From Bryoerythrophyllum caledonicum (Eukaryota > Streptophyta > Bryopsida > Pottiales > Pottiaceae), in contig OZ020524.1 in the NCBI GenBank assembly GCA_963971425.1, positions 17,115,845 to 17,179,844 of the forward strand: a stretch of 64,000 bases of DNA, read 5' to 3'. A program made the position numbers and the translations under genes. Below, piece after piece: positions 1 through 64,000 of the stretch (positions are counted from its first letter, which is position 1; every line of letters begins with the position of its first letter). The notes under the pieces were generated by a model. The model was not told where the DNA came from, searched no databases, and was given only the letters and a program-made list of their open reading frames with translations.

Positions 1-1103
1 GCACCTTTCCAATGTCACGAGGATTTGTGTGCGTTAATTTCCGCATTACTTCTTTCCGGTTCGCTTCCACCCGCGACTCTCTCGAACTTCCCGAATCCGA
101 GCTCGTCAATTCCACATAACATACTTTCCCTTCAAACTCACAATATTTCAAAGCGCAAAGCTCCTTGCAAAACGTCGTCTTCCCGATTCCTGCCATGCCA
201 TGTAGCCCGACTATGCAAACACCATCGTTCGCACTCTGCAACTCTTCGATCTTCTCGTTGATAGCCTGCAGCCCATCACACTAATGTCAGACCCCTCACT
301 GGATTCACGACGTTCCTCATCTGCGCTGTGCCAATACACAGCTCAAACCAAGATCAAGACCACGTAACTGCATTGTTCCATATCATTCAGGTGGCCAGAT
401 GTTCACAGCCAACGCTGTGCAACACCAGAACGCATCTCACTTTGCATATTGTTTCTCTTCCTTGGACTCCTGGATCCGGAAAAGCATCCCGAGGTGCAAC
501 TAGACCACACAGAGCATTCACAATCTCAGCCAACAACCCCGTCTGCCCAGATGCTCGGTTGTACTCGCAACTTGTGTATTTGCCACTTTGATCAACAAGC
601 ACTTGCAAGGCTTCCTCCCACTGTTCTGTGTCAATAAGTGGCTTCCCACTTCCCGTTCTCGTCTCCGCTCCCTCCTTCACTTTCATCTCTATCCACCTCT
701 TACACCACCTCTTCCGATTTCCTTCATCCTTCACTTCATCTCTTGTCAGTCCCAAAAAAACCGGGAGAATGGAAACCGCACTCTTTCCCTTCTCGAGTTC
801 CTCCCTCTGAGCCTGCACGAAAGCCGCCAGCTCCAGCATGGGCCACTCTGAGTTGGTGAAGAATGCTTCGGACAGAATCGCTATCACAACGCGACATTCC
901 CTCACAGCATCGAAGAGGACATTCGCAACCGAAGCATTTGCCCCCGCTGGTAAACTATCCCATCGGTCACTGTCGAAGAATGGACGATAACCGCGGTCCG
1001 TCAATCTCTCAAACAGCAACCCTGTGAAGTCTTTATCTTTCCCGCTGTGACTTAGAAACACATCATGCTTGAACGCCGGATACCTGACAAATCCAGTGGC
1101 CAT
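1..1103 (-). CDS. TIR-NB-ARC immune receptor, N-terminal part (runs off left edge)
   Basis: Two exons are visible. Exon 1 (1103-441) encodes a TIR domain: the start region reads KHDVFLSHSGKDKDF, followed by FFDSDRW and SEWPMLELAAF, which carries the Glu expected of TIR NADases. The donor at 440 (GTGAG) and the acceptor before 265 are both phase 0. Exon 2 (265 to the edge) begins AINEKIEELQ and reaches the P-loop GLHGMAGIGKTT, the kinase-1 motif of NB-ARC ATPases. In this family the TIR signals cell death through NAD+ cleavage and NB-ARC is the nucleotide switch. Any LRR part lies outside the window. The start is uncertain: an ATG at 1136 is also in frame, and I prefer 1103 (MATGFVRYPAFK). A broken relative lies at 28.9-36.6 kb. 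Membership of the NLR class is secure; which pathogen it senses cannot be told. Confidence 0.88.
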
Positions 1104-2251
1104 ATATGCGATGAACACCATCGATCTTACCATCATTCGTAAACTTGCCCACTCACAACTGTCAACTCCAAACCAATCTAGCTACCAGAATGTCGTAAAA
1201 AACAACCAGATGCTCAACTATAGTGCGGCAGCTAGAAATCAATCTACGCTAAGAATATACACCCCTTGGGAGTAGATTGCATGCACGACACTCTACCAGC
1301 TCAAGATGCCGACGATGCAGTACGGAAACTCCATCTCACCTGTTCTGGACATCCGCGTTCGAACGACCCTCAGCATCGTCAGTCGCCATCGTAACTGCCG
1401 CTGCAAGGCAACATCGATGAATGGAGCACAAAATTACAGACAACTCCAATAGATTCCAAGATCCATATACACATATCTGCTGTGCCTAACACGGCAGAAA
1501 CCCATTTCCATACAAAATTCACCTCTGAGAAAGAGAAAGGACCGCCCTTGAAAGTCACTCATACCGACTTCATTTGACGAGCGACGACAAGTTACGCTTC
1601 TTCCAGGGTTTGCGACACATACGCGAATTAATACCTGAACCAAGTAACGCTCCTTTAGACCGCTTTGTCTTTGGTTCGCACATATCGACCAATATATGAG
1701 TGCAGCAAGAGTGGCGACAACAACAAGTACTATCGTCCACAACTTGGACTACTCTCTATTCCAATATGTGCTAAAGTGTGCCTCCTTCTTCCAAAGGCGA
1801 ATCTTCCAAGTGGCTAATTAGAGTACATACACAGATGTTGATAGCTGCCAGCAGCAACCAGATCCGATGAGTCCACGAAAACAAACCATGAAAAACTTGA
1901 CGATGTTTGCATCAGCACACATTCAGCAAGACCCGAGACAAGCTTTAAGATGTCCGGGCAATCACGCGAAGATGCGGACAAGCAAGAAATCCATCCCTAC
2001 GACGCTACCAAGTATTGAAATTAGATGCATCTTGTAAACCCAGAGAACATCGAAAGATCAAAAAACACAATCTACAACATCACAACCTCATTACATAGAC
2101 AGGAGCAACGGACGAAGCCAGTTCCCACCCCAACCCGCAGCCCTAAGGCCTAACTCACCGCGCACTCCAACCACCACGTTGTGGAGGAAACGTAGTAGTG
2201 CCGTGAGTGCCGCTGCAGCTCGCCGATGAAAAGTGCCATTACTGTACTCTA
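1104..2251. other. Upstream region of the TIR-NB-ARC gene
   Basis: Holds the presumed promoter and 5' leader of the minus-strand TIR gene and the weak membrane-helix reading at 1635-1742. I see no other convincing gene, RNA or repeat before the Tc1 element begins. Confidence 0.4.
1635..1742 (-). CDS. Possible membrane-anchor exon upstream of the TIR gene
   Basis: A short open stretch starts MWTIVLVVVATLAALIYW, a convincing single hydrophobic helix, then turns basic and meets a possible donor (CAG/GTATTA) at 1634. It lies on the same strand about 530 bp upstream of the TIR exon and could be a 5' exon adding a signal anchor. I could not find an acceptor in the right phase joining it to the TIR exon, so it may equally be chance. 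Confidence 0.2.
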
Positions 2252-2829
2252 CAATAGGGTGACATTCAAATTGGCCGTTTAGTAGTTCCAGTGATAGTGT
2301 CCTACACTGCTGCCAACTTTGACACCCTCCCCAAAGCTGAGAAATTGTTATTTTACCATGAAAATTTGGGGACAACATCATCTTTATGTTGAAAACATGC
2401 ATACCAAATTTCAAGTCCAGGAGACTTATACAAAAAAACTTATGCAAGATCTACCAACATGGGATAGCTGTGAGAAAAGTGTCACAGCTGCCAACTTTGA
2501 CACCCTCCCAAGAATTGAGGAAATTTTTTTTGCCCATGAAATTTTTGGAGTAAAAACATTTTTATGTTGTTGGAATGTGTGGAAAATTTCAAGTCCGAAA
2601 GACCCATAAAAAAAATAATATTCCAAATCTACCTACATGTGTAGTTTTGAGAAACAAAGGGGAAAACCATTTTACTACTTCCAACTTTGACGCCCTCCTT
2701 AGGATTGAGTTTTTGTTGATACATTATGAAATTTTTGGCACAAGATCATCTCTACGCTAGTAACATGTGGGATAAATTTCAAAGCCAAAAGACATACATA
2801 AAAAAAGTTATTCCATATCTATCAACATG
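2252..2829. repeat. Left terminal inverted repeat built of ~175-bp modules
   Basis: The arm contains three diverged tandem modules starting near 2310, 2490 and 2668. Each holds CAACTTTGAC(A/G)CCCTCC, then a stretch resembling CATGAAATTTTTGG, a TTTCAAGTCC or TTTCAAAGCC block and an ATCTACCAACATG-like block. It pairs with 4455-5031. Confidence 0.9.
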
Positions 2830-3068
2830 TGTAACTATGATAAACAATTTGAAGGTCATATTGAAAATGTCAAAATATCTTTGACACCTCATGCTTTTTC
2901 ATTGAACTCAATCATGTGAATAAGCCACCAAACATAAATGCTTCTCAAATAGATCAATAACATCTAAATGAAGAAGTGAAGAGGTGTTCCATGCAAAAGA
3001 ATCCACTTGGCCATAAAGTGTGCATTAGACACATGACAAATTTTTTCTTCTAAATATCTATTGAACAC

Positions 3069-3076
3069 TATATAAA
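3069..3076 (+). promoter_or_regulatory. Candidate TATA box of the transposase gene
   Basis: TATATAAA lies inside the element between the left arm and the transposase start, about 380 bp upstream of the ATG. It is the best TATA match there, but the leader would be long and no other evidence marks the start of transcription. Confidence 0.3.
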
Positions 3077-3454
3077 GGGAATGGTGTGTGTGATTTGTGA
3101 TAGACTGAATGTTGAGACAATCCTCAAAACAGAGAGTGTTGTATTGTGGGATGCATGAGTGTTGATTCACATTGGGCATACATGATGAGTGATTAAGAGC
3201 AAAACGATTTTTCATGTATGCATATAGGCTTGTGTTTTGGCGACACTTCTCTCTCCTCTCTGCTCCAGCGCCTTGGCTCCCTTCTCTCCTCCTTGCTCTG
3301 CTCCAGCCTTGTTATCCTTCCTCTGCCAATTGTCACGTATCAATCCTGCAACCCCCTTTGCTCTGCTCTAGCCCCTTGGCCCCCTTCTCTCCCCCTTGCT
3401 CTGCTCTAACCCCTACTCTACTGCTGTAGCTAGCATCACGCACTCTTTAAATTT

Positions 3455-4465
3455 ATGATGGCAATTTTAGATGAAATTTGTGCTCGCATCATAGGTTTGA
3501 GTGAGGGAGGATTTACAGGAGTTCAAATTGCAGCTACTATTGGAGTTCCTATTAGAACAGTTACAAGGTTAGTAAAAACATTTAGAGAAGATGGAACCTA
3601 CAAGTGCAAACCTTGCGGTGGAAGTCACGCTAAAAAGCTTAGTGATAGAAATGTTCGTAGTATTGTGCATTACTCAAAAATTCATCGTTGTTCTTCACTC
3701 TCAGAGATTACCAATGCATGTCCTACTCAAGTGTGGAGACGTACTATTCAAAGGGTCTTACATAAAAATGGCATTTTGAGTCGAATTGCAGTCAAAAAAC
3801 CTTTTTTGACACCTCGTCACATGTCTCTACGATTAGCTTTTGCTCAGAAGTACCGTGGATGGAGTGCAAAAGAGTGGGAGCGTGTTGTTTGGACAGATGA
3901 ATCTACTTTTGAAATTGGAAAAAATTCTCGGCAAATTCATGTTTGGAGAAGTGCATACGAGCGTTATTCATCAAGTTGTCTAGCTCCTACTTTTAAAAGT
4001 GGAAGGACTTCTTTAATGATTTGGGGCGCATTTGCCGGAGGACAAAAGTCAAAACTTATCTTTATGCCTAAAGGTCAACGTTCTGCTAAGGATTTTATAG
4101 AAGTGGTTTACAATGCCAAATTGGTTTATTTCATGGGTCAAATTCCACAAGGAGTGCTTATGGAAGATGGGGCACCCGCCCATAGAAGCAAAATATGTGA
4201 AGAATGGAGACAGAGCCACCTTCTCGAAAAGCTCGACTGGCCTGCAAACTCTCCCGATCTCAATCCAATCGAGAACGTTTGGAGGATGTTAAAAGATGTT
4301 GTGCAACATGGCAAACAATGCCCTAGAAGCTTAGATGTGTTGAAGGTAGTTCTTGAAAGAGAGTGGAAGTTAGTCAATGGTACAAAGCTCCTTCAACTAT
4401 GTCATTCTATGCCCTCTAGGTTACTAGCAGTGATTGACGCTAATGGAGGACATACACGTTGGTAG
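3455..4465 (+). CDS. Tc1-like DD34E transposase
   Basis: A 336-aa open frame of normal length for the family, which excises the element and inserts it at TA. The N-terminal ~110 residues look like the paired helix-turn-helix DNA-binding part (GVQIAATIGVPIRTVTRL). The RNase-H-like catalytic triad is visible: Asp in WTDESTFEIG (about residue 148), Asp in LMEDGAPAHR (about 230) and Glu in SPDLNPIENVW (about 265). The last two are 34 residues apart with Glu last, so this is Tc1-type and not mariner DD34D. The start is the first of two adjacent ATGs. There are no stops or frameshifts. The C-terminus (GGHTRW) is encoded at the inner edge of the right terminal repeat. Confidence 0.95.
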   Translation: MMAILDEICARIIGLSEGGFTGVQIAATIGVPIRTVTRLVKTFREDGTYKCKPCGGSHAKKLSDRNVRSIVHYSKIHRCSSLSEITNACPTQVWRRTIQRVLHKNGILSRIAVKKPFLTPRHMSLRLAFAQKYRGWSAKEWERVVWTDESTFEIGKNSRQIHVWRSAYERYSSSCLAPTFKSGRTSLMIWGAFAGGQKSKLIFMPKGQRSAKDFIEVVYNAKLVYFMGQIPQGVLMEDGAPAHRSKICEEWRQSHLLEKLDWPANSPDLNPIENVWRMLKDVVQHGKQCPRSLDVLKVVLEREWKLVNGTKLLQLCHSMPSRLLAVIDANGGHTRW

Positions 4466-5031
4466 ATATGGAATAACTTTTTTGTGTACATCTTTTGGCT
4501 TTGAAATTTATCTCACATGTTACCAGCGTAGAGATGATCTTGTGCCAAAAATTTCACTATGTATCAACAAAAATTCAATCCTAAGGAGGGCGTCAAAGTT
4601 GGAAGTAGTAAAATGGTTTTCCCCTTTGTTTCTCAAAACTACACATGTTGGTAGATTTGGAATATTATTTTTTGTATGGGTCTTTTGGACTTGAAATTTT
4701 CCACACATGCAAACAACATAAAAATGTTTTTGCTCCAAAAATTTCATGGGCAAAAAAAATTTCCTCAATTCTTGGGAGGGTGTCAAAGTTGGCAGCTGTG
4801 ACACTTTTCTCACAGCTATCGTATGTTGGTAGATCTTGCATAAGTTTTTTTGTATAAGTCTCCTGGACTTGAAATTTGGTATGCATGTTTTCAACATAAA
4901 GATGATGCTGTCCCCAAATTTTCATGGTAAAATAACAATTTCTCAGCTTTGGGGAGGGTGTCAAAGTTGGCAGTAGTGTAGGACACTATCCCTGGAACTA
5001 CTAAACGGCCAATTTGAATGTCACCCTATTG
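4455..5031. repeat. Right terminal inverted repeat of the Tc1 element
   Basis: Inverted copy of the left arm with the same three modules in reverse order. It ends ...GTCACCCTATTG against TA and overlaps the last codons of the transposase gene. Confidence 0.9.
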
Positions 5032-5033
5032 TA

Positions 5034-5737
5034 CACTCATCCCTCCCATAAGTTATACCTCATAAGTTATAATTCCGCTAACTTATTACCTTAGGTAACT
5101 TTTACTTCAACTAACTTACAACCACTGTTAGTGTAAAAACCTCCACTGAATTATACCTCCACTAAGTTATATTACTAGCTAGGGTTTGTGTAATTCGTGG
5201 ATTTGTACATTTGTGGGTTTGTGGGTTTTAGGGTTTGTGAAATTGTGGGTTTGTGAATTAGTGGATATTGGGTTTGTGGGTTTGTGAAACTGTGGATTTT
5301 AGGAAATTGTGGGTTTGTGAATTAGTGGGTGTTCGGATTTGTGGGTGGCAAGTAAAATTTAATGGATCTTACCGAACCTGCACTAAAATCTCAACTAACG
5401 TTATCATCTACTAAAGTTCTTACTGCCTCCATCCTCCGGCGCTAGATTTGGCCATATCTTATGGGACTCCTGCTATTTCTCCGTTTGAGCCTGTAGCTGC
5501 ACTGCCATGGAGTAGGAAGCGTGTCTGCATCAATCGATGACACGGTTGTCCCATGGTCGGTTTGGGTTTCGGAGGTCGCTTGCTTTTCTTCAAGTCTCCG
5601 GTCGCGGACTGTGGCAGGAGTGAAGAGGAGGAGCTTGCCAGCATCCAACATCCGATTGAGGAGGCTCTGTTCTGTTGGAATCTGAAACCGTGGCACTATA
5701 GATAATGAGATCCAAGTAGTATGATCCCGATTTATAT
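5034..5737. other. Spacer with degenerate telomere-like GGGTTTGTG repeats
   Basis: From about 5174 to 5350 the DNA repeats variants of GGGTTTGTG, GGGTTTTAG and GTGGATTTG. It resembles the plant telomere unit TTTAGGG but is irregular, so it is better called a simple repeat. No credible gene is seen; the open stretches near 5440-5820 show no domain. Confidence 0.5.
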
Positions 5738-6189
5738 GGCATACAAAACTTCCGTTTTAATTTGTATAAGTTTGGAACATTTTTGTATACAATCAAGTAG
5801 ACAAAAGTAAAAAATATCATCAATAATCATGTAAAAATATTTTCTTCACGTATGATATGTCAATGCGAAGCTATCAATATAGTGCACACATAAACCACTT
5901 TCAGTCAAAGTGCAAAAATTCATGCAAGAATCTATTGATGGATAAAGTAGTGTACCCTCTAGAGTCCACAATTTTCATTACCAATATACGATATCTTTAA
6001 ACATTAAAATATATTTCATCAACCATAGAATGTTGTGCATATTTTCCCCCAAGTTCGCGGCATGGGTTGAGTTCAATTTTGTAAGGTTGGATACTATAAT
6101 TAGGCATTACATTTCCATCAAAGTTAGTTCAAAAAAAAAAAACTCATATATGGTTTTGGAGAAACACAACCTAGGCGCTAAAGGGTTAA
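5738..6189 (-). repeat. TTAA repeat family X, truncated inverted copy
   Basis: Reverse-oriented partial copy of the ~798-bp repeat at 6331-7128. Its intact end reads TTAACCCTTTAGCGCC on the minus strand (TTAA at 6186-6189). The other end is missing. With 6331-7128 it forms a large imperfect palindrome with arms of about 450 bp. Confidence 0.75.
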
Positions 6190-6208
6190 TGATCAAACAA
6201 ACGAACTC

Positions 6209-6334
6209 TTAACCCTTTAAAGACGATGGTTTAATCTAATTGCTAACAGAATCTATGAGGGTCGTAGATTTTTCTATCAGAATCTACAACACTCCTGGAT
6301 TTTGTTAGCAACCAAAATCAACCATTGTCCTTAA
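6209..6334. repeat. Small TTAA-bounded inverted-repeat element
   Basis: About 126 bp starting TTAACCCTTTAAAGACGATG and ending CAACCATTGTCCTTAA. The ends are imperfect inverted repeats, and it sits between two oppositely oriented family X copies, sharing the TTAA with the second. Confidence 0.5.
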
Positions 6335-7128
6335 TTCTTTACCGCCCACGGTAGTTTATGGAGAAACCAAGATTTCTGTTGATTTTTTTCTTTGAACAAG
6401 ATTTGACGGAAATATAATGCCTAAATATTAATATCTAACCTTACAAAATTGAACTTAACCCATGACTTCAACTTTGGGGAAATTTTGCACAACATCCAGG
6501 AGCTGATGGAATAGATTATAGTGTTTAAAGTTAGTGTATATTGGTAGTGAAAACTATGGATTTTGGAGGGTGTACTACTTTAACCATCAATAGATTCTTG
6601 CAAGAAATTTTTTACTTTGAATAAAAGCGGTTCACATGTGCACTAGGTTGATCGCTTTGCATTGACATATCATATGTGAAGAAAATGTTTCAACACAATT
6701 ATTGGTGATTTAGTTTTTTTTTTACTTGATTGTATACAAAAATATTCCAACCTTATACCAATCAAACCAAAAGTATCATATGCGAGGAGAAAGATCAACA
6801 ATCACAAAACAATGAAGGATGTCTCAAAGACAAAGTTCAATCAAAATTTAAGACCAAAATCAATGTGCATGTGTGTGAAATACAACATAGTATGTGGCAT
6901 GGTATTCACTGTAGTTTAGTGTATTTGACGTGGTTTGTGTTGTATTCCTAGCTTTTCCAAGAGTTCTATAAATCCAAATCATGATCTAATTGTTGGAGAG
7001 AGTTCATGTAATGTGTGCGCAAATCTAAACCTTGCATCTCAAAGCCCAATTCCTCATGGATTTCATGCAAATTGAGTGTTAGCACCTCCAGAGTCCCATT
7101 TCGGGCTTCCTAGACGCTAAGGGGTTAA
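6331..7128 (+). repeat. TTAA repeat family X, full-length copy
   Basis: 798 bp, bounded by TTAA on both sides. The left end is TTAA-TTCTTTACCGCC and the right end, inverted, TTAA-CCCCTTAGCGTC. It matches 19784-20582 along its length. It has no coding capacity, so it is a non-autonomous element. TTAA duplication with CCCTTT ends is the signature of piggyBac-type elements; that class is inference. Confidence 0.8.
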
Positions 7129-7351
7129 TTCATCAGTTCTTTCTTCATTCATTATATTAATTCACCCATCCATCCATTAATTCTATCATTTTTCAAGGCA
7201 GATGGAAGCTCACGCGGTCATGAGAGGACGATGATCATACTTGGTCATAGGATCTGTGCACCCAAAGGCACGGTCCGTCTCTCTAAACTCAAGAGACAAG
7301 ACGCTGTGTTGTGGGGTTTAGGGTTTTTCGCAGACGAGGGTGGGAGAGGCG

Positions 7352-8655
7352 ATGGCGATGGGGACGCGGACCTCGGCCGCGATGCTCCTGCTACGGCGGG
7401 CGCTGGCCACCGCTGCCAAACCCGCTGCTGCCGAGGCCGCGCCGCAGAAGAAGCCAGGGACCGGCCATCCCAAGAAGAAGAACGTCTTCGACGTCGCGCG
7501 CCTGCTCCCCGGCTGGGGCGTCGGCCACAAGGTCGCCAAGTCGCATTGGAAGCCCCAGACGTATTACACACTCTACGACATCAAGCTACGCAAGGTACAT
7601 TCGGTATCTATCGAATTTCGCTTGGTGGCTGGCTCCCCGAATTGCATCAGTGGAGAGATTTTAGGGTTTGGTTGAATGCACAGCGAATGTCTCAGGTTCT
7701 TTCTAGTTGGCATTCTGAATTTATGAATTTTGAAGCATTTGTGCTTTTAGTTCGGGGTTTTGAATTTGTGATATAGAAGTGTTTTTTGCGTTTAGCATGG
7801 TCATGCAGCGAATGGCTTTCTTCCACTGAAGATGATTGTTTGCATTTAGTTTGGTTCCTCAATCTTGGCAGTGATGTCGTGCTAGGCATTGGCAGGTTCT
7901 AGTTTTAAGCTGAATTAAGGGATTGTAATCAAGACCTAATATTGAGGAACCTTCAGTTTCATAGATTTTGGGTTTAGGGTTCAGGATTTAGGGTGCCATG
8001 TTTTTAGAAGGAGCGATTTCCAGGGGTTCAAGAACACTTCATTTCTTGTAGTTTGTGCCAAATCAAGCTGACGTTAAGTTTATTTGTTATTTTGAAGGAT
8101 GCCGGGCATGGAGCTGCATGGGGCATATATCACGAAGAAGGCAAGTATTATATCATTTGAGTATCTATTCAGTCAATAATATAGAGAAATTAGTATGATG
8201 GGAAGACGTGGCGAAGTTGACTAGCAACTCTGGGATTGTTGGTGCTTATTGTTCTGTGAGTAGATCTTACTGGGAGAGGGTTGAGCTTGAGCTTACTTTC
8301 AAGCCTCTATGAGAGTCTAAGTGTATGGCTGTCGATGAAAGATTTACGAGGGCCCTATTTGTTCATTTTATAATCAGCCGTCAATTTTTTGGAGAAGCTG
8401 GTGCAATATTCTTGCAGGAACATCAAAATTGCGGTTGATAAACTTCACTATCTGTTTCTGGGCGTGACAATGACATTTGTATCTTGATTATTGAAATGTG
8501 CAGGAGTAGAGGCTGGGAAGTTGCAGAAGATTAGTGGAGCAAATAAACGGTGTTGGAAGTACGTAGAAGATGGACCTGAACGAACATGGGAATCTCTAGC
8601 TTCAAAGAAGAATCTGGTAGTCGAGGAAGCTCCAAAGACAGAAGTCTTAGCTTAG
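7352..8655 (+). CDS. Mitochondrial small-subunit ribosomal protein mS34
   Basis: Three exons: 7352-7594, 8098-8140 and 8504-8655, giving 145 aa. The N-terminus (MAMGTRTSAAMLLLRRALATAA) is rich in Arg, Ala and Ser without acidic residues, as in a mitochondrial targeting peptide. The core LLPGWGVGHKVAKSHW, then TYYTL and DAGHGAAWGI match the MRP-S34 family pattern (GVG...W, HGKAWG). The protein is a structural part of the mitoribosome small subunit. The second intron has an AAG/GCAAGT donor, a GC-AG intron: without removing it the frame closes at once, while splicing it joins ...HEEG to VEAGKLQ in phase 1. The ATG at 7352 follows a GTG at 7340 that I did not use. The symbol is left blank because plant naming varies. 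Confidence 0.8.
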
Positions 8656-9714
8656 TGGCATCTATTTATTTGATTATTAGGCTCAGTTATCCATACATGT
8701 GGCAACTTCATAAGTTGTTCAGGGGACTGGGTTAATCATTCTGGCGGCCAATAATGACGATAATCCAGTTGTTTCCTTTGCAGCTTTCTCAGAAACTGGG
8801 CAAGGTTAACCTTCGGGCCATCGCATTACCTGTCATGAAGTCCCAATAGTGAACCTCAGGTGCACCTTAGAGGATGGCACCTAGTCTAGATCATGTAGGC
8901 TTATCGGTAGTCCCCACTTTGTAAAATCTCATGCAGGGAAGCACCATAGCCAGGGATGCAAATGTCTGCGATAAATATCCCAGAAGTATTGAACAACAAT
9001 TTAACTTACAGTATTCCCACTCGGACTGATAGATGAACGAAATCTGCTGCAGCTTCTGCACATTCAGTACCAATATTGTTGCCGCAAGCATCGTTAATCT
9101 TATGTCTTCAAGGCTTGAACTGTTCGAACTTAGGAGCTCTTCAAGCCCGGGTGGCTGCAGTCAACCTCGGATTCAAAGTAGTCTATGAGCAATTCTGTAG
9201 AGACCATGAACTGCCTTGTCCTCGACATGCTTTGCACCTCCTCGTGATCAGCCATGGGCTATCAGAATTCATCAACACGGCCTGTAAGAATACAAATTAT
9301 CAAAGCAGGCAAAGGTTAAACAAACTTGCAGCACCGTGCAGAGAGCCACCGATTCCAAACACTAACATGCTACTCTACCAACGATATTGTATAACCCAGT
9401 TTGAATGTGTACCGTGATCAGTGGAATTAGCCCTCAAAGTAGCACTCCACGATGAGCTTCCGGTGCAGAGACTTGAGCAGCTCCGGCCTCTCCCTGCATT
9501 CCAAAGACCACCAACAAGTTGGACATCACAGTGTTCTGATATGACATTGCCATTAGTACGTTGGATCTTCACTGAGAGAAGGAGAAAGAATAGAAATCGC
9601 CAGTTCATTCCTCCTCATTTCCTCATCTGCTGAAAGAACATGCCAAAAACGGAAGGATCTGAAATCCAAACTGACCAGGTGAGTGCAAGTGCACAGACTA
9701 CAAATGCAGGGCTG
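8656..9714. other. 3' flanks of mS34 and the tandem-kinase gene
   Basis: Convergent 3' ends meet here. A minus-strand reading at 9608-9375 begins with a hydrophobic run (MNWRFLFFLLLS) but has no family features and lies just beyond the stop of the kinase gene, so it is probably 3' untranslated or spacer DNA. Nothing else is recognised. Confidence 0.4.
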
Positions 9715-12700
9715 TCAACGTTTTGTCGAACCATCGCCCACATCCTGAACAGCAGCTTCGCTTCGGAAAAACTTGGAGCGTGAGAGATGGCTGGCCATGT
9801 CCTCCAGCTCTGAGATGATCGTTTCAAAGTCAGGTCGTTCGTGCGGGTTGTGCGTCCAACACCTCTCAACGAGGGACTTGAAGCCCCTCGGATAGGACGA
9901 CGCCAGGTCCAGCTTCGGCCGGGTGCCCTTCTCAAGCAGAACATTGGCCTTCTTTTTCTTCCAGAACTGCTGGGCTTTCTGAGGCTCAAACAAGTCGTAC
10001 AAAATCGTTCCAAAGGAAAAGACATCCATGCTTGTGTGCAAAGCTACACCGTGGTGCTGCTCCGGAGCTCTTCGGTACCAACGTGGTTGCCACTTGTTCG
10101 GTGCGGTCCTGAAGCTGCGCAAGCCAAAATCAGCGACTCTTGCAGTCATGGAGTTCTCGTCGATGAGAATGCAATCCGGTGAAATCTCGCCATGGATGAT
10201 GGGGATCTCCCCTCCCTCATGCAGGAACTGCACCCCGCAAGCAACTTGGAGCGCAAGGTTCACTTCCTCTCGGAACCGGTGCCGTCTCGCCAGAATGGGG
10301 TCTCCTTGAGACGACGACACAGCTGTAGACTCCTTCCGTTCAGAAAACTTGCGGAGCGTCACTCCGTTTGCAAACTCTGTCAAGACCACAAACGGAGTCT
10401 GACTCGTTGCCCCAAGGTATGACACGAGATTTCGGTGCTGCTTCCTCACCAGCAGCTCCATCTCGTGCTTGAAACTTGCAATGCTATCGTCGGTATTGAT
10501 CAGTGTCAGCTCGATGTGCTTGGCCAGCAATTGCTGGTCACATCTGTTCAACCGAACGGGCCATACTTCTGCGAATCCGCTGCCTGTGCGGATTGGTTTG
10601 TCACTCACAACGACAACGTCTGCGTGATCTATTTCCCAGCTCCAGTCACCTGTAATATCTGTGCACAGAGACAAGTTATATCTAGTTCAGAAATTAAAGA
10701 AGGCAAAACCGTCATTTTACATCCCTGAACAGAAAATAAGAAACAAACATATGTAACTCTTCTGCAAAGATAGGACCACGATCTCGACATAAAAACATGA
10801 GAATATACAATCACCAGGAATACTCAGGAGCTAGACTTGACTTACCGATCATGAAGTCATCTTCGTCTATGATGGAAGGATCCTGGAGGACCGCCTTCAA
10901 CCCTGGAGCAGGCAGATGGTGAGCCTCGCAACCAACGAAGGCGGTGATCTGCAACAAAGAGTCACGAAAGTGTCGAATTTGTTTGCAGATGTCAACAAAG
11001 TCTGGGCGTCTGAATGGGTCAGTATCCCAGCATCTCCGGATGTAGTCGGTGAGTCCATCGGGGAGCTTGGAACTGATATCTTCTGGCAGCAGCTTCGGCC
11101 TTTCCCCGCTCTTGACCTTGGCAAACAACGAGCTAGGTGACAGACCTGAGAAATCTGAAAATGGTTTCTTCCCGGTCAAGATTTCGTACGAGACCATACC
11201 GAAGCTGTAAACGTCCAGTTTGAAAGGATAGTGCTTACACTTCCGGGAGCTGGTTGATGAGGTCGTCGTCGTCGTCGATTGCACCAGTTTAAACAGCTCG
11301 GGGGCTTTCCAGACAAGGGTATCAACGTTCAAATCAGACGCATCCGAGTAGTTTCTGAGGTTAGCTTTGGCGAGCCCAAAGTCTGCCAGTTTCACGGTGA
11401 GATAACCTTTCTCCCGAAGGTTCAGATCCTCGCTTGGCTTGACGAGAATATTGTCGCCCTTGAGATCCTGGTGTGCAATCCCTTGGCTGTGCAGGTACCG
11501 GAGCCCTTTCACTATCTGAAGCATGCAATCAAGCGCTACCTTGAGGAAAATTGGCGACTTCTGGAGGTCTCTCCACTCCCGCGTTTCGATGTATTCACTC
11601 AAGGTCTTTTGCATGCGTTCTGTGACGAGATACAGCTTCCCGTCTTCTACAAAATACCCGAATAACTGGATGATGTTCGGATGAAGGACCTTGAACAACA
11701 TTCTGACCTCGTCGTCTACGTCAGTTTTTCCATCAATCTCCTTCAAGGAACACGGTAAGCCAAGCCATCGTGTCCTGTACACTCTGCCCAGAGACCCCAG
11801 TCCCAAGAGCTCCCTCCTGCGGAAAAACCCCTCTGCTTTCAGGTTCAAAGCTGGAAACGCTCCTTTGACCGTGGGCATGGACTGATCCAGCTGCTCCAAC
11901 TTCTCAGCCAAATACGAAGGCAAGCTCCGAATCTCTGTTGAACTACTACTGTCGGTTTTCAGCTTTGAGAGCAGCACCTCACGGTCCCAGTTCAACCTCA
12001 GCAGCTTGCAATCCCTCTCCCAGCTCGGCAGGAAATCTCCATATTCTGCCATGGCTAGTCTCTGGAGATTAGCTACCTTTTGGCACCAGGACGTGCTGGC
12101 CTTGATTGCAATCTTGAGGGCGTAAAGATACCATTTCAAGTCGAGGATTACCTCAGCAAACGCGGAGGTGTTCCCAACCAGCTCAACAGCGGCTCTAATC
12201 CAGGTCGACGAGCTTGTGCAGTGTCTATGAATCAAGAATTTGGCCTCCTTCACAGTGCTGTAGAGTGCTGCCAACGTGGGAGCGCATTCCTCACCGATTT
12301 TGTCCCTCTTCTCCTCCAGAAACTCCCGGACATGATGCAGATATTTTGACATGAACCTCTCGCAGAGGAGATGGTTGAAGCGCAATGAGGGCATGCAGAC
12401 TCGCTCAATACTCGTGATGCATGACACGATGCAATTCAGGCATTCCTGTGCTGTCTGGCAATGGCTGTCTACTAGTTCCTGCTTGTCGTAAAGAAATTGC
12501 AAAGTGTCTGCTTCGTCCTCTGTTTGCTGCGGCTCCTCAATTGCAGGAAGATGATCCTGATTGGAACAGTAACCTGGTGTTCAGAAAAAAGAGGTTGATC
12601 AGATAATCAACTAAATGAATAAGCTCAACAACAACAGTCTGAGAAGTCTGAACCATGATGAGTTCACGTGATTCAAATCATTCATTGCCTGAATTGTAAT

Positions 12701-14550
12701 GGACAATGCCACATTTGATAAATCAGAGAGACTTACCTGTCATCAACAGATACTTTAAATGCTTCAACCTTGAACAGATGGCATCAAAACGTGGGCGCTG
12801 TCGAGGATCCTGGCTCCAACATTCCATGATCAATTCCTTCAACTTTCTGGGACAATGATCAGGTAGTTTTGGACGATCGCCCTTCTTGATCTTCCTCTTT
12901 ACAACACCGACAGGGTCATTACAGAAAGGCTCTTCTCCAGTTAGGATCTCATAGCAGACCATCCCAAAACTATACACGTCACTCTTCTGGGGGCGTCTTC
13001 CCATTTCAGTCCATGAAGGATTCTCTCTTTGGTTTCTTCCACCTACAGATTCGATAACCTCCGGAGCCATCCATCGATTTGTGCCCGTGTTACCAGATTG
13101 TTGCGAGAATCTCTCACTACTGTCCAATGTCTTGGAGAGCCCGAAATCTGCCACTTTTGCATGCACGTATCCGCTCTCGGACTCCTTTCCCGCAACGCAC
13201 TTGACCAGAATGTTCCTGGACTTCAAATCCCTATGCACAATGGAAGGGCTCAAACTATGAAGGTAATGCACACCCTCTCCAACCTGAAGCATAATATCGA
13301 TAGCCTCGAAAAGGGAAAATGGAGATTCAGCATCACCACTTCTTGTCTCACATCGTCTTTGCATCAACTCGTAAAGGTCTTCATCCATCAGCTCCATGAT
13401 AATGTAGCAATGTTTCTCGTTCTCCGCATGTGAGCAAAACATAGAGGTGATGTTGGGATGACATAATCCTGCTAAAATCCTCACTTCCGTATCAAAATCC
13501 GCCCTGTTCCTGGCCGGGAACTTCTTCTTTGCAACAGGTGTTCCGAGCCACGTTGCTTTGTACACAGTCCCTGAAGCACCTCTTCCCAGTTTCTCTGTTG
13601 TTGGTGTGACCACCCAGTTCACCAGCTTCCCCAGAACACTACCTTCGTCGACGGTGCTCAACCAAGATGTTACAGAATTCATATGCGTCATTGACTTGAC
13701 TCTGTGAAGCCTTTGAAGTAGATAAGGGCCCAGTTCTTTCTCGTCGTTACTGAACAAGGACTTCTCAGTCAGCCCATGAGTCACTTCTGCAACCACATTC
13801 TCCGAATCTACAGCTGCCTTCCGCTTCACAAATTTCACTTCGTGTTTGTGAATGTCGGAAACTTCTTTCATGGTTAGGCATCGATGGCTCTTACTACCAA
13901 AGGCAAGACGGCACAACTCCAGGTTGAATCCCAGCGATGAAACATACTCCGATACATTCGTCAGCGTCATTGCGGCTTGCATCCATGTATCCTTGCAACA
14001 GCCTTGAACAAAACTCTCAATCTGTTTTGACAACGCCACCAGGAGCTTGAAGATCTCCACGCACCTCACCGTGTCTTCAGATGAACCAGCTGGTCCATTA
14101 AACTGGGCACGAAACACCTCAAAGAACGACCTCGCGGTTTGCACAACCCCGTGGAGCTTCTCAGCAAGGTACTGGCATTGCTCCTTGTTGAATCTCCGCG
14201 GATGCATCTTCTGCACTGCCTCATTACACTGCTCAACGAGCTCCAAGTAGGACCCTAGCATTTCCACTGGACCAGGAGCAGCTTCTGGAATAAAAACAAT
14301 GGAAATAATCAATATAAAAAAAAAGGACTGTTGATCTCCACCGAGCCGAAGCATTCACATGGCTAGCTTGCTCCAAGATGATGCACAGTAACAGATTCAA
14401 GACACACGACTATACCAGATTCAATACAACACTAGAACAATTCAATTAAGGACGAGGAGCTCTAGTACCGTTTCCAGGGACTTCTTTGCGACGCGACCCT
14501 GAAGGAAGCCTTACAAACTCCTTCTTGGCCATGGCCGGCGGTTGCGCCAT
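9715..14550 (-). CDS. Triple tandem kinase: helical domain-kinase-helical domain-kinase-pseudokinase
   Basis: Four exons join in frame by phase-1 introns: 14550-14469, 14284-12737, 12573-10846 and 10658-9715, about 1433 aa. Kinase 1 (~255-535) has G-loop LGRGASGTV, HRDLKSRN and DFG and should be active. Kinase 2 (~796-1080) has LGLGSLGRV, a catalytic Lys near 821, HQDLKGDN (non-RD) and DFG. Kinase 3 (~1135-1410) keeps a G-loop, the ATP Lys (~1166) and DFG, but HRDLKxxN has become HGEISPDC (1275-1282), so it lacks the catalytic Asp, Lys and Asn and is a pseudokinase. Helical regions of ~230 aa precede kinases 1 and 2 and resemble each other (Cys...TWMQAA / Cys...TWIRAA; LGPYLLQRL / LPSYLAEKL). 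They recall the four-helix part of plant MLKL-like kinases, by inference. No signal peptide or membrane helix is seen. Kinase-pseudokinase fusions are known plant resistance proteins. Two or three separate genes are less likely, since every junction keeps phase. Confidence 0.85.
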
Positions 14551-15470
14551 GGCTCCGGGATGCACCAAACCCCAGGCGGCTGCACTCCTATGGTAGAGTA
14601 GCTAGAAGTTCAGCTTGCAAACCAGCCATCCTGTCCAAACCATTCAGATATAACACAAGAAACAAACACACACTCAGGCACTTGAAGCCCTGCCTTGACC
14701 TTACTATGCAGGTCTGTCAAGTGAAAGAAAAGTGGACGTTGCCGCTTCCATCTCAAAAACATGTTCTCACGTCTCAAACCCTAACCGTGTTAGAAATTGA
14801 ACTAGAAGCGCACCGCAACAGCTACAAGGATAACCCATCTCGCATCTAAAAGTCTAGACCCGCGCATTGCAACTAAGCTCGAGGGCCGGCAGGAATGAAA
14901 CAAAGCATGGCCTCGAAGTCTGAGCTAGAAAAGGATCTGTTTAATGTTGACGAAGAGTTGCAGTCAACTCTGTTTTGTCGAATTTCGGTCTGTGTACCGA
15001 CAAAACAGAATTAGCTTTCGTCTTCTCGCCGATACCCGTCATGAGGCCGATATTTGGGTTGCAAATGGGGAGAATTGGCATCTACACCATCAAACCATTT
15101 TTTATGACAATTTTACATCTTGAACATGCTCTCTTTTGAGGATGCAAAAGCGCATGTTAGAGAAAAAGGACACGCTGGTGAAACAGAAATAGCACAGTTG
15201 GTAATGTGAAAACCGCAAATACAATGAATATATTTTGTGTGGGCAATTGTCATGTTCAAATCCAGAAATCGGAACAATAATTGTAACGTCAGATACTTCT
15301 GCTTTGAATCGAAGGTCTATCAGCTGTAGTGAAGGTATCCACTCCCCATCACACATAAACACTTTGATCTGGAGCAGTACATGGATCTCTATGTTGAGTG
15401 TACAGTACATCAACTTCACCGAGCCTCACTTCCACCTGAAGACCGGCATATGACGACGAAGCTGTTCCGC
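14551..15470. other. Promoter region of the tandem-kinase gene and 3' flank of the subtilase
   Basis: Upstream of the kinase start at 14550 and downstream of the subtilase stop at 15471. No RNA gene, repeat or further coding exon is recognised. Confidence 0.4.
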
Positions 15471-17849
15471 TCATGCTGTGGGGGCGGGCGCCGTTGCTGG
15501 CTCAGGGAAGAAATGGCCGACGATGACGACGACGGGGCTGCGCACCACATGGTGATGGCCCTCGTCGGACCACGACACGCTGCCCCACGAGTGCAGCAGC
15601 TCGCCGTTCACCACTTCCGGCAGCGCGGGCTCCACCACCAGCGTGAACTTCTGAACTGGCGCTGCCGCCGAGAATGTCAGCTCGGACGGCTCCACGCGAA
15701 CACGGAACCCGCGCGGGTGCGCGTCTACAGTGGCAGTGTAAGTCGCTGGAGGGCCTACGATCGTGAGGCTGCGGTCGAAGGGGATGGGGGAGAGCGCGGT
15801 GGGGTCGAACTCCGCGACGAACGACGGGAAGTTGATGTCCTGCATGCGCTGTGCAGGTGCGTCCGGGCACTCGAACCCGTCCGGCTCGACGCGGCGGATG
15901 AGTTCGTAGTTGTAGCCCATGGCGCACATGAACAGGAGGTAGTCGCGGGATCCCATGTCGTACACCAGGCCGGGGTCCATGGCGCTCTCGGGCCTCACGA
16001 AGCCGGCGCCGAAGGCCCACGGCGAGGCTGCGGTGCTCGTCACCCGGTCCGTGATAGTGCCGTTGGTGTTGCCCACGGTGGTGGCGGTGGTCATGAGGGC
16101 GGACTTGATGGCGGCGGGGCTCCAGTCGCGGTGCACGGAGCGCATCAGCGCGATGATGCCGCTGATGTGCGGGCACGCCATGGACGTCCCGTACATGAGT
16201 GCGTAGGGCTCGTTGTTGATGCCGGCCGCGAGGATGTCCACTCCCGGTGCGGCGATGTCGGGCTTCAGCCATTGCGGCCCGCTAAAGCGCACGGGTCCTC
16301 GGCTGGAGAATCCGCCCACTGCAGGCGCCGGGCTGCCGCCAAAGCGAGTCGTAGCGCCGTGAATGCTAGCCGACGGCGTTGCGGACTCTGCGATGTATGC
16401 CATGGCGCTCTCGCGAGCGTCGCTGCCTAACCACAGGAATGGACCGTCGAGATCGCTTAACTTCTCCGCGTGCACATCCTCTCCCGTGACCGCTGTGTTT
16501 GCGAGAATGAGGGCCATGGCGCCTGCGTCGATGACTTCTTGTAGGCTGAATGGGTGAATTCCACCATCGAAGTCGCACATCAAGATTGTGCCTGCGACGC
16601 GAGATGCGTTCAGGGAGCGTGCTTCGCAGAAGCTCGCATTCTCGGCGGCGCTGGCGATGATCGCAGCATCGCCCGCGTACAAAAGAGGAAGTTCCTTGTC
16701 CTTGATCCTGGCGTCTTTTCCATCGTACAGGGTTCGCCCGAGCACCACGTGACCGTTTCCCAGGACTACGTCGGCATCGAGGTCGCGGTCCGTGGTGGTC
16801 GCAGCCACTGTAATCATCCACGGCGCGACGTTGGCGATGGATCCCGGCTTCGGACCCTCGTTTCCAGCGGCTATGGAGACCACAACTCCTCTCTTCACTG
16901 CGTTGTAGGCAGCAATAACTTTGCCGTCTTCGAAAAAGTGGGCGATGCCGTCGTCGCCGGTGGCAGATCCAATCGACGCGGAGATGATATCCACGCCGTC
17001 CGCGACCGCCTGGTCGAAGGCCTGCAAGATGTCGGAGCTTGTGCCAGACCCTCCGGCGCCCCAGAGCGCTTTGTAGACCGCAATTCGCGCCCTTGGCGCC
17101 ATTCCACGGGCCGTCCCCTTCGCAAGGCTGTCGGAGCCCGCGCGGTACGCCCACCGCCCCGCTGCAGTGGAAGCGCAATGGGTGCCGTGGCCGTTGAAGT
17201 CGCGCGGCGACCTGTACTCCGTCACGGTGTCGTTGATGGGACCTTTCGCGGCCTCGTAGCTCTTCACAAAGTACCGCGCACCGATGATCTTGTTGTTGCA
17301 ATGCTGGGCCGTGAACCCCGGCCCCGTCTCGCACTCGCCCTTCCACCGCTCCGGAACGGGCCCCAGCAGGCGGTCGCTGAAGCTGAGGCGCTCGGGCCAG
17401 ATCCCGGTGTCGATGATGCCGATGATCACATCGTCGCCGTGCCTGCTCTCCGGCCACAGCCTGGAGCTGGGGTCCGACAGGCCCAGAAAGTCGGGCGTGT
17501 GCGTGGTGTGGACCTTCTGCATGGTGTCGGGGTACAACGTCACTACGCACGGCAGCGACCTCATGTGCGTGACCTGTTCCGGCGTGAGACGCGCCGAGAA
17601 GCCGCTGAAGACGTGGTGGTAGACGTGGTGGAGCGTGTCCATGCCGTCGTCGGGGTGATCTTCCGCCAGCAGCCCCCGCGCACCGTCCATGATCTCCGTG
17701 TACCACGCGTGCCTGGCCACGAAATCTTCCTCATGCGAAGCATTCTTGGCTGTCTGGACGATGTAAGTCTTGCTGCCCACCGGCGCCCCGCTGAGCCCAT
17801 CCAGCGACGTGAGCAAGAGCACGCAGCCGATCCCGAACATGCCCATCAT
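15471..17849 (-). CDS. Subtilisin-like serine protease (plant subtilase)
   Basis: A single uninterrupted exon of 792 aa, the usual length for plant subtilases, which are secreted proteases of the wall and apoplast. Order: signal peptide (MMGMFGIGCVLLLTS), I9 propeptide (~28-115), then the S8 domain with Asp147 (IDTGIWPE), His221 (NGHGTHCAS), oxyanion Asn330 (AAGNEGP) and Ser556 (GTSMACPH). A protease-associated insert lies near 420-500 and an Fn3-like C-terminal domain near 670-780. All catalytic residues are present. I start at 17849, the first of two adjacent ATGs giving a good signal peptide; an in-frame ATG at 17963 would bury it. The gene is intronless and GC-rich (long antisense open frames result) amid AT-rich spacers. 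TATATATA lies only ~12 bp upstream of the ATG, so a start at the Met near 17840 or an upstream noncoding exon is possible. Confidence 0.93.
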   Translation of the reverse strand: MMGMFGIGCVLLLTSLDGLSGAPVGSKTYIVQTAKNASHEEDFVARHAWYTEIMDGARGLLAEDHPDDGMDTLHHVYHHVFSGFSARLTPEQVTHMRSLPCVVTLYPDTMQKVHTTHTPDFLGLSDPSSRLWPESRHGDDVIIGIIDTGIWPERLSFSDRLLGPVPERWKGECETGPGFTAQHCNNKIIGARYFVKSYEAAKGPINDTVTEYRSPRDFNGHGTHCASTAAGRWAYRAGSDSLAKGTARGMAPRARIAVYKALWGAGGSGTSSDILQAFDQAVADGVDIISASIGSATGDDGIAHFFEDGKVIAAYNAVKRGVVVSIAAGNEGPKPGSIANVAPWMITVAATTTDRDLDADVVLGNGHVVLGRTLYDGKDARIKDKELPLLYAGDAAIIASAAENASFCEARSLNASRVAGTILMCDFDGGIHPFSLQEVIDAGAMALILANTAVTGEDVHAEKLSDLDGPFLWLGSDARESAMAYIAESATPSASIHGATTRFGGSPAPAVGGFSSRGPVRFSGPQWLKPDIAAPGVDILAAGINNEPYALMYGTSMACPHISGIIALMRSVHRDWSPAAIKSALMTTATTVGNTNGTITDRVTSTAASPWAFGAGFVRPESAMDPGLVYDMGSRDYLLFMCAMGYNYELIRRVEPDGFECPDAPAQRMQDINFPSFVAEFDPTALSPIPFDRSLTIVGPPATYTATVDAHPRGFRVRVEPSELTFSAAAPVQKFTLVVEPALPEVVNGELLHSWGSVSWSDEGHHHVVRSPVVVIVGHFFPEPATAPAPTA

Positions 17850-19093
17850 CTTCGCAGTCTGTATATATATACGAGTGTAGCTCCACCACCTGAATGATGC
17901 AGCTTGTTGAATGGAACCAGGATCAGTAGAACCGACCACTGGAATAGTAATATCGATGTGCATGCACAGCTGTTGGAACCCACTCTAGCAACAAGAGTTC
18001 CAACATCTAGTGATCGGATGGAGAAAATACAAGGAAGAACTTCGGTGATCTCAGTCGTGAAAGCCCAAGCTCAGTTGAGGGCGAGCAGCGGCACGAGTCA
18101 TCGTTCTCAGATATCAAGGAAGCTGAGGACGTGAATGAGAATTGGCGTCGAGTTGCTCTGGCTATTTACGTGGTCAGGAGCCAATATTCTACATTGGTTT
18201 CTCTAGGAAAATACCGACAGGATCATTGGTCATTGCTTCTCTAGGGAAAATATTACCAACCGTTCTCTGGTCACTGATCTGGAAGTGGACTCAGATTCCG
18301 TAGTTTGATCGCATTCTAACATACAGGACAGAACACTGATGAGAGTAGTGGGTTGCCATGGACACTTTATCTCCGCGTTAGCAGATGACGCAGTTGACAG
18401 TCATTATGGACTCCTCACCTCCGAACTTCTGTCAAGGTCCTGTGCGCAAGCTTCTTTACTGAATGTTGAGCCTGGAAGCTGTGCAGACCTTGGAACTTGG
18501 GTCTGCTTACTTACCGACATGTGACGCCGTTCTTTCGCAAAAGACTGGAGCTTGTGACGTCGATATGAGCTCACGTGTGCTTTCACCACCAACCGTAATC
18601 TCCCCATCTTACGGACAATGTAAGCGATGTGCATTTTTGGAGAGAACAAACAATGATAGTCAATAGAATTTCAATTTCAAGCCAAGCGATTTCATGTTTT
18701 TCCGATGAAATGGGAATTAGTTATGGATTTTCAAAGTGTGCAACCATGTTTAGTCGGTGGTTGTCATTAGCACTCACCAAAAGTAAGGGGATTTGACCAA
18801 TAGCAAACTTCCATTAGGAGCTTAATGGGATGTAAGTGGGTTGGATATACAATCCCCAGTTTTACAGGTGTTGGTTATGGGTTTTCATTGGTTTACAAGG
18901 GGGTCACCTTACCTCTTCGAATTTATTTAAGAGAGATTTTGATTATATTACTTGTTACACTACAATCCTACCAATGAAGAGATCAAACACTCTTCTGGAA
19001 CCACCAGGGTTCATGAGCACTTATGGGGCAGGATTTCGGCCCTAAATGTTTGTCACATGAGCTACAAATAGCTGATTGATTAGATCCACTTTA
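17850..19093. other. Upstream region of the subtilase
   Basis: Contains TATATATATAC at about 17861-17871, a TATA-like site on either strand. The rest shows no recognisable gene or repeat. Confidence 0.4.
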
Positions 19094-19672
19094 GGGCCGC
19101 TTCACACTATGCCCAAGTCGAGAGGCCGACCGTCAAAATGAGTGGCCAAACTATGGCGAGAGGCCAAACTTTTTGCCAAAAAATACATTAAATAATATAG
19201 ATTGAAGGTTTGGCCGGTCGTGGTGTGAAGCCCCAAAGGCCAAGTCCAAAGTCCAAACCCCATATCATTACGCCAAAAAAAATCACCCCGAATAAATCAG
19301 CCAATAAAAATCAGCCAAAAAAATCAGCAAAAAAAAATCAGCCAAAAAAATCAGCCAAAAAAAATCAGCCCAAAAATTCGGTCTCTTTCATCTAACGGTC
19401 TAGATCTTGTCACTTTTTGATTATTTTAATAAATAACTTCGATGGACTCTCGATTGTAGTTTGGGTGGACCAAAATGGGCGACCCAAGTTTTGCTCGAGA
19501 GGCCGTCGCTTTGGCGCCAAAACAACCCAAAAGTGTTGCCATGTAGGACGACGGCCTTTGGAGTTTGGGCACAAGTGTGAAGGCCCAAAGTCCGGACTTT
19601 GGCCATTCTAGCAATCTCATTGGTGGAAATCGACGGCCTCTCGACTTGGCCACCAAGTGTGAAGCGGTCCTC
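19094..19672. repeat. MITE with GGGCCGCTTCACAC ends (PIF/Harbinger-like)
   Basis: About 579 bp. The ends are inverted: the left reads GGGCCGCTTCACACT and the right, inverted, GGACCGCTTCACACTTGG. Both continue into CCAAGTCGAGAGGCCG. The flanking triplets are TTA and TCA, compatible with a mutated TNA duplication of PIF/Harbinger (Tourist) elements. No coding region is seen. An internal array of AAAAAAATCAGCC units occupies about 19300-19375. Confidence 0.65.
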
Positions 19673-19783
19673 AGATTTGCCGCATCACAACTCAAACCAC
19701 TAGACTTGAGCCTCTTGTTGATTGCAGTCCCCCTAATCTCTAGAACGTGAAATCATACATTTGACTTGGACTTCACACACTCA

Positions 19784-20582
19784 TTAATCCTTTACCGCCG
19801 ATGACCTGTTCCTCGAAAACCAAGAATTCTACTAATTTTTTTCTTTGAACCGGACTTGATGGAAATACAATGCCTAATATTAATATCTAACCTTACAAAT
19901 TTGAACTTAACCCATGACCTTAATTTCGGGGAAATTTTGCACAACATCCAACGGTTGATGGAATAGATTATAGTGTTTAAAGATACCATATATTGGTAGT
20001 GAAAACTGTGGATTTTGGAGGGTGAACTACTTTAACCATCAATAGATTCTTACAAGAATTTTTTTGCTTTGAATAAGAGCGGTTCACATGTGCACTAGGT
20101 TGATAGCTTTGCATTGACATATCATATGTGAAGAAAATATTTATGCACAATTATTGGTGATTATTTTGCTTTATTCGACTTGATTGTATACAAAAATGTT
20201 CCAACCTTATATGAATCAAAGCGGAAGTTTTGTATGTGAGGAGAGAGATCAACAATCACAAAACAATAAAGAATGTCGTAAAGACGAAGTTCAATGAAAA
20301 TTTAAGACCAAAATCAATGTGCATGTGTGTGAAATACAACATAATATGTGGCAAGGTATTCACTGTATTCATTGTATTTAAGTCTATTTCATGTATTTTG
20401 TGTTGTATTCCTAGCTTTTCCAAGAGTTCTACAAATCCAAATCATGATTTGATTGTTGGAGAGTGTTCATGTAATGTGTGCGCAAATCTGAACCTCGTAT
20501 CTCGAAGCCTAATTCCTCATGCAAATTGAGTTATAGCACCTCCAAAGTCCCATTTCGGGCTTCTTGGGAGGTGAAGGGTTAA
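19784..20582 (+). repeat. TTAA repeat family X, second full-length copy
   Basis: 799 bp between TTAA boundaries. The left end is TTAA-TCCTTTACCGCC and the right end, inverted, TTAA-CCCTTCACCTCC. It is collinear with 6331-7128 and noncoding. Confidence 0.8.
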
Positions 20583-21424
20583 GGTTTAACTCAAAATGTC
20601 ATTACTTCACCAAGCCTACACAAAACCCTTGACATGCTCAGTTTCCTAAACCTGTGCAACAACTCCCTAGAAACCCTAGCAACATTACATCATCTTCTTC
20701 TCTGGTTTTTTTAGCTCCTCATCATTGCAACAGTCCGTAGAGAGAGAAGAGTTTTCCTAAAAGTGCTTCCCGAATAGGCAAGTCAGGGGGAATATGGTGC
20801 CAGAGAGTATGAGATGTATAAACGGAAAGAAAGAGAGCATGAGGAAATTTCACATCGCCTTTCTCTGCACCAATGAAATGCTTTGCAATCAATGTTCTTG
20901 GGCCCTACCCCATGCAAGCTAAAGCTCCCCCATAGTACCCTAAGTTCTCACAGGGTTGGCCAATAGTTCCCCCAAACCTTTCCCAAGGCAAGACACCATG
21001 TGCATGTGGTCCCGGTTTCTAACATAAGACCCTAAGATTCGGGGTACCTATCCGGTGTATTTTGGTGACTTTCAGGAAAACTCAAGAGAGTGCAATCTAA
21101 CCCCCTCAAACCCTAACTCGACCTCATCCACCAAAAGTGGATGGGAACTAGCCAATTGGATTTCCATCCATCCGGTCTAGTTTCATCCATTGTGCCATGT
21201 TTCATTCGCATTTATTAGTTAGTGCAAATTGACTTCCCGACCCCACTTAAACCTCCATTTCAGGTTAACATAATGTTTCTTCATAAAATTTTACCTCTCC
21301 CAATTTTTCATAATATTTTAGAATATGACTCATTTTTCATTGTTTTTGAAAATAATTAAAATCATATGAAACTTGAAAAAAATGTTATTGCAGGGTTAGT
21401 CATTTATTGTCCAGGGTATTGTAG
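20583..21424. other. Spacer without recognised genes
   Basis: AT-rich DNA with no credible reading frame, RNA gene or repeat that I recognise. Confidence 0.4.
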
Positions 21425-21672
21425 CCATGAAATAAAATGTTTGATTTTACTAGTATCTAACCATATAAAGAAGAATGTAACCTATGCCATAAATTTCTCC
21501 ATGAAGAAAATATGCACAACATCCAACGATTGAAAAAATGAATACAAAATATTTTTTGTTTAATAATAGTAAAAACTTTAAATGTTGATTGCTTTGTCAA
21601 TAGAGTTTTGCAAAAGAGTTCATTGAGAAAATAAAATTGGTTTAGACATGCACTAGATTGATAGCTTTGCAT

Positions 21673-21717
<45 letters not shown>

Positions 21718-21745
21718 GTTAACATTTATATATGATTTTGATTAT
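21425..21745 (+). repeat. Diverged family X fragment with (AT)n tract
   Basis: Scattered blocks match family X: TATCTAACCATA, ATGCACAACATCCAACG and GCACTAGATTGATAGC. A pure AT dinucleotide run of about 40 bp lies at 21674-21714, where family X copies carry ATATCATATG, so the microsatellite probably expanded from inside the element. Confidence 0.55.
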
Positions 21746-22222
21746 TTTTAGAACATCCAATCAAGTGTTATGTCCTTGAGGGTTTGAAAATGCACTTGTC
21801 TACAGCGGTAGCTGTTGCGCACAAAAATGCCAAAATTGTACACATTTGATAAGTTATTCTCAAAAAAAGGAATTAGTGCATTAGTCCATTGTCTAGTTCA
21901 AATTGTTGGTTTTTGAGGCCATTTTGAAGGCTTTTTAATTAGTACATTTTAAGAATATACTTGGTAAATACTCAATAATTACTATCCATTTTGGTATGAT
22001 GTGTATACAACAAAACTCCCTTGAAACAAAGTAAGGTCTAAAAAGTTGTAAGTTTTGAAGCTTTGAACATCTCAATGGTTTGTAGAAGCCAGTTTGAGAT
22101 TATTGAAAACCTCTAGATTAAGCAAGTTGGAGAAGGAATAATATTTGGATGGGTGATTGAAGAAACTATGTCAAAATTTCCTAGTTCTTGTAGCTTTGCA
22201 TTTTAAGCTTGCCGAAGTAAAA
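21746..22222. other. Spacer without recognised genes
   Basis: AT-rich DNA between two repeats; nothing coding or structural is seen. Confidence 0.4.
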
Positions 22223-23170
22223 TTAACCCCTAAGGTACCATGATAGTTTCACACCAAAAAGACTTTATAATTGGTGGATTAAAGCACAATTAATAAAGAA
22301 GGAAACAAAAAAATTATTTATAGACCATAGGATCTAAATTTAGACTTGTTAAATAACGTGCTCACAAAATTTCATAAACTTTGACCGCACGGATTAAAAG
22401 ATTATAGTGTTTGAAGTCAATCAAGTGGTTCATTTTTTTCCGTGCCTTGACTGGATTAGCAGACTTTGACTTCACTTGTGTCAACTTTACGCACTACACA
22501 AGGTCTAAATCCATTATCATCGTGTTTAGCATGATGTTAGTTCCTTTTACACCAATTTTAAAAGGTAGAGGAGGAGTGTAGCATATTCAAAACAAATGTG
22601 CAAGGAGTGGAGGTTCAAAAATTGCCAATTCAAGTTATGAGTTATAGTGAACTTGATGTGTTTTAGATTGATGATCCGAATGGTCAATAAGAAGATTTAC
22701 ACCATACATTGTTGTGAATAAAATTAAAAGTAAAAAACATGAAGATCTCTAAGTTTAATTATGTAGAAAGGAAGAAGTTATTTTGGTACCTTACCCGACA
22801 ATGTGTAACAATGTGTGAAAATGTTTGACTTGGACTAATATGCTATTTTTCACTAAAGACAAGAATTTTTATTTGACAATATGAAAGGACATAATATGAC
22901 CTGCTAGTATTGAAAATCTTACATTCAATAGATTGTCCTAGCAAAATTCCTTGAAGTTCTTGATGTGTTTGATCTCCCCATTTGAAATTCAAAACCCTAT
23001 AATTTTTTCATGAAATGTCGGATTTAGGAAAAGATTGCTTTCTCATAGTGGTTTTAGTAATGCCCTTCTACAATACAAATTTCAAAGAGGAATGTTAGAA
23101 ATTGACACCTGAGAAATGTGACTGAACCTTCAAAATGCCATTTTCTGACATTTGGTCTTTAAAAGATTAA
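22223..23170 (+). repeat. TTAA repeat family Y, copy 1
   Basis: 948 bp. It starts TTAACCCCTAAGGTACCA and ends with TTAA at 23167-23170 after a degraded inverted end. It shares long blocks such as TTGACCGCACGGATT and CAATGTGTGAAAATG with 34743-35674 (inverted) and 56454-57397. It is noncoding. Confidence 0.75.
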
Positions 23171-23305
23171 TGTGTCAGAGGACGTGGCGTCAGGGGTCTC
23201 ACTGCATCCTAGTTTTATGTGGGGAGGATATGGGGCGGATATGGGGTGGAATTGAGACCAAATGTAGAGTGGTAGTGACAGGAAGGGGGCGGTCATGGGG
23301 GGTGA

Positions 23306-23837
23306 TGTAGAGGCACCCAATTTTGATCGGCCACCCAATTCCGATCAGTAGAGTATGCATGGCATAGTGCATGAAAATGACAAATGCTTGAAATGGTGCA
23401 TGAAGTGACTCCAAAACCAAAAACTCAAAATCTGAAAACACCAATCAATATCGGCATTGGATCATGATGTGTGCAATTTTGGTTTGCACCACCTCAATTG
23501 AGCTCTCATCAGTGGCATTGCCTCGAAAGTCAAACAAGCCCAATTGGTATTGGGTACCCTCCATGAGTTGGTTATCCATGGCATGTCTTCTCTCTTTTAC
23601 TCACTCTCACTTATTGGCATTGGGTGAAGGAGGGCACCAAATCTCACCTACTCTAGAGTTTGATTATGGGCTCCAGTGGTTTTTGGGCTTGTAAATTCTA
23701 TATCAATTCCAAATCTTTGTGATTAAATTTGAAAAAATATTTGTTGAGTTTCATTCCTAATTCTGCATCTTTCTAACATACAATGTCATTTGAGTCACAA
23801 CTGGCTTAAGTGATCGGAATTGGGTGCCTCTACCTTA
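23306..23837. repeat. MITE family W, copy 1
   Basis: Ends are inverted repeats carrying GTAGAGGCACCCAATT and, on the right, GGAATTGGGTGCCTC. The interior holds CACCCAATTCCGATCAGTAG and a conserved TTACTCACTCTC block. Full and partial relatives are at 46808-47355 and from 47704. A TA flank on the right fits a Tc1/mariner-type MITE. Confidence 0.7.
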
Positions 23838-24096
23838 TACCTTAGTGACAAAATTCTCCATCACAAAAGAACTGATACTATCTATGGAAAAAACATATTA
23901 AAAACTGGAAAACAACAAATTAAAGAAAAAGAAAAAAAACACGCACAATGTCCGAGTTTGAGAATCAGATTCTATTACACAAACTCAACCATGGCAATGC
24001 TAGACAACCCCTGATAAACTTACGTCTGCTAAGAGTATGACACCTCAAAGACTGTTGCCTACAATTGAATAATCGGTCTGAGCCAGAAAGGAATGG

Positions 24097-25861
24097 CTAT
24101 CTATTGAAGCGAGACAAGCGAGCCTGTCTGAGCTCCTCTCTGGACATGGGAGATAGAGGTCTGCCCCTTCGAGTGGGCACTGGTGGAGGTGAAGGGGGCG
24201 ACTCAGGCCTCACAACTTCCCTTGTGCCGTGACACATTTCACAAGCCTCCACAAAGGAGCCATTTTCGTAAGTACAGCTCCGGCAGCGCCACGCCACATA
24301 AGAGCCTCGGTTTAGAGATGATCCAACAGTTCCACGCCCAAACGTGCGACGCCTTGAGCCCCACAACAACTTCATGGGCCATGACAGCACTCCGGAAATC
24401 CTAGATGTAGCCCCGGAGAGAGCTTTCATGTAGATCACCCCGGCCACAATGCCACATAAATGACCCAGGAAGGAGGTTCCCGGGACGAACATCTGAATGA
24501 GCAGAAGCTCCACCCACGCGGCGTAGCGAGAGGGCACGAGAATGCCGTACACGCTTGTGTGGGTGGGAGCGTTGTAGTTCAGCACCACCTTCAACGCGAA
24601 CAAGACACCTGAGAATCCCACTGAGCAGTCCGAGTAGAACGAGGTCCGGGACTCGGTGTACAACGCGAGCAGCGAGGAGGAGGCCACTACGAGGCCTTGC
24701 GAGAGGCCCAGCAGCACCGCCACCGTCGTTGCGAAGCGCTGGCTTCCCATGGTGCCCTCCAATTGGACGCCCTTCCACAGCAAAGACACCATGTTGTAGA
24801 TGAGGTGCGTCTCGTCAGCATGATAAAATGCGGATAGCAACAGCCGCTTCAAGTCCCGGTTCTGCAAATCCAATGAAACCAGCAAGGACACCATGAGTTC
24901 TGACCTCAATTATCATTCAAAAATCAGCCCGAAATCGCTCTAAAGACATATAATCAGAGGAAAAAAAGTGGTAAACTTGATTCATGGTACAACATTTTAT
25001 CATGCTGAGATAAAAATGGTACAACCTTCTCCGTTCTCAAAAGCGGCTACAACGACTTCTAACTTGACCACCAAGTTTTTCCACCAAACTCTTCCAGACC
25101 TAACAGCTATCAACCCTTAGAATATAAAACATGTAGCAAGACATACACCTTTGGATTGAAGATTCTTCAACTACCATATTTCATTTGGAGGTCATCTCAA
25201 TCAATCTGAACCTTATCATGTTCAAACCATACATGTAGAATACATGACCATTTTGCAACAATGATGATCTAAATTTGAAATGCCTTGTGTCATTGGATTG
25301 GGCTCAACACAAATACAAACTTTGGTAGCTATTGTATACATGAATTCTACTGTATGTCAATTTGAAATGCCTTGTGTCATTGGATTGGGCTCAACACAAA
25401 TACAAACTTTGGTAGCTATTGTATACATGAATTCTACTGTATGTCAAAACTTCATGCGGCTTCTCAGACCTTCAAGCGCTAAGAGTGAAGGAAGAATAGT
25501 ATTATTGACAGATAAAGAAGAGTGGGTTTGAAAATACTCAAATGATATCAACAAGCAATCAGAGAGAGACCAACCTTCAGTTATGCATCTTCAAAAAATC
25601 AATCACAGTGACGCATCATCGAAGATTGGGTGTGCGTGATACCTTGGTGACGAGATATGGATTGAGGCAGACTTGCGACAAGGTGGGCAGCCAGGCATCG
25701 AGTTGCCCAGGGCGCAAGTGAATCAACGCCTGCACGGCAATGAGCGCGGTCGTCACGGGAGGCTTCCTCGGCAACTGCACGAAACTCGTCGCAGCTTGCA
25801 CCGCCAACAGGTACACCATCCCATTGCCATTGCCATTGCCATGGATTCTCCGTCTCCGCAT
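24097..25861 (-). CDS. Rhomboid intramembrane protease with C-terminal RanBP2-type zinc finger
   Basis: Two exons, 25861-25643 and 24861-24097, phase 0, 327 aa. The rhomboid fold is clear: PPVTTALIAVQALIH (first helix), HLIYNMVSLLWKG, the catalytic Ser in GFSGVLFALK and the catalytic His in FLGHLCGIVAG. After the six membrane helices comes a Cys4 RanBP2-type finger (WRCRSCTYENG...CEMC), then a Pro-rich, basic tail (SPPSPPPVPTRRGR). This order matches plant rhomboid-like proteins of the RBL14/RHBDD1 type, whose animal relative acts in ER quality control; the finger may bind ubiquitin (inference). The ATG at 25861 is preferred because upstream codons are non-ATG. The single intron (~780 bp) carries repeat fragments and an 87-bp tandem duplication. 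Confidence 0.88.
24975..25265. repeat. Fragments of repeat families V and Z inside the rhomboid intron
   Basis: 24975-25095 resembles the V repeat (GGTACAACATT..., GACCACCAAG), also found in PEX14 and fimbrin introns. 25105-25262 resembles family Z (CACCTTTGGATTGAAGATTC, AACCTTATCATGTTCAAA). Neither end is intact here. Confidence 0.6.
25274..25447 (+). repeat. Perfect 87-bp tandem duplication
   Basis: 25274-25360 and 25361-25447 appear identical. Each starts TTTGAAATGCCTTGTGTC and ends TACTGTATGTCAA. The duplication lies in the rhomboid intron. The absence of visible mismatches implies it is recent. Confidence 0.92.
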
Positions 25862-27407
25862 TCTTATCACAACTTAACCTGCGATGATCTCTCTTCCACA
25901 ATCAAGTGCCCGCTTCCAAACCCTAAAAACTATGTCATTTGTCGCATAAACAAGGACCTCTACCACAAATTCGCACAGCGACAACCCAATTCAAACCTCC
26001 ACATTACGAATTCGAGGGAGACCCAAAGAAACCCTCACATGTGACCTAAAACTGTGGCTTTTGTGTGATTTCTGTACAACTCTATGCTTACTCCTGCGCA
26101 ACAACATTGAAAGTTTGAATCATTCTTTTGAAGAAATTAATTGATCATAGAAACGTCACCACAAAAGAAACGTCACCTTCCATGCCACTCAATCAAAACT
26201 ATGATTACAGGATTTTTATTTTTTCTTTCATTTTATTTATTTATTTTTGGTGTGTGTTTGCTATATTGGCAAGTTGTGGCATGTTCTTGTCAAGAAGAGA
26301 GAAGATTTCATCGCTAGAGATTGAACCCACATCCACTCCATTGGGTTTGGGTATGTCTCCTTGGTCACCCTGTAGTTTAGGGTCATTTTGGACCGTGACT
26401 ATAGCAATTTCACATCCTCTGCACTCAAACAAAACTCACAAAGACTTCACATGCAACTTTCATCTAGACATATTTAGATCATTTACATAGTCCATAGACA
26501 CATTTAGGTCCTCCCATGGTCCAAAATTTGCTAGATTTTGTGTAGATAACACATAGTCTATGTAGAACATGAAGGCAGTGGATACATTTCACTTTTCTTG
26601 GTCTAGGGTGAAAATCTTGAAAATGACTTTGGTGCCGGAGCAGACTTGAGAGCCCACTAAATCCTAGTTTTCAAATTTGGTAGCACCGACACCAAGGTTT
26701 TTTTTTTTTTTTCTAGTGACAACTTGACAAAGGAGCATTGCTATCAAATGTGGGTACGCAAATAATTTGGAGTGATGTTCTGTCAGTGGCCAATTGAGAA
26801 TCTAGCGGATGAAAAAAATGGGTTGACCGACACCATGCCAAAAAGTGCGGCAACAATTAGAAAATGGTCGCTTGTCTTTAAAGGGTTGACTTAATATCCA
26901 CATTAATTTTGTGTCAAAAGTATTGAAACAACCACCAATTTTGTAGCACATGATTTGATGTGGATTGAGAATTGAAGTCAACCACTATAATTTACGTTGA
27001 TAGAAGTTAACGTAAGCTTTTCAAAATAGCTTATCATGGTATATGAGGTGAATGGATGTAGTACTTAGGCTATTTACTCATTGAACCATTTATTTTTCTA
27101 AGCACCAATCTTATGTTTTTATAATGGTAAACATGATAAGGAACAAACAAGCCAATGTCATATTAAAACCTTTTAAGAAAACATGATATAAATTGGATCT
27201 GCTAATACTTACAACATGGACCTTTACATTAATGAGGTCTACATCAAGTATAGAGTAGAACTAAAAAGTAGACAATGGAAAATGACCAATATCTTGTGAT
27301 GTGATCCAAAGTATAATGTCATATTATTACAACGTTATCGCCATATAAACTAGATACTGTACCTTATTTGTAATCATCTAATATAGGGAATCTTACTAGA
27401 GTTGCAT
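25862..27407. other. Upstream of the rhomboid gene, no gene recognised
   Basis: AT-rich spacer. A poly-T run lies at about 26698-26713. Open stretches near 25860-26490 show no domain. The first few hundred bases presumably hold the rhomboid promoter. Confidence 0.4.
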
Positions 27408-28972
27408 CTACACTTCTGAAGGATTTTGTGGTTGAGAACTTTCTATCAATGTGTATGTTTGCCCATTGACTAAATGAGACAATGCATGGTTGACATATAA
27501 TTGCTTTTCATATGCTTGAGTAAGTGGAGGTTCTATGCATGAACGAATATGCACTGTAAGATGATCTCTATTTCTCTTCTTGAAAAGAGTCTTAAAACCA
27601 CTTGAACCACTTGTCAAGAATGTTTCTTCTTCTATTCGTATTTCATGTAATTTCCGTTTGGCCTTGAAAGCATATGTTGCCACTTCATCATTTCCAATTG
27701 GAAGCCACGTTCCCAAAAAAATGGGTCTTTTGTAATTTACACATTGGATGATTGATAAGATTATACTGATATTTTTTATCTTGGACTTGCTCTGCAATAA
27801 TGTCAATATATGGAGCAAGGTATTTGTATTGAAGCAATGCTAAATGCATCATATGTTTCACTTGAATTTTAAAACCACCTTCAGTGAGATTGTAGTTTGA
27901 TTCTGTAAACTGCTCATTACTTTCGTGATCCATACAACTTGCTTGTTGTTTCATATTTGCACCAATTGCGAGTCGAGCACCTTGAGAACTTCCAACTACC
28001 AAGGTAGTATAATAACTTATTTCATTGCCCTTGGTAATATCCTTTGGTAATATCCTTTGATGTAGATGATTTGTTGGTTGTCTTCTCAGCTACATAATCT
28101 CCTTCCTTGAACTCATGTTTCACATAGGCAGTTCTTTGAATATGTTGATCTACAGGTCCCAAAGATTCATATAATTCATCATGAAACCATCCAAAATATC
28201 CACATGATTCATGTCCATGATTAATAGAATGTGTACATGATTCAATACTATCTCAGCCTAGATCAAGAGCAATAACCACACTTGCTGTAATTTGAATCTT
28301 CTTGTTGTCTCTAGATTTATGAAAACCAAAAGTTAGCTACACTGTCACCTTGACGTTCTCCAACCTTTCAATAGATATTGGATAGTGATTAGATAATGGC
28401 TCCATGTTCTTCTAAAAAAAATCACCTCCACTCAATAGAATGACATTCACTTTTGTGAAGGTTTTTTTTATCTTGGACATGGTCAATATTGGAAAATCCT
28501 CTAAAGAATCTCCATATCCTCCATCTCCATTCCTATATCCCTCACTTTGGCCCATTTCTTTTTGCCAATGATTGTTATCATTTTGATAAGAAGTTTCTCT
28601 AGAAAAGAGAACCTTCAAATTTTGGTACCAAATCAAATGTGCTTCATTCTCATCTTTTGGATAATTGTCCATACATTGAGCCTCAATGCTCTCATTCCAC
28701 ATGATATTGTTGCGATTAGCATGGAACACATCAATAACTCTTTCCATATTAAAGAACTTTGAAATCTCCCAAAGATATGGAACTTGAAGTGCATAGTTCG
28801 AAGCCATAGAAGTATGGTCTTGAAATATATGAATAATTGATGATGAAGAAGTTGCAACATCCCTTCCTTCTCCTAAAATACCACTTATTTGTGGTAGCCT
28901 CACTTTCATAACTTTGCATTCTTTTGTGGAGCCCTGGACAATTGTGCCTGCCATTTGTCCTAGGAAATACAC
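27408..28972 (-). pseudogene. Unidentified decaying gene
   Basis: Long protein-like stretches on the minus strand are broken by single stops and frame changes. 28972-28412 is open (LPQISGILGEGRDV, then YPKDENEAHLIWYQ). It continues past a stop into SIERLENVKVTV and, after two more stops, HGHESCGYFGWFHDELYE; after a frame change, GARLAIGANMKQQASC and YKYLAPYIDIIAEQ. Codon-like composition and conserved-looking aromatic residues suggest a former gene of 450 or more residues. I recognise no family. It lies directly downstream of the NB-ARC pseudogene on the same strand and may be that gene's C-terminal region, although I see no leucine-rich repeats. Confidence 0.45.
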
Positions 28973-29339
28973 CCTAGCCGTGTTCCAAGCACATGTAATG
29001 CCAGTGGATGGAAATGATGGTTGCGGAGACGGATTTCGTCATAATATTGATCATACTTATCTTCACAATTATCCATATGGTATGAAGAATCATCATGCAT
29101 ATAATATGGGTCATCATCGCTTGAATAATTATTCTTTTAAAAGAAACACCTCATAATACAACGTTCCATGAGTTGCTCACTCACTTCATCATCATTCTCA
29201 AACCCACATGACTTCACAAAAAGGGCCTTTGCTTCTTCCATATTCAACTCCGGCATTTTGATGCAATTATGCTTGCTTATATATTGCCTCAAATAGAATA
29301 GCAAGTCTTTGGAACGTGTTGTCACCATCACTAGTAGAA

Positions 29340-29640
29340 TCTGGTGTTTTTACGACTACCACTTCACAACTGCAAAACAGTCATATGTGACATGGCACGA
29401 CATGTATACAACTCCTGCAGTCGTAAAATAGACGCAGTTGTCATTGAGTCATCCCGTAGTCGTGCCGCAGTTATTTGTATGTAGTCATATTTTTACGACT
29501 TCAAACTTTCCATCCACACGAAAATCATCCTTTGCCCTTCAAAACTTTCACTACATCGACCCCCCTGCCCTTATTTTTCTTCTGTGGCAAGAAATCTTTT
29601 GCACGGTTTCCAATGTTGCGTTAAATTTTCTCTGACACAT
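29340..29640. repeat. Left subterminal repeats of the CACTA element
   Basis: Multiple copies of ACGACTAC/GTAGTCGT and CAGTCGT or CAGTTGT in both orientations within 200 bp of the tip. Matching clusters occur at about 31660-32060 and 34070-34560 near the other end. Confidence 0.75.
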
Positions 29641-29674
29641 GATTGTCAGAGTGGTCTAGTTGTGCCAAGTGTCA

Positions 29675-31592
29675 CCTCCAAACACTAGTAAACTGTAGCA
29701 AAAAATGGTCTAAACTAGAATACAATAACAACACATTAAACTACTCCATGACAAATCCCCCTCTCCCTAATTACCACACAAATACACACCCAAAATATGA
29801 CCCCATACATAGTTACTACACGGATGGATCCTTCAAAGAACCGGTAGAAAGTAGCCCTGGACACTGGCATAGAGAAAAAGTCGGATATGGCATATACAAT
29901 CCCAACAAAGAAATTAAATTAGCCAAAAGACTCCATGGACTTAAAACATCCTCAGAGCAGAGATGATGGCCATACATAAAACACTCCAAATCATCAACAC
30001 AAAATATGCCAACGAACCCGCACATTTTTTTACGGATTGCATCAATGTCCTACATCTACTAAACACACAAATAACACACCCTACTCTCCACAATAGCCAC
30101 CCCATCAAAATAACACTCATGTCCATGGTACAAATGCTTCAAAATCGAACACAACCTGCTTACACTCCATAAAGTTAGAGCCCACGCTAATATAGAAGGA
30201 AATGAACAAGCCGATAAACTAGCCAAAGAAGGAAGAGAAAAATCACATAAAAATGCCAAAGACCCATATGAGCATGCACATGCCACCCCATACTACTTCC
30301 AAAAAGAGGATTGGCCCTCCAAAAATGACACCCCGGACAAAGGCCCGGTCCAATTTTTGGGGAAATATCTCAAAAAACAAGTCACATACAATGACATTGA
30401 CACGATCTCAGAAAAATTCCTTAACATAGAGAAATGGAGAGGCAATAATAACTAGACAATGAATTGTCTACAAATTTCTAGAAAAATCCCACCATTACCG
30501 ATTCACAAATTACATGCCTTATTAAATTCCACACTGGTCAATATATGGGGAATGCCTGTAAACAACTCTTCTTCAGAATAGAACACTTTCCATCCATAAC
30601 ATGCGCCATATGTACCTCTACAGACCCCGACACATGGCTACACGTTCTACTTAAATGCCAAAACCACCACATACACTCCCTCATTGTTAAAAGACACAAC
30701 AAAGCAGTATGGGAAATCCGAAAACTAATTACCTCACATAACAAATCCCGATGTTTCATACTCATGAATGCCGGCACTTTCAATAACAACCCACAAGAAA
30801 ACACGGTCCCACCTTGGCTACTCCCATGTACATGTGCAACTCAACGATGCCACTGTAATGCTAGATTTAAACCCAACATACTTTGCGTTAAAGGCCTACC
30901 ATACAACGACCCGCCACCCATCCACATTGACCCAAACTATACCATTCAATTTACTGAATTCACGTTCTGTAATGACAGATTTCCACCAGAAACAATAGAA
31001 AATAAAATAAATAAATATCAACCCCTCATTGACGACATAAAAAACCTCGGATGGAAAATTGAGCCCCTCATAGTCATCACAGCTAGTGCCCGTGCCACAA
31101 CCTATATCCCATCCATGAACACCCTTGAAGAAACTTTCAAAATACCCATGAACACAATAAAACATACCTTCAAAAATATCAACACCATCACAATCCAACA
31201 TGCTATGTCCATACTATTCCACAAACAAAAAATAAAGAATAATCAAACCCTCCCCGATCCACATGACACACCATAAAACGTCCTAACTCCCCCATTGCCC
31301 CACTCATTTCCTCTCCTTCCTCCCTACCCTCCTAGTCTTTCCCCTTCTTTGTCTTTTCTCTTTTCTTTCCTTTTCTTTTCTTTTCTCCCCACTCCCTTGT
31401 TCTGATTGTGGTTTCTCTTTGCTATGGTTTACATCCGTATGGTCACTTGTTACATAGTGTCTACCCTCGAGAGGGGGAAGTAGCTCCATACTAATAATTC
31501 CTTGCCTGGTGGGCACGGTCTTATTGGTGGAACAAACAGACACTTTATTCATGCCGGTTCCCTTCGGGAACCAGCGTCCTTCTTTCTTTCTT
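29675..31592 (+). mobile_element. 5'-truncated LINE with RNase H and zinc-knuckle remnants
   Basis: A 12-bp direct repeat TGCCAAGTGTCA (29663-29674 and 31593-31604) brackets the insertion. Inside, on the plus strand, are the C-terminal parts of a non-LTR retrotransposon polyprotein. RNase H motifs are YYTDGSF, FFTDC and GNEQADKLAKEG, in two frames. After a stop comes a zinc-binding stretch CAICTSTDP...H...C in the open segment 30545-31276. Endonuclease and most of the reverse transcriptase are missing. The 3' end has a hairpin (GGTTCCCTTCGGGAACC) followed by a TTTC-repeat tail. Confidence 0.88.
30545..31276 (+). pseudogene. C-terminal segment of the LINE polyprotein
   Basis: About 243 open residues starting with a Cys/His cluster (CAICTSTDPDTWLHVLLKC) typical of the tail after RNase H in plant LINEs. 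The remainder is basic and of unknown role. It was originally joined to the upstream RNase H frame; stops near 30450-30540 separate them. Confidence 0.7.
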
Positions 31593-32107
31593 TGCCAAGT
31601 GTCATGATTTCATAGGATTAGAATTCATTTTTAATGTTTAATTTGAATGTTCACCACGCTGTAAGAGTAGTGACGTAGTAGTCCCGCAATTGACCAGCAG
31701 TTGTATTATCATGGAAATTGAGTTGTCCCCCAGTTTTTCCACGGTTGCACAACGATTTTATCATCATACAATGACAGTTGTGACCCAATTGTAAAATAGT
31801 CGTGAAGAAGTTGTGTAACGGTTATCAAAAGTAATCCCACAAATTCATTGCAGTTTTACTCAATGTGCACCACACATACACTTGCATTTGAGTAGCGATG
31901 CAGTTGCAACACAGTTACTGCTCGTACACTGTACGGTTACAATGTAGTCCTTATACAGTTGCATATCATATGAAACCAACTACTAACTGAGTTCTATTAT
32001 AGTCGCATATTAGTTGCAAGCGCCCTATCCACACTTCAAAACAACTACAACAGAGTGAACTCCAGACTACGGATAATAAAGAATATCAAATAAATACCTT
32101 CATAAAC

Positions 32108-32640
32108 TTGGCCTCCCATAAGGTGTTACCCTTAACCACGTCCTTCACCAAGAGTCGTTCGGCGTCTTTATTTGGTTCCATCAACAGCACATCCCCAAGC
32201 AAGGCCTCGCTCACATCCACTTTGCACCATCCCTCCTGCAAGGCCACTCACATTCCCAACTGCAACATGTTGTTTTCCACCCTTGGGATTGAGAAGCCAA
32301 ACCTTCTGCACCGAACAAAACTGCAACCAAATGATACAACAAGTCAACTAATTGCTCCAATAACAACTCAAACAACATGTAAGATAAAAAGATGTCTTAA
32401 TTACCGTCTGCAGGGAATGGTCTCCCTTCTTCGTCGCACTAGTACTAAGGCTTTGAAGCCTAGTCCCTCTTCTCTCCTGCAATGCCATCAATGACAATAG
32501 TTACTTGAGAATTGTTCAAGAACAAAGCAATAGAAGATACTAGGCTACTAAGAACACTTCCATGACCAAACTCACCTTGGGAACTTCAGAAACAACGTTA
32601 GCTGATTTCATGGGGCTCCTCCTCTTTGATGCAGTGCTCT
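32108..32640 (-). pseudogene. TNPA-like (Ptta/En/Spm) transposase-accessory remnant
   Basis: The minus strand reads KVWLLNPKGGKQHVAVGNV, then after a one-base frame change WCKVDVSEALLGD and VKDVVKGNTLWEAKF. The pattern V-LL-x-K, VA-x-G, GLAGG, WCKV, VKDVV resembles the Ptta/En/Spm plant transposase domain (from memory, not searched). Upstream exon-like pieces with GT donors lie at about 32480-32408 and 32640-32575. It is broken by the frameshift, which fits a non-autonomous element. Confidence 0.45.
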
Positions 32641-34070
32641 ACGTAGCAAACTCCTACACAAACAACCAAACATTATCAACACTTACATCACCTTAAACTT
32701 CAGATCATTGACACCTTCACAAGTAACGACCCCATTCAAAAGCGCCACTCCTTTAGGGTTAATCACATAACACAACACAACTACATCCGGGTAACAACAT
32801 TCCAAAAGACTACTGCAAATTTAAGTATACAAAGTCATAAAGTAATTCAAACAACTACCTCACATCTTCTATACAAATGTTCATGTTACATAAGAATACT
32901 CAAAAATTATAAAAACGACTACCACACAACTATAAAATTGGATGCCCAATTGAGAACAAAACATACACATGACATACAACATATCTGATTTCACAACTCG
33001 TACTCTCCCAGCAGTTAGCACACCATCTACTAACATAATCCAATTGGCTCTATAAATAAAGAGCAACCCTAACCTCTTCACATCAAGGCACATTCTCCTT
33101 TCGAAGGAGTTTGAGGATCCAAAGGAGATGAGGATCACGACAAATCAAATCACAATCAAAGTACCGCCCACTTAAACTCATTTCCGCACATCTACCATGT
33201 CTTTTGAGCTGATCATACCTTGTATCAACAATAAACAAAAACATTGTTTAAATTACAATGGACCTTGGGTTCAACAATCGAAACTCGCCACAATCAAACC
33301 ATAACATTCTGCGTCATGAGAGTCAAAGATTGAAGTACTGCCCCTGCCTGGCCTCGACAAGCGTCGGGGCCGGCCGAAATGAAGCCCAAAAAGCAGAGTC
33401 CAAAATCGCATACTCCAGAAATCCTAGCAACACTTGAAAATCAAACATAAATTTTGTGGGTGTTTCGGATTTTCGTACCAGCGGGTGGCGTGAGAAGCCC
33501 TTCCACTGATTGTAACTCCTCGGAGCCCGACTGGGATCGGGATCCACCACTCTTCATGCTATCGCCCGAAACCCTAAATCCCTCTCCTAACGGCTCCTCT
33601 CCAAACGATCTTCCAAGTCGAAGACTTCTTCGCAAAGGAACGGGCAGCCTCTCTCTCCTAATGCGTTGGGGACGACTCACGGCATCAACGGATCTCCTAC
33701 AATGCAACAACGTCAACCTCAAAAAACAAAGCAGAGGATCTACATCTTCTTTGGAGTACAAGAATTCTGGCTAAAAGAAAGAACTAGTACGCAACAGTCA
33801 AACGACTCATCTCAACTACAAGGTATTTAAAGTACGACTGCAGTGCAACTGCTCAATTCGTGCACAACTGTTGCCGACAACATTTATGGCTGATAAACTA
33901 CATGTCGGCGCCAATTTCGACTATGAAGCTCTGTCCAAGGAATGTGAACGTCTTTGTTACTTACATTGAACCTAAAGAATGCGTTAATGCACCTGACAGT
34001 GATGCCTAAGGACATGTACAAATGTCAGAAATAAGTTACATAAACCGAAATTGAAAATAAAGCCCCCTTT
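32641..34070. other. CACTA interior without clear domain
   Basis: Contains a minus-strand open stretch at 33761-33441, rich in Arg and Ser (RRERLPVPLRRSLRLGRS), perhaps an N-terminal exon of the TNPA-like gene. No recognised motif. Confidence 0.35.
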
Positions 34071-34742
34071 AAAAAAAACAGTTGTACTCTAGTCGTTGCT
34101 TAGTTGTTGCGCAGGAGCAAAGAAATGCTACAGTGACTACACTGCAACTACACTGCGACTATACTACAAGTGCAATACCAATGTCCCAACATAACACATT
34201 CACACCAACCTCAAAAATGTCACTTTCAGCATAAACAACTGCCCATGGCATAATGAAATTGAAAAACTCTTTATAATGAGTGAAGTATAAAGAAGGTAGT
34301 AAAACAAATGAGCTGCAGTCGTGCCGCAGTTGTTGTTTAGTAGTATTACAGTTGAATGAAAATTAAGACACAACTACAGGACGACTTTGGTGAAAAATAT
34401 GGACTACATCCCTGATTTTCATCCAACCGCTTACTGAAATTGTTGGCGAGGGACGAAACTGTCCAACGCAGTTGTAGAGTAGTGTTATGTAGTTGTAATT
34501 ACAACTGCAGTACAACTCAAGAAGGTGAGCGTTTAATTCTTAATTCAGCTTGGATGCAACTATTTTTGACAGGGAGTTATAAGAGTGCACTTGTATTTTG
34601 CCCCATTTCCTACTAGTGCATCACGATACTTCCCGACGGAAGCCTTGCACTAAGATATCTCTTGACTTGCTCCATTGATGGAGCAGAGTCTAGCAAATTA
34701 TCTAGAGCAAGAAAGACGGCCTCCTTGCAAAAAGCTCCCTCT

Positions 34743-35674
34743 TTAACCCCTAAAGGACCAAACGTCCCCCCGGGGTCATTTTGGATTTTGGGCATGTACC
34801 TACAATTCGAAAAAATATCCTTTCTAATTCAAATTTTTTTTCAAGATAGGATCTGGTAAGAGCTTTGTGGAGATATTTTTTAATTTTTTTTTGGATTTGT
34901 GGTTTGAAAGTTAGTACCACTTAAAGCCAAAAGTGGGACTTCGGGCACCTCCAAAATTTTTGACAAAAGTTTCTATTGACATTGAGATTTTTCACACACA
35001 TAAAAAATATTTCCTTATTTAGAAATTTTCAAAAAAAATGCTTGTCTTTAGTGTAAAAAGGCATTTTATTCCAAGTCAAACATTTTCACACATTGTCGGG
35101 CAACGGGGGAAAAAAACTTCATCTTTTCTACATAAAACCTAGAGATCTTCATATTTTTCACTTTTTATTTTTTCAACAACAATATATGGTGAAAACCTTC
35201 TTATTGACCGTTTGGATTATCATTCGAATACATACGTAGTTCACAAAAAATAAAACGTGCAATGGCAATTTTTGAACCTCCACTCCTTGCACACTTGTTT
35301 TGAATATGCTACACCCCTTTTTTACCTCTATAAATAGGTGTTTTGGGAAATAACATCATGCTTAAGACAATGGTAAAAGATTTAGACCTCGTACAATGCA
35401 AAAATTTGATACAAAATGAAGTCAAAGTCAGTTGATCTACTCAACGCAAGGATGAAAATGAACCATTGTTTTGACTTTAAACACTAAAATCTATCAATCC
35501 GTGCGGTGGATTGCAACCAAAATTTGATGGCATGTTTATATGGAAGTCCGTTTTAAGATCTTACGGTTGAAAATCCAAAATTCACTTTAAAATGTGATTT
35601 TCATGTCTCTTTTTGACAGTGGCAGTTTTGGACTGGTTTTAGAGCGAAATAGGTCGTGGTCCTTTAGGGGTTAA
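34743..35674 (-). repeat. TTAA repeat family Y, copy 2, inside the NB-ARC pseudogene
   Basis: 932 bp with perfect inverted ends TTAACCCCTAAAGGACCA and its complement, bounded by TTAA at 34743-34746 and 35671-35674. It is oriented opposite to copies 1 and 3. Collapsing it to one TTAA gives an open stretch GGA-CTT-AAA-GAG in the receptor frame, so it inserted into coding or near-coding DNA. Confidence 0.85.
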
Positions 35675-35848
35675 GTCCACTCTCCACTTTCAATTACCAT
35701 ACAAGAGCTAAACAATGAATCTCATTGAAGAGTTATGGCAACTATGGAAAATCTTCAGCAAAGAATACATGACTACCGTGCTCTTGTACCTGATATGTGG
35801 TCAACTCCTTTAAATAATCGGGACTTGTGTCAGAAAGGCATTGGACTA

Positions 35849-36397
35849 CACTAAAATTTATGTTTAGTGTAGTATATACTAAATGTGAACCCATACACCA
35901 ATTGCAAATGAGGCATTTAGTGTAGTGACATAACCGTACACTAAATGCCAACTACTACACTATTTGTCAATTTTGGTAAAAATAATAAAATTATTTCTTT
36001 CACTTGTGCACATTTAGTGTATCAATAGTACAAGTGAAGAAAAAGGTCCAGAAGTCGAGGGCTGTCATGGTATCTCATCAGCAACTTTCAAATGGCCATA
36101 ACTCACTCAATTTTTATCCTAATTGGGCATATGAGGTGTTTTTTGGCATCTACAAAAAATTTAGATGCCAAAAAACATCTCATATGCCCAATTCGGACAA
36201 AATTTGAATGACTTATGGCCATTTGAAAGTTGCAAATGAGAAGAAGCATGGGCTGGAATGATTGGGGTTTTATTGGGATTTGAGCGAGGGTTACATTAAT
36301 GACATTGGCAGCTGACACCAATTGTCAACTTCTTTACAAATAGTGTACTAGGGTAAGTACACTATTTGTACCACTACACTAAACATAAATTTTAGTG
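35849..36397. repeat. TA-flanked MITE inside the NB-ARC pseudogene
   Basis: 549 bp. The terminal inverted repeats are perfect over 25 bp, beginning CACTAAAATTTATGTTTAG. TA flanks both sides (35847-35848 and 36398-36399), pointing to a Tc1/mariner-type MITE. Despite starting CACTA, no 3-bp duplication is present. It contains the long hairpin at 36081-36233. Confidence 0.85.
36081..36233. repeat. Long hairpin (arms ~72 nt) inside the MITE
   Basis: The left arm starts GCAACTTTCAAATGGCCATA and the right arm ends TATGGCCATTTGAAAGTTGC. The arms meet at GGCATCTA / TAGATGCC around a loop of about 9 nt. Pairing is nearly perfect, with a few bulges. Confidence 0.88.
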
Positions 36398-36744
36398 TAC
36401 TTCTCGCAATAACTCCTCTTTGCTTCCTTTTTCCAACTCTGCAAGGCATACTCTCCCCCGAAACTTTGTAAAATACTCGTTACACAAAGCCTTGCAGATA
36501 GACGTTTTGCCAATGCCACCCGTTCCATACAATCCCAAAACACAAACTCCATTGCTTCCAGAATTTTGTAACGCCTCGATCTTGTCTTGGATCACCAACA
36601 AAACCAGAATTTTTTTTTTTTGAATTAGTGACAACCAGAAAGATTTGGAAACTACATACACAACTTTAAACAAATTGTTCAACTTCAATCCTACTATGAA
36701 ACGCCAACCAAATTCAACAAAGGTTGAAGTGACTTTCACTAACC

Positions 36745-37308
36745 TTACACAATCTTGACCTTCCTTGAATATAAGAGTCCTCCAGCTTGTGGAAAATGGT
36801 TGAAACTCATGGAATTGTATGAAGAATCCAACGCCATCGGCGAGGGATGGGTGTGAGTGCCCTCACATGTACAAATCATGAGGCCATCAATGCATTCGTG
36901 TCTCAATGGCTTCACAACATACAAGGTGATCACTTCGGGTTTACTCTGACTATCAAATGGGCACTCTGTACTGAAAAAGCGAGAGCTTTAGGACGTCGCA
37001 GACTTGGGATGAGGACTGTTTTTAACAGCCTTCTGCCCGTATTTACGCCACTTGTAGCCATCGTCTAAGGCTTTCATATCAGTTCTGGTTTAGGAGGAAA
37101 GGCAATCAGCGCGACACTGATTCATCTGAGTCACTTGGGTATTTCCAGGATATCGGCCAGACTGCATCACTGGAACTGATACAACCATCGGCGAACTTCC
37201 CCGATCAGGCAGGAAATTCAGCGCCTGTTGATCGCTGAGGTTGCTAGAGAATCTGAAGACAAAAAACAAGCACAGAAGAAGAATCATCGCCTCAATTAAA
37301 CTGCTCAT
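36745..37308 (-). pseudogene. WRKY transcription factor fragment
   Basis: Minus strand near 37060 reads [20 protein letters not shown], the WRKY signature that contacts W-box DNA. Further on it reads STEC and then CEGTHTHPSP, giving the second Cys and the His-x-His of the zinc finger. Between them a stop replaces the expected YYRC, so the first zinc ligand is lost. Upstream, 37262-37090 is an exon-like stretch (LPDRGSSPMVVSVPVMQS). The domain type looks like group II. It is broken, although the same frame runs through most of it. Confidence 0.75.
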
Positions 37309-37387
37309 ATGTAAATACTCTCATCAAATCCCCTTCAACACCAACTAGAAGGAAACATATGAAAAAGTTTTGGAAGAAGTTAAACGC

Positions 37388-38084
37388 TCACCCTTGTAGG
37401 AAGGCGGTTTGAGGAGGCTGTAAAGCGGTGGTGACTTGCAAGGACTGGAGTTTCCACTCGCTTGTCAAGGACGGATGAAGGACCTGCAGGCGGGCGAAGG
37501 CGTACGGCGCGACGACTCCCACGAACCACAGCCTGTTGTTGGCGTACCTGGCCAGCAAGTTACCCAGCTCCGCGGCGGTGACTCCGCAACTGAGATGATC
37601 GGCGCCGTGAGCCACTGCAGGTCAGCGATGTGCAGAATGGCATGCACTCCTCCACGATCTTGCTCAGCTCCGCCAGGCTCTGCTCCATCTGCAGGCTGCT
37701 GCAGCGGCGGAACGAGGACAGGGACAGCGTCGGGTCCAGGAACTGCACCCCCGCCAGCTGCTTGGAAACAAGACCGATCTTCAGCCTGGATGCCAGATCC
37801 TCCACCACGGAGCTCGCTCCCACGGCGGTATCGCCGATCAAAAGGGCGTTCCGGTTCCTGGGGGAGAGCAAAATCTCCACCATGTTGCGAATGTCTTCTT
37901 CCCTCACTGCAGGGTCCACCATGCCGGTGTTGGCTCCGCTCGAGACCCTCGGCATCATCTCCCTTCGTACACCTTCAAACGACACATCCGACTGCTGCCA
38001 TGAGCTCACGGAGGTGCTCTGGCTCATCACTCCCGGTGACATCTTCACGGAGCTCTTCGTCTCGTTGATCTCAAGACAAGACAA
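37388..38084 (-). pseudogene. SMXL (SMAX1-LIKE / Clp-related) fragment
   Basis: Minus strand carries VREEDIRNMVEILLS, then NALLIGDTAVGASSVVEDLA, then ILHIADLQWL, then AAELGNLLARY, NRLWFVGVVAP and LHPSLTSEWKLQSLQV. These match, in order, the first ATPase-like region of SMXL/D53 proteins, repressors in strigolactone and karrikin signalling. Two single-base frame changes (near 37645 and 37610) break the reading. The N-terminal double-Clp domain and everything after the first ATPase region are absent. Confidence 0.75.
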
Positions 38085-40300
38085 GACAAGCTTTTCACGA
38101 AGACACCCCTCACATCGAGAAACCAGGAATTTCTCTAGGAACCAGTTTATACTTTTAAGATTTTATGCAAGTTTATCGTTTGTTTAGTGGGGCCCACCAC
38201 CAACGCAGGCTCATCGGCACACAAGTGCGTGAGCTTAGTGTTTGTTCATTCTCTTCACCAAGCCAATGGCCTCGGGATATAGATTAGTGTGTTAGAACTA
38301 CTTTCCCCTTTCGAGGGTAAACACTTTTCTACAGTAGGTGCCTTAGAGACAACCATCATGTCAACCTCTCTAAGGGCTTTTTGGGTACCCTTACAATGAG
38401 GTCTTGAGAACCCCCCATCATAGTTGGGTGGACTATGGTGGTAGGCATGTTGGTGTGGGGATTTGAATTCATAAGTACCTCACTATTTCAAAGGTCAATG
38501 TGATTGGAGATCCGGTGGGTGGAGAATTCATGAGAGCATCCTCGATGCATACACTGAATATTAGGCCCTCGACCTCAATAGCAAGGGGTGATTCGAGAGT
38601 CTAAAAAAACAATGGCCACTTGAAGATTGTCCCCTAGCTTCTAAATTAGCCTCAACCTTGTTTTTAAAGCATTTTTTGCACCATGTGGCAACACCTCCTC
38701 ATTGATGGCACAAAGAACAAAAGAACTAGTAAAGTTTAATTTTTAATTCATTCATGCTTGTAAAAATTGAAAATCTAAATGGTCGAAACTAAAGTTCATG
38801 CTTCTTCTTGAAGGAAAAAAAAATGTGAAAAAGTGAAGGTCTTTCATTTTTGTAAGGATATTAAATTTGTTCTGTGCACCTTGCTTTAAAAAAGGTGAAA
38901 AACTTTGACTCATATCAGAGTAAAAGTTTCACACTATGTAAGGTTTCCTTTTGACAATCCCAAATAAAATAATGTTAGTTACTAGTATAAAAAATCTCAT
39001 GTTGAATAGAAATTCGTGTCAAAATATTTTGAAGATGCTGGAAGTGCATACCCTCAACAACTTATTTTTTAAAATGGTAGAACTTCTTTTCTTGTTAGTC
39101 GAGTAAAAACAAAAAATTACATTCCCACACAACTCTCATCTTCTTGCATCTTTGTACGAAATTCCAAGTATTAGAAATACAAATTGCAATCATGGGAACA
39201 TGCTCAAGATTTGCAAAAGCCTTCCTTAAGACTTTTGGTCTTTAGGGCCTGATACAAGAGAATGTATTGAACAAATTTTAACTCTTACAATAAATGGCCA
39301 AGCCAATATACTTGGTGGTCTATACCATGGATATCAGGTATCGAGACATGTGGCATTGACGATGTAGTGAGAGGAACATGCGAAGTGAGCTTAAAGCGGC
39401 GTCTATCAATGTTGTGCCAATTGTACAGCGGGCTCCGTCGTGCCATCATATGAATCTAAATGCAAAGTTCTGAGATTACGAGATGCCGATGCAAACACCA
39501 TGCTCTGAAGACAATACACTCTCCACGCATAGGGAGGTTAATCAAAGGAGGAGCTGGAGGTGGAACAAGGGAGGAGTAGGTAAGCAATTTCTTCACTTTC
39601 AAGTGTACAAGAGTTAGGTTTTCTTCAAGTTCGTTAAGGATGTGCATAAGGACGTGCTCACAATGAACGTTGCCAATGTGGTGTAGGATCTAATTGATTT
39701 GAGAAGATCCATTAACCAAAAATGCATGAAAACATAGACCACTTTTAATCCCTCATTATATCCAACAATCCAAACTATTTCAGAGGTTTAATTTCTAATG
39801 ACTAGAATAAAAAATATGGTTCATGAAAAGTTGAATTAAGAAGAGTCAAAAGATACTAGAGACGTCATAGCACAACCATCAAAATTGCTAGCCAAACAAA
39901 ATTAATGTTCTTGAAAAAATTTCTTTATATAGCCCTACTAAAAATGTTAACTTATGCTCCTGTAAATGGAATATTGTCTTTCTACTTCCTATACAAAATT
40001 CAAAATTTCACACCATTTTTAAGAACCTTTCCATATTCTAGAATATTATTTAAAAAAAATAACTCTTGATTTTGAAGGTAATGAAATAAAATCAATGTTG
40101 TAAACACATTATATAGAGTATCTCAACATGATTCATCCAAAAATGTCAACTCAAGTCTTCTTAAATCAAATGAAAAAAAAAAACCCTACAATGGGCCTAG
40201 GTCGGTGAAAAAAGATTTACCAAAAGAAGCGCCATTCACGCGACACACGCCATCCAGATAAAAATCCAGATCCCAATAAAGGTCGCGTGGAAAGCCCGTC
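38085..40300. other. AT-rich spacer, nothing recognised
   Basis: About 2.2 kb with no convincing gene, RNA or repeat end. Short open stretches (for example near 39456-39647) lack any family feature. Confidence 0.4.
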
Positions 40301-41512
40301 ACCGTCGCTCACCCAAAACCAACACCCCCATCCCGACACCCAAAACCGTCTCTATCCACCCCCTTTGTACATAAGACGAACCAGAACCAAAAATCCATAG
40401 ATAACGACCCTCCATTACATAAGCATTGATATCCGGTTCATGCTGGTGATGTACTATGGAGATAACTGTGTGATAACCCTGATGATACCTAGGCGCTGAT
40501 CTTGGAGAAGAGGAGAAGAAGGCAGCCTCTCGAGAAGGAGGGAGCCTCTCGAGCGAGCGAGCGAGCGAGCTCCGTCGCCGCGCCGTCGCCAAAGCTGCGC
40601 CGTGCCGCTCCCGACGCGCCGACGCGAATTCGCATCGCCGCTGCGTCGCGCTTCCGATGCGCTCTCCATCGGGACAAACGCGGTGACGTTTGGTGCCCTA
40701 TCCAGGATTCCTCAACCTCTCGTCGCCTCTCGCCCCTTCCCCCCGCATCGTCAGTCAGGTTTTGCGCCTCGTGCTTCTCGCGTCTTTGTCTCTGCGTTGG
40801 CGCTCGTCTCAGGAGCTCCTCGTTCGTCAGTCTTGTGTCTGGATTCGTTGCGTGTCTCGGTGGCTTCTTTTTTAGGGTTTCGTGGAGGAGGAGCCTCGGT
40901 CGCGGGGTTTGGCTGCGGTTTTCGTTGGAGAGTGGAGAAATTTCTTTTTGTATATTTATTTGGTGCGATTCTTTCGTAGTCCAGCATTGGTGTGGTCGTG
41001 CATTGAAATTTGACGCGGTGGAGTTGCAAGTGTTACATTTTTTTCGTGAGTAACGTTGAATTCGTAGTTGGCAATTAGAGATTGTTTTTTTATAGATTTC
41101 TTTGGTGAGATTAGGTTGTGAAATTCAGCAGTTATCCTTTTTAATTTTATCTTTATTTTTGTATGCATATAGGTTGTTTTGTTGTTCGTAGATGTCCTTG
41201 TTTCTCCTTGGGGGTTTAAATTTGTATTCGTGAGAAAGCTGCGGTATATTTTATGAAAATGTCCGTGAATTAGTGCATCTGGTCTGGTATTCCTTGAAAC
41301 CTAATTTTGAAGCTGTAAATTCAATGCCCTGTACTTGCTCTGAATTTCTGATCGTAGGGTTGAGTGTTAGGATCGAGCATTAGTTATGTCAGAGCAGGAA
41401 TCGGGGTCTGATGTCGACGTCTAAGATTCGAATTAAGTATTGATGATGCCATAGCTTGGTGTGATGCGTTGGTACTAACAATTGATCTGTTTGTTTGCCA
41501 GCAGAACGGAAC
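40301..41512 (+). promoter_or_regulatory. Promoter and 5' leader with intron of NUP50
   Basis: GC-rich DNA at about 40500-40900, with a GAGC repeat at 40551-40570, is probably the transcription start region. An intron acceptor (TTTGCCAGCAG) lies just before the ATG at 41513, so the leader is likely spliced. The donor was not fixed. Confidence 0.5.
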
Positions 41513-42865
41513 ATGGCGTCAGTGGAAGATAGCCCTGCGAACGATTTTTCAAAGAAGAGAACAGCGGCGCGTCAGATTTCAAAGGATGATGACCCGGACG
41601 CGGAAGAGGAGGCTCCGGTAGAGGGAGCCAGTTTCAAAAAAGCTCCGGATTCTGTCCTAAACAACAGGCGCATAGTCAAAGTTCGCCGGACTGGTGGCGC
41701 TGCTGCCGCTGCTGCACCTGCGCAGGTCAATCCCTTCGCCTCCATCCGCCTTGTTCCTCCGCCAGCAGATACGAAGTCAGCAGAAGCGGCTCCTGACGCT
41801 GAAACTCAAGAGGACAAGAGCAAGGACAGCAGCACTGTGGCAGAGGACTTGAAGCAACCTGTCAGCGAGCCAGGCACTGAGCCAGTTGCAGAACCGGTTT
41901 CGGAAAAAGGCACCAAGGACGAGTTGGCAGCTTCTGCACCTGCAACTGATAGCACGACGGTGTCTGCCGAAGGTGTGAATAATGGAGAGAAAGCGGTGGA
42001 TGAGAAGGCTGCTGTTGGTCCCAGTGGTTTGAGCTCAGAAACCTTCCAGCAGCTCTCATCCGCGAAGAACGCATTCTCCGCGTCGTTTGGCACCGGCTTC
42101 CTAGCCACAAGCACCACTCCGGTTGCCTCCTCGACTGGCTTCGGTTCAGGAGGGTTTACGTTTGGGTCTGCTCCTGCCTTCGGCTCAAGTCTCATTGGAT
42201 CAGGTTCCGGGGCAGCTGCTGCTGCATCTCCCTTCGGAAGTTCTGTTTTTGGGGCAGCAAATGGGAGCAGTAGTACGTTCCAGTTATTTGGATCAGGAGG
42301 TGCTGCTGCTGCTGCTGCTCCCGCCGCGCCTCCAGCGTCGGGACCACCTTCCACGGGGATCACCCCGCTCCAGGAGGTCCATGTGGAGTCCGGCGAGGAG
42401 AAGGAGAAGACCGTGTTTGCCGCGGACGCGTCTCTGTTCGAGTTTCTTGACGGCGGGTGGAACGAGCGCGGCAAGGGAGAAGTGAAGGTCAACGTGCCTG
42501 AGGATATCAGCAGGAGGCCTCGCCTGGTGATGAGGTCCAAGGGCAACCTGCGCCTGCTACTCAACGCGAACATCTTGCCCAACATGAAGATCACCAAGAT
42601 GGACAACAGAGGAGTCACGTTTGTGTGTGCGAATGCCATCGGAGACGGGAAAGTGGGGCTTGCTACTTTTGCTCTGAAGCTGAGGGATGCTCAGTTTGCC
42701 AGGGATTTCCTGTCCACTGTGGAAGCCAAGAAAGGGAAGAGTGCCGAGCCTCCCACCCCGGAGACGTCGCCCAAAGCTGCTGCCGACAGGCCAACATCGG
42801 ACCAAGCAGCACCTGCTTCTGACGAGGCGGTCAAAAAGGACCATGTCGAAGCAGCCGCAACATGA
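41513..42865 (+). CDS. NUP50: Nuclear pore protein NUP50
   Basis: A single coding exon of 450 aa. The N-terminus KKRTAARQISKDDD and later NRRIVKVRR match the NUP50 N-terminal motif that binds importin-alpha. The middle is Ala/Gly/Ser-rich with FG dipeptides (FGSGGFTFGS, SPFGSSVFG), as in nucleoporins. The C-terminal ~300-410 is a RanBP1 domain (SLFEFLDGGWNERGKGEVKV, RLLLNANILPNM) that binds Ran-GTP. The tail is acidic. The protein sits at the nuclear-basket side of the pore and helps recycle import receptors. The start at 41513 was chosen because upstream in-frame codons are non-ATG and an intron acceptor precedes it. Length and domain order are normal for plant NUP50a/b. Confidence 0.9.
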   Translation: MASVEDSPANDFSKKRTAARQISKDDDPDAEEEAPVEGASFKKAPDSVLNNRRIVKVRRTGGAAAAAAPAQVNPFASIRLVPPPADTKSAEAAPDAETQEDKSKDSSTVAEDLKQPVSEPGTEPVAEPVSEKGTKDELAASAPATDSTTVSAEGVNNGEKAVDEKAAVGPSGLSSETFQQLSSAKNAFSASFGTGFLATSTTPVASSTGFGSGGFTFGSAPAFGSSLIGSGSGAAAAASPFGSSVFGAANGSSSTFQLFGSGGAAAAAAPAAPPASGPPSTGITPLQEVHVESGEEKEKTVFAADASLFEFLDGGWNERGKGEVKVNVPEDISRRPRLVMRSKGNLRLLLNANILPNMKITKMDNRGVTFVCANAIGDGKVGLATFALKLRDAQFARDFLSTVEAKKGKSAEPPTPETSPKAAADRPTSDQAAPASDEAVKKDHVEAAAT

Positions 42866-43489
42866 TCATGTTGAAGTGGAAGCTGGTGCCGATCACTGGA
42901 TACGTGAGGGTGAAATTTTCACTTGTATACAGATGCGCATGGCGGAAGACTCGCAACCAGGAGTCGAGTAGAAGAACTATTAACCTTGTTTGTCATTTTA
43001 CTGATAGCCGGTTCCAATCAGACATACTTTTGGTGGCGATGTAGGTGGTCAGGCCAGTTGACACATTAAGTTGATCTCCTCCCCTCGTACTTAACCTAGT
43101 CACAGGTCCTTCCTCTGAATTGACTGTACGCTGACCCAGTGATCATGTCGTTGCTGAGTCAGTTCTGTCTAGTTTCTGGCCTGCCTGTCCTCTTGCTTCC
43201 CTCTTTTTTGAATTTTTAGTTTCCTCTCAGTTACCCAGGCTACATCAAATGATTCCTCAGTGACTTCATTCAGCGGCCTGAGCGTTCCAGTCCTTCACAC
43301 ACACAAATGTACCTCTGTTTTCTTTCTCATTATTAACCCAAGATGGGAAGTTTAAACATATCAATCGGCGTGGACAGACGAAGTGCACAACTCGAGTACA
43401 ATGATTTACAGAGAAGAATGTGGACACGAGAATTGCTCGGTTGATATTCTTGACAAAAATGGTGCTACAATTACAGAAGGGTGGAGTGG
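42866..43489. other. Convergent 3' flanks of NUP50 and CYP38
   Basis: Untranslated ends of two genes facing each other; no further gene is seen. Confidence 0.45.
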
Positions 43490-45751
43490 TTAGTAACTCG
43501 GGTTCGCTAAATTATCCAAGCCATTGACAACGCGTATGCTTTCAATGACATCACCGACCTTGAGATCCGCAAGGAGCTCCTCATTCTCAGTCACATACCC
43601 GAACACCGTGTAGCGCCCATCCAGGATGTTGGCGCTGCTGGGCGTCAGCTCACTCTCCTTGAGCAGCCAAAACACTTGGCTGGATCCCGAATCATTTTCA
43701 AACTCCTGCCAAACCAAGCCGCAAACCAAGCCGCTCAGAGATTGCACATCATATGGCTCAAATAGGCATTATGTAATAAACTCTTTCCGACTAGAATAAT
43801 ATGATGTGATTGACCATTAATATATCACCACTATCCACTTGAAACATTTGAGTTATGTTGATTATTTACAGTTAGATATTATTTTCCTTGAAGATGATTG
43901 GGATGATTCTTACCTCCCTTGCCATGGCCATGGTGCCGAAGGCATTAAATGGCAGCTTAGTCCTTGCCTTGTACATCCCAAGCTCCTGCAGCAAAAAGTA
44001 AATGATCAGCGGTGAACAAATCCAAAACTAGAAACCATCACAGTCAACGCCGTACTTCGAGAGTGGAGCCGTAGATGGGAGCTTTTTCACCGTCCACCAT
44101 GATCTCCAACGGAACGGTTCGAACCAAACCCGTTGCAGGGTTCACAAAACCTTCCGCAGGTCCCTCGGGATCCCCAGTTTGCACCACGAAGCCATCAGCT
44201 GAAGCAAACACAGCAACCGAACAAAATCAGTAACAAAGTCTAAACTCCACTTCCAACAAGCGAAAAAAGAGATGCTCACATCGTTGAATGTCCATTCCAT
44301 CATAGAAATGGCGCTCCACAAGGTCAACGAAGTTCCCAGCCGTGACTGGCGCGTTGTACCCGTCCACAACGATCTGCAGAACTGCGTCCTTCACATTAGG
44401 GTTGTCTTTCACGTTGATCTTCATCTCCAGAGTGGCTCGGCCCTTGAGAATCGGCCTGTCCGCAAACTCCTCCGGGATCTCAAATGGAAACTTCTCAACC
44501 ATAGCCTCCTCAATACTGCACACACAACGAGAAAATAACAGAGCCACCTCAAAATCATCATAAATCAATTCTCCCTCATCACCTCAGAAACATATGGTCT
44601 AAACAAGTGTCATTTGATTTTATCTGTCTATTGAGGTACTTTTTCTACCTTCGCAAGGTACAGAGACTTACTCGCCGATGATGCGCAGGAGCTGCTTCTG
44701 CTTGGGGACGACGATGGAGCGGTCCTTGTTATCCAACTGCTTCTGATAATCTTGCAGCCCCTCATTCAAGGCAGTGATGAGCTGCTCGCCCTCCTGCTTC
44801 TTGGACTCGGATATGTCAGCCAGAATTTGCGTCTTGTTCTGGTTAAGTACCCGCGCGGCCTGTCGCACGCTCTGCACCACCCCTCACAACTGTCTCTTCA
44901 TCAGTAGTTATCCTTTGTTTTCTACAGATTGCAAAAGGTTAATGAAAATAAAGCAAGTGGTCATCAAAGAGAAGAAATGAACATAAACCATTAGAAAAAG
45001 ACTTGATGACTGCAGTGATAAGAGGCTACCCTACCAGTAGTTTCATTATGTAAAAAAATTGATCATCTAGGCAAGAACTAAGTAGAGATTCAACCAATTC
45101 CTTGTGGACAATCTGTTTCAAGGAAACGAAATTATTAGGGTTCGGCATGAGAGTTGAGGAAGTTACCTGTCCGACGGGCCCGAGCGCCTTCTCGCCGGGC
45201 AACCTCATCTGATCCGTGACCTCTTCCAGCGACTTCTGCACCTCCTGAATCGCCTTGTTGCTGATAGGAAGCGCGTACCGCAGCAACGCATTGGCGTCCT
45301 TGATGGGTGGACCCGAAATCAACACGCTCAGCTCCGAGATGGCCGGGTTGTTCCCTCCTTCCAAGGCAACAACCGCATTGGCGGCAGCAGGGGTTCCAGA
45401 CAACGGCATCAGCAATGCAGCCGTCATCGCGGCGCACGTGGCGCACTTCCGCACCAGCGTCGCCAGGGAGCTCGACTCATTCTCCTGCCAAAACGCAATC
45501 CATCAGAAAAACCCACATCCAAAACTTCGCGAAACCCACCATCCACATTGCCAAATCAACCGCTGATTTACCGAATTCGAGGAGGAAGCCTGCGCGGACG
45601 ACACTACGCTCCCGCTTCGCCGAGCTCTCGACGAAGCTGCAACCGTAGCGCTACTGCTGCTGCTGCATTGCGCTCCGAGAAACCCTTCCTTGCGGAGAGA
45701 CGCAACTGCAAGAGACGCTTGAGCCGCTTGCAAAACTGTGGCGACTACCAT
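43490..45751 (-). CDS. CYP38: Thylakoid-lumen cyclophilin-like protein CYP38 (TLP40)
   Basis: Seven exons: 45751-45572, 45484-45167, 44871-44672, 44515-44280, 44198-44056, 43985-43914 and 43705-43490, 454 aa. Residues ~1-60 are a Ser/Ala-rich chloroplast transit peptide, followed by a hydrophobic lumen-targeting stretch ([21 protein letters not shown]). The mature part opens with [22 protein letters not shown], an N-terminal helical bundle found in this protein. The cyclophilin-like domain follows ([22 protein letters not shown], then [13 protein letters not shown] and [22 protein letters not shown]). In Arabidopsis CYP38 is needed for photosystem II assembly and stability and lacks isomerase activity. 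All exons join in phase and the family match is nearly continuous. The ATG at 45751 is the first true ATG; an upstream in-frame GTG was ignored. Confidence 0.95.
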
Positions 45752-46141
45752 CTCCGCAAGCTCATTCACTTTCACCTACAAATCGTTGCCTTCGGGTCCG
45801 CTTCCAAACCTTCAAGTCCAATTCCTCGAGCTTACTTTAGATCTCGGTCACGGAATTTTGCTGGCAACGTTATCGTTGGTTTTGGTCACCGTTCACGAGA
45901 CAGGGGTGACGGGGAGGGCCGGTTTCCCGGTGAGGAATTGAGCTACGTCCGGTCAGTGGATAAGGAGTTCTGAAGATGGCCTATCATAGAGCTCCACGTC
46001 TGCAAGTAATCGGTCACTGATTGGTAGGGGGATGAAAATAGTGGTTTTAGGGAGAGTATAAGCTTTAACGACGACTATTGAAGCATCTTCCAGTTATCCG
46101 GACTGACGGGTTTGGGTATGCCTGCCGATGTGACGGGATAC
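45752..46141. promoter_or_regulatory. CYP38 promoter side
   Basis: About 390 bp between the CYP38 start and the tRNA gene. It presumably holds the CYP38 promoter; no TATA box or other motif could be fixed. Confidence 0.35.
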
Positions 46142-46230
46142 GGGGCGGTGGCGCAGTTGGCTAGCGCGTAGGTCTCATAGCTAACATCTGAGAAATCCTG
46201 AGGTCGAGAGTTCGAGCCTCTCTCGCCCCA
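46142..46230 (+). tRNA. tRNA-Met(CAT), elongator, with intron
   Basis: 89 nt from GGGGCGGTGGCGCAG to CTCTCGCCCCA. The acceptor stem pairs GGGGCGG with TCGCCCC. The A box is TGGCGCAGTTGG and the B box GAGTTCGAGCC. Anticodon CAT is at 46176-46178. A ~15-nt intron (46180-46194) follows position 37, where plant elongator tRNA-Met genes carry one. The match to the plant elongator Met sequence is close; this is not the initiator. Confidence 0.93.
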
Positions 46231-46533
46231 ATCAACTTTTGAATTTCTCTTTGCATAAAATCTCTTCGTGGGAGGATTTGAGTTTCTACCCCGAGGTTTA
46301 CATTTTTTCATACATTTTTATTGTTCGTAGAGTCCCTTACCCCTTTAGTGTCTAGGTGGGTTGTTTTTGGGGTATAGCTCCTTTTATGTGAGCTAGATGC
46401 ACTTATTTTTCGTGGGAACGTGTCTGGTACTAGTTTGTACGCTACAAATGGGACAATTCCCAAGTGCATTGGAGAGCTACAATGATTTTTGTGAAGTGGA
46501 GTTGACGCGAAATGTACCCTATGTGTAGATATT
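46231..46533. other. 3' flank of the tRNA gene
   Basis: About 300 bp with no recognised feature; no clear T-run terminator was fixed. Confidence 0.35.
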
Positions 46534-46632
46534 GTTGTGAATTATCTACTAGCCGTTGTGAATTATCTACTAGCCGTTGTGAATTATCTACTAGCCGTTG
46601 TGCATTATCTACTAGTTGTTGTGCATGATCTA
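46534..46632 (+). repeat. 21-bp minisatellite, ~4.5 units
   Basis: Unit GTTGTGAATTATCTACTAGC plus C is repeated. The first three units are nearly identical and the last two have drifted (GTGCATTATC, GTGCATGATC). There are no unique spacers, so it is not a CRISPR-like array. Confidence 0.9.
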
Positions 46633-46807
46633 GTATAATCGTGGATTCTCATGTGCCTTGTGAAGACATGTGGTGTTAAAGGATCAAAGTTTTGATAAAA
46701 TATCCTCTTTTGATTTATAATACTATTATATGTTTATTCTTATTAGCTATTTTATTAATGGATAAAAGTTGGTGGTGATTTACCTAGAATTTTTTTAGAA
46801 GTGAGAG

Positions 46808-47355
46808 TAAGGTAGAGGCACCCAATTCCAATCGGCCACCCAATTCCGATCAATAGAGTATGCATGGCATGGTGCATGAAAATGGCAAATGCATGAAATG
46901 GTGCATGACGCGACCGAAAACCAATAACTCAAAATCTGAAAACTCCAGTCATTATTGGCATTGGGCCATGAAGTGTGCAATTTTGGGTTGTTCCACCTCA
47001 ATTGAGCTGTCATTGGTGGCCTTGCCTTGAAAGTCGAACAAGGACGATCGGCATTTGGTACCCTCCATGAGTTGGTTATACCTGGCATGTCTTCTCTCGT
47101 TTACTCACTCTCGCTTGTTGGCATTGGGTGATGGAAGGCACCAAATCTCACCTACTCTAGAGTTTAATTATGGGCTCCGGTGGTTTTTTGGCTTTTAAAT
47201 CTATATCAATTCCAAATCTTCGTGATTAAATTTGAAAAAATACTTGTTGAATTTCATTCCTAATTCCGCATCTTTCTACACAAATGTTTTTGACATACAA
47301 TGTCATTCCAGTCCCAAACTAGCTTAAGTGATCGGAATTGGGTGCCTCCACCTTA
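46808..47355. repeat. MITE family W, copy 2 (most complete)
   Basis: 548 bp. The left end is TAAGGTAGAGGCACCCAATT and the right end, inverted, GTAAGGTGGAGGCACCC. Both continue into CCGATC blocks. The interior is collinear with 23306-23837. It is noncoding. Confidence 0.8.
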
Positions 47356-47703
47356 CTAGAGATTAAATTTTATTGTAATTGTGAAAGAATTGTAGATAAT
47401 TCTATGTAGTAATAGATTTAAAAGAGAAAGTAAATGGGGAAAAAATGAAAGAAGTGAAAAATACTCAGCAAGTACATGGCAAAGTCAAAGAAGTAGAAGC
47501 ACATGTGTTTTGCATGTGGTTGGCAAGGATACATCAATGGGCGCATGAGGCTGAACGAGCTGAGACCTAAAGCTCCATCACACCAAGACAACCTTAAACA
47601 AAAAACATTCTCAAAACATGAACTCCAAACCTTTGCTCGTTAGAGCAATTCACTTTCTTCAATTTGTTCACATAAAAAACCTACACTGTTCCGCAAACAC
47701 TAC

Positions 47704-47865
47704 TAAGGTAGAGGCACCCAATTCCGATCAGCCATCCAATTCCGATCAGTAGAGTATGCATGGCATGGTGCATGAAAATGGCAAATGCTTGAAAAGGTGC
47801 ATGAAGTGACCCAAAGCTGATAACTCAAAATTTGAAAACACAAGTCATTATGGGCATTGGGTGTA
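47704..47865. repeat. MITE family W, truncated copy 3
   Basis: Starts TAAGGTAGAGGCACCCAATT and follows copy 2 as far as GGGCATTGGGTG, then diverges. The right end is missing. A short GTACGGTTT triplication follows near 47890-47920. Confidence 0.75.
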
Positions 47866-50800
47866 TCGAATCTATCTATTTTATGTATGGTGTACGGTTT
47901 GTACGGTTTGTACGGTTTGCAAGGTGCTGAAATATTGGGTGGGTTGAAGACGAAGTATGAAGTCAAGTGACTGCATCTTTTAGGAATCAATTCTAAGACT
48001 TGACACAATTATTTTATTTGTTTTCTTTCTATGTTTTCTTTGTTTAAATATGCTACAATGGTTGGCTATTTGTTCATGAAGAGGTTTAGACATCACTAAT
48101 TAATACAATGTTGATGTTCTTGAGATGTGAGCAAGTACTACTTTTGTGAATTTGCAAAACCATGCAATGAAAGGACACGGTGTCTCTCCCAGGTAAGGAG
48201 CGATCTAAATAGTGTTTTGAAACCTCAAGGTAATTATGGATAGAAACTATCTTTTATTACTTTTTGTTTGGAGCATTTGGAGTTGTGTGAGTTGAAACAT
48301 TTGAGTTTTGGAGAATGTTTAAATTTCTAGACAAGCATGAATATTGAGGCGGTTGGAGCGTTGGGTTCAGTGGAAGGAGACACCGATGTGGCGAGGCTTC
48401 AAATGGAGCATATAGAGCAAACTTTGATGGTTGGAAACCAAGCATGAGTGTTCACTCTCTTGCTTTCGCTCCCTAAGCCCACCAATCTCACCACCAACAA
48501 ATCTTTGCATGTAATCTTTGAAACCATTCAAATTAAATTTCTTTGACAACATGAATCTACTCTCGTTGCGTCACTTAAGTCATACGTTTCATATCTTTAC
48601 CCTAATTGTATATCAAATTTTTTTGTAGAGAGAACACATTTCTGCTGACACCTTAACAAATAGAGCTAGCCACAAGATTCCAAGACGGTAAAATTTCTTA
48701 TTCAACTCTAAAGCTTGTAATAACTTAGGGAATAAGCACACTACACTACCCCACTTTTTATGTCATAGTGTCCCATATTTGGGACACATTTATTTTAAGG
48801 GTACCTAAATGAGGAAAATTACATTATTGAATTTGGTGTAACAATTGACATTAATATTGTATCCCAGGGTCCAAGGCTAATAAAATTCTATGAGTAGGTC
48901 TAATTTTTGTTTAATTAGTTTGTCTTTGAAATAACTTTTTATTCAAAATTAGAAATTTTTAGTGTCACAATGTACTTCCTTTGAAGTTTAGTGTTCCTTG
49001 AAAATTCCTTGTAGAAAGGATTAAGTATCAAAAAAATTAGGCCTCCATGTAGAATCAAGTTAACTTTAACCTCCAACAAACCAAAATGTAAAAAAAAAAA
49101 TCAAATTTTAATTGAATTCTTCTTTTTTGCCCAAAATGGGTAGGGTGTAGTGTACTTGAACTAAACAATTGTTTATCAATATTTGGATAGAGATGTATGA
49201 CAAGAGGTTTTGCTTTTAATCATAACTATCATGTTCTCTGGCTGATCGGCAAAGTGGGATATGGTGCTACTGCTATTTTGTAGGCCCAAAGTTCAATAAC
49301 TTATTTTATTTTATGAATTTCTTAGAATCTCAAATTAGAGTGGAAACTAGACTTTAGAGGCTTCATTTCAATAATTGGATTCAAATCCAAAGAAGATCAT
49401 TTTAATGATTTGAATTCAGATCTAGAGCAAAACCTAGAAGTTTCTAAGATTCACTACATGGAGATCCGTGGCATAAACATTTTCTTAGAAAAAACATAAT
49501 CATCTCAATGAGGCAATTTCATTACCAACTAATGCTTAAACATTTGATGAACTCTCCAAAAATAATTGGATGAAAAATTGCAATTCTTCACCTCGTATCA
49601 TGCATTCAAAGTCATCCATAAAGCCACATTTTGGCTCCTTGGATGATCCAATGTTACTCTCCTTTCAAATTCAAACCGCTACATTAGTGCCGCATACCAC
49701 ATAATGCAATTTTTTTTTTTACAAATTGGAAACTTGACGTGATCACTACTACGTAAAACCTGTCAAAGGACCTCCACCACTGCCGCCATACCTGTAGTTT
49801 TACCAACCCCGCCTCGCGTTTGTCCGGAAGGTGAGATGGCCCACCCCTAACACACCTGACAGCTTCATAGGACAAAGTGGTGGAGCTAGCAGGGTGGCCC
49901 ACCATTTGCCGCTCTATTGGCAAGGCGGAACTTGCCCGTGCAGACTTGCGACTCCTGAGCTGCCACATGGTAGCGCGGGATTGGCCGTGGCAATGGAGCG
50001 CCACTACCACCCTTCTTCATAGGTTTAGGCCGAATACATGGGTTTAGGCCAAGAATCTCTTGTACTCATTAGTTTGTTTTTTAATAGTTTTGCACATTTC
50101 AAAGCTTTGATTTGGGGTACTTCTATCAACTTGTTTTTGAAGTGGTTTTTTACACATAGTCTCATGGTATGACATCAATGGAGGAGTTTCCTTCTAGTTC
50201 TTTGAAACTAGTGAAAGGCTTAAATTTTGAAGAAGGAGGGTTTGTTTGTTTGTGTTGGACATGATTGGATGTTTCACACAGTTCATTGAAAAATGTTAGA
50301 TAGAAGCATAACATTTTTTTGATAGAGTTGCAAAGTCCTATTGCAATTTAGGTCCAAAAATTGGTATTGTAAGAACAATGCAAAGCTTGGAGACATTATA
50401 GGGGCCTTTGAAATGGCGTTATTGGGAAGTTTGTAGGAGTCGATGCCATGGTCTGTGGTCTTAATCCTTTAAAGAGGAGAAGCCCATAGGTGGTCACTTA
50501 TTGAGTAAATTGTGAATTGGTGGAGTCATTCTTCGTCTCTAGTTGAGCCACAACCTAATTTAAGTTCCTCGGATCCTTGCGCTTTCAGGATGCGGTGAAG
50601 ATGTGCTTTGAAGTCCGATGGATAAACTATATTGATGTTTGTAATGACCACTCGCGATGAAATGTACCCACCGTGCAAATAATGTAGTGAATAGTTGCAA
50701 TGAAATGTATCCATTGGTGGCATCTTTGAGGCCCGGTTGCAACTGTTGTCCTTGAACGGTGAATGAGTCTAGTACAATTGAGAAGGTAGAGGATTTGTAC

Positions 50801-51261
50801 AAACAAGTTTCAAATGTTGAAAAATCTTTTCTTTCAATCGGAATGCAGGAGGGTGTTGCAAAATGCCCCAAAGTAGAGGGCCTATTGGACCACCACTATC
50901 CAAAGATTGCCAGAGTACATGCAAATTGTTGACTTGTCAATTGTCTAGGAGGCCCATGTAGAGGAGGAACTTGATTAGAAGGTAGTGTCTCTTTTTCCAG
51001 TAGGACCTATTGGATATAAGAAGGCAAAGGCAATCATCTCATTAGATATCACATCCAAGAAGTTTGACTTTGACAATGCCACAATTGCTATGCCGATTGC
51101 AACAAATGAAAAGAAGTTTGAGCTGTACCTTGAAATGCATGCTTTAGTTCTGCATGTATGATTGCTTCTGATGTAGCTGAAAGATTTAGCTACTTGAAAA
51201 TATATCTTTCCAAACTTTAATTGTACATACCATAATTTAATCTCCTAGTCATATTTGCACA
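47866..51261. other. AT-rich spacer, 3.4 kb
   Basis: No credible gene. A GC-richer patch at 49745-50020 (it starts CACTACTACGTAAAACC) gives a minus-strand open stretch of ~108 codons with no recognisable domain. It may be a transposon fragment but I could not find a matching second end. Confidence 0.4.
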
Positions 51262-51482
51262 ACAAACCCCTAAAGGACTACCTGTCTCCTTGAGGAACAA
51301 AAAAAAACACTTTTTCTACAATTATCTTTCAATGCGCACGATCAAAATTCACATTTTTTTTACCAAATCGTCTTATATCAGTTGAGAAGGAGATCCTATG
51401 GTAACAGCCGCCAAAAGTTCACTCTAACAATTTTTATCCAAGTAAAAATTCTTCTAAAATGCCTTTGTCCTAAAGGGATTAA
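51262..51482 (+). repeat. TTAA repeat family U, copy 1
   Basis: 221 bp from AACCCCTAAAGGACTACC to CCTAAAGGGATTAA, with the left TTAA degraded to ACAA. It shares AGATCCTA(T/C)GGT and AAAAGTTCA blocks with the copy at 56379-57539. Confidence 0.6.
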
Positions 51483-52703
51483 ATGAGGCAATATAATTTT
51501 ATGGGTTTTTAAAATCCCCACAAATTTTTTCCAACCGCAGACTACACCAAACATTGAATACAATGTGGATTCATAATTGATGTGGACCACCCGCACTAAT
51601 TTGCATCAAGCACATGCATGTCAAACTCTAATTGGCTATTCGTTTTCAAGCAAGTGTGTGCTAGTCACCAATTGGATGTAAATTTCTAATTAGTGTAGAA
51701 ACTCAATCTACTCCCATCCACACTATATATTTGCAGTGTGTGGTGAATCAACCGGGCAAAGAAGAAATACAAATTTTTAATAAAATTTTTAATTAAAATT
51801 TTAAAAAATAAAAAATATATACTCATTCAAGCTCATAAAAAATCATCGACTTTCCTTTCTGGTGTAGCTGAAAGAAAAATCTCTCTTTCTCTCTTTCTCT
51901 CTTTCTTTCTCGTTCTCGCTTCCTTCCCCTTCCTCGCTTTCTTTCTCTTTCTCGCTTGCTTTCGCTTTCTCGCTTGCTTTCTCTTTCTCGCTTGCTTTCC
52001 CTTTCTCGCTTGCTTTCGCTTTCTCGCTTGCTTTCTCTCTCTCGATTTCTTCGCCACAAGTGTGAGTTCGTCGCTCGTTCCATCGCCACAAGCCCAGCAC
52101 CGATTGTCACCGCAGCAAAGCTCATCTCCCGATTCTCGAATTTCCCCGGCACAAGTCTGGGTTTCTAGCAGTTGCGCGGGGCCATGGGCGGAGAGGGCGC
52201 GGCGGGCGCAGGCGCTTCCCCGGAAGTCCAAGGTCACTTGCAAATCCCAATTCCTGCAACTGGAGCTCGTGTTGTAAGCTAGGATTTAGAATTCGGTTTT
52301 TAGTTTTGCCTGGAATTCTTCGGGGGTTTGGGTTTTCTCGTCACCGAGAGAGTTTTGGTTTTGTGGTGGTTTATGAAATTCTAGGGTTTTGCAAGAGTTT
52401 GCAATTTAAGAATCCAGTTCTTTTTCAGGTTTTTCAAGTTACTTGGAAGTTTTTGAGCGAATTGAATCGAATTTGATATTTTTATGGTGGTTGCTCATTT
52501 CTAGGGGTTTGTAATTGGAGCTTGTGGTTGTGAGCTAGGGTTCAGAGTATAGTTTCTTCCTTTTTTTTCTGGTTCTTTCGTTACTTGGCAACCTTTCTGG
52601 GGTTTGGGTTTTTCTTAATTTCACCCTGGTTTTGAGATGTTTGCGGTGGTTTTTTTGAGTTTTTTTGAGGTTGTGTGTTTGTGGTGTAGAGACGGGGGCG
52701 GGA
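51483..52703 (+). promoter_or_regulatory. Upstream region and leader of PEX14 with CT-rich minisatellite
   Basis: At 51880-52045 the plus strand is an array of the ~18-bp unit CTTTCTCGCTTGCTTTCG and shorter CTTT repeats. A GC-rich stretch (52130-52260) follows. The first coding ATG is at 52704, after a leader that may contain an intron. Pyrimidine-rich tracts near transcription starts are common in plants, but function here is not shown. Confidence 0.5.
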
Positions 52704-55135
52704 ATGGCAGCCGCAGCCGAGGGGGCCGTAGAGAACAAGCCGAAGGCGGATCCATGGAAGCTGGAGGCGCAGCCCATCCGGGAAGACCAAGTGGCCAACG
52801 CCATCAAGTTTCTGTCGCACCCCAAAGTGCGCGGCTCGCCCATCGTCCATCGCCGCTCGTTTCTGGAGCGCAAGGGCCTCACAGGCGAGGAAATCGACGA
52901 AGCATTTCGCAGAGTCCCGGTAAGGAGATCAAACAATTCCCAGCAGAAAATGGTGGTGTAAGTGTGGCAGCATTCATTTAACCGGTGGTCACACACAAGT
53001 GTTAGTAACCGTGCGTTGTTGCTGCTGCTCAGGATCCTCCTTCGTCGGAGGTAGCTGCAACTGCAGGGCCAGCAAAAGGTATGTCTTCTTGCATCCTAAG
53101 TTGTCGTCCAACAAGTTAACCCTCAAACGTCAGTTACACAGGCACGTATTTTACTCTGTAGAATACAAAAAATTTAGCAAGACTTACACCTTTGGAATGA
53201 AGATTTTTTAACTAACACCTTTCATTTGAATATGTGAACCTTATCATGTTCAAATACGACACCATACACGTAGAATACAGTGGCCACCAGTGGCACCTTC
53301 TGACGTTTAAGGGTTTAATGCTAAGTTGTCTAACAAGTTGTATCTTGAGTTGAATCCTGAGTTGAGTTCATATGCACAGAGTCTTATCTTTTTGGGATGA
53401 AAGTAGGGGATGAGTAGGATTTGATATCCTCAATCTGTATCCTTAATTGTGCCTTATCTTTTCTTGTTTTTTTTTTTAACAGATGTGCAACCCGCATCCC
53501 AGCCCATTGCTCCGGCTCAGCAAGTGGTAGCAGCAGCTCAGAAACCACGTGAATTGACTTGGGGACAGAAGCTGCTCGGTCTGGGCGTAATTGTGGCAGC
53601 AGGCGCCGGTGCCGGCGTTGTCACAAAGGTATGAATATCAATCATACTCTTTCATCCTTGCAAACATGTTGAGGATTGGACTTATCATGTGTAGGACGAT
53701 GACATGCAGTTGGTAACATTGTGAGTTTCCTCTTCAGGCATATATACTTCCGAAGTTCAGGTCATGGGTGCGTAGTATTCTCTTGGAGGACAATGAAGCG
53801 GATAAGAAGATCTCTCCACCCACCGAAGGACTTCCTGTGGAGCCGCCTGTGAACGAAGCCGCTCTTGCAGCTAATGCTGCAGCTGCCGCTGCCTCTGAAG
53901 TGGCTGCAGCCATGCGTGAATTCTCTCATGCCAGGACTAAAGGTAAAACTCAGATTTCCCCGGGATGGTTTCATCTTCTCAGACAACTGAGTTATGTGGT
54001 TTTAAGTTTTAATGAGATACCTCCTCTATTAGTTTTACTACTCTTTCCTCACTCTTAAGATCTATGGAAGAGCTTGGTGGTCTTAGAAGTCCTTTTAGCC
54101 ATCTTCGAGAGGTCATGTTTGTACCATGAATATCACCCACCTTTTTCCTCTTTGAGCTGATTCTACATATGTAGAGCTGTTGCAGTCTGAGAGGTCAAAA
54201 CTCTTTGTCTCACTTTACAAATAGCATCAATGGATGAGGTTCCTTATGGGGACAGAAAACTGTTGCTAATCTGTATCATTTTTTTCTTGTGTTGTGTGTT
54301 CAGAGAGTTTGCAGCTGGGGAGCATAATCAAGGCCTTGGAAACGCAAACCCTGGAGCTGAAATCTGCTCTCTCAGGCGTGCGCGATGTTGTCAACAATAA
54401 CAACAGCAACTACAGCGGCTACAACAACAGCAACTCCGAGTTGACTCCCACCACGTCACTCGGCAGAGGTCGTTCAATATCAGTCCACGTTCCAACAATT
54501 TTATGTCTTTGTCCCCTCTTTTTATGAGCTTTTGTTCGTGGTTTTTTCCTGTACTTACAAGACGTTTTCTTGTGGCAGGTTACCGCCAAGATCCCTGGCG
54601 TACTCCGGAGATGCCCCGACCCTCAGGTACTGTGTAGAAATCAGTTTTACATTTGAGCCCTTGTAACGTCACCCAGAAAGCTAATCCCCTCTACTGATTT
54701 ATTATACTATTTCCTCACTTTATATAGTTATTAGATCATTGGAAGAGCTTGGTGGTCCCTCAACTAGAATTTAGAAGAGCTTGGTCGTTTCTAAACTCAA
54801 GTTAAAGGTAGTTTTAGCCGCCTTTGAGAAGGAAGAAGGAGAGGTCATGTTGGAAGGAGCTTGGTGGTCTCTAAAGTCAAGTTAGAAGTAGTTTTAGCCA
54901 CCTTTGAGAATCGTGTTGCACCATGAATCTTAGCCGCCTTTTTCTCTTTCAGCTGATTATAGATAGGGCTGAGAAAGAGGGCAACCAGCTCATGGTACCT
55001 TTCCTTGCTTTGGCTCCATGTGCAGGTATGTTGGCGGACCGCACGTACGCAGGAGCAGTGCTTGCGCTGCCTCCCACAGACAAGGTAGAGAATAATGTAT
55101 CGGAGAATGGATCCGAGTCAGTAGCGGGAAGCTGA
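52704..55135 (+). CDS. PEX14: Peroxin 14, peroxisomal import docking protein
   Basis: Seven proposed exons: 52704-52919, 53033-53078, 53483-53628, 53738-53942, 54304-54468, 54579-54626 and 55026-55135, about 311 aa. The N-terminal PEX14 domain is clear (REDQVANAIKFLSHP, then SPIVHRRSFLERKGL and EEIDEAFRR). It binds the cargo receptor PEX5 at the peroxisome membrane. After Pro/Gln-rich residues comes WGQKLLGLGVIVAAGAGAGV, the membrane-associated helix. A helical region (SLQLGSIIKALETQTLELKS) and an Asn-rich linker follow. The C-terminus is uncertain: exon 7 keeps phase, but the Pro-rich region and QRGEKP-like motif of other plant PEX14 proteins are not seen and the protein is shorter than usual. 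An alternative last exon from about 54963 is also in phase. Introns carry family Z and V repeats. Confidence 0.85.
53116..53318 (+). repeat. TTAA repeat family Z, complete copy in PEX14 intron 2
   Basis: 203 bp. The left end is TTAACCCTCAAACGTCAG and the right end, inverted, TTAAACCCTTAAACGTCAG. The interior blocks CACCTTTGGAATGAAGAT and AACCTTATCATGTTCAAA recur at 25105-25262, 57540-57745 and 58291-58526. Confidence 0.8.
54060..54140 (+). repeat. Repeat family V fragment in PEX14 intron 4
   Basis: GAGCTTGGTGGTCTTAGAAG, then TTTTAGCCATCTTCGAG and GAGGTCATGTTTGTACCATG. The same block order recurs at 54735-54930 and inverted at 63030-63165. Confidence 0.65.
54735..54930 (+). repeat. Repeat family V, expanded copy in PEX14 intron 6
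   Basis: AGAGCTTGGTGGTCC, AGAGCTTGGTCGTTTC and GGAGCTTGGTGGTCTC follow each other with TAGTTTTAGCC(G/A)CCTTTGAGAA blocks between them, so this copy has internal duplication. Confidence 0.65.
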
Positions 55136-56044
55136 GTATCAGTACATAGCAGCAACATGCTTCAGCCTCTGGGAGCTCAAATGGGTTGATCGGGAGTGCT
55201 GGTACATATGGTTTGAATGTCTATACTCTTTTACACTTGGTATGATTTCCTCTCTCAAAACCAGTGTCACGTCTTTTCTTGTATGTGAAGTTAGTTTCTT
55301 ATTGTGGATTTGAGAGTCTGTTGATGTTGATTATACATAATTTTGTATGATATGAGTCTGTCCGAAGGTTGAGATTTTCTTCTTTAGAATCAAAGACAAC
55401 TTAACCATCAGAACACACTTTAGTAAGTAGCTTATGAGAATAGCTGCAGAAATTCTTCAACATCTTTTTTGAGACATAATCAAATATTTGACATAATAGT
55501 GCTGAACCTGACCCTTGAGTATGGTATTGAGTCCCAATAGCGTTTGCCACTTTCCCATTTGGTTCACTAATGTTAAACTTGGGGGAAGAAAAACATTCAA
55601 TTTTCAAATGTGGTTCATTTGACCACTTTCAAACATTGTTTCAAGATTTTGGATGGTGGTTGTTTTTTTGTTTTTGAAGATTGTAAATTAATGGATTTTC
55701 AATTGAAAGTAAATCAAAGTAATATTATATTATACATTGCCAAATAATCAAATCTATACTTTATGAGTTATACATTGCCGAATAATCAAACCTTTAGAAC
55801 AAAAATCCAATTATGTTTTATATTGAGTTAAAACCAGGCTTCATACTATTATTACATGTCAGTGAATCGCAACAATTTATTGCAAGGAATGAAAGTACAT
55901 AATTTCTCATCTTGATGAAAATGACATTCCTTGAAATTCTTTTTGAGAAAATAAGAAAATGAGGTAGACAAGCCATGGGTTCAGACCTAGATGTCATTTC
56001 AACAATATGCACTAAGTTGATGAGTACACACTAATATCTCTTCA
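55136..56044. other. 3' flank of PEX14 and AT-rich spacer
   Basis: Holds the untranslated end of PEX14, then AT-rich DNA. No gene, RNA or repeat end is recognised. Confidence 0.4.
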
Positions 56045-56170
56045 TCAATCATGTGCAATTGTGCCTGCCATTTGTCCTCGGAAATACACCCTAGTTGCGT
56101 TCGAAGCACATGTAATGCCAATTGATGGAAATGGTCGTCGCTACAAAGACGGATTTTCATACTTTTCAAA
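56045..56170 (-). pseudogene. NB-ARC fragment, relative of the 29-kb pseudogene
   Basis: Minus strand reads HFHQLALHVLRTQLGCISEDKW, then QAQLHMIDEEI. The 29-kb locus has HFHPLALHVLGTRLGCIS, then a stop in place of Glu, then DKWQAQL. Only this piece after the GLPL-like motif is present, so it is a scrap and not a receptor gene. Confidence 0.7.
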
Positions 56171-56378
56171 CTGTACCTATTTTTCAGTATGACCTGTCTT
56201 TGAGGCACCGTGTTTCCCCTTGACTTTTCGCCATCACTAAAATATACTTATTATTCTTATTTAGTGAAGGTAAGGACACCATGGGTTTTGACCTCTTTTT
56301 GAATTTTTAGTTAGTAAAATCAACTCTACAGGGCTCTAGTTTTCCATTGTGGGTTCAAAGAGGAAAAGATTTTTAACC

Positions 56379-57539
56379 TTAACCCCTAAAGGCCCAAGTG
56401 TACCTACGGGGTACAAAAAAATTCACTTTGGCTGTAATTATCTTTAACCCCTAAGGTACCAAGTCAGTTTTACACCAAAAACACTTCAAAATTAATGGAT
56501 TCTAGTGCAATGAATAAAGAAGGTAACAAAAACTTTGATTTTTAGTTCTGACCGTAGGATCTCAATAAAGGCTTATTAAGTAATACATGTACAAAATTTC
56601 ATAAACTTTGACCGCACGGATTGAAAGGTTATAGTGTTTGAAGTCAAGCAAATGGTTCATTTTCTTCCCTGCGGTTTAGTGGATCAGCAGACTTTGACTT
56701 TAGTTGGTGTCAAAAAAATTCACTAGACAAGGTCTAAATCTATTACCATCTTGTTAAGCATGATGTTAGCTCCTTACACACCAATTTTTAGAGGTAGAGA
56801 TGCGGTGTAGCATATTCAAAACAAGTGTGCAAGGAGTGGAGGCTCGAAATTTGTTAATTCACACTTTAATTTTTGTTGAACTTAATATGTTTTCGATTGA
56901 TAATCCGAATGGTCAATAAGAAGGTTTACATTACATATTGTTGTGGAAAAAATAAAAAGTGAAAAATATGAAGATCTCTAGGTTTTATGTGGAAAAGAAG
57001 AAGTTTTTTTGGTACCTTGCCCGACAATGAGTGACAATGTGTGAAAATGTTTGACTTGGGTTGGTATGCTATTTTTCACTAAAGACAAGAACTTTTTTTT
57101 GACAACATGAAGGGAAATAATATTACTTGCGAGTACTGAAAATCTCACTTTCAATAGAGTGTCCTATCAAAAGTTTTTGGAGGTGCCCGAGGTGCCCGCC
57201 CTCCCCATTTAAAATTAAAAACCCTATAACTTTTTCATCAAATGTCCAATTTAGGAAAAAATTGTTTTCCCACTGAGCTCTTGGTAATGTCTTTCTATAA
57301 TAAAAATTTCAAAGATGAATGTTGGAAATTGACACCATGGGAACCTGACCGATTTTTCAAAAAGCCAAATTTGGACACTTGGTCCTTTAGGGGTTAATTT
57401 GTATGGTCATTAAATTTCAACCACATCATCTCATAGAAGATCCTACGGTTACATTCTCAAAAAGTTCATCTTGGCAAAGTTATTATCAACAAAGTAGAGA
57501 TTCCTCTAAAACGACTTGGGCCTTTTAGGGTCAAATTAA
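56379..57539 (+). repeat. TTAA repeat family U, copy 2, interrupted by family Y
   Basis: The outer ends are TTAACCCCTAAAGGCCCAAG and GGGCCTTTTAGGGTCAAATT followed by AA. Removing the family Y element inside leaves about 220 bp matching copy 1 at 51262-51482. Confidence 0.65.
56454..57397 (+). repeat. TTAA repeat family Y, copy 3 (nested in U)
   Basis: 944 bp from TTAACCCCTAAGGTACCA to GGTCCTTTAGGGGTTAA. It is collinear with copy 1 at 22223-23170 and noncoding. Confidence 0.8.
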
Positions 57540-57745
57540 CCATGGTTGGGAACCACATATACAGACATGTATTTCACTTTGTAGAATATAAGAAATGTAT
57601 TGAATTTTAGCAAAACTTACACCTTTGAATTGAAGATCCTTCAACTAACATCTTTCATTTGGAGGTTGTTTCACTTAATTTGAACCTTATCAATTCAAAT
57701 ACAACACTATTAGTACAATTAGAATACTATGGCCACCAGTGGGGT
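57536..57745 (+). repeat. Repeat family Z, diverged copy
   Basis: Abuts the right end of family U. It starts TTAACCATGG, contains CACCTTTGAATTGAAGATCC and GAACCTTATC, and ends near GGCCACCAGTGG. The right terminal repeat is missing. Confidence 0.6.
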
Positions 57746-58290
57746 GTTTAGATGTGTGAGGGATAAGTTTGATGGTGGATATTTAGAGATATCATTTTGT
57801 TTTCCTAGTTTGAGGAAAGTTAATATATCATGATATTTGTGGTTTGGATTAAGATAACATAAGAAATTTAATTCACAAAAAAGGAATGTATATATTTCTT
57901 ATGTTATAAGATTTATTTCATTAAGCTAAACACCTTTATTATATCTGAAGGTTTATTAATGGATAAGTACTTAACATCATGTAAAAAGTAATGGTGAGAA
58001 CTGTAGCAACTTTGTGTAGTACAAAAATATCATCTCATTTTTTAAAAATGTGACGATTTTAAAAATCAAATGCTATAATAATCTTCCAGTCTACACCAAA
58101 AAAAAAACTCTAAAATAAAAATCCCTTATAATCTTCTATGATTATTTAAGAAGGTTCTATGGTGGTAAAAAGAACAATTATACTACAAGACCCGTACCAC
58201 TTTGACTTTTTATATGCAAACATGCAGTTATCTTCTTTTCATAAATTTGGCAATCCCAAATTTCAACAAAAACTCATTATTTTTTCCATA
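57746..58290. other. AT-rich spacer
   Basis: No recognised gene or repeat. Confidence 0.4.
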
Positions 58291-58526
58291 TTAACCCTTA
58301 AACGTCAAAAGATGCCATTGGTGGTCACAATATTCTACATGTTTGGTGTTGTATTTGAACATGATAAGGTTCATACATTGATATGACCTCCAAATGAAAG
58401 ATGTTAGTTGAAGAATCTTCAATCCAAAGGTGTATGTCTTGCTAAACTCTAATCCCTTTTAAAAATATTCTACAGAGTAAAATACGTACCTATATGTACG
58501 GTTTTTGATTGACATTCAAGGGTTAA
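58291..58526 (-). repeat. TTAA repeat family Z, complete inverted copy
   Basis: 236 bp. It starts TTAACCCTTAAACGTCAAAA and ends GACATTCAAGGGTTAA. It is the reverse orientation of the PEX14-intron copy, with the interior block GATAAGGTTCATAC inverted. Confidence 0.8.
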
Positions 58527-59844
58527 TTTTTGATTGATTTATAAAAGTACATTTCCAATCTTTTTTCTAATAATAAATGAAGTAGTGTTGTATATAGTAA
58601 TGTAAAGGCACTTCTAAATGTATGAAGTTATGTAATAATTCATACAACAAGGCACAATATGAATTCAGTCTAACCCTTGTTACTAGAACACCTTGATTCA
58701 AAACCTTGTACCCAATATCACCCAAAACCTTGAAATCAATTTCTCTAGTTCAAAACTCCATTGTTAATATCCCCATCACCCTTGATAATATCACTCTCAT
58801 TTCAAAAAGTGTAGTGTAAGTGTGACAATATCAAGATGGATAGGTGAATAAGTTGTATGATGGATGACAAAGGTGAAACAAATGACAAAGATGACACAGA
58901 TGACAAATGTCACGTCGCCCTTGCCTACATAGCATCCACAGAGCCTTCAAAAAATTTAAGTTTTTTTCACAGGGTGAGTTTACTTCATTTGCTTTGTTTG
59001 AGAATGTGCCATAAGTATTGGATTTTAGTATTTGATTTTATTCATGAAATATTGCTTTGAAATGTCTTTTGAAGGGATTGGAGTTCTCAAGGTATCAACG
59101 CTTTGTTTTCTCATCAGGACTAGGTCGAGTGGGTTCTTCAATAATTATCTCATTCAAAGACCATATTTGGCTTCATTTGGTGTTCCTTGACTTTCCCAAA
59201 ACATTTTACGCTACTCTGGACTTTCATGAAGTGTGTACATTAATGGATAATTTGGATTTGCCTTCTCTGACTAATCTGAAATCCATTTCTAGGCGTCCCT
59301 TGTTGCTTGAAATTTCTTTGGGTGTTTGAAATTTCATTACTATTGGAGTCAAACAAAGTGTTCCAAATTGGTAACATTGTTACAAGGATTAGATCAGTTC
59401 AAGGTGTAACATAATACAAGGTGTGATATATATTTAAGTTTCTGCCTTCATTGTAGTTAATTTTATCATATAATTTTCTTATTTTGATTCTACCTTTACT
59501 GATGATAATATCCCATTATGCAAAAATCCTCCAAATGTGATATTATCAAATTAGTCACACCTTGTTTATATCACACTTTTTAAAAAAAAATATGTAGTGA
59601 AACCGAGGGTGTGATATTATCATGGCTACACCGTTGCCAGCTGCCAAAAGGGTAGGCCACCACTCATGATGATGAGGAGGAGAAGACCACCATCATGATT
59701 GAATGGTGTGAAATCACCAAAAAAAAAAACAACACAAGAAAACAAAGAAAACCAAGAAAAAAGGAAAAAAAAACAACAACAAACAACTCACAAAAAAACT
59801 CAGTCTTCTTCAAATTCAACTCCAATTATCATTGAATTGGCCAA

Positions 59845-59877
<33 letters not shown>

Positions 59878-60136
59878 GCTTGCCTCGCGCTCTGGCTCTC
59901 GCTCCGACCTCTCCTCACTCGCGACGCAATCTCCGCGCCGTCTCGTCGCCGATCGCCCCGCCGATTGCCGTCCCAGCTGCGCGACGCCGCGCGCCGCGAA
60001 ACCCATCTCTCGGATTCGCCTCCGGGGCGAACGTCGCGGCGGTGGAGGTCGGGGAGTGGGAGGGAAGAAGTTTGGAGAGTTGATGGGTTGGGGGTGAGTG
60101 GGGAGCGCGGGGGGAAAGGGTTGATCTCGGCGAGAG
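58527..60136 (+). promoter_or_regulatory. Spacer, then promoter and leader of fimbrin with (CT)n
   Basis: 58527-59700 is AT-rich with no credible gene. From about 59700 an A-rich then CT-rich leader begins, with a pure CT run at about 59852-59877, followed by GC-rich DNA up to the ATG at 60137. The transcription start was not fixed. Confidence 0.45.
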
Positions 60137-63100
60137 ATGGCGGACGATGGAGCTGCTGCTGCTGCTGTGGTGCGGGATGAGGCGCTCCGGAAGTCGTACA
60201 CGGAGGGAGAGCTGCGGCATTTCAAAGCTCAGGTAGCGTCAATCGCTCAAGGGAATTGAGGATGAGCGTGTTGTTCTCGTTCCAATTGGTTGAGGGCGAA
60301 GATAGGGTTAGGTCTTTCCCGCATGTTGAATTGCCCACTTCTAGATCCCGAGATCGAGTTTGAGGGAGAACAGCGGTGAATTTAGTTGATAGATGTCGAT
60401 CTGAAGGTGATTGTGTTGTGTTCGTGGAGAACAGCTGGGTTCGATTTTGGTCACCGAATGAGCTACTTCTCTTGTGTGCTGAACTGGTTTATTGAGTTCT
60501 TACGATGTGGTGGTGCAGTTCGACCTAATCAATGCTGGGAAGACGGGGCTGGTGACTGTGAGCGAGCTGGAAGCTGGAATGAAGGTGTTGAAGACGCACC
60601 AGACGGCGACCACGAAAGAGGTGGAAGAGATCGTCGTCAAGCACGATGTGAAGAAACAAGGCGGACTCGATTTTGAAGACTTCTTACGAGTACTACTCGT
60701 CACTTGGTGTTGGAGAGATCAATCCATTCGTTGTTGTAGGATAGTGTCATCAATTGTGACATGATAAGTGTGAGAAGCTGCAGTGTCTTTGTTTGTTTTC
60801 AAGGTGTGAAGAGATCATCCATTTTGTTGTTAGTGCTCTAGAATCACGTGAGTTGTGCTCCATTGCTGCTGCAGCTGCAGATGGAGCTCCGGAGAGGAGC
60901 GCGAGGCTTCAGGCAGAGTCCCGCGAAAGTGGACTCCTCGTTCTTGACAAGCACAGACACCACGTTGGTGCATTCCATCAGTGATTCTGAGAAGAAGGCA
61001 TATGTGGACCACATCAACATGTATCTAGACAAGGATCCTCTCTTTCAACGGAGCTTACCGATCGACGCGTCAACTGGCCAGTTGTTTGACATGATCAAGG
61101 ATGGCGTTCTTCTTTGGTATGTGAACAACCACAACACTACAAATCATGGTCGTGTGTTGTAACGTTGCAGTGTTTGAAAGATCTAGAAATCAACTAGAAA
61201 GGAGTTGACGATTTCTAGATCTTTCAAAAGAAGTTGTTGATGGTTGTTCCCTTGATTGTGCAGCAAGTTGATAAATGTTGCGGTTGCTGGCACAATCGAC
61301 GAGAGGGCGATTAACATGAAAGAGAAGTTGAACCCGTGGGAGCGAATAGAGAATCACACTCTCTGCCTCAATTCCGCCAAAGCCATCGGTTGCTCTGTGG
61401 TCAACATTGGCACCGAAGACTTGGCGGTTGGAAGGGTAATGAAATTATGTTGCTGTAAGAACAGTTTTTGACTTTGATCATCTTAAATTGGTTTATTATC
61501 ATCAGCAGCCATAATAATCATCTGTGGGAATGGGTGCAGCCACACTTGGTGCTTGGTCTCATCAGCCAGATTGTGAAGGTATGTCATATGGCTCTTGGTT
61601 TATAGGTTTTGTTTCCATATTTTTTTCGTTGTTATCGTGAACGACATGATCCAATAAACTACTTGGTTTGTTTCCATGGTTCTTCTATGAAATTTAAACT
61701 GATGTTACTCAACACTTGTTATCTTATAACATTGTTGGCACTAATAAAGGTTCGGTTGCTCACTAGTACTTATGATGACATCAGAGGTGGTATTGACCTC
61801 TCAGGAAAATCAATGTGCTGTTGGCAAAAGAATGATTAATTTTTTTTGTTTGCTTGCAATCACAGATACAACTACTTGCGACAGTAAATCTGAAGCAAAC
61901 TCCAGAGCTGGCGGAGTTGATGGATGAAACTGAGGTTTGCTCCTTGTACCATATTCTTTATCAAGCACTTTACGTGGTACAAGGGGCTTATGACTTGCTG
62001 TTATGCATAACATTAGGAATTTGAGGAGCTCTGGAGCATGCCAGCAGAGAAGATCTTGTTGCGGTGGATGAATTTCCACTTGAGGAAAGCAGGGCACAAA
62101 AAGACCGTGTCAAATTTCACATCTGACGTCAAGGTGAAGAGAGATGAAACCTTGAGATCTGTGACCCCCCTCGGTTTTGTGATCTACAGTTTTTTGTGAC
62201 TGCTTTTGCACTTATCAACATCGGATTGGCATTTGTGAAACATTTCAGGATGGGACGGCCTATTGTCTCCTTTTGCATCAGCTGGCTCCAGAGTCTTGTT
62301 CATTGGAGCCTCTGCAAATTGAAGATCTCTCTGAGCGAGCCAAAGCAGTACTTGCACAAGCTGAGCGCATCAACTGCCGGAAGTACATCAGTTCAAAGGA
62401 CCTGTTGGAGGGCTCAGCGAATCTCAACCTTGCTTTTGTGGCGCACCTATTCCACACAAGGTTTGTTTTCATATCAACAAACATCCTCTCCTCCTCCTAG
62501 CGTTAATAATGCACTAGTGTGACACTTTTTACTGCAGGCAAGAGTTCTGGATTGATGAGGAAGCTGGGATAGGCACTCTGATGACCTTTTAAATTTTATT
62601 TTTTTGTTGATTATCCCAGGAATGGGCTGACACAAGATGGTGAGAAGTACGAATGTGCTGAAATACTTCAAGATGATGAGCATAATGAAGCATCAAGAGA
62701 GGAGCGTATGTACAGGATGTGGATCAACAGTCAGGGCACCGACACTTTCATCAACTCTCTTTTTGAGGATGTTCGAGATGGGTATGTTCTTTTTACTCGG
62801 AAACACTCTTTTCATGTCCTGTGGATGTTTGCACTGAATCTGGCTGCAGCTCGTCATATACATCTCAAGTTATTTGTAAAAATCCAATGTCCATGCTGCA
62901 CGTGCTTGTGTCAGATCACAGAGCTATTGACCTCTTGAGGCAAAGATCCCATGAGCTTTGACCTCTTCTCCTTTTAAATCATTATAATCAGTCCCAAGTA
63001 GCTCTAAAAAGTTTACAAAATAGTTGGCTAAGATTCATGGTACAACATGACCTCTCCTTCCTTCTCAATGGTGGCTAAAACTTGAGTTTAGAGACCACCA

Positions 63101-64000
63101 AGCTCTTCCATTGACTTACTAAGGATTCTAGTTTGAGACACCACCAAACTCTTCCCTCGATCTGAGGGAAGAGTAGTGTTATAAATATAAAGAAGGGGTA
63201 TCTTATCAAAACAACTTAAAGATCTCTGAACCATGGTCACTATTCTTGTTGATTTTACCAATGGATTTCGGTATGAGCTGTTTGAATCTCAAGAATTGGA
63301 TCTGTTCTCTTCAGGTGGGTACTATTGGAGGCGTTGGACAAGGTTTCACCAGGCTCAGTTTCATGGAGGAGCACCACAAAACCTCCAGTCAAATCTCCTT
63401 TCAAGAGAATGGAGAACTGCAACCAAGTGGTCGACATTGGCAAACGGCTCAAGTTCTCACTCGTCAACATCGCAGGAAACGACATCGTCCAAGGCAACAT
63501 GAAACTCATCCTTGGTATGCAAATAGTCTGATCAGATTGGTTGGAGTAAGAGTTGATTGATTGCGCAATCTTCTTACAGGAGCTGTTCGCTTGCTGCAGC
63601 ATACCTTTGGCAGTTGATGAGATTCAGCATGCTACAGCTGCTCAAGGATCTGAGATTACACGGGAGAGAAGTATCTGATGCAGATATCATTCACTGGGCC
63701 AATCTCAAAGTTAAAAACGCTGGCAAAACTACGCGGATGGAGAGCTTCAAGGTCTGATCATCTTCTTTACTTTTAGTATCACCCAGGAAGTATATCGACA
63801 CACTTGGTAAAAGATTTCACTCTTAGATCATGTAGTGTAGGTGGCACTATCAGAATACTCCTTAAGATGATAACTTTCACATTTCTTTATGCAGGATAAA
63901 AGCTTGTCAAGTGGTCTGTTTTTCTTGGATTTGCTGGGAGCAGTAGAGCCACGAGTAGTGAACTGGAGTTTGGTTACCAGAGGATCTACAGGTATTGATT
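60137..64000 (+). CDS. FIM: Fimbrin (plastin), actin-bundling protein, 3' end outside window
   Basis: Twelve exons seen: 60137-60232, 60519-60689, 60875-61116, 61264-61435, 61540-61578, 61866-61934, 62017-62133, 62249-62460, 62620-62781, 63315-63514, 63600-63751 and 63896-63991. All join in phase, giving ~576 codons. Residues 33-89 hold two degenerate EF-hands ([17 protein letters not shown] and [11 protein letters not shown]). Calponin-homology domains follow: CH1 with [20 protein letters not shown] and [15 protein letters not shown]2 with [16 protein letters not shown] and [17 protein letters not shown]3 with [25 protein letters not shown] and [17 protein letters not shown]4 is outside the window. 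Fimbrins cross-link actin filaments in the cytoplasm. The exon 2/3 join skips the AYLD-like residues usual there, so that border is less sure. Introns 3 and 9 carry a short hairpin and a family V repeat. Confidence 0.93.
61173..61228. repeat. Short hairpin in fimbrin intron 3
   Basis: TTTGAAAGATCTAGAAATC pairs with GATTTCTAGATCTTTCAAA across a loop of about 18 nt. It may be a foldback element remnant. Confidence 0.8.
63030..63165 (-). repeat. Repeat family V in fimbrin intron 9 (inverted)
   Basis: ATGGTACAACATGACCTCTC, then TTCTCAATGGTGGCTAAAAC and GAGACCACCAAGCTCTTCC are the inverse of the blocks in the PEX14 introns. Confidence 0.65.

Follow-up and report, generated by a model that had tools for sequence, protein, structure and literature searches.

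The window, a stretch of 64,000 nucleotides from the moss Bryoerythrophyllum caledonicum, carries on its minus strand a gene model with four exons (14550-14469, 14284-12737, 12573-10846 and 10658-9715) and three introns, all in phase 1, whose 4302 bases of open coding sequence give 1433 residues plus a stop codon in an uninterrupted reading frame. Pfam assigns a kinase domain each to exon 2, exon 3 and exon 4, and thus agrees with the gene model on what the first-pass annotation had described, namely three kinase domains in series on one strand, joined by three phase-1 introns without a stop. Introns 2 and 3 begin with GTAAGT donors, and the GC content is 36-39% in the introns versus 48-59% in the exons. 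Judged from homology, the four exons would form a single transcript with the following features (H, helical module; K, kinase domain):

14469..14550, minus strand: exon 1, 27 residues, uncertain; in-frame start and phase-1 splice, weak donor (GTACTAG), maybe 5' UTR
13617..14282, minus strand: H1, helical module 1, from family alignments and a profile match to H2
12744..13616, minus strand: K1, kinase with complete catalytic residues (HRDLKSRN, DFG); Pfam, best E 1.2e-50 (exon 2)
12574..12736, minus strand: intron 2, 163 bases between K1 and H2, phase 1; its GTAAGT donor common to 10 of 12 loci of the same genome
12470..12571, minus strand: linker, read as the inherited tail of an H1-K1 gene (YCSNQDHLPAIEEP...) fused before H2, from homology to the tails of Ceratodon P0012 and P0019
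11819..12469, minus strand: H2, helical module 2, of a family related to DUF1221/MLKL_N, from profile and Pfam matches of relatives
10949..11818, minus strand: K2, kinase with HQDLKGDN (non-RD), retaining K, E, D, N and DFG; Pfam, best E 2.2e-38 (exon 3), invariant columns and tree
10659..10845, minus strand: intron 3, 187 bases, phase 1; position and phase identical in the C9 and C14 copies
9772..10656, minus strand: K3, pseudokinase of ILK-type origin, in which HGEISPDC replaces HRDLKxxN and DFG is retained; Pfam, best E 3.8e-31 (exon 4), residues and tree
9715..9717, minus strand: stop codon, from the gene model

Exon 1 has no support from homology, since a first exon was sought ahead of 12 H1-K1 loci and nothing consistent was found. 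It may be 5' UTR, in which case the protein would start at the internal methionine in ...GPVEMLGSYLEL.

In the tree, after removal of five weak or partial domains (P0282_k1, P0049_k2, P0027_k2, P0046_k2 and P0035_k2), K1, K2 and K3 fall into three different clades, which rules out a plain triple duplication. The clade of K2 has the DUF1221 kinase P0046 as its sister, moderately supported (76.7/89), while K3 groups with ILK-type kinases, where it has the longest branch of its clade; its nearest PDB sequence match is CTR1. On this placement K3 does not count as a third MLKL-like unit, and the earlier description of the gene as a triple version of one such unit is not supported. The catalytic D, K and N of K3 are replaced in all eight members compared, so that the pseudokinase is indeed the last of the three, as the annotation had it. 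The HRD arginine is lost in K2 and kept in the seven relatives compared, and the VAIK lysines correspond to the invariant alignment columns K277 and K622. From these residues K1 and K2 are predicted to be active and K3 to be a pseudokinase.

The kinases K1 and K2 directly follow helical modules, as the kinase does in plant MLKL, and the first-pass annotation had proposed an MLKL-like helical-kinase unit, to be checked by profile searches of the helical regions against HeLo, MLKL and RPW8 domains. This proposal is partly supported. Of five H2 sequences of relatives, three match DUF1221 (best E 6.2e-5) and two match MLKL_N (best E 2e-4), although the five are close relatives and therefore not independent. 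The window's own H1 and H2 match neither DUF1221 nor MLKL_N in Pfam, and among 18 H regions of the H1 type none matches either family. RPW8 was matched by one of these 18 (E 0.085), and is not claimed as the family of H1. Unrelated families reach lower E-values in the same set (DUF1617, 5.7e-5, two of 18; Knl1_RWD_C, 1.1e-4, one of 18), which indicates that lone matches of this size arise without kinship. Among 71 full H1-K1 proteins, MLKL_N was found in four (best E 0.058) and RPW8 in five (E up to 10, best 2.1e-4). Profile comparison nevertheless ties H1 to H2 (96.4% probability), and H1 to the DUF1221 kinase P0046 with 60%, whereas H2 matches P0046 with just 3.7%. Against the PDB, the top match of the H2 family is 6lba with an E-value of only 0.07, and the matches of H1 are at chance level (best E 0.033 for the ribosomal protein eS1; 0.34 for 6ka4, an Arabidopsis MLKL).

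H1-K1 belongs to a large moss family whose members are fused to many partners, and the window gene shows the family's H-K exon with a phase-1 donor after LKYLLMTG. The nearest copy in the same genome is 55% identical, among the matches listed. The open frames of ten relatives (P0122, P0123, P0125-P0127, P0131-P0133, P0135 and P0180) end in an LLMTGK-type read-through, and P0121, the closest H1-K1 relative, ends before the common donor. Of the 41 relatives P0004-P0044, which come mostly from Ceratodon and of which several are one gene from two isolates, 22 carry a further non-kinase Pfam accession, and these partners presumably include lectin, WRKY, GTPase and HSP70 domains. Fusions of related H-K modules to NB-ARC occur in C11 of the same genome, in one open frame, and in Ceratodon P0018, P0023, P0032 and P0033.

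H2-K2-K3, by contrast, forms a separate gene that starts with a first exon of its own at C9 and C14 in the same genome, and occurs elsewhere as proteins of 848-881 residues. Among the exon 2 search matches listed (84 of 1046 candidates scored), no H1-K1 lies upstream of C9 or C14. The order H2, K2, K3 is the same in C9, C14 and the Ceratodon proteins KC19_11G116100 (P0002) and M758_8G158200 (P0001); P0001-P0003 are 56-60% identical to the window's H2-K2-K3. The C9 and C14 copies share the K2-K3 intron with the window gene, and the read-through ends of P0232-P0234 also match its position and phase. Unlike the window gene, these stand-alone proteins begin with a separate first exon and lack H1-K1, and the linker is missing from C9 and C14. 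Comparison of the window with C9 or C14 gave dN/dS ratios of 0.17-0.24 in the five computable comparisons of H2, K2 and K3, with dS near saturation, one comparison saturated, and the ratios including time before the fusion.

At the junction between K1 and H2, the phase-1 donor after K1 is common to 10 of 12 fetched loci of the same genome, the window included; the 12 were drawn from at least 91 exon 2 matches, and two of them (L023 and L024) are near-identical. On the acceptor side, the tail of Ceratodon P0012, a phytochrome-kinase, places the start of exon 3 first among 127,918 six-frame positions, and for the tail of P0019 the linker is the second-best place, with a two-residue offset; the tails of P0018, P0024 and P0032 gave no match to the exon 3 start. 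Because the donor is common to the loci and the acceptor shows homology to H1-K1 tails, one joined gene is supported, and together with the stop-free model this makes a fused gene, as first annotated, the likeliest model. It would be difficult to account for the same observations with two neighbouring genes, the first ending just past K1 (...LLMTGKSL, stop at 12723) and the second comprising H2-K2-K3, and we regard such an arrangement as improbable. It would fit the independent existence of H2-K2-K3 elsewhere and of lone H1-K1 predictions of about 500-570 residues, e.g. Ceratodon P0138, and intron 2 contains one polyA-like hexamer of a loose set (AATAAA, ATTAAA, AATAAT, AATGAA), so that a polyA site there is possible on sequence grounds. 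However, only 163 bases would separate the two genes, and the second would be left without a start, as exon 3 has no in-frame ATG before its residue 60, which lies within H2, and a search beside H2 for a first exon of the C9/C14 type yielded no credible copy. Furthermore, the exon 3 start resembles the tails of H1-K1-type proteins and therefore belongs to the first gene.

The exact fusion is known from the window only, since none of the 120 listed homologues combines K1-like and K2/K3-like domains in one protein at 45% identity or more. This absence, together with the HQD of K2 and the long branch of K3, would be expected of a chance genomic fusion with low or no expression and no function as a whole, but such an accident is hard to reconcile with 4302 open coding bases with common splice positions, or with the low dN/dS in H2, K2 and K3, even if the latter partly reflects pre-fusion history; we consider it quite unlikely. 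A real fusion protein could also serve light or developmental signalling instead of defence or cell death. The Physcomitrium members P0035 and P0172 of the H1-K1 family are named light-sensor protein kinase, P0012 is a phytochrome (PHY, GAF, PAS) with an H-K end like that of the window gene, and K3 groups with ILK-type kinases; on the other hand, Pfam found no photosensory domain in exons 2-4, and relatives are fused to NB-ARC as well, which leaves this a minority reading. On balance, we favour with some reserve a single chimeric moss gene whose protein, about 1,400 to 1,433 residues long, would have two MLKL-like modules and a pseudokinase-locked role in cell death or defence.

In its layout the fused protein is similar to cell-death switches of plants and animals and to disease-resistance proteins of crops, in the present case at the level of a gene model. 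Plant MLKLs combine a DUF1221/HeLo module with a kinase, as described for Arabidopsis MLKLs and wheat Pm13 (PMC10951266). The window gene likewise has a helical module before a kinase, and relatives of its H2 match DUF1221 and MLKL_N; it has two such modules and three kinase-type domains, while Pm13 has one of each (PMC10951266). With the grass tandem kinase proteins (Yr15/WTK1, Rpg1, Sr62, Pm24) it shares a kinase and a pseudokinase in one chain, here three domains of which one is a pseudokinase, joined according to the gene model. The grass proteins are not known to have helical modules. The kinases of Sr62 are described as being of the Pelle/DLSV type (PMC8956640), and the Yr15 survey lists one protein for Physcomitrella (PMC6170490). 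In the moss PK-NBS-LRR (PNL) proteins a kinase domain is also joined to other modules through an intron at the domain border, but that intron is in phase 0 (PMC3352924), compared with phase 1 in the window gene, and NB-ARC was not found by Pfam in exons 2-4.

No moss triple-kinase MLKL-like protein was found in open-licence papers. The first-pass annotation knew of no described plant protein with this exact layout, but it is not unique: the Ceratodon predictions P0004, P0005 and P0009 (1414-1504 residues) have the same module order with other kinases, their second helical module being recognised by visual inspection, with an alignment in the case of P0004 alone. Their kinases lie outside the K2 and K3 clades and their third kinase retains HRD, unlike that of the window gene, so that the shared layout looks convergent. 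In the same genome, two MLKL_N modules and four kinases also lie together in one open frame, for which no splicing argument is needed.

For the chimeric gene favoured here, the following course can be proposed. An H1-K1 gene of the large moss family, ending in a short tail exon, would have lost its stop there and become joined to an H2-K2-K3 copy that lacked its own first exon. The product would be a single chain in which two MLKL-like modules, possibly of HeLo fold, are combined with K1 and K2 as predicted active kinases and with K3 as the pseudokinase. In the likeliest mechanism, the K3 pseudokinase and the kinases would restrain the helical bundles until K3 or K2 is changed, e.g. when a pathogen molecule or an upstream kinase binds or modifies it. 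K1 or K2 could then phosphorylate in cis or in trans, and the released bundles may oligomerise and elicit a cell-death or defence response, so that the protein would act as a switch for either. More tentatively, the gene may be one product of a moss receptor system, replacing NLRs or acting beside them, which is built on an MLKL-like helical-kinase cassette with swappable partners. The cassette would consist of one exon with phase-1 borders, its partners would be NB-ARC, phytochrome, lectin, WRKY, GTPase, HSP70 or more kinases, and the pseudokinase of the triple-kinase gene would be a built-in bait or lock.

Mosses and flowering plants separated several hundred million years ago, and gene removal is readily done in several mosses. 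Should the fusion protein be produced, it would unite two subjects that have so far been studied separately, the MLKL-type executors of cell death and the resistance proteins with a kinase and a pseudokinase in tandem, it would show how such proteins are assembled through exon joining, and it would make mosses a test bed for the role of a pseudokinase within a kinase array.

The triple-kinase gene lies on the minus strand, and its four exons (14550-14469, 14284-12737, 12573-10846 and 10658-9715) join without a stop to 1433 residues with all three junctions in phase 1, as the first-pass annotation had proposed in describing three kinase folds in series. According to Pfam, exons 2, 3 and 4 carry one kinase domain each (K1, K2 and K3), and for the helical parts preceding K1 and K2 (H1 and H2) no family was named at E 0.01 in these exons. 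The introns are lower in G+C and higher in T than the exons; the exon 1 donor is weak, and homology support looked for in exon 1 was not found. Among named proteins, those of Ceratodon and Physcomitrium match best, which marks the source as a moss. Other features of the window are:

390-1181, minus strand, TIR-domain open frame (TIR_2, E 7.3e-15)
3434-4462, plus strand, Tc1-type transposase open frame (DDE_3 and HTH_Tnp_Tc3_2)
15474-17984, minus strand, subtilase, a single open frame of 837 codons lying upstream of the triple-kinase gene on the same strand
36395-36862, minus strand, open frame with P-loop-like GTGGIGKTS, resembling an NLR fragment (no Pfam match at 0.001)
37563-38162, minus strand, matches the nucleotide-binding domain of SMAX1 (E 1.4e-6)

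In a maximum likelihood tree of 62 kinase domains, K1 clusters with the homologues P0121 and P0122 within the H1-K1 family, K2 falls into a clade with H-kinase-pseudokinase proteins (support 99.4/100) that adjoins the DUF1221 kinase P0046 (76.7/89), and K3 belongs to a 100/100 clade adjoining two genes of the same genome (88.3/96), which we take to be ILK-type from their ankyrin-like starts. These separate clades do not support the proposed triple version of one MLKL-like unit and point to three separate origins. K1 has the full set of catalytic residues, and K2 shows HQD versus HRD in 7/7 relatives compared, with the other catalytic residues kept. In K3, HGEISPDC replaces HRDLKxxN, and the D, K and N of the motif are missing in all eight members compared, which bears out the prediction that the last kinase is a pseudokinase.

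Searches of the 437-Mb genome containing the window (at C12:17115845-17179844) revealed two other places with more than 50% identity to exons 3 and 4, both parts being present at each, before the next matches drop to 36%:

contig C9, 14.647 Mb, exon 3 63% and exon 4 59% identity
contig C14, 10.675 Mb, exon 3 57% and exon 4 57% identity

Their match to exon 3 begins at its residue 35 or 36, so that its first 34 residues are unmatched. Instead, each copy has its own first exon, MLAAGQLINIQMLSKFLRGFS in C9 and MALSVAPRGHLSFSVVGTILRVWRALADRTRGFP in C14, resembling by eye the starts of Ceratodon P0001 and P0002, respectively, and the spliced copies comprise 855 and 838 residues. No H1-K1 was found upstream of either in the exon 2 search, among the 84 of 1046 candidates scored. 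First exons of their own and the missing H1-K1 argue that H2-K2-K3 is elsewhere an independent gene, and that H1-K1 would have been acquired by the window copy, whose own first exon was lost. Compared with C9, the window has a dN/dS of 0.175 for H2, 0.214 for K2 and 0.237 for K3, and compared with C14 of 0.171 for H2 and 0.166 for K3, all rough because dS is high; for K2 against C14 it was not computable (pN/pS 0.33).

The junction suggests how the two units may have been joined. In 10 of 12 fetched own-genome loci of the H1-K1 family (window counted), the kinase exon stops at a phase-1 donor right after LKYLLMTG. Ten open frames from relatives, presumed genomic, read through this donor, and the closest H1-K1 relative, P0121, terminates ahead of it. 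Of 127,918 six-frame window positions, the exon 3 start, YCSNQDHLPAIEEP, gives the top score for GFSSYQDSYPSTEEPS, the tail of the phytochrome-kinase P0012. For the tail of P0019, which is identical in its copy P0136, this is the second-best place, with a two-residue offset; the tails of P0018, P0024 and P0032 did not match the exon 3 start. The simplest reading is that the old H1-K1 tail exon became the beginning of exon 3, its stop being lost so that reading would continue into H2.

An MLKL-like character had been proposed for the helical-kinase unit, and it is partly supported. In the H2 family, DUF1221 matched 3/5 sequences (best E 6.2e-5) and MLKL_N 2/5 (best E 2e-4), but the window's own H2 matched neither in Pfam, and neither did any of 18 H1-type sequences. 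Among the latter, two unrelated families reached E 5.7e-5 and 1.1e-4, so single-sequence E-values of such size are weak proof; the HeLo-like case would depend on both related models in combination with the profile matches. The H2 profile had 6lba, presumably an Arabidopsis MLKL, as its top PDB match (E 0.07, in its N-terminal region), the H1 and H2 profiles matched each other with 96.4% probability, and P0046 was matched with 60% by H1 and 3.7% by H2. H2 is likely homologous to MLKL-type bundles, and H1 likely so at one remove.

The layout had been thought to lack a described counterpart. K1-like and K2/K3-like domains were combined in none of the 120 homologues listed (of 122 passing threshold), so the exact fusion appears distinct, but the order H-K-H-K-K does occur in three Ceratodon proteins, with other kinases (second H seen by eye, aligned for P0004 only). 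On contig C11 of the same genome, a single uninterrupted 1856-codon frame (L032:2059-7626 = G000:C11:23460058-23465625, plus strand) has the order H-pseudokinase-kinase-H-pseudokinase-kinase, with four kinases in all, HGELK in the first and third, HRDLK in the second and fourth, and MLKL_N above the Pfam cut-off in two stretches (44.1 bits). The Ceratodon proteins and this frame indicate that helical-kinase arrays are recurrent in mosses, the window gene being apparently a new variant among them. No paper on a triple-kinase moss gene with two helical modules was found in the open-licence literature searched.

Frames of 869 and 903 codons with two kinase matches each lie near the C11 array, at 23.397 and 23.490 Mb. 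In a cluster at C3:3.841-3.903 Mb (L033), five H-K exons are each followed by another kinase match within ~1.2 kb on the same strand, possibly H-K-K genes, and on C10 (L034, C10:7686317-7690234, plus strand) two H-K frames in series, of 575 and 685 codons and ~140 bases apart, could form one H-K-H-K gene.

A further single open frame on C11, of 1100 codons (L035:2233-5529 = G000:C11:8352232-8355531, plus strand), carries RPW8 and NB-ARC, then a winged-helix match below threshold and a terminal H-K module, and appears to be an NLR with an MLKL-like kinase at the usual LRR place. Extra non-kinase accessions, phytochrome and NB-ARC among them, occur in 22/41 of the proteins P0004-P0044 (mostly Ceratodon). 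Pm13, a HeLo-kinase protein of wheat, gives mildew resistance, and its bundle has been set beside those of MLKL, AtMLKL and NRG1 (PMC10951266). In Nicotiana, the cell death elicited by an N-terminal kinase from a Physcomitrella Pkn-NLR was modest and variable (PMC11218826). By association with Pm13, the Pkn-NLR kinase and the NB-ARC and phytochrome fusions of H-K modules, a signalling or defence role would be likely for the window gene.
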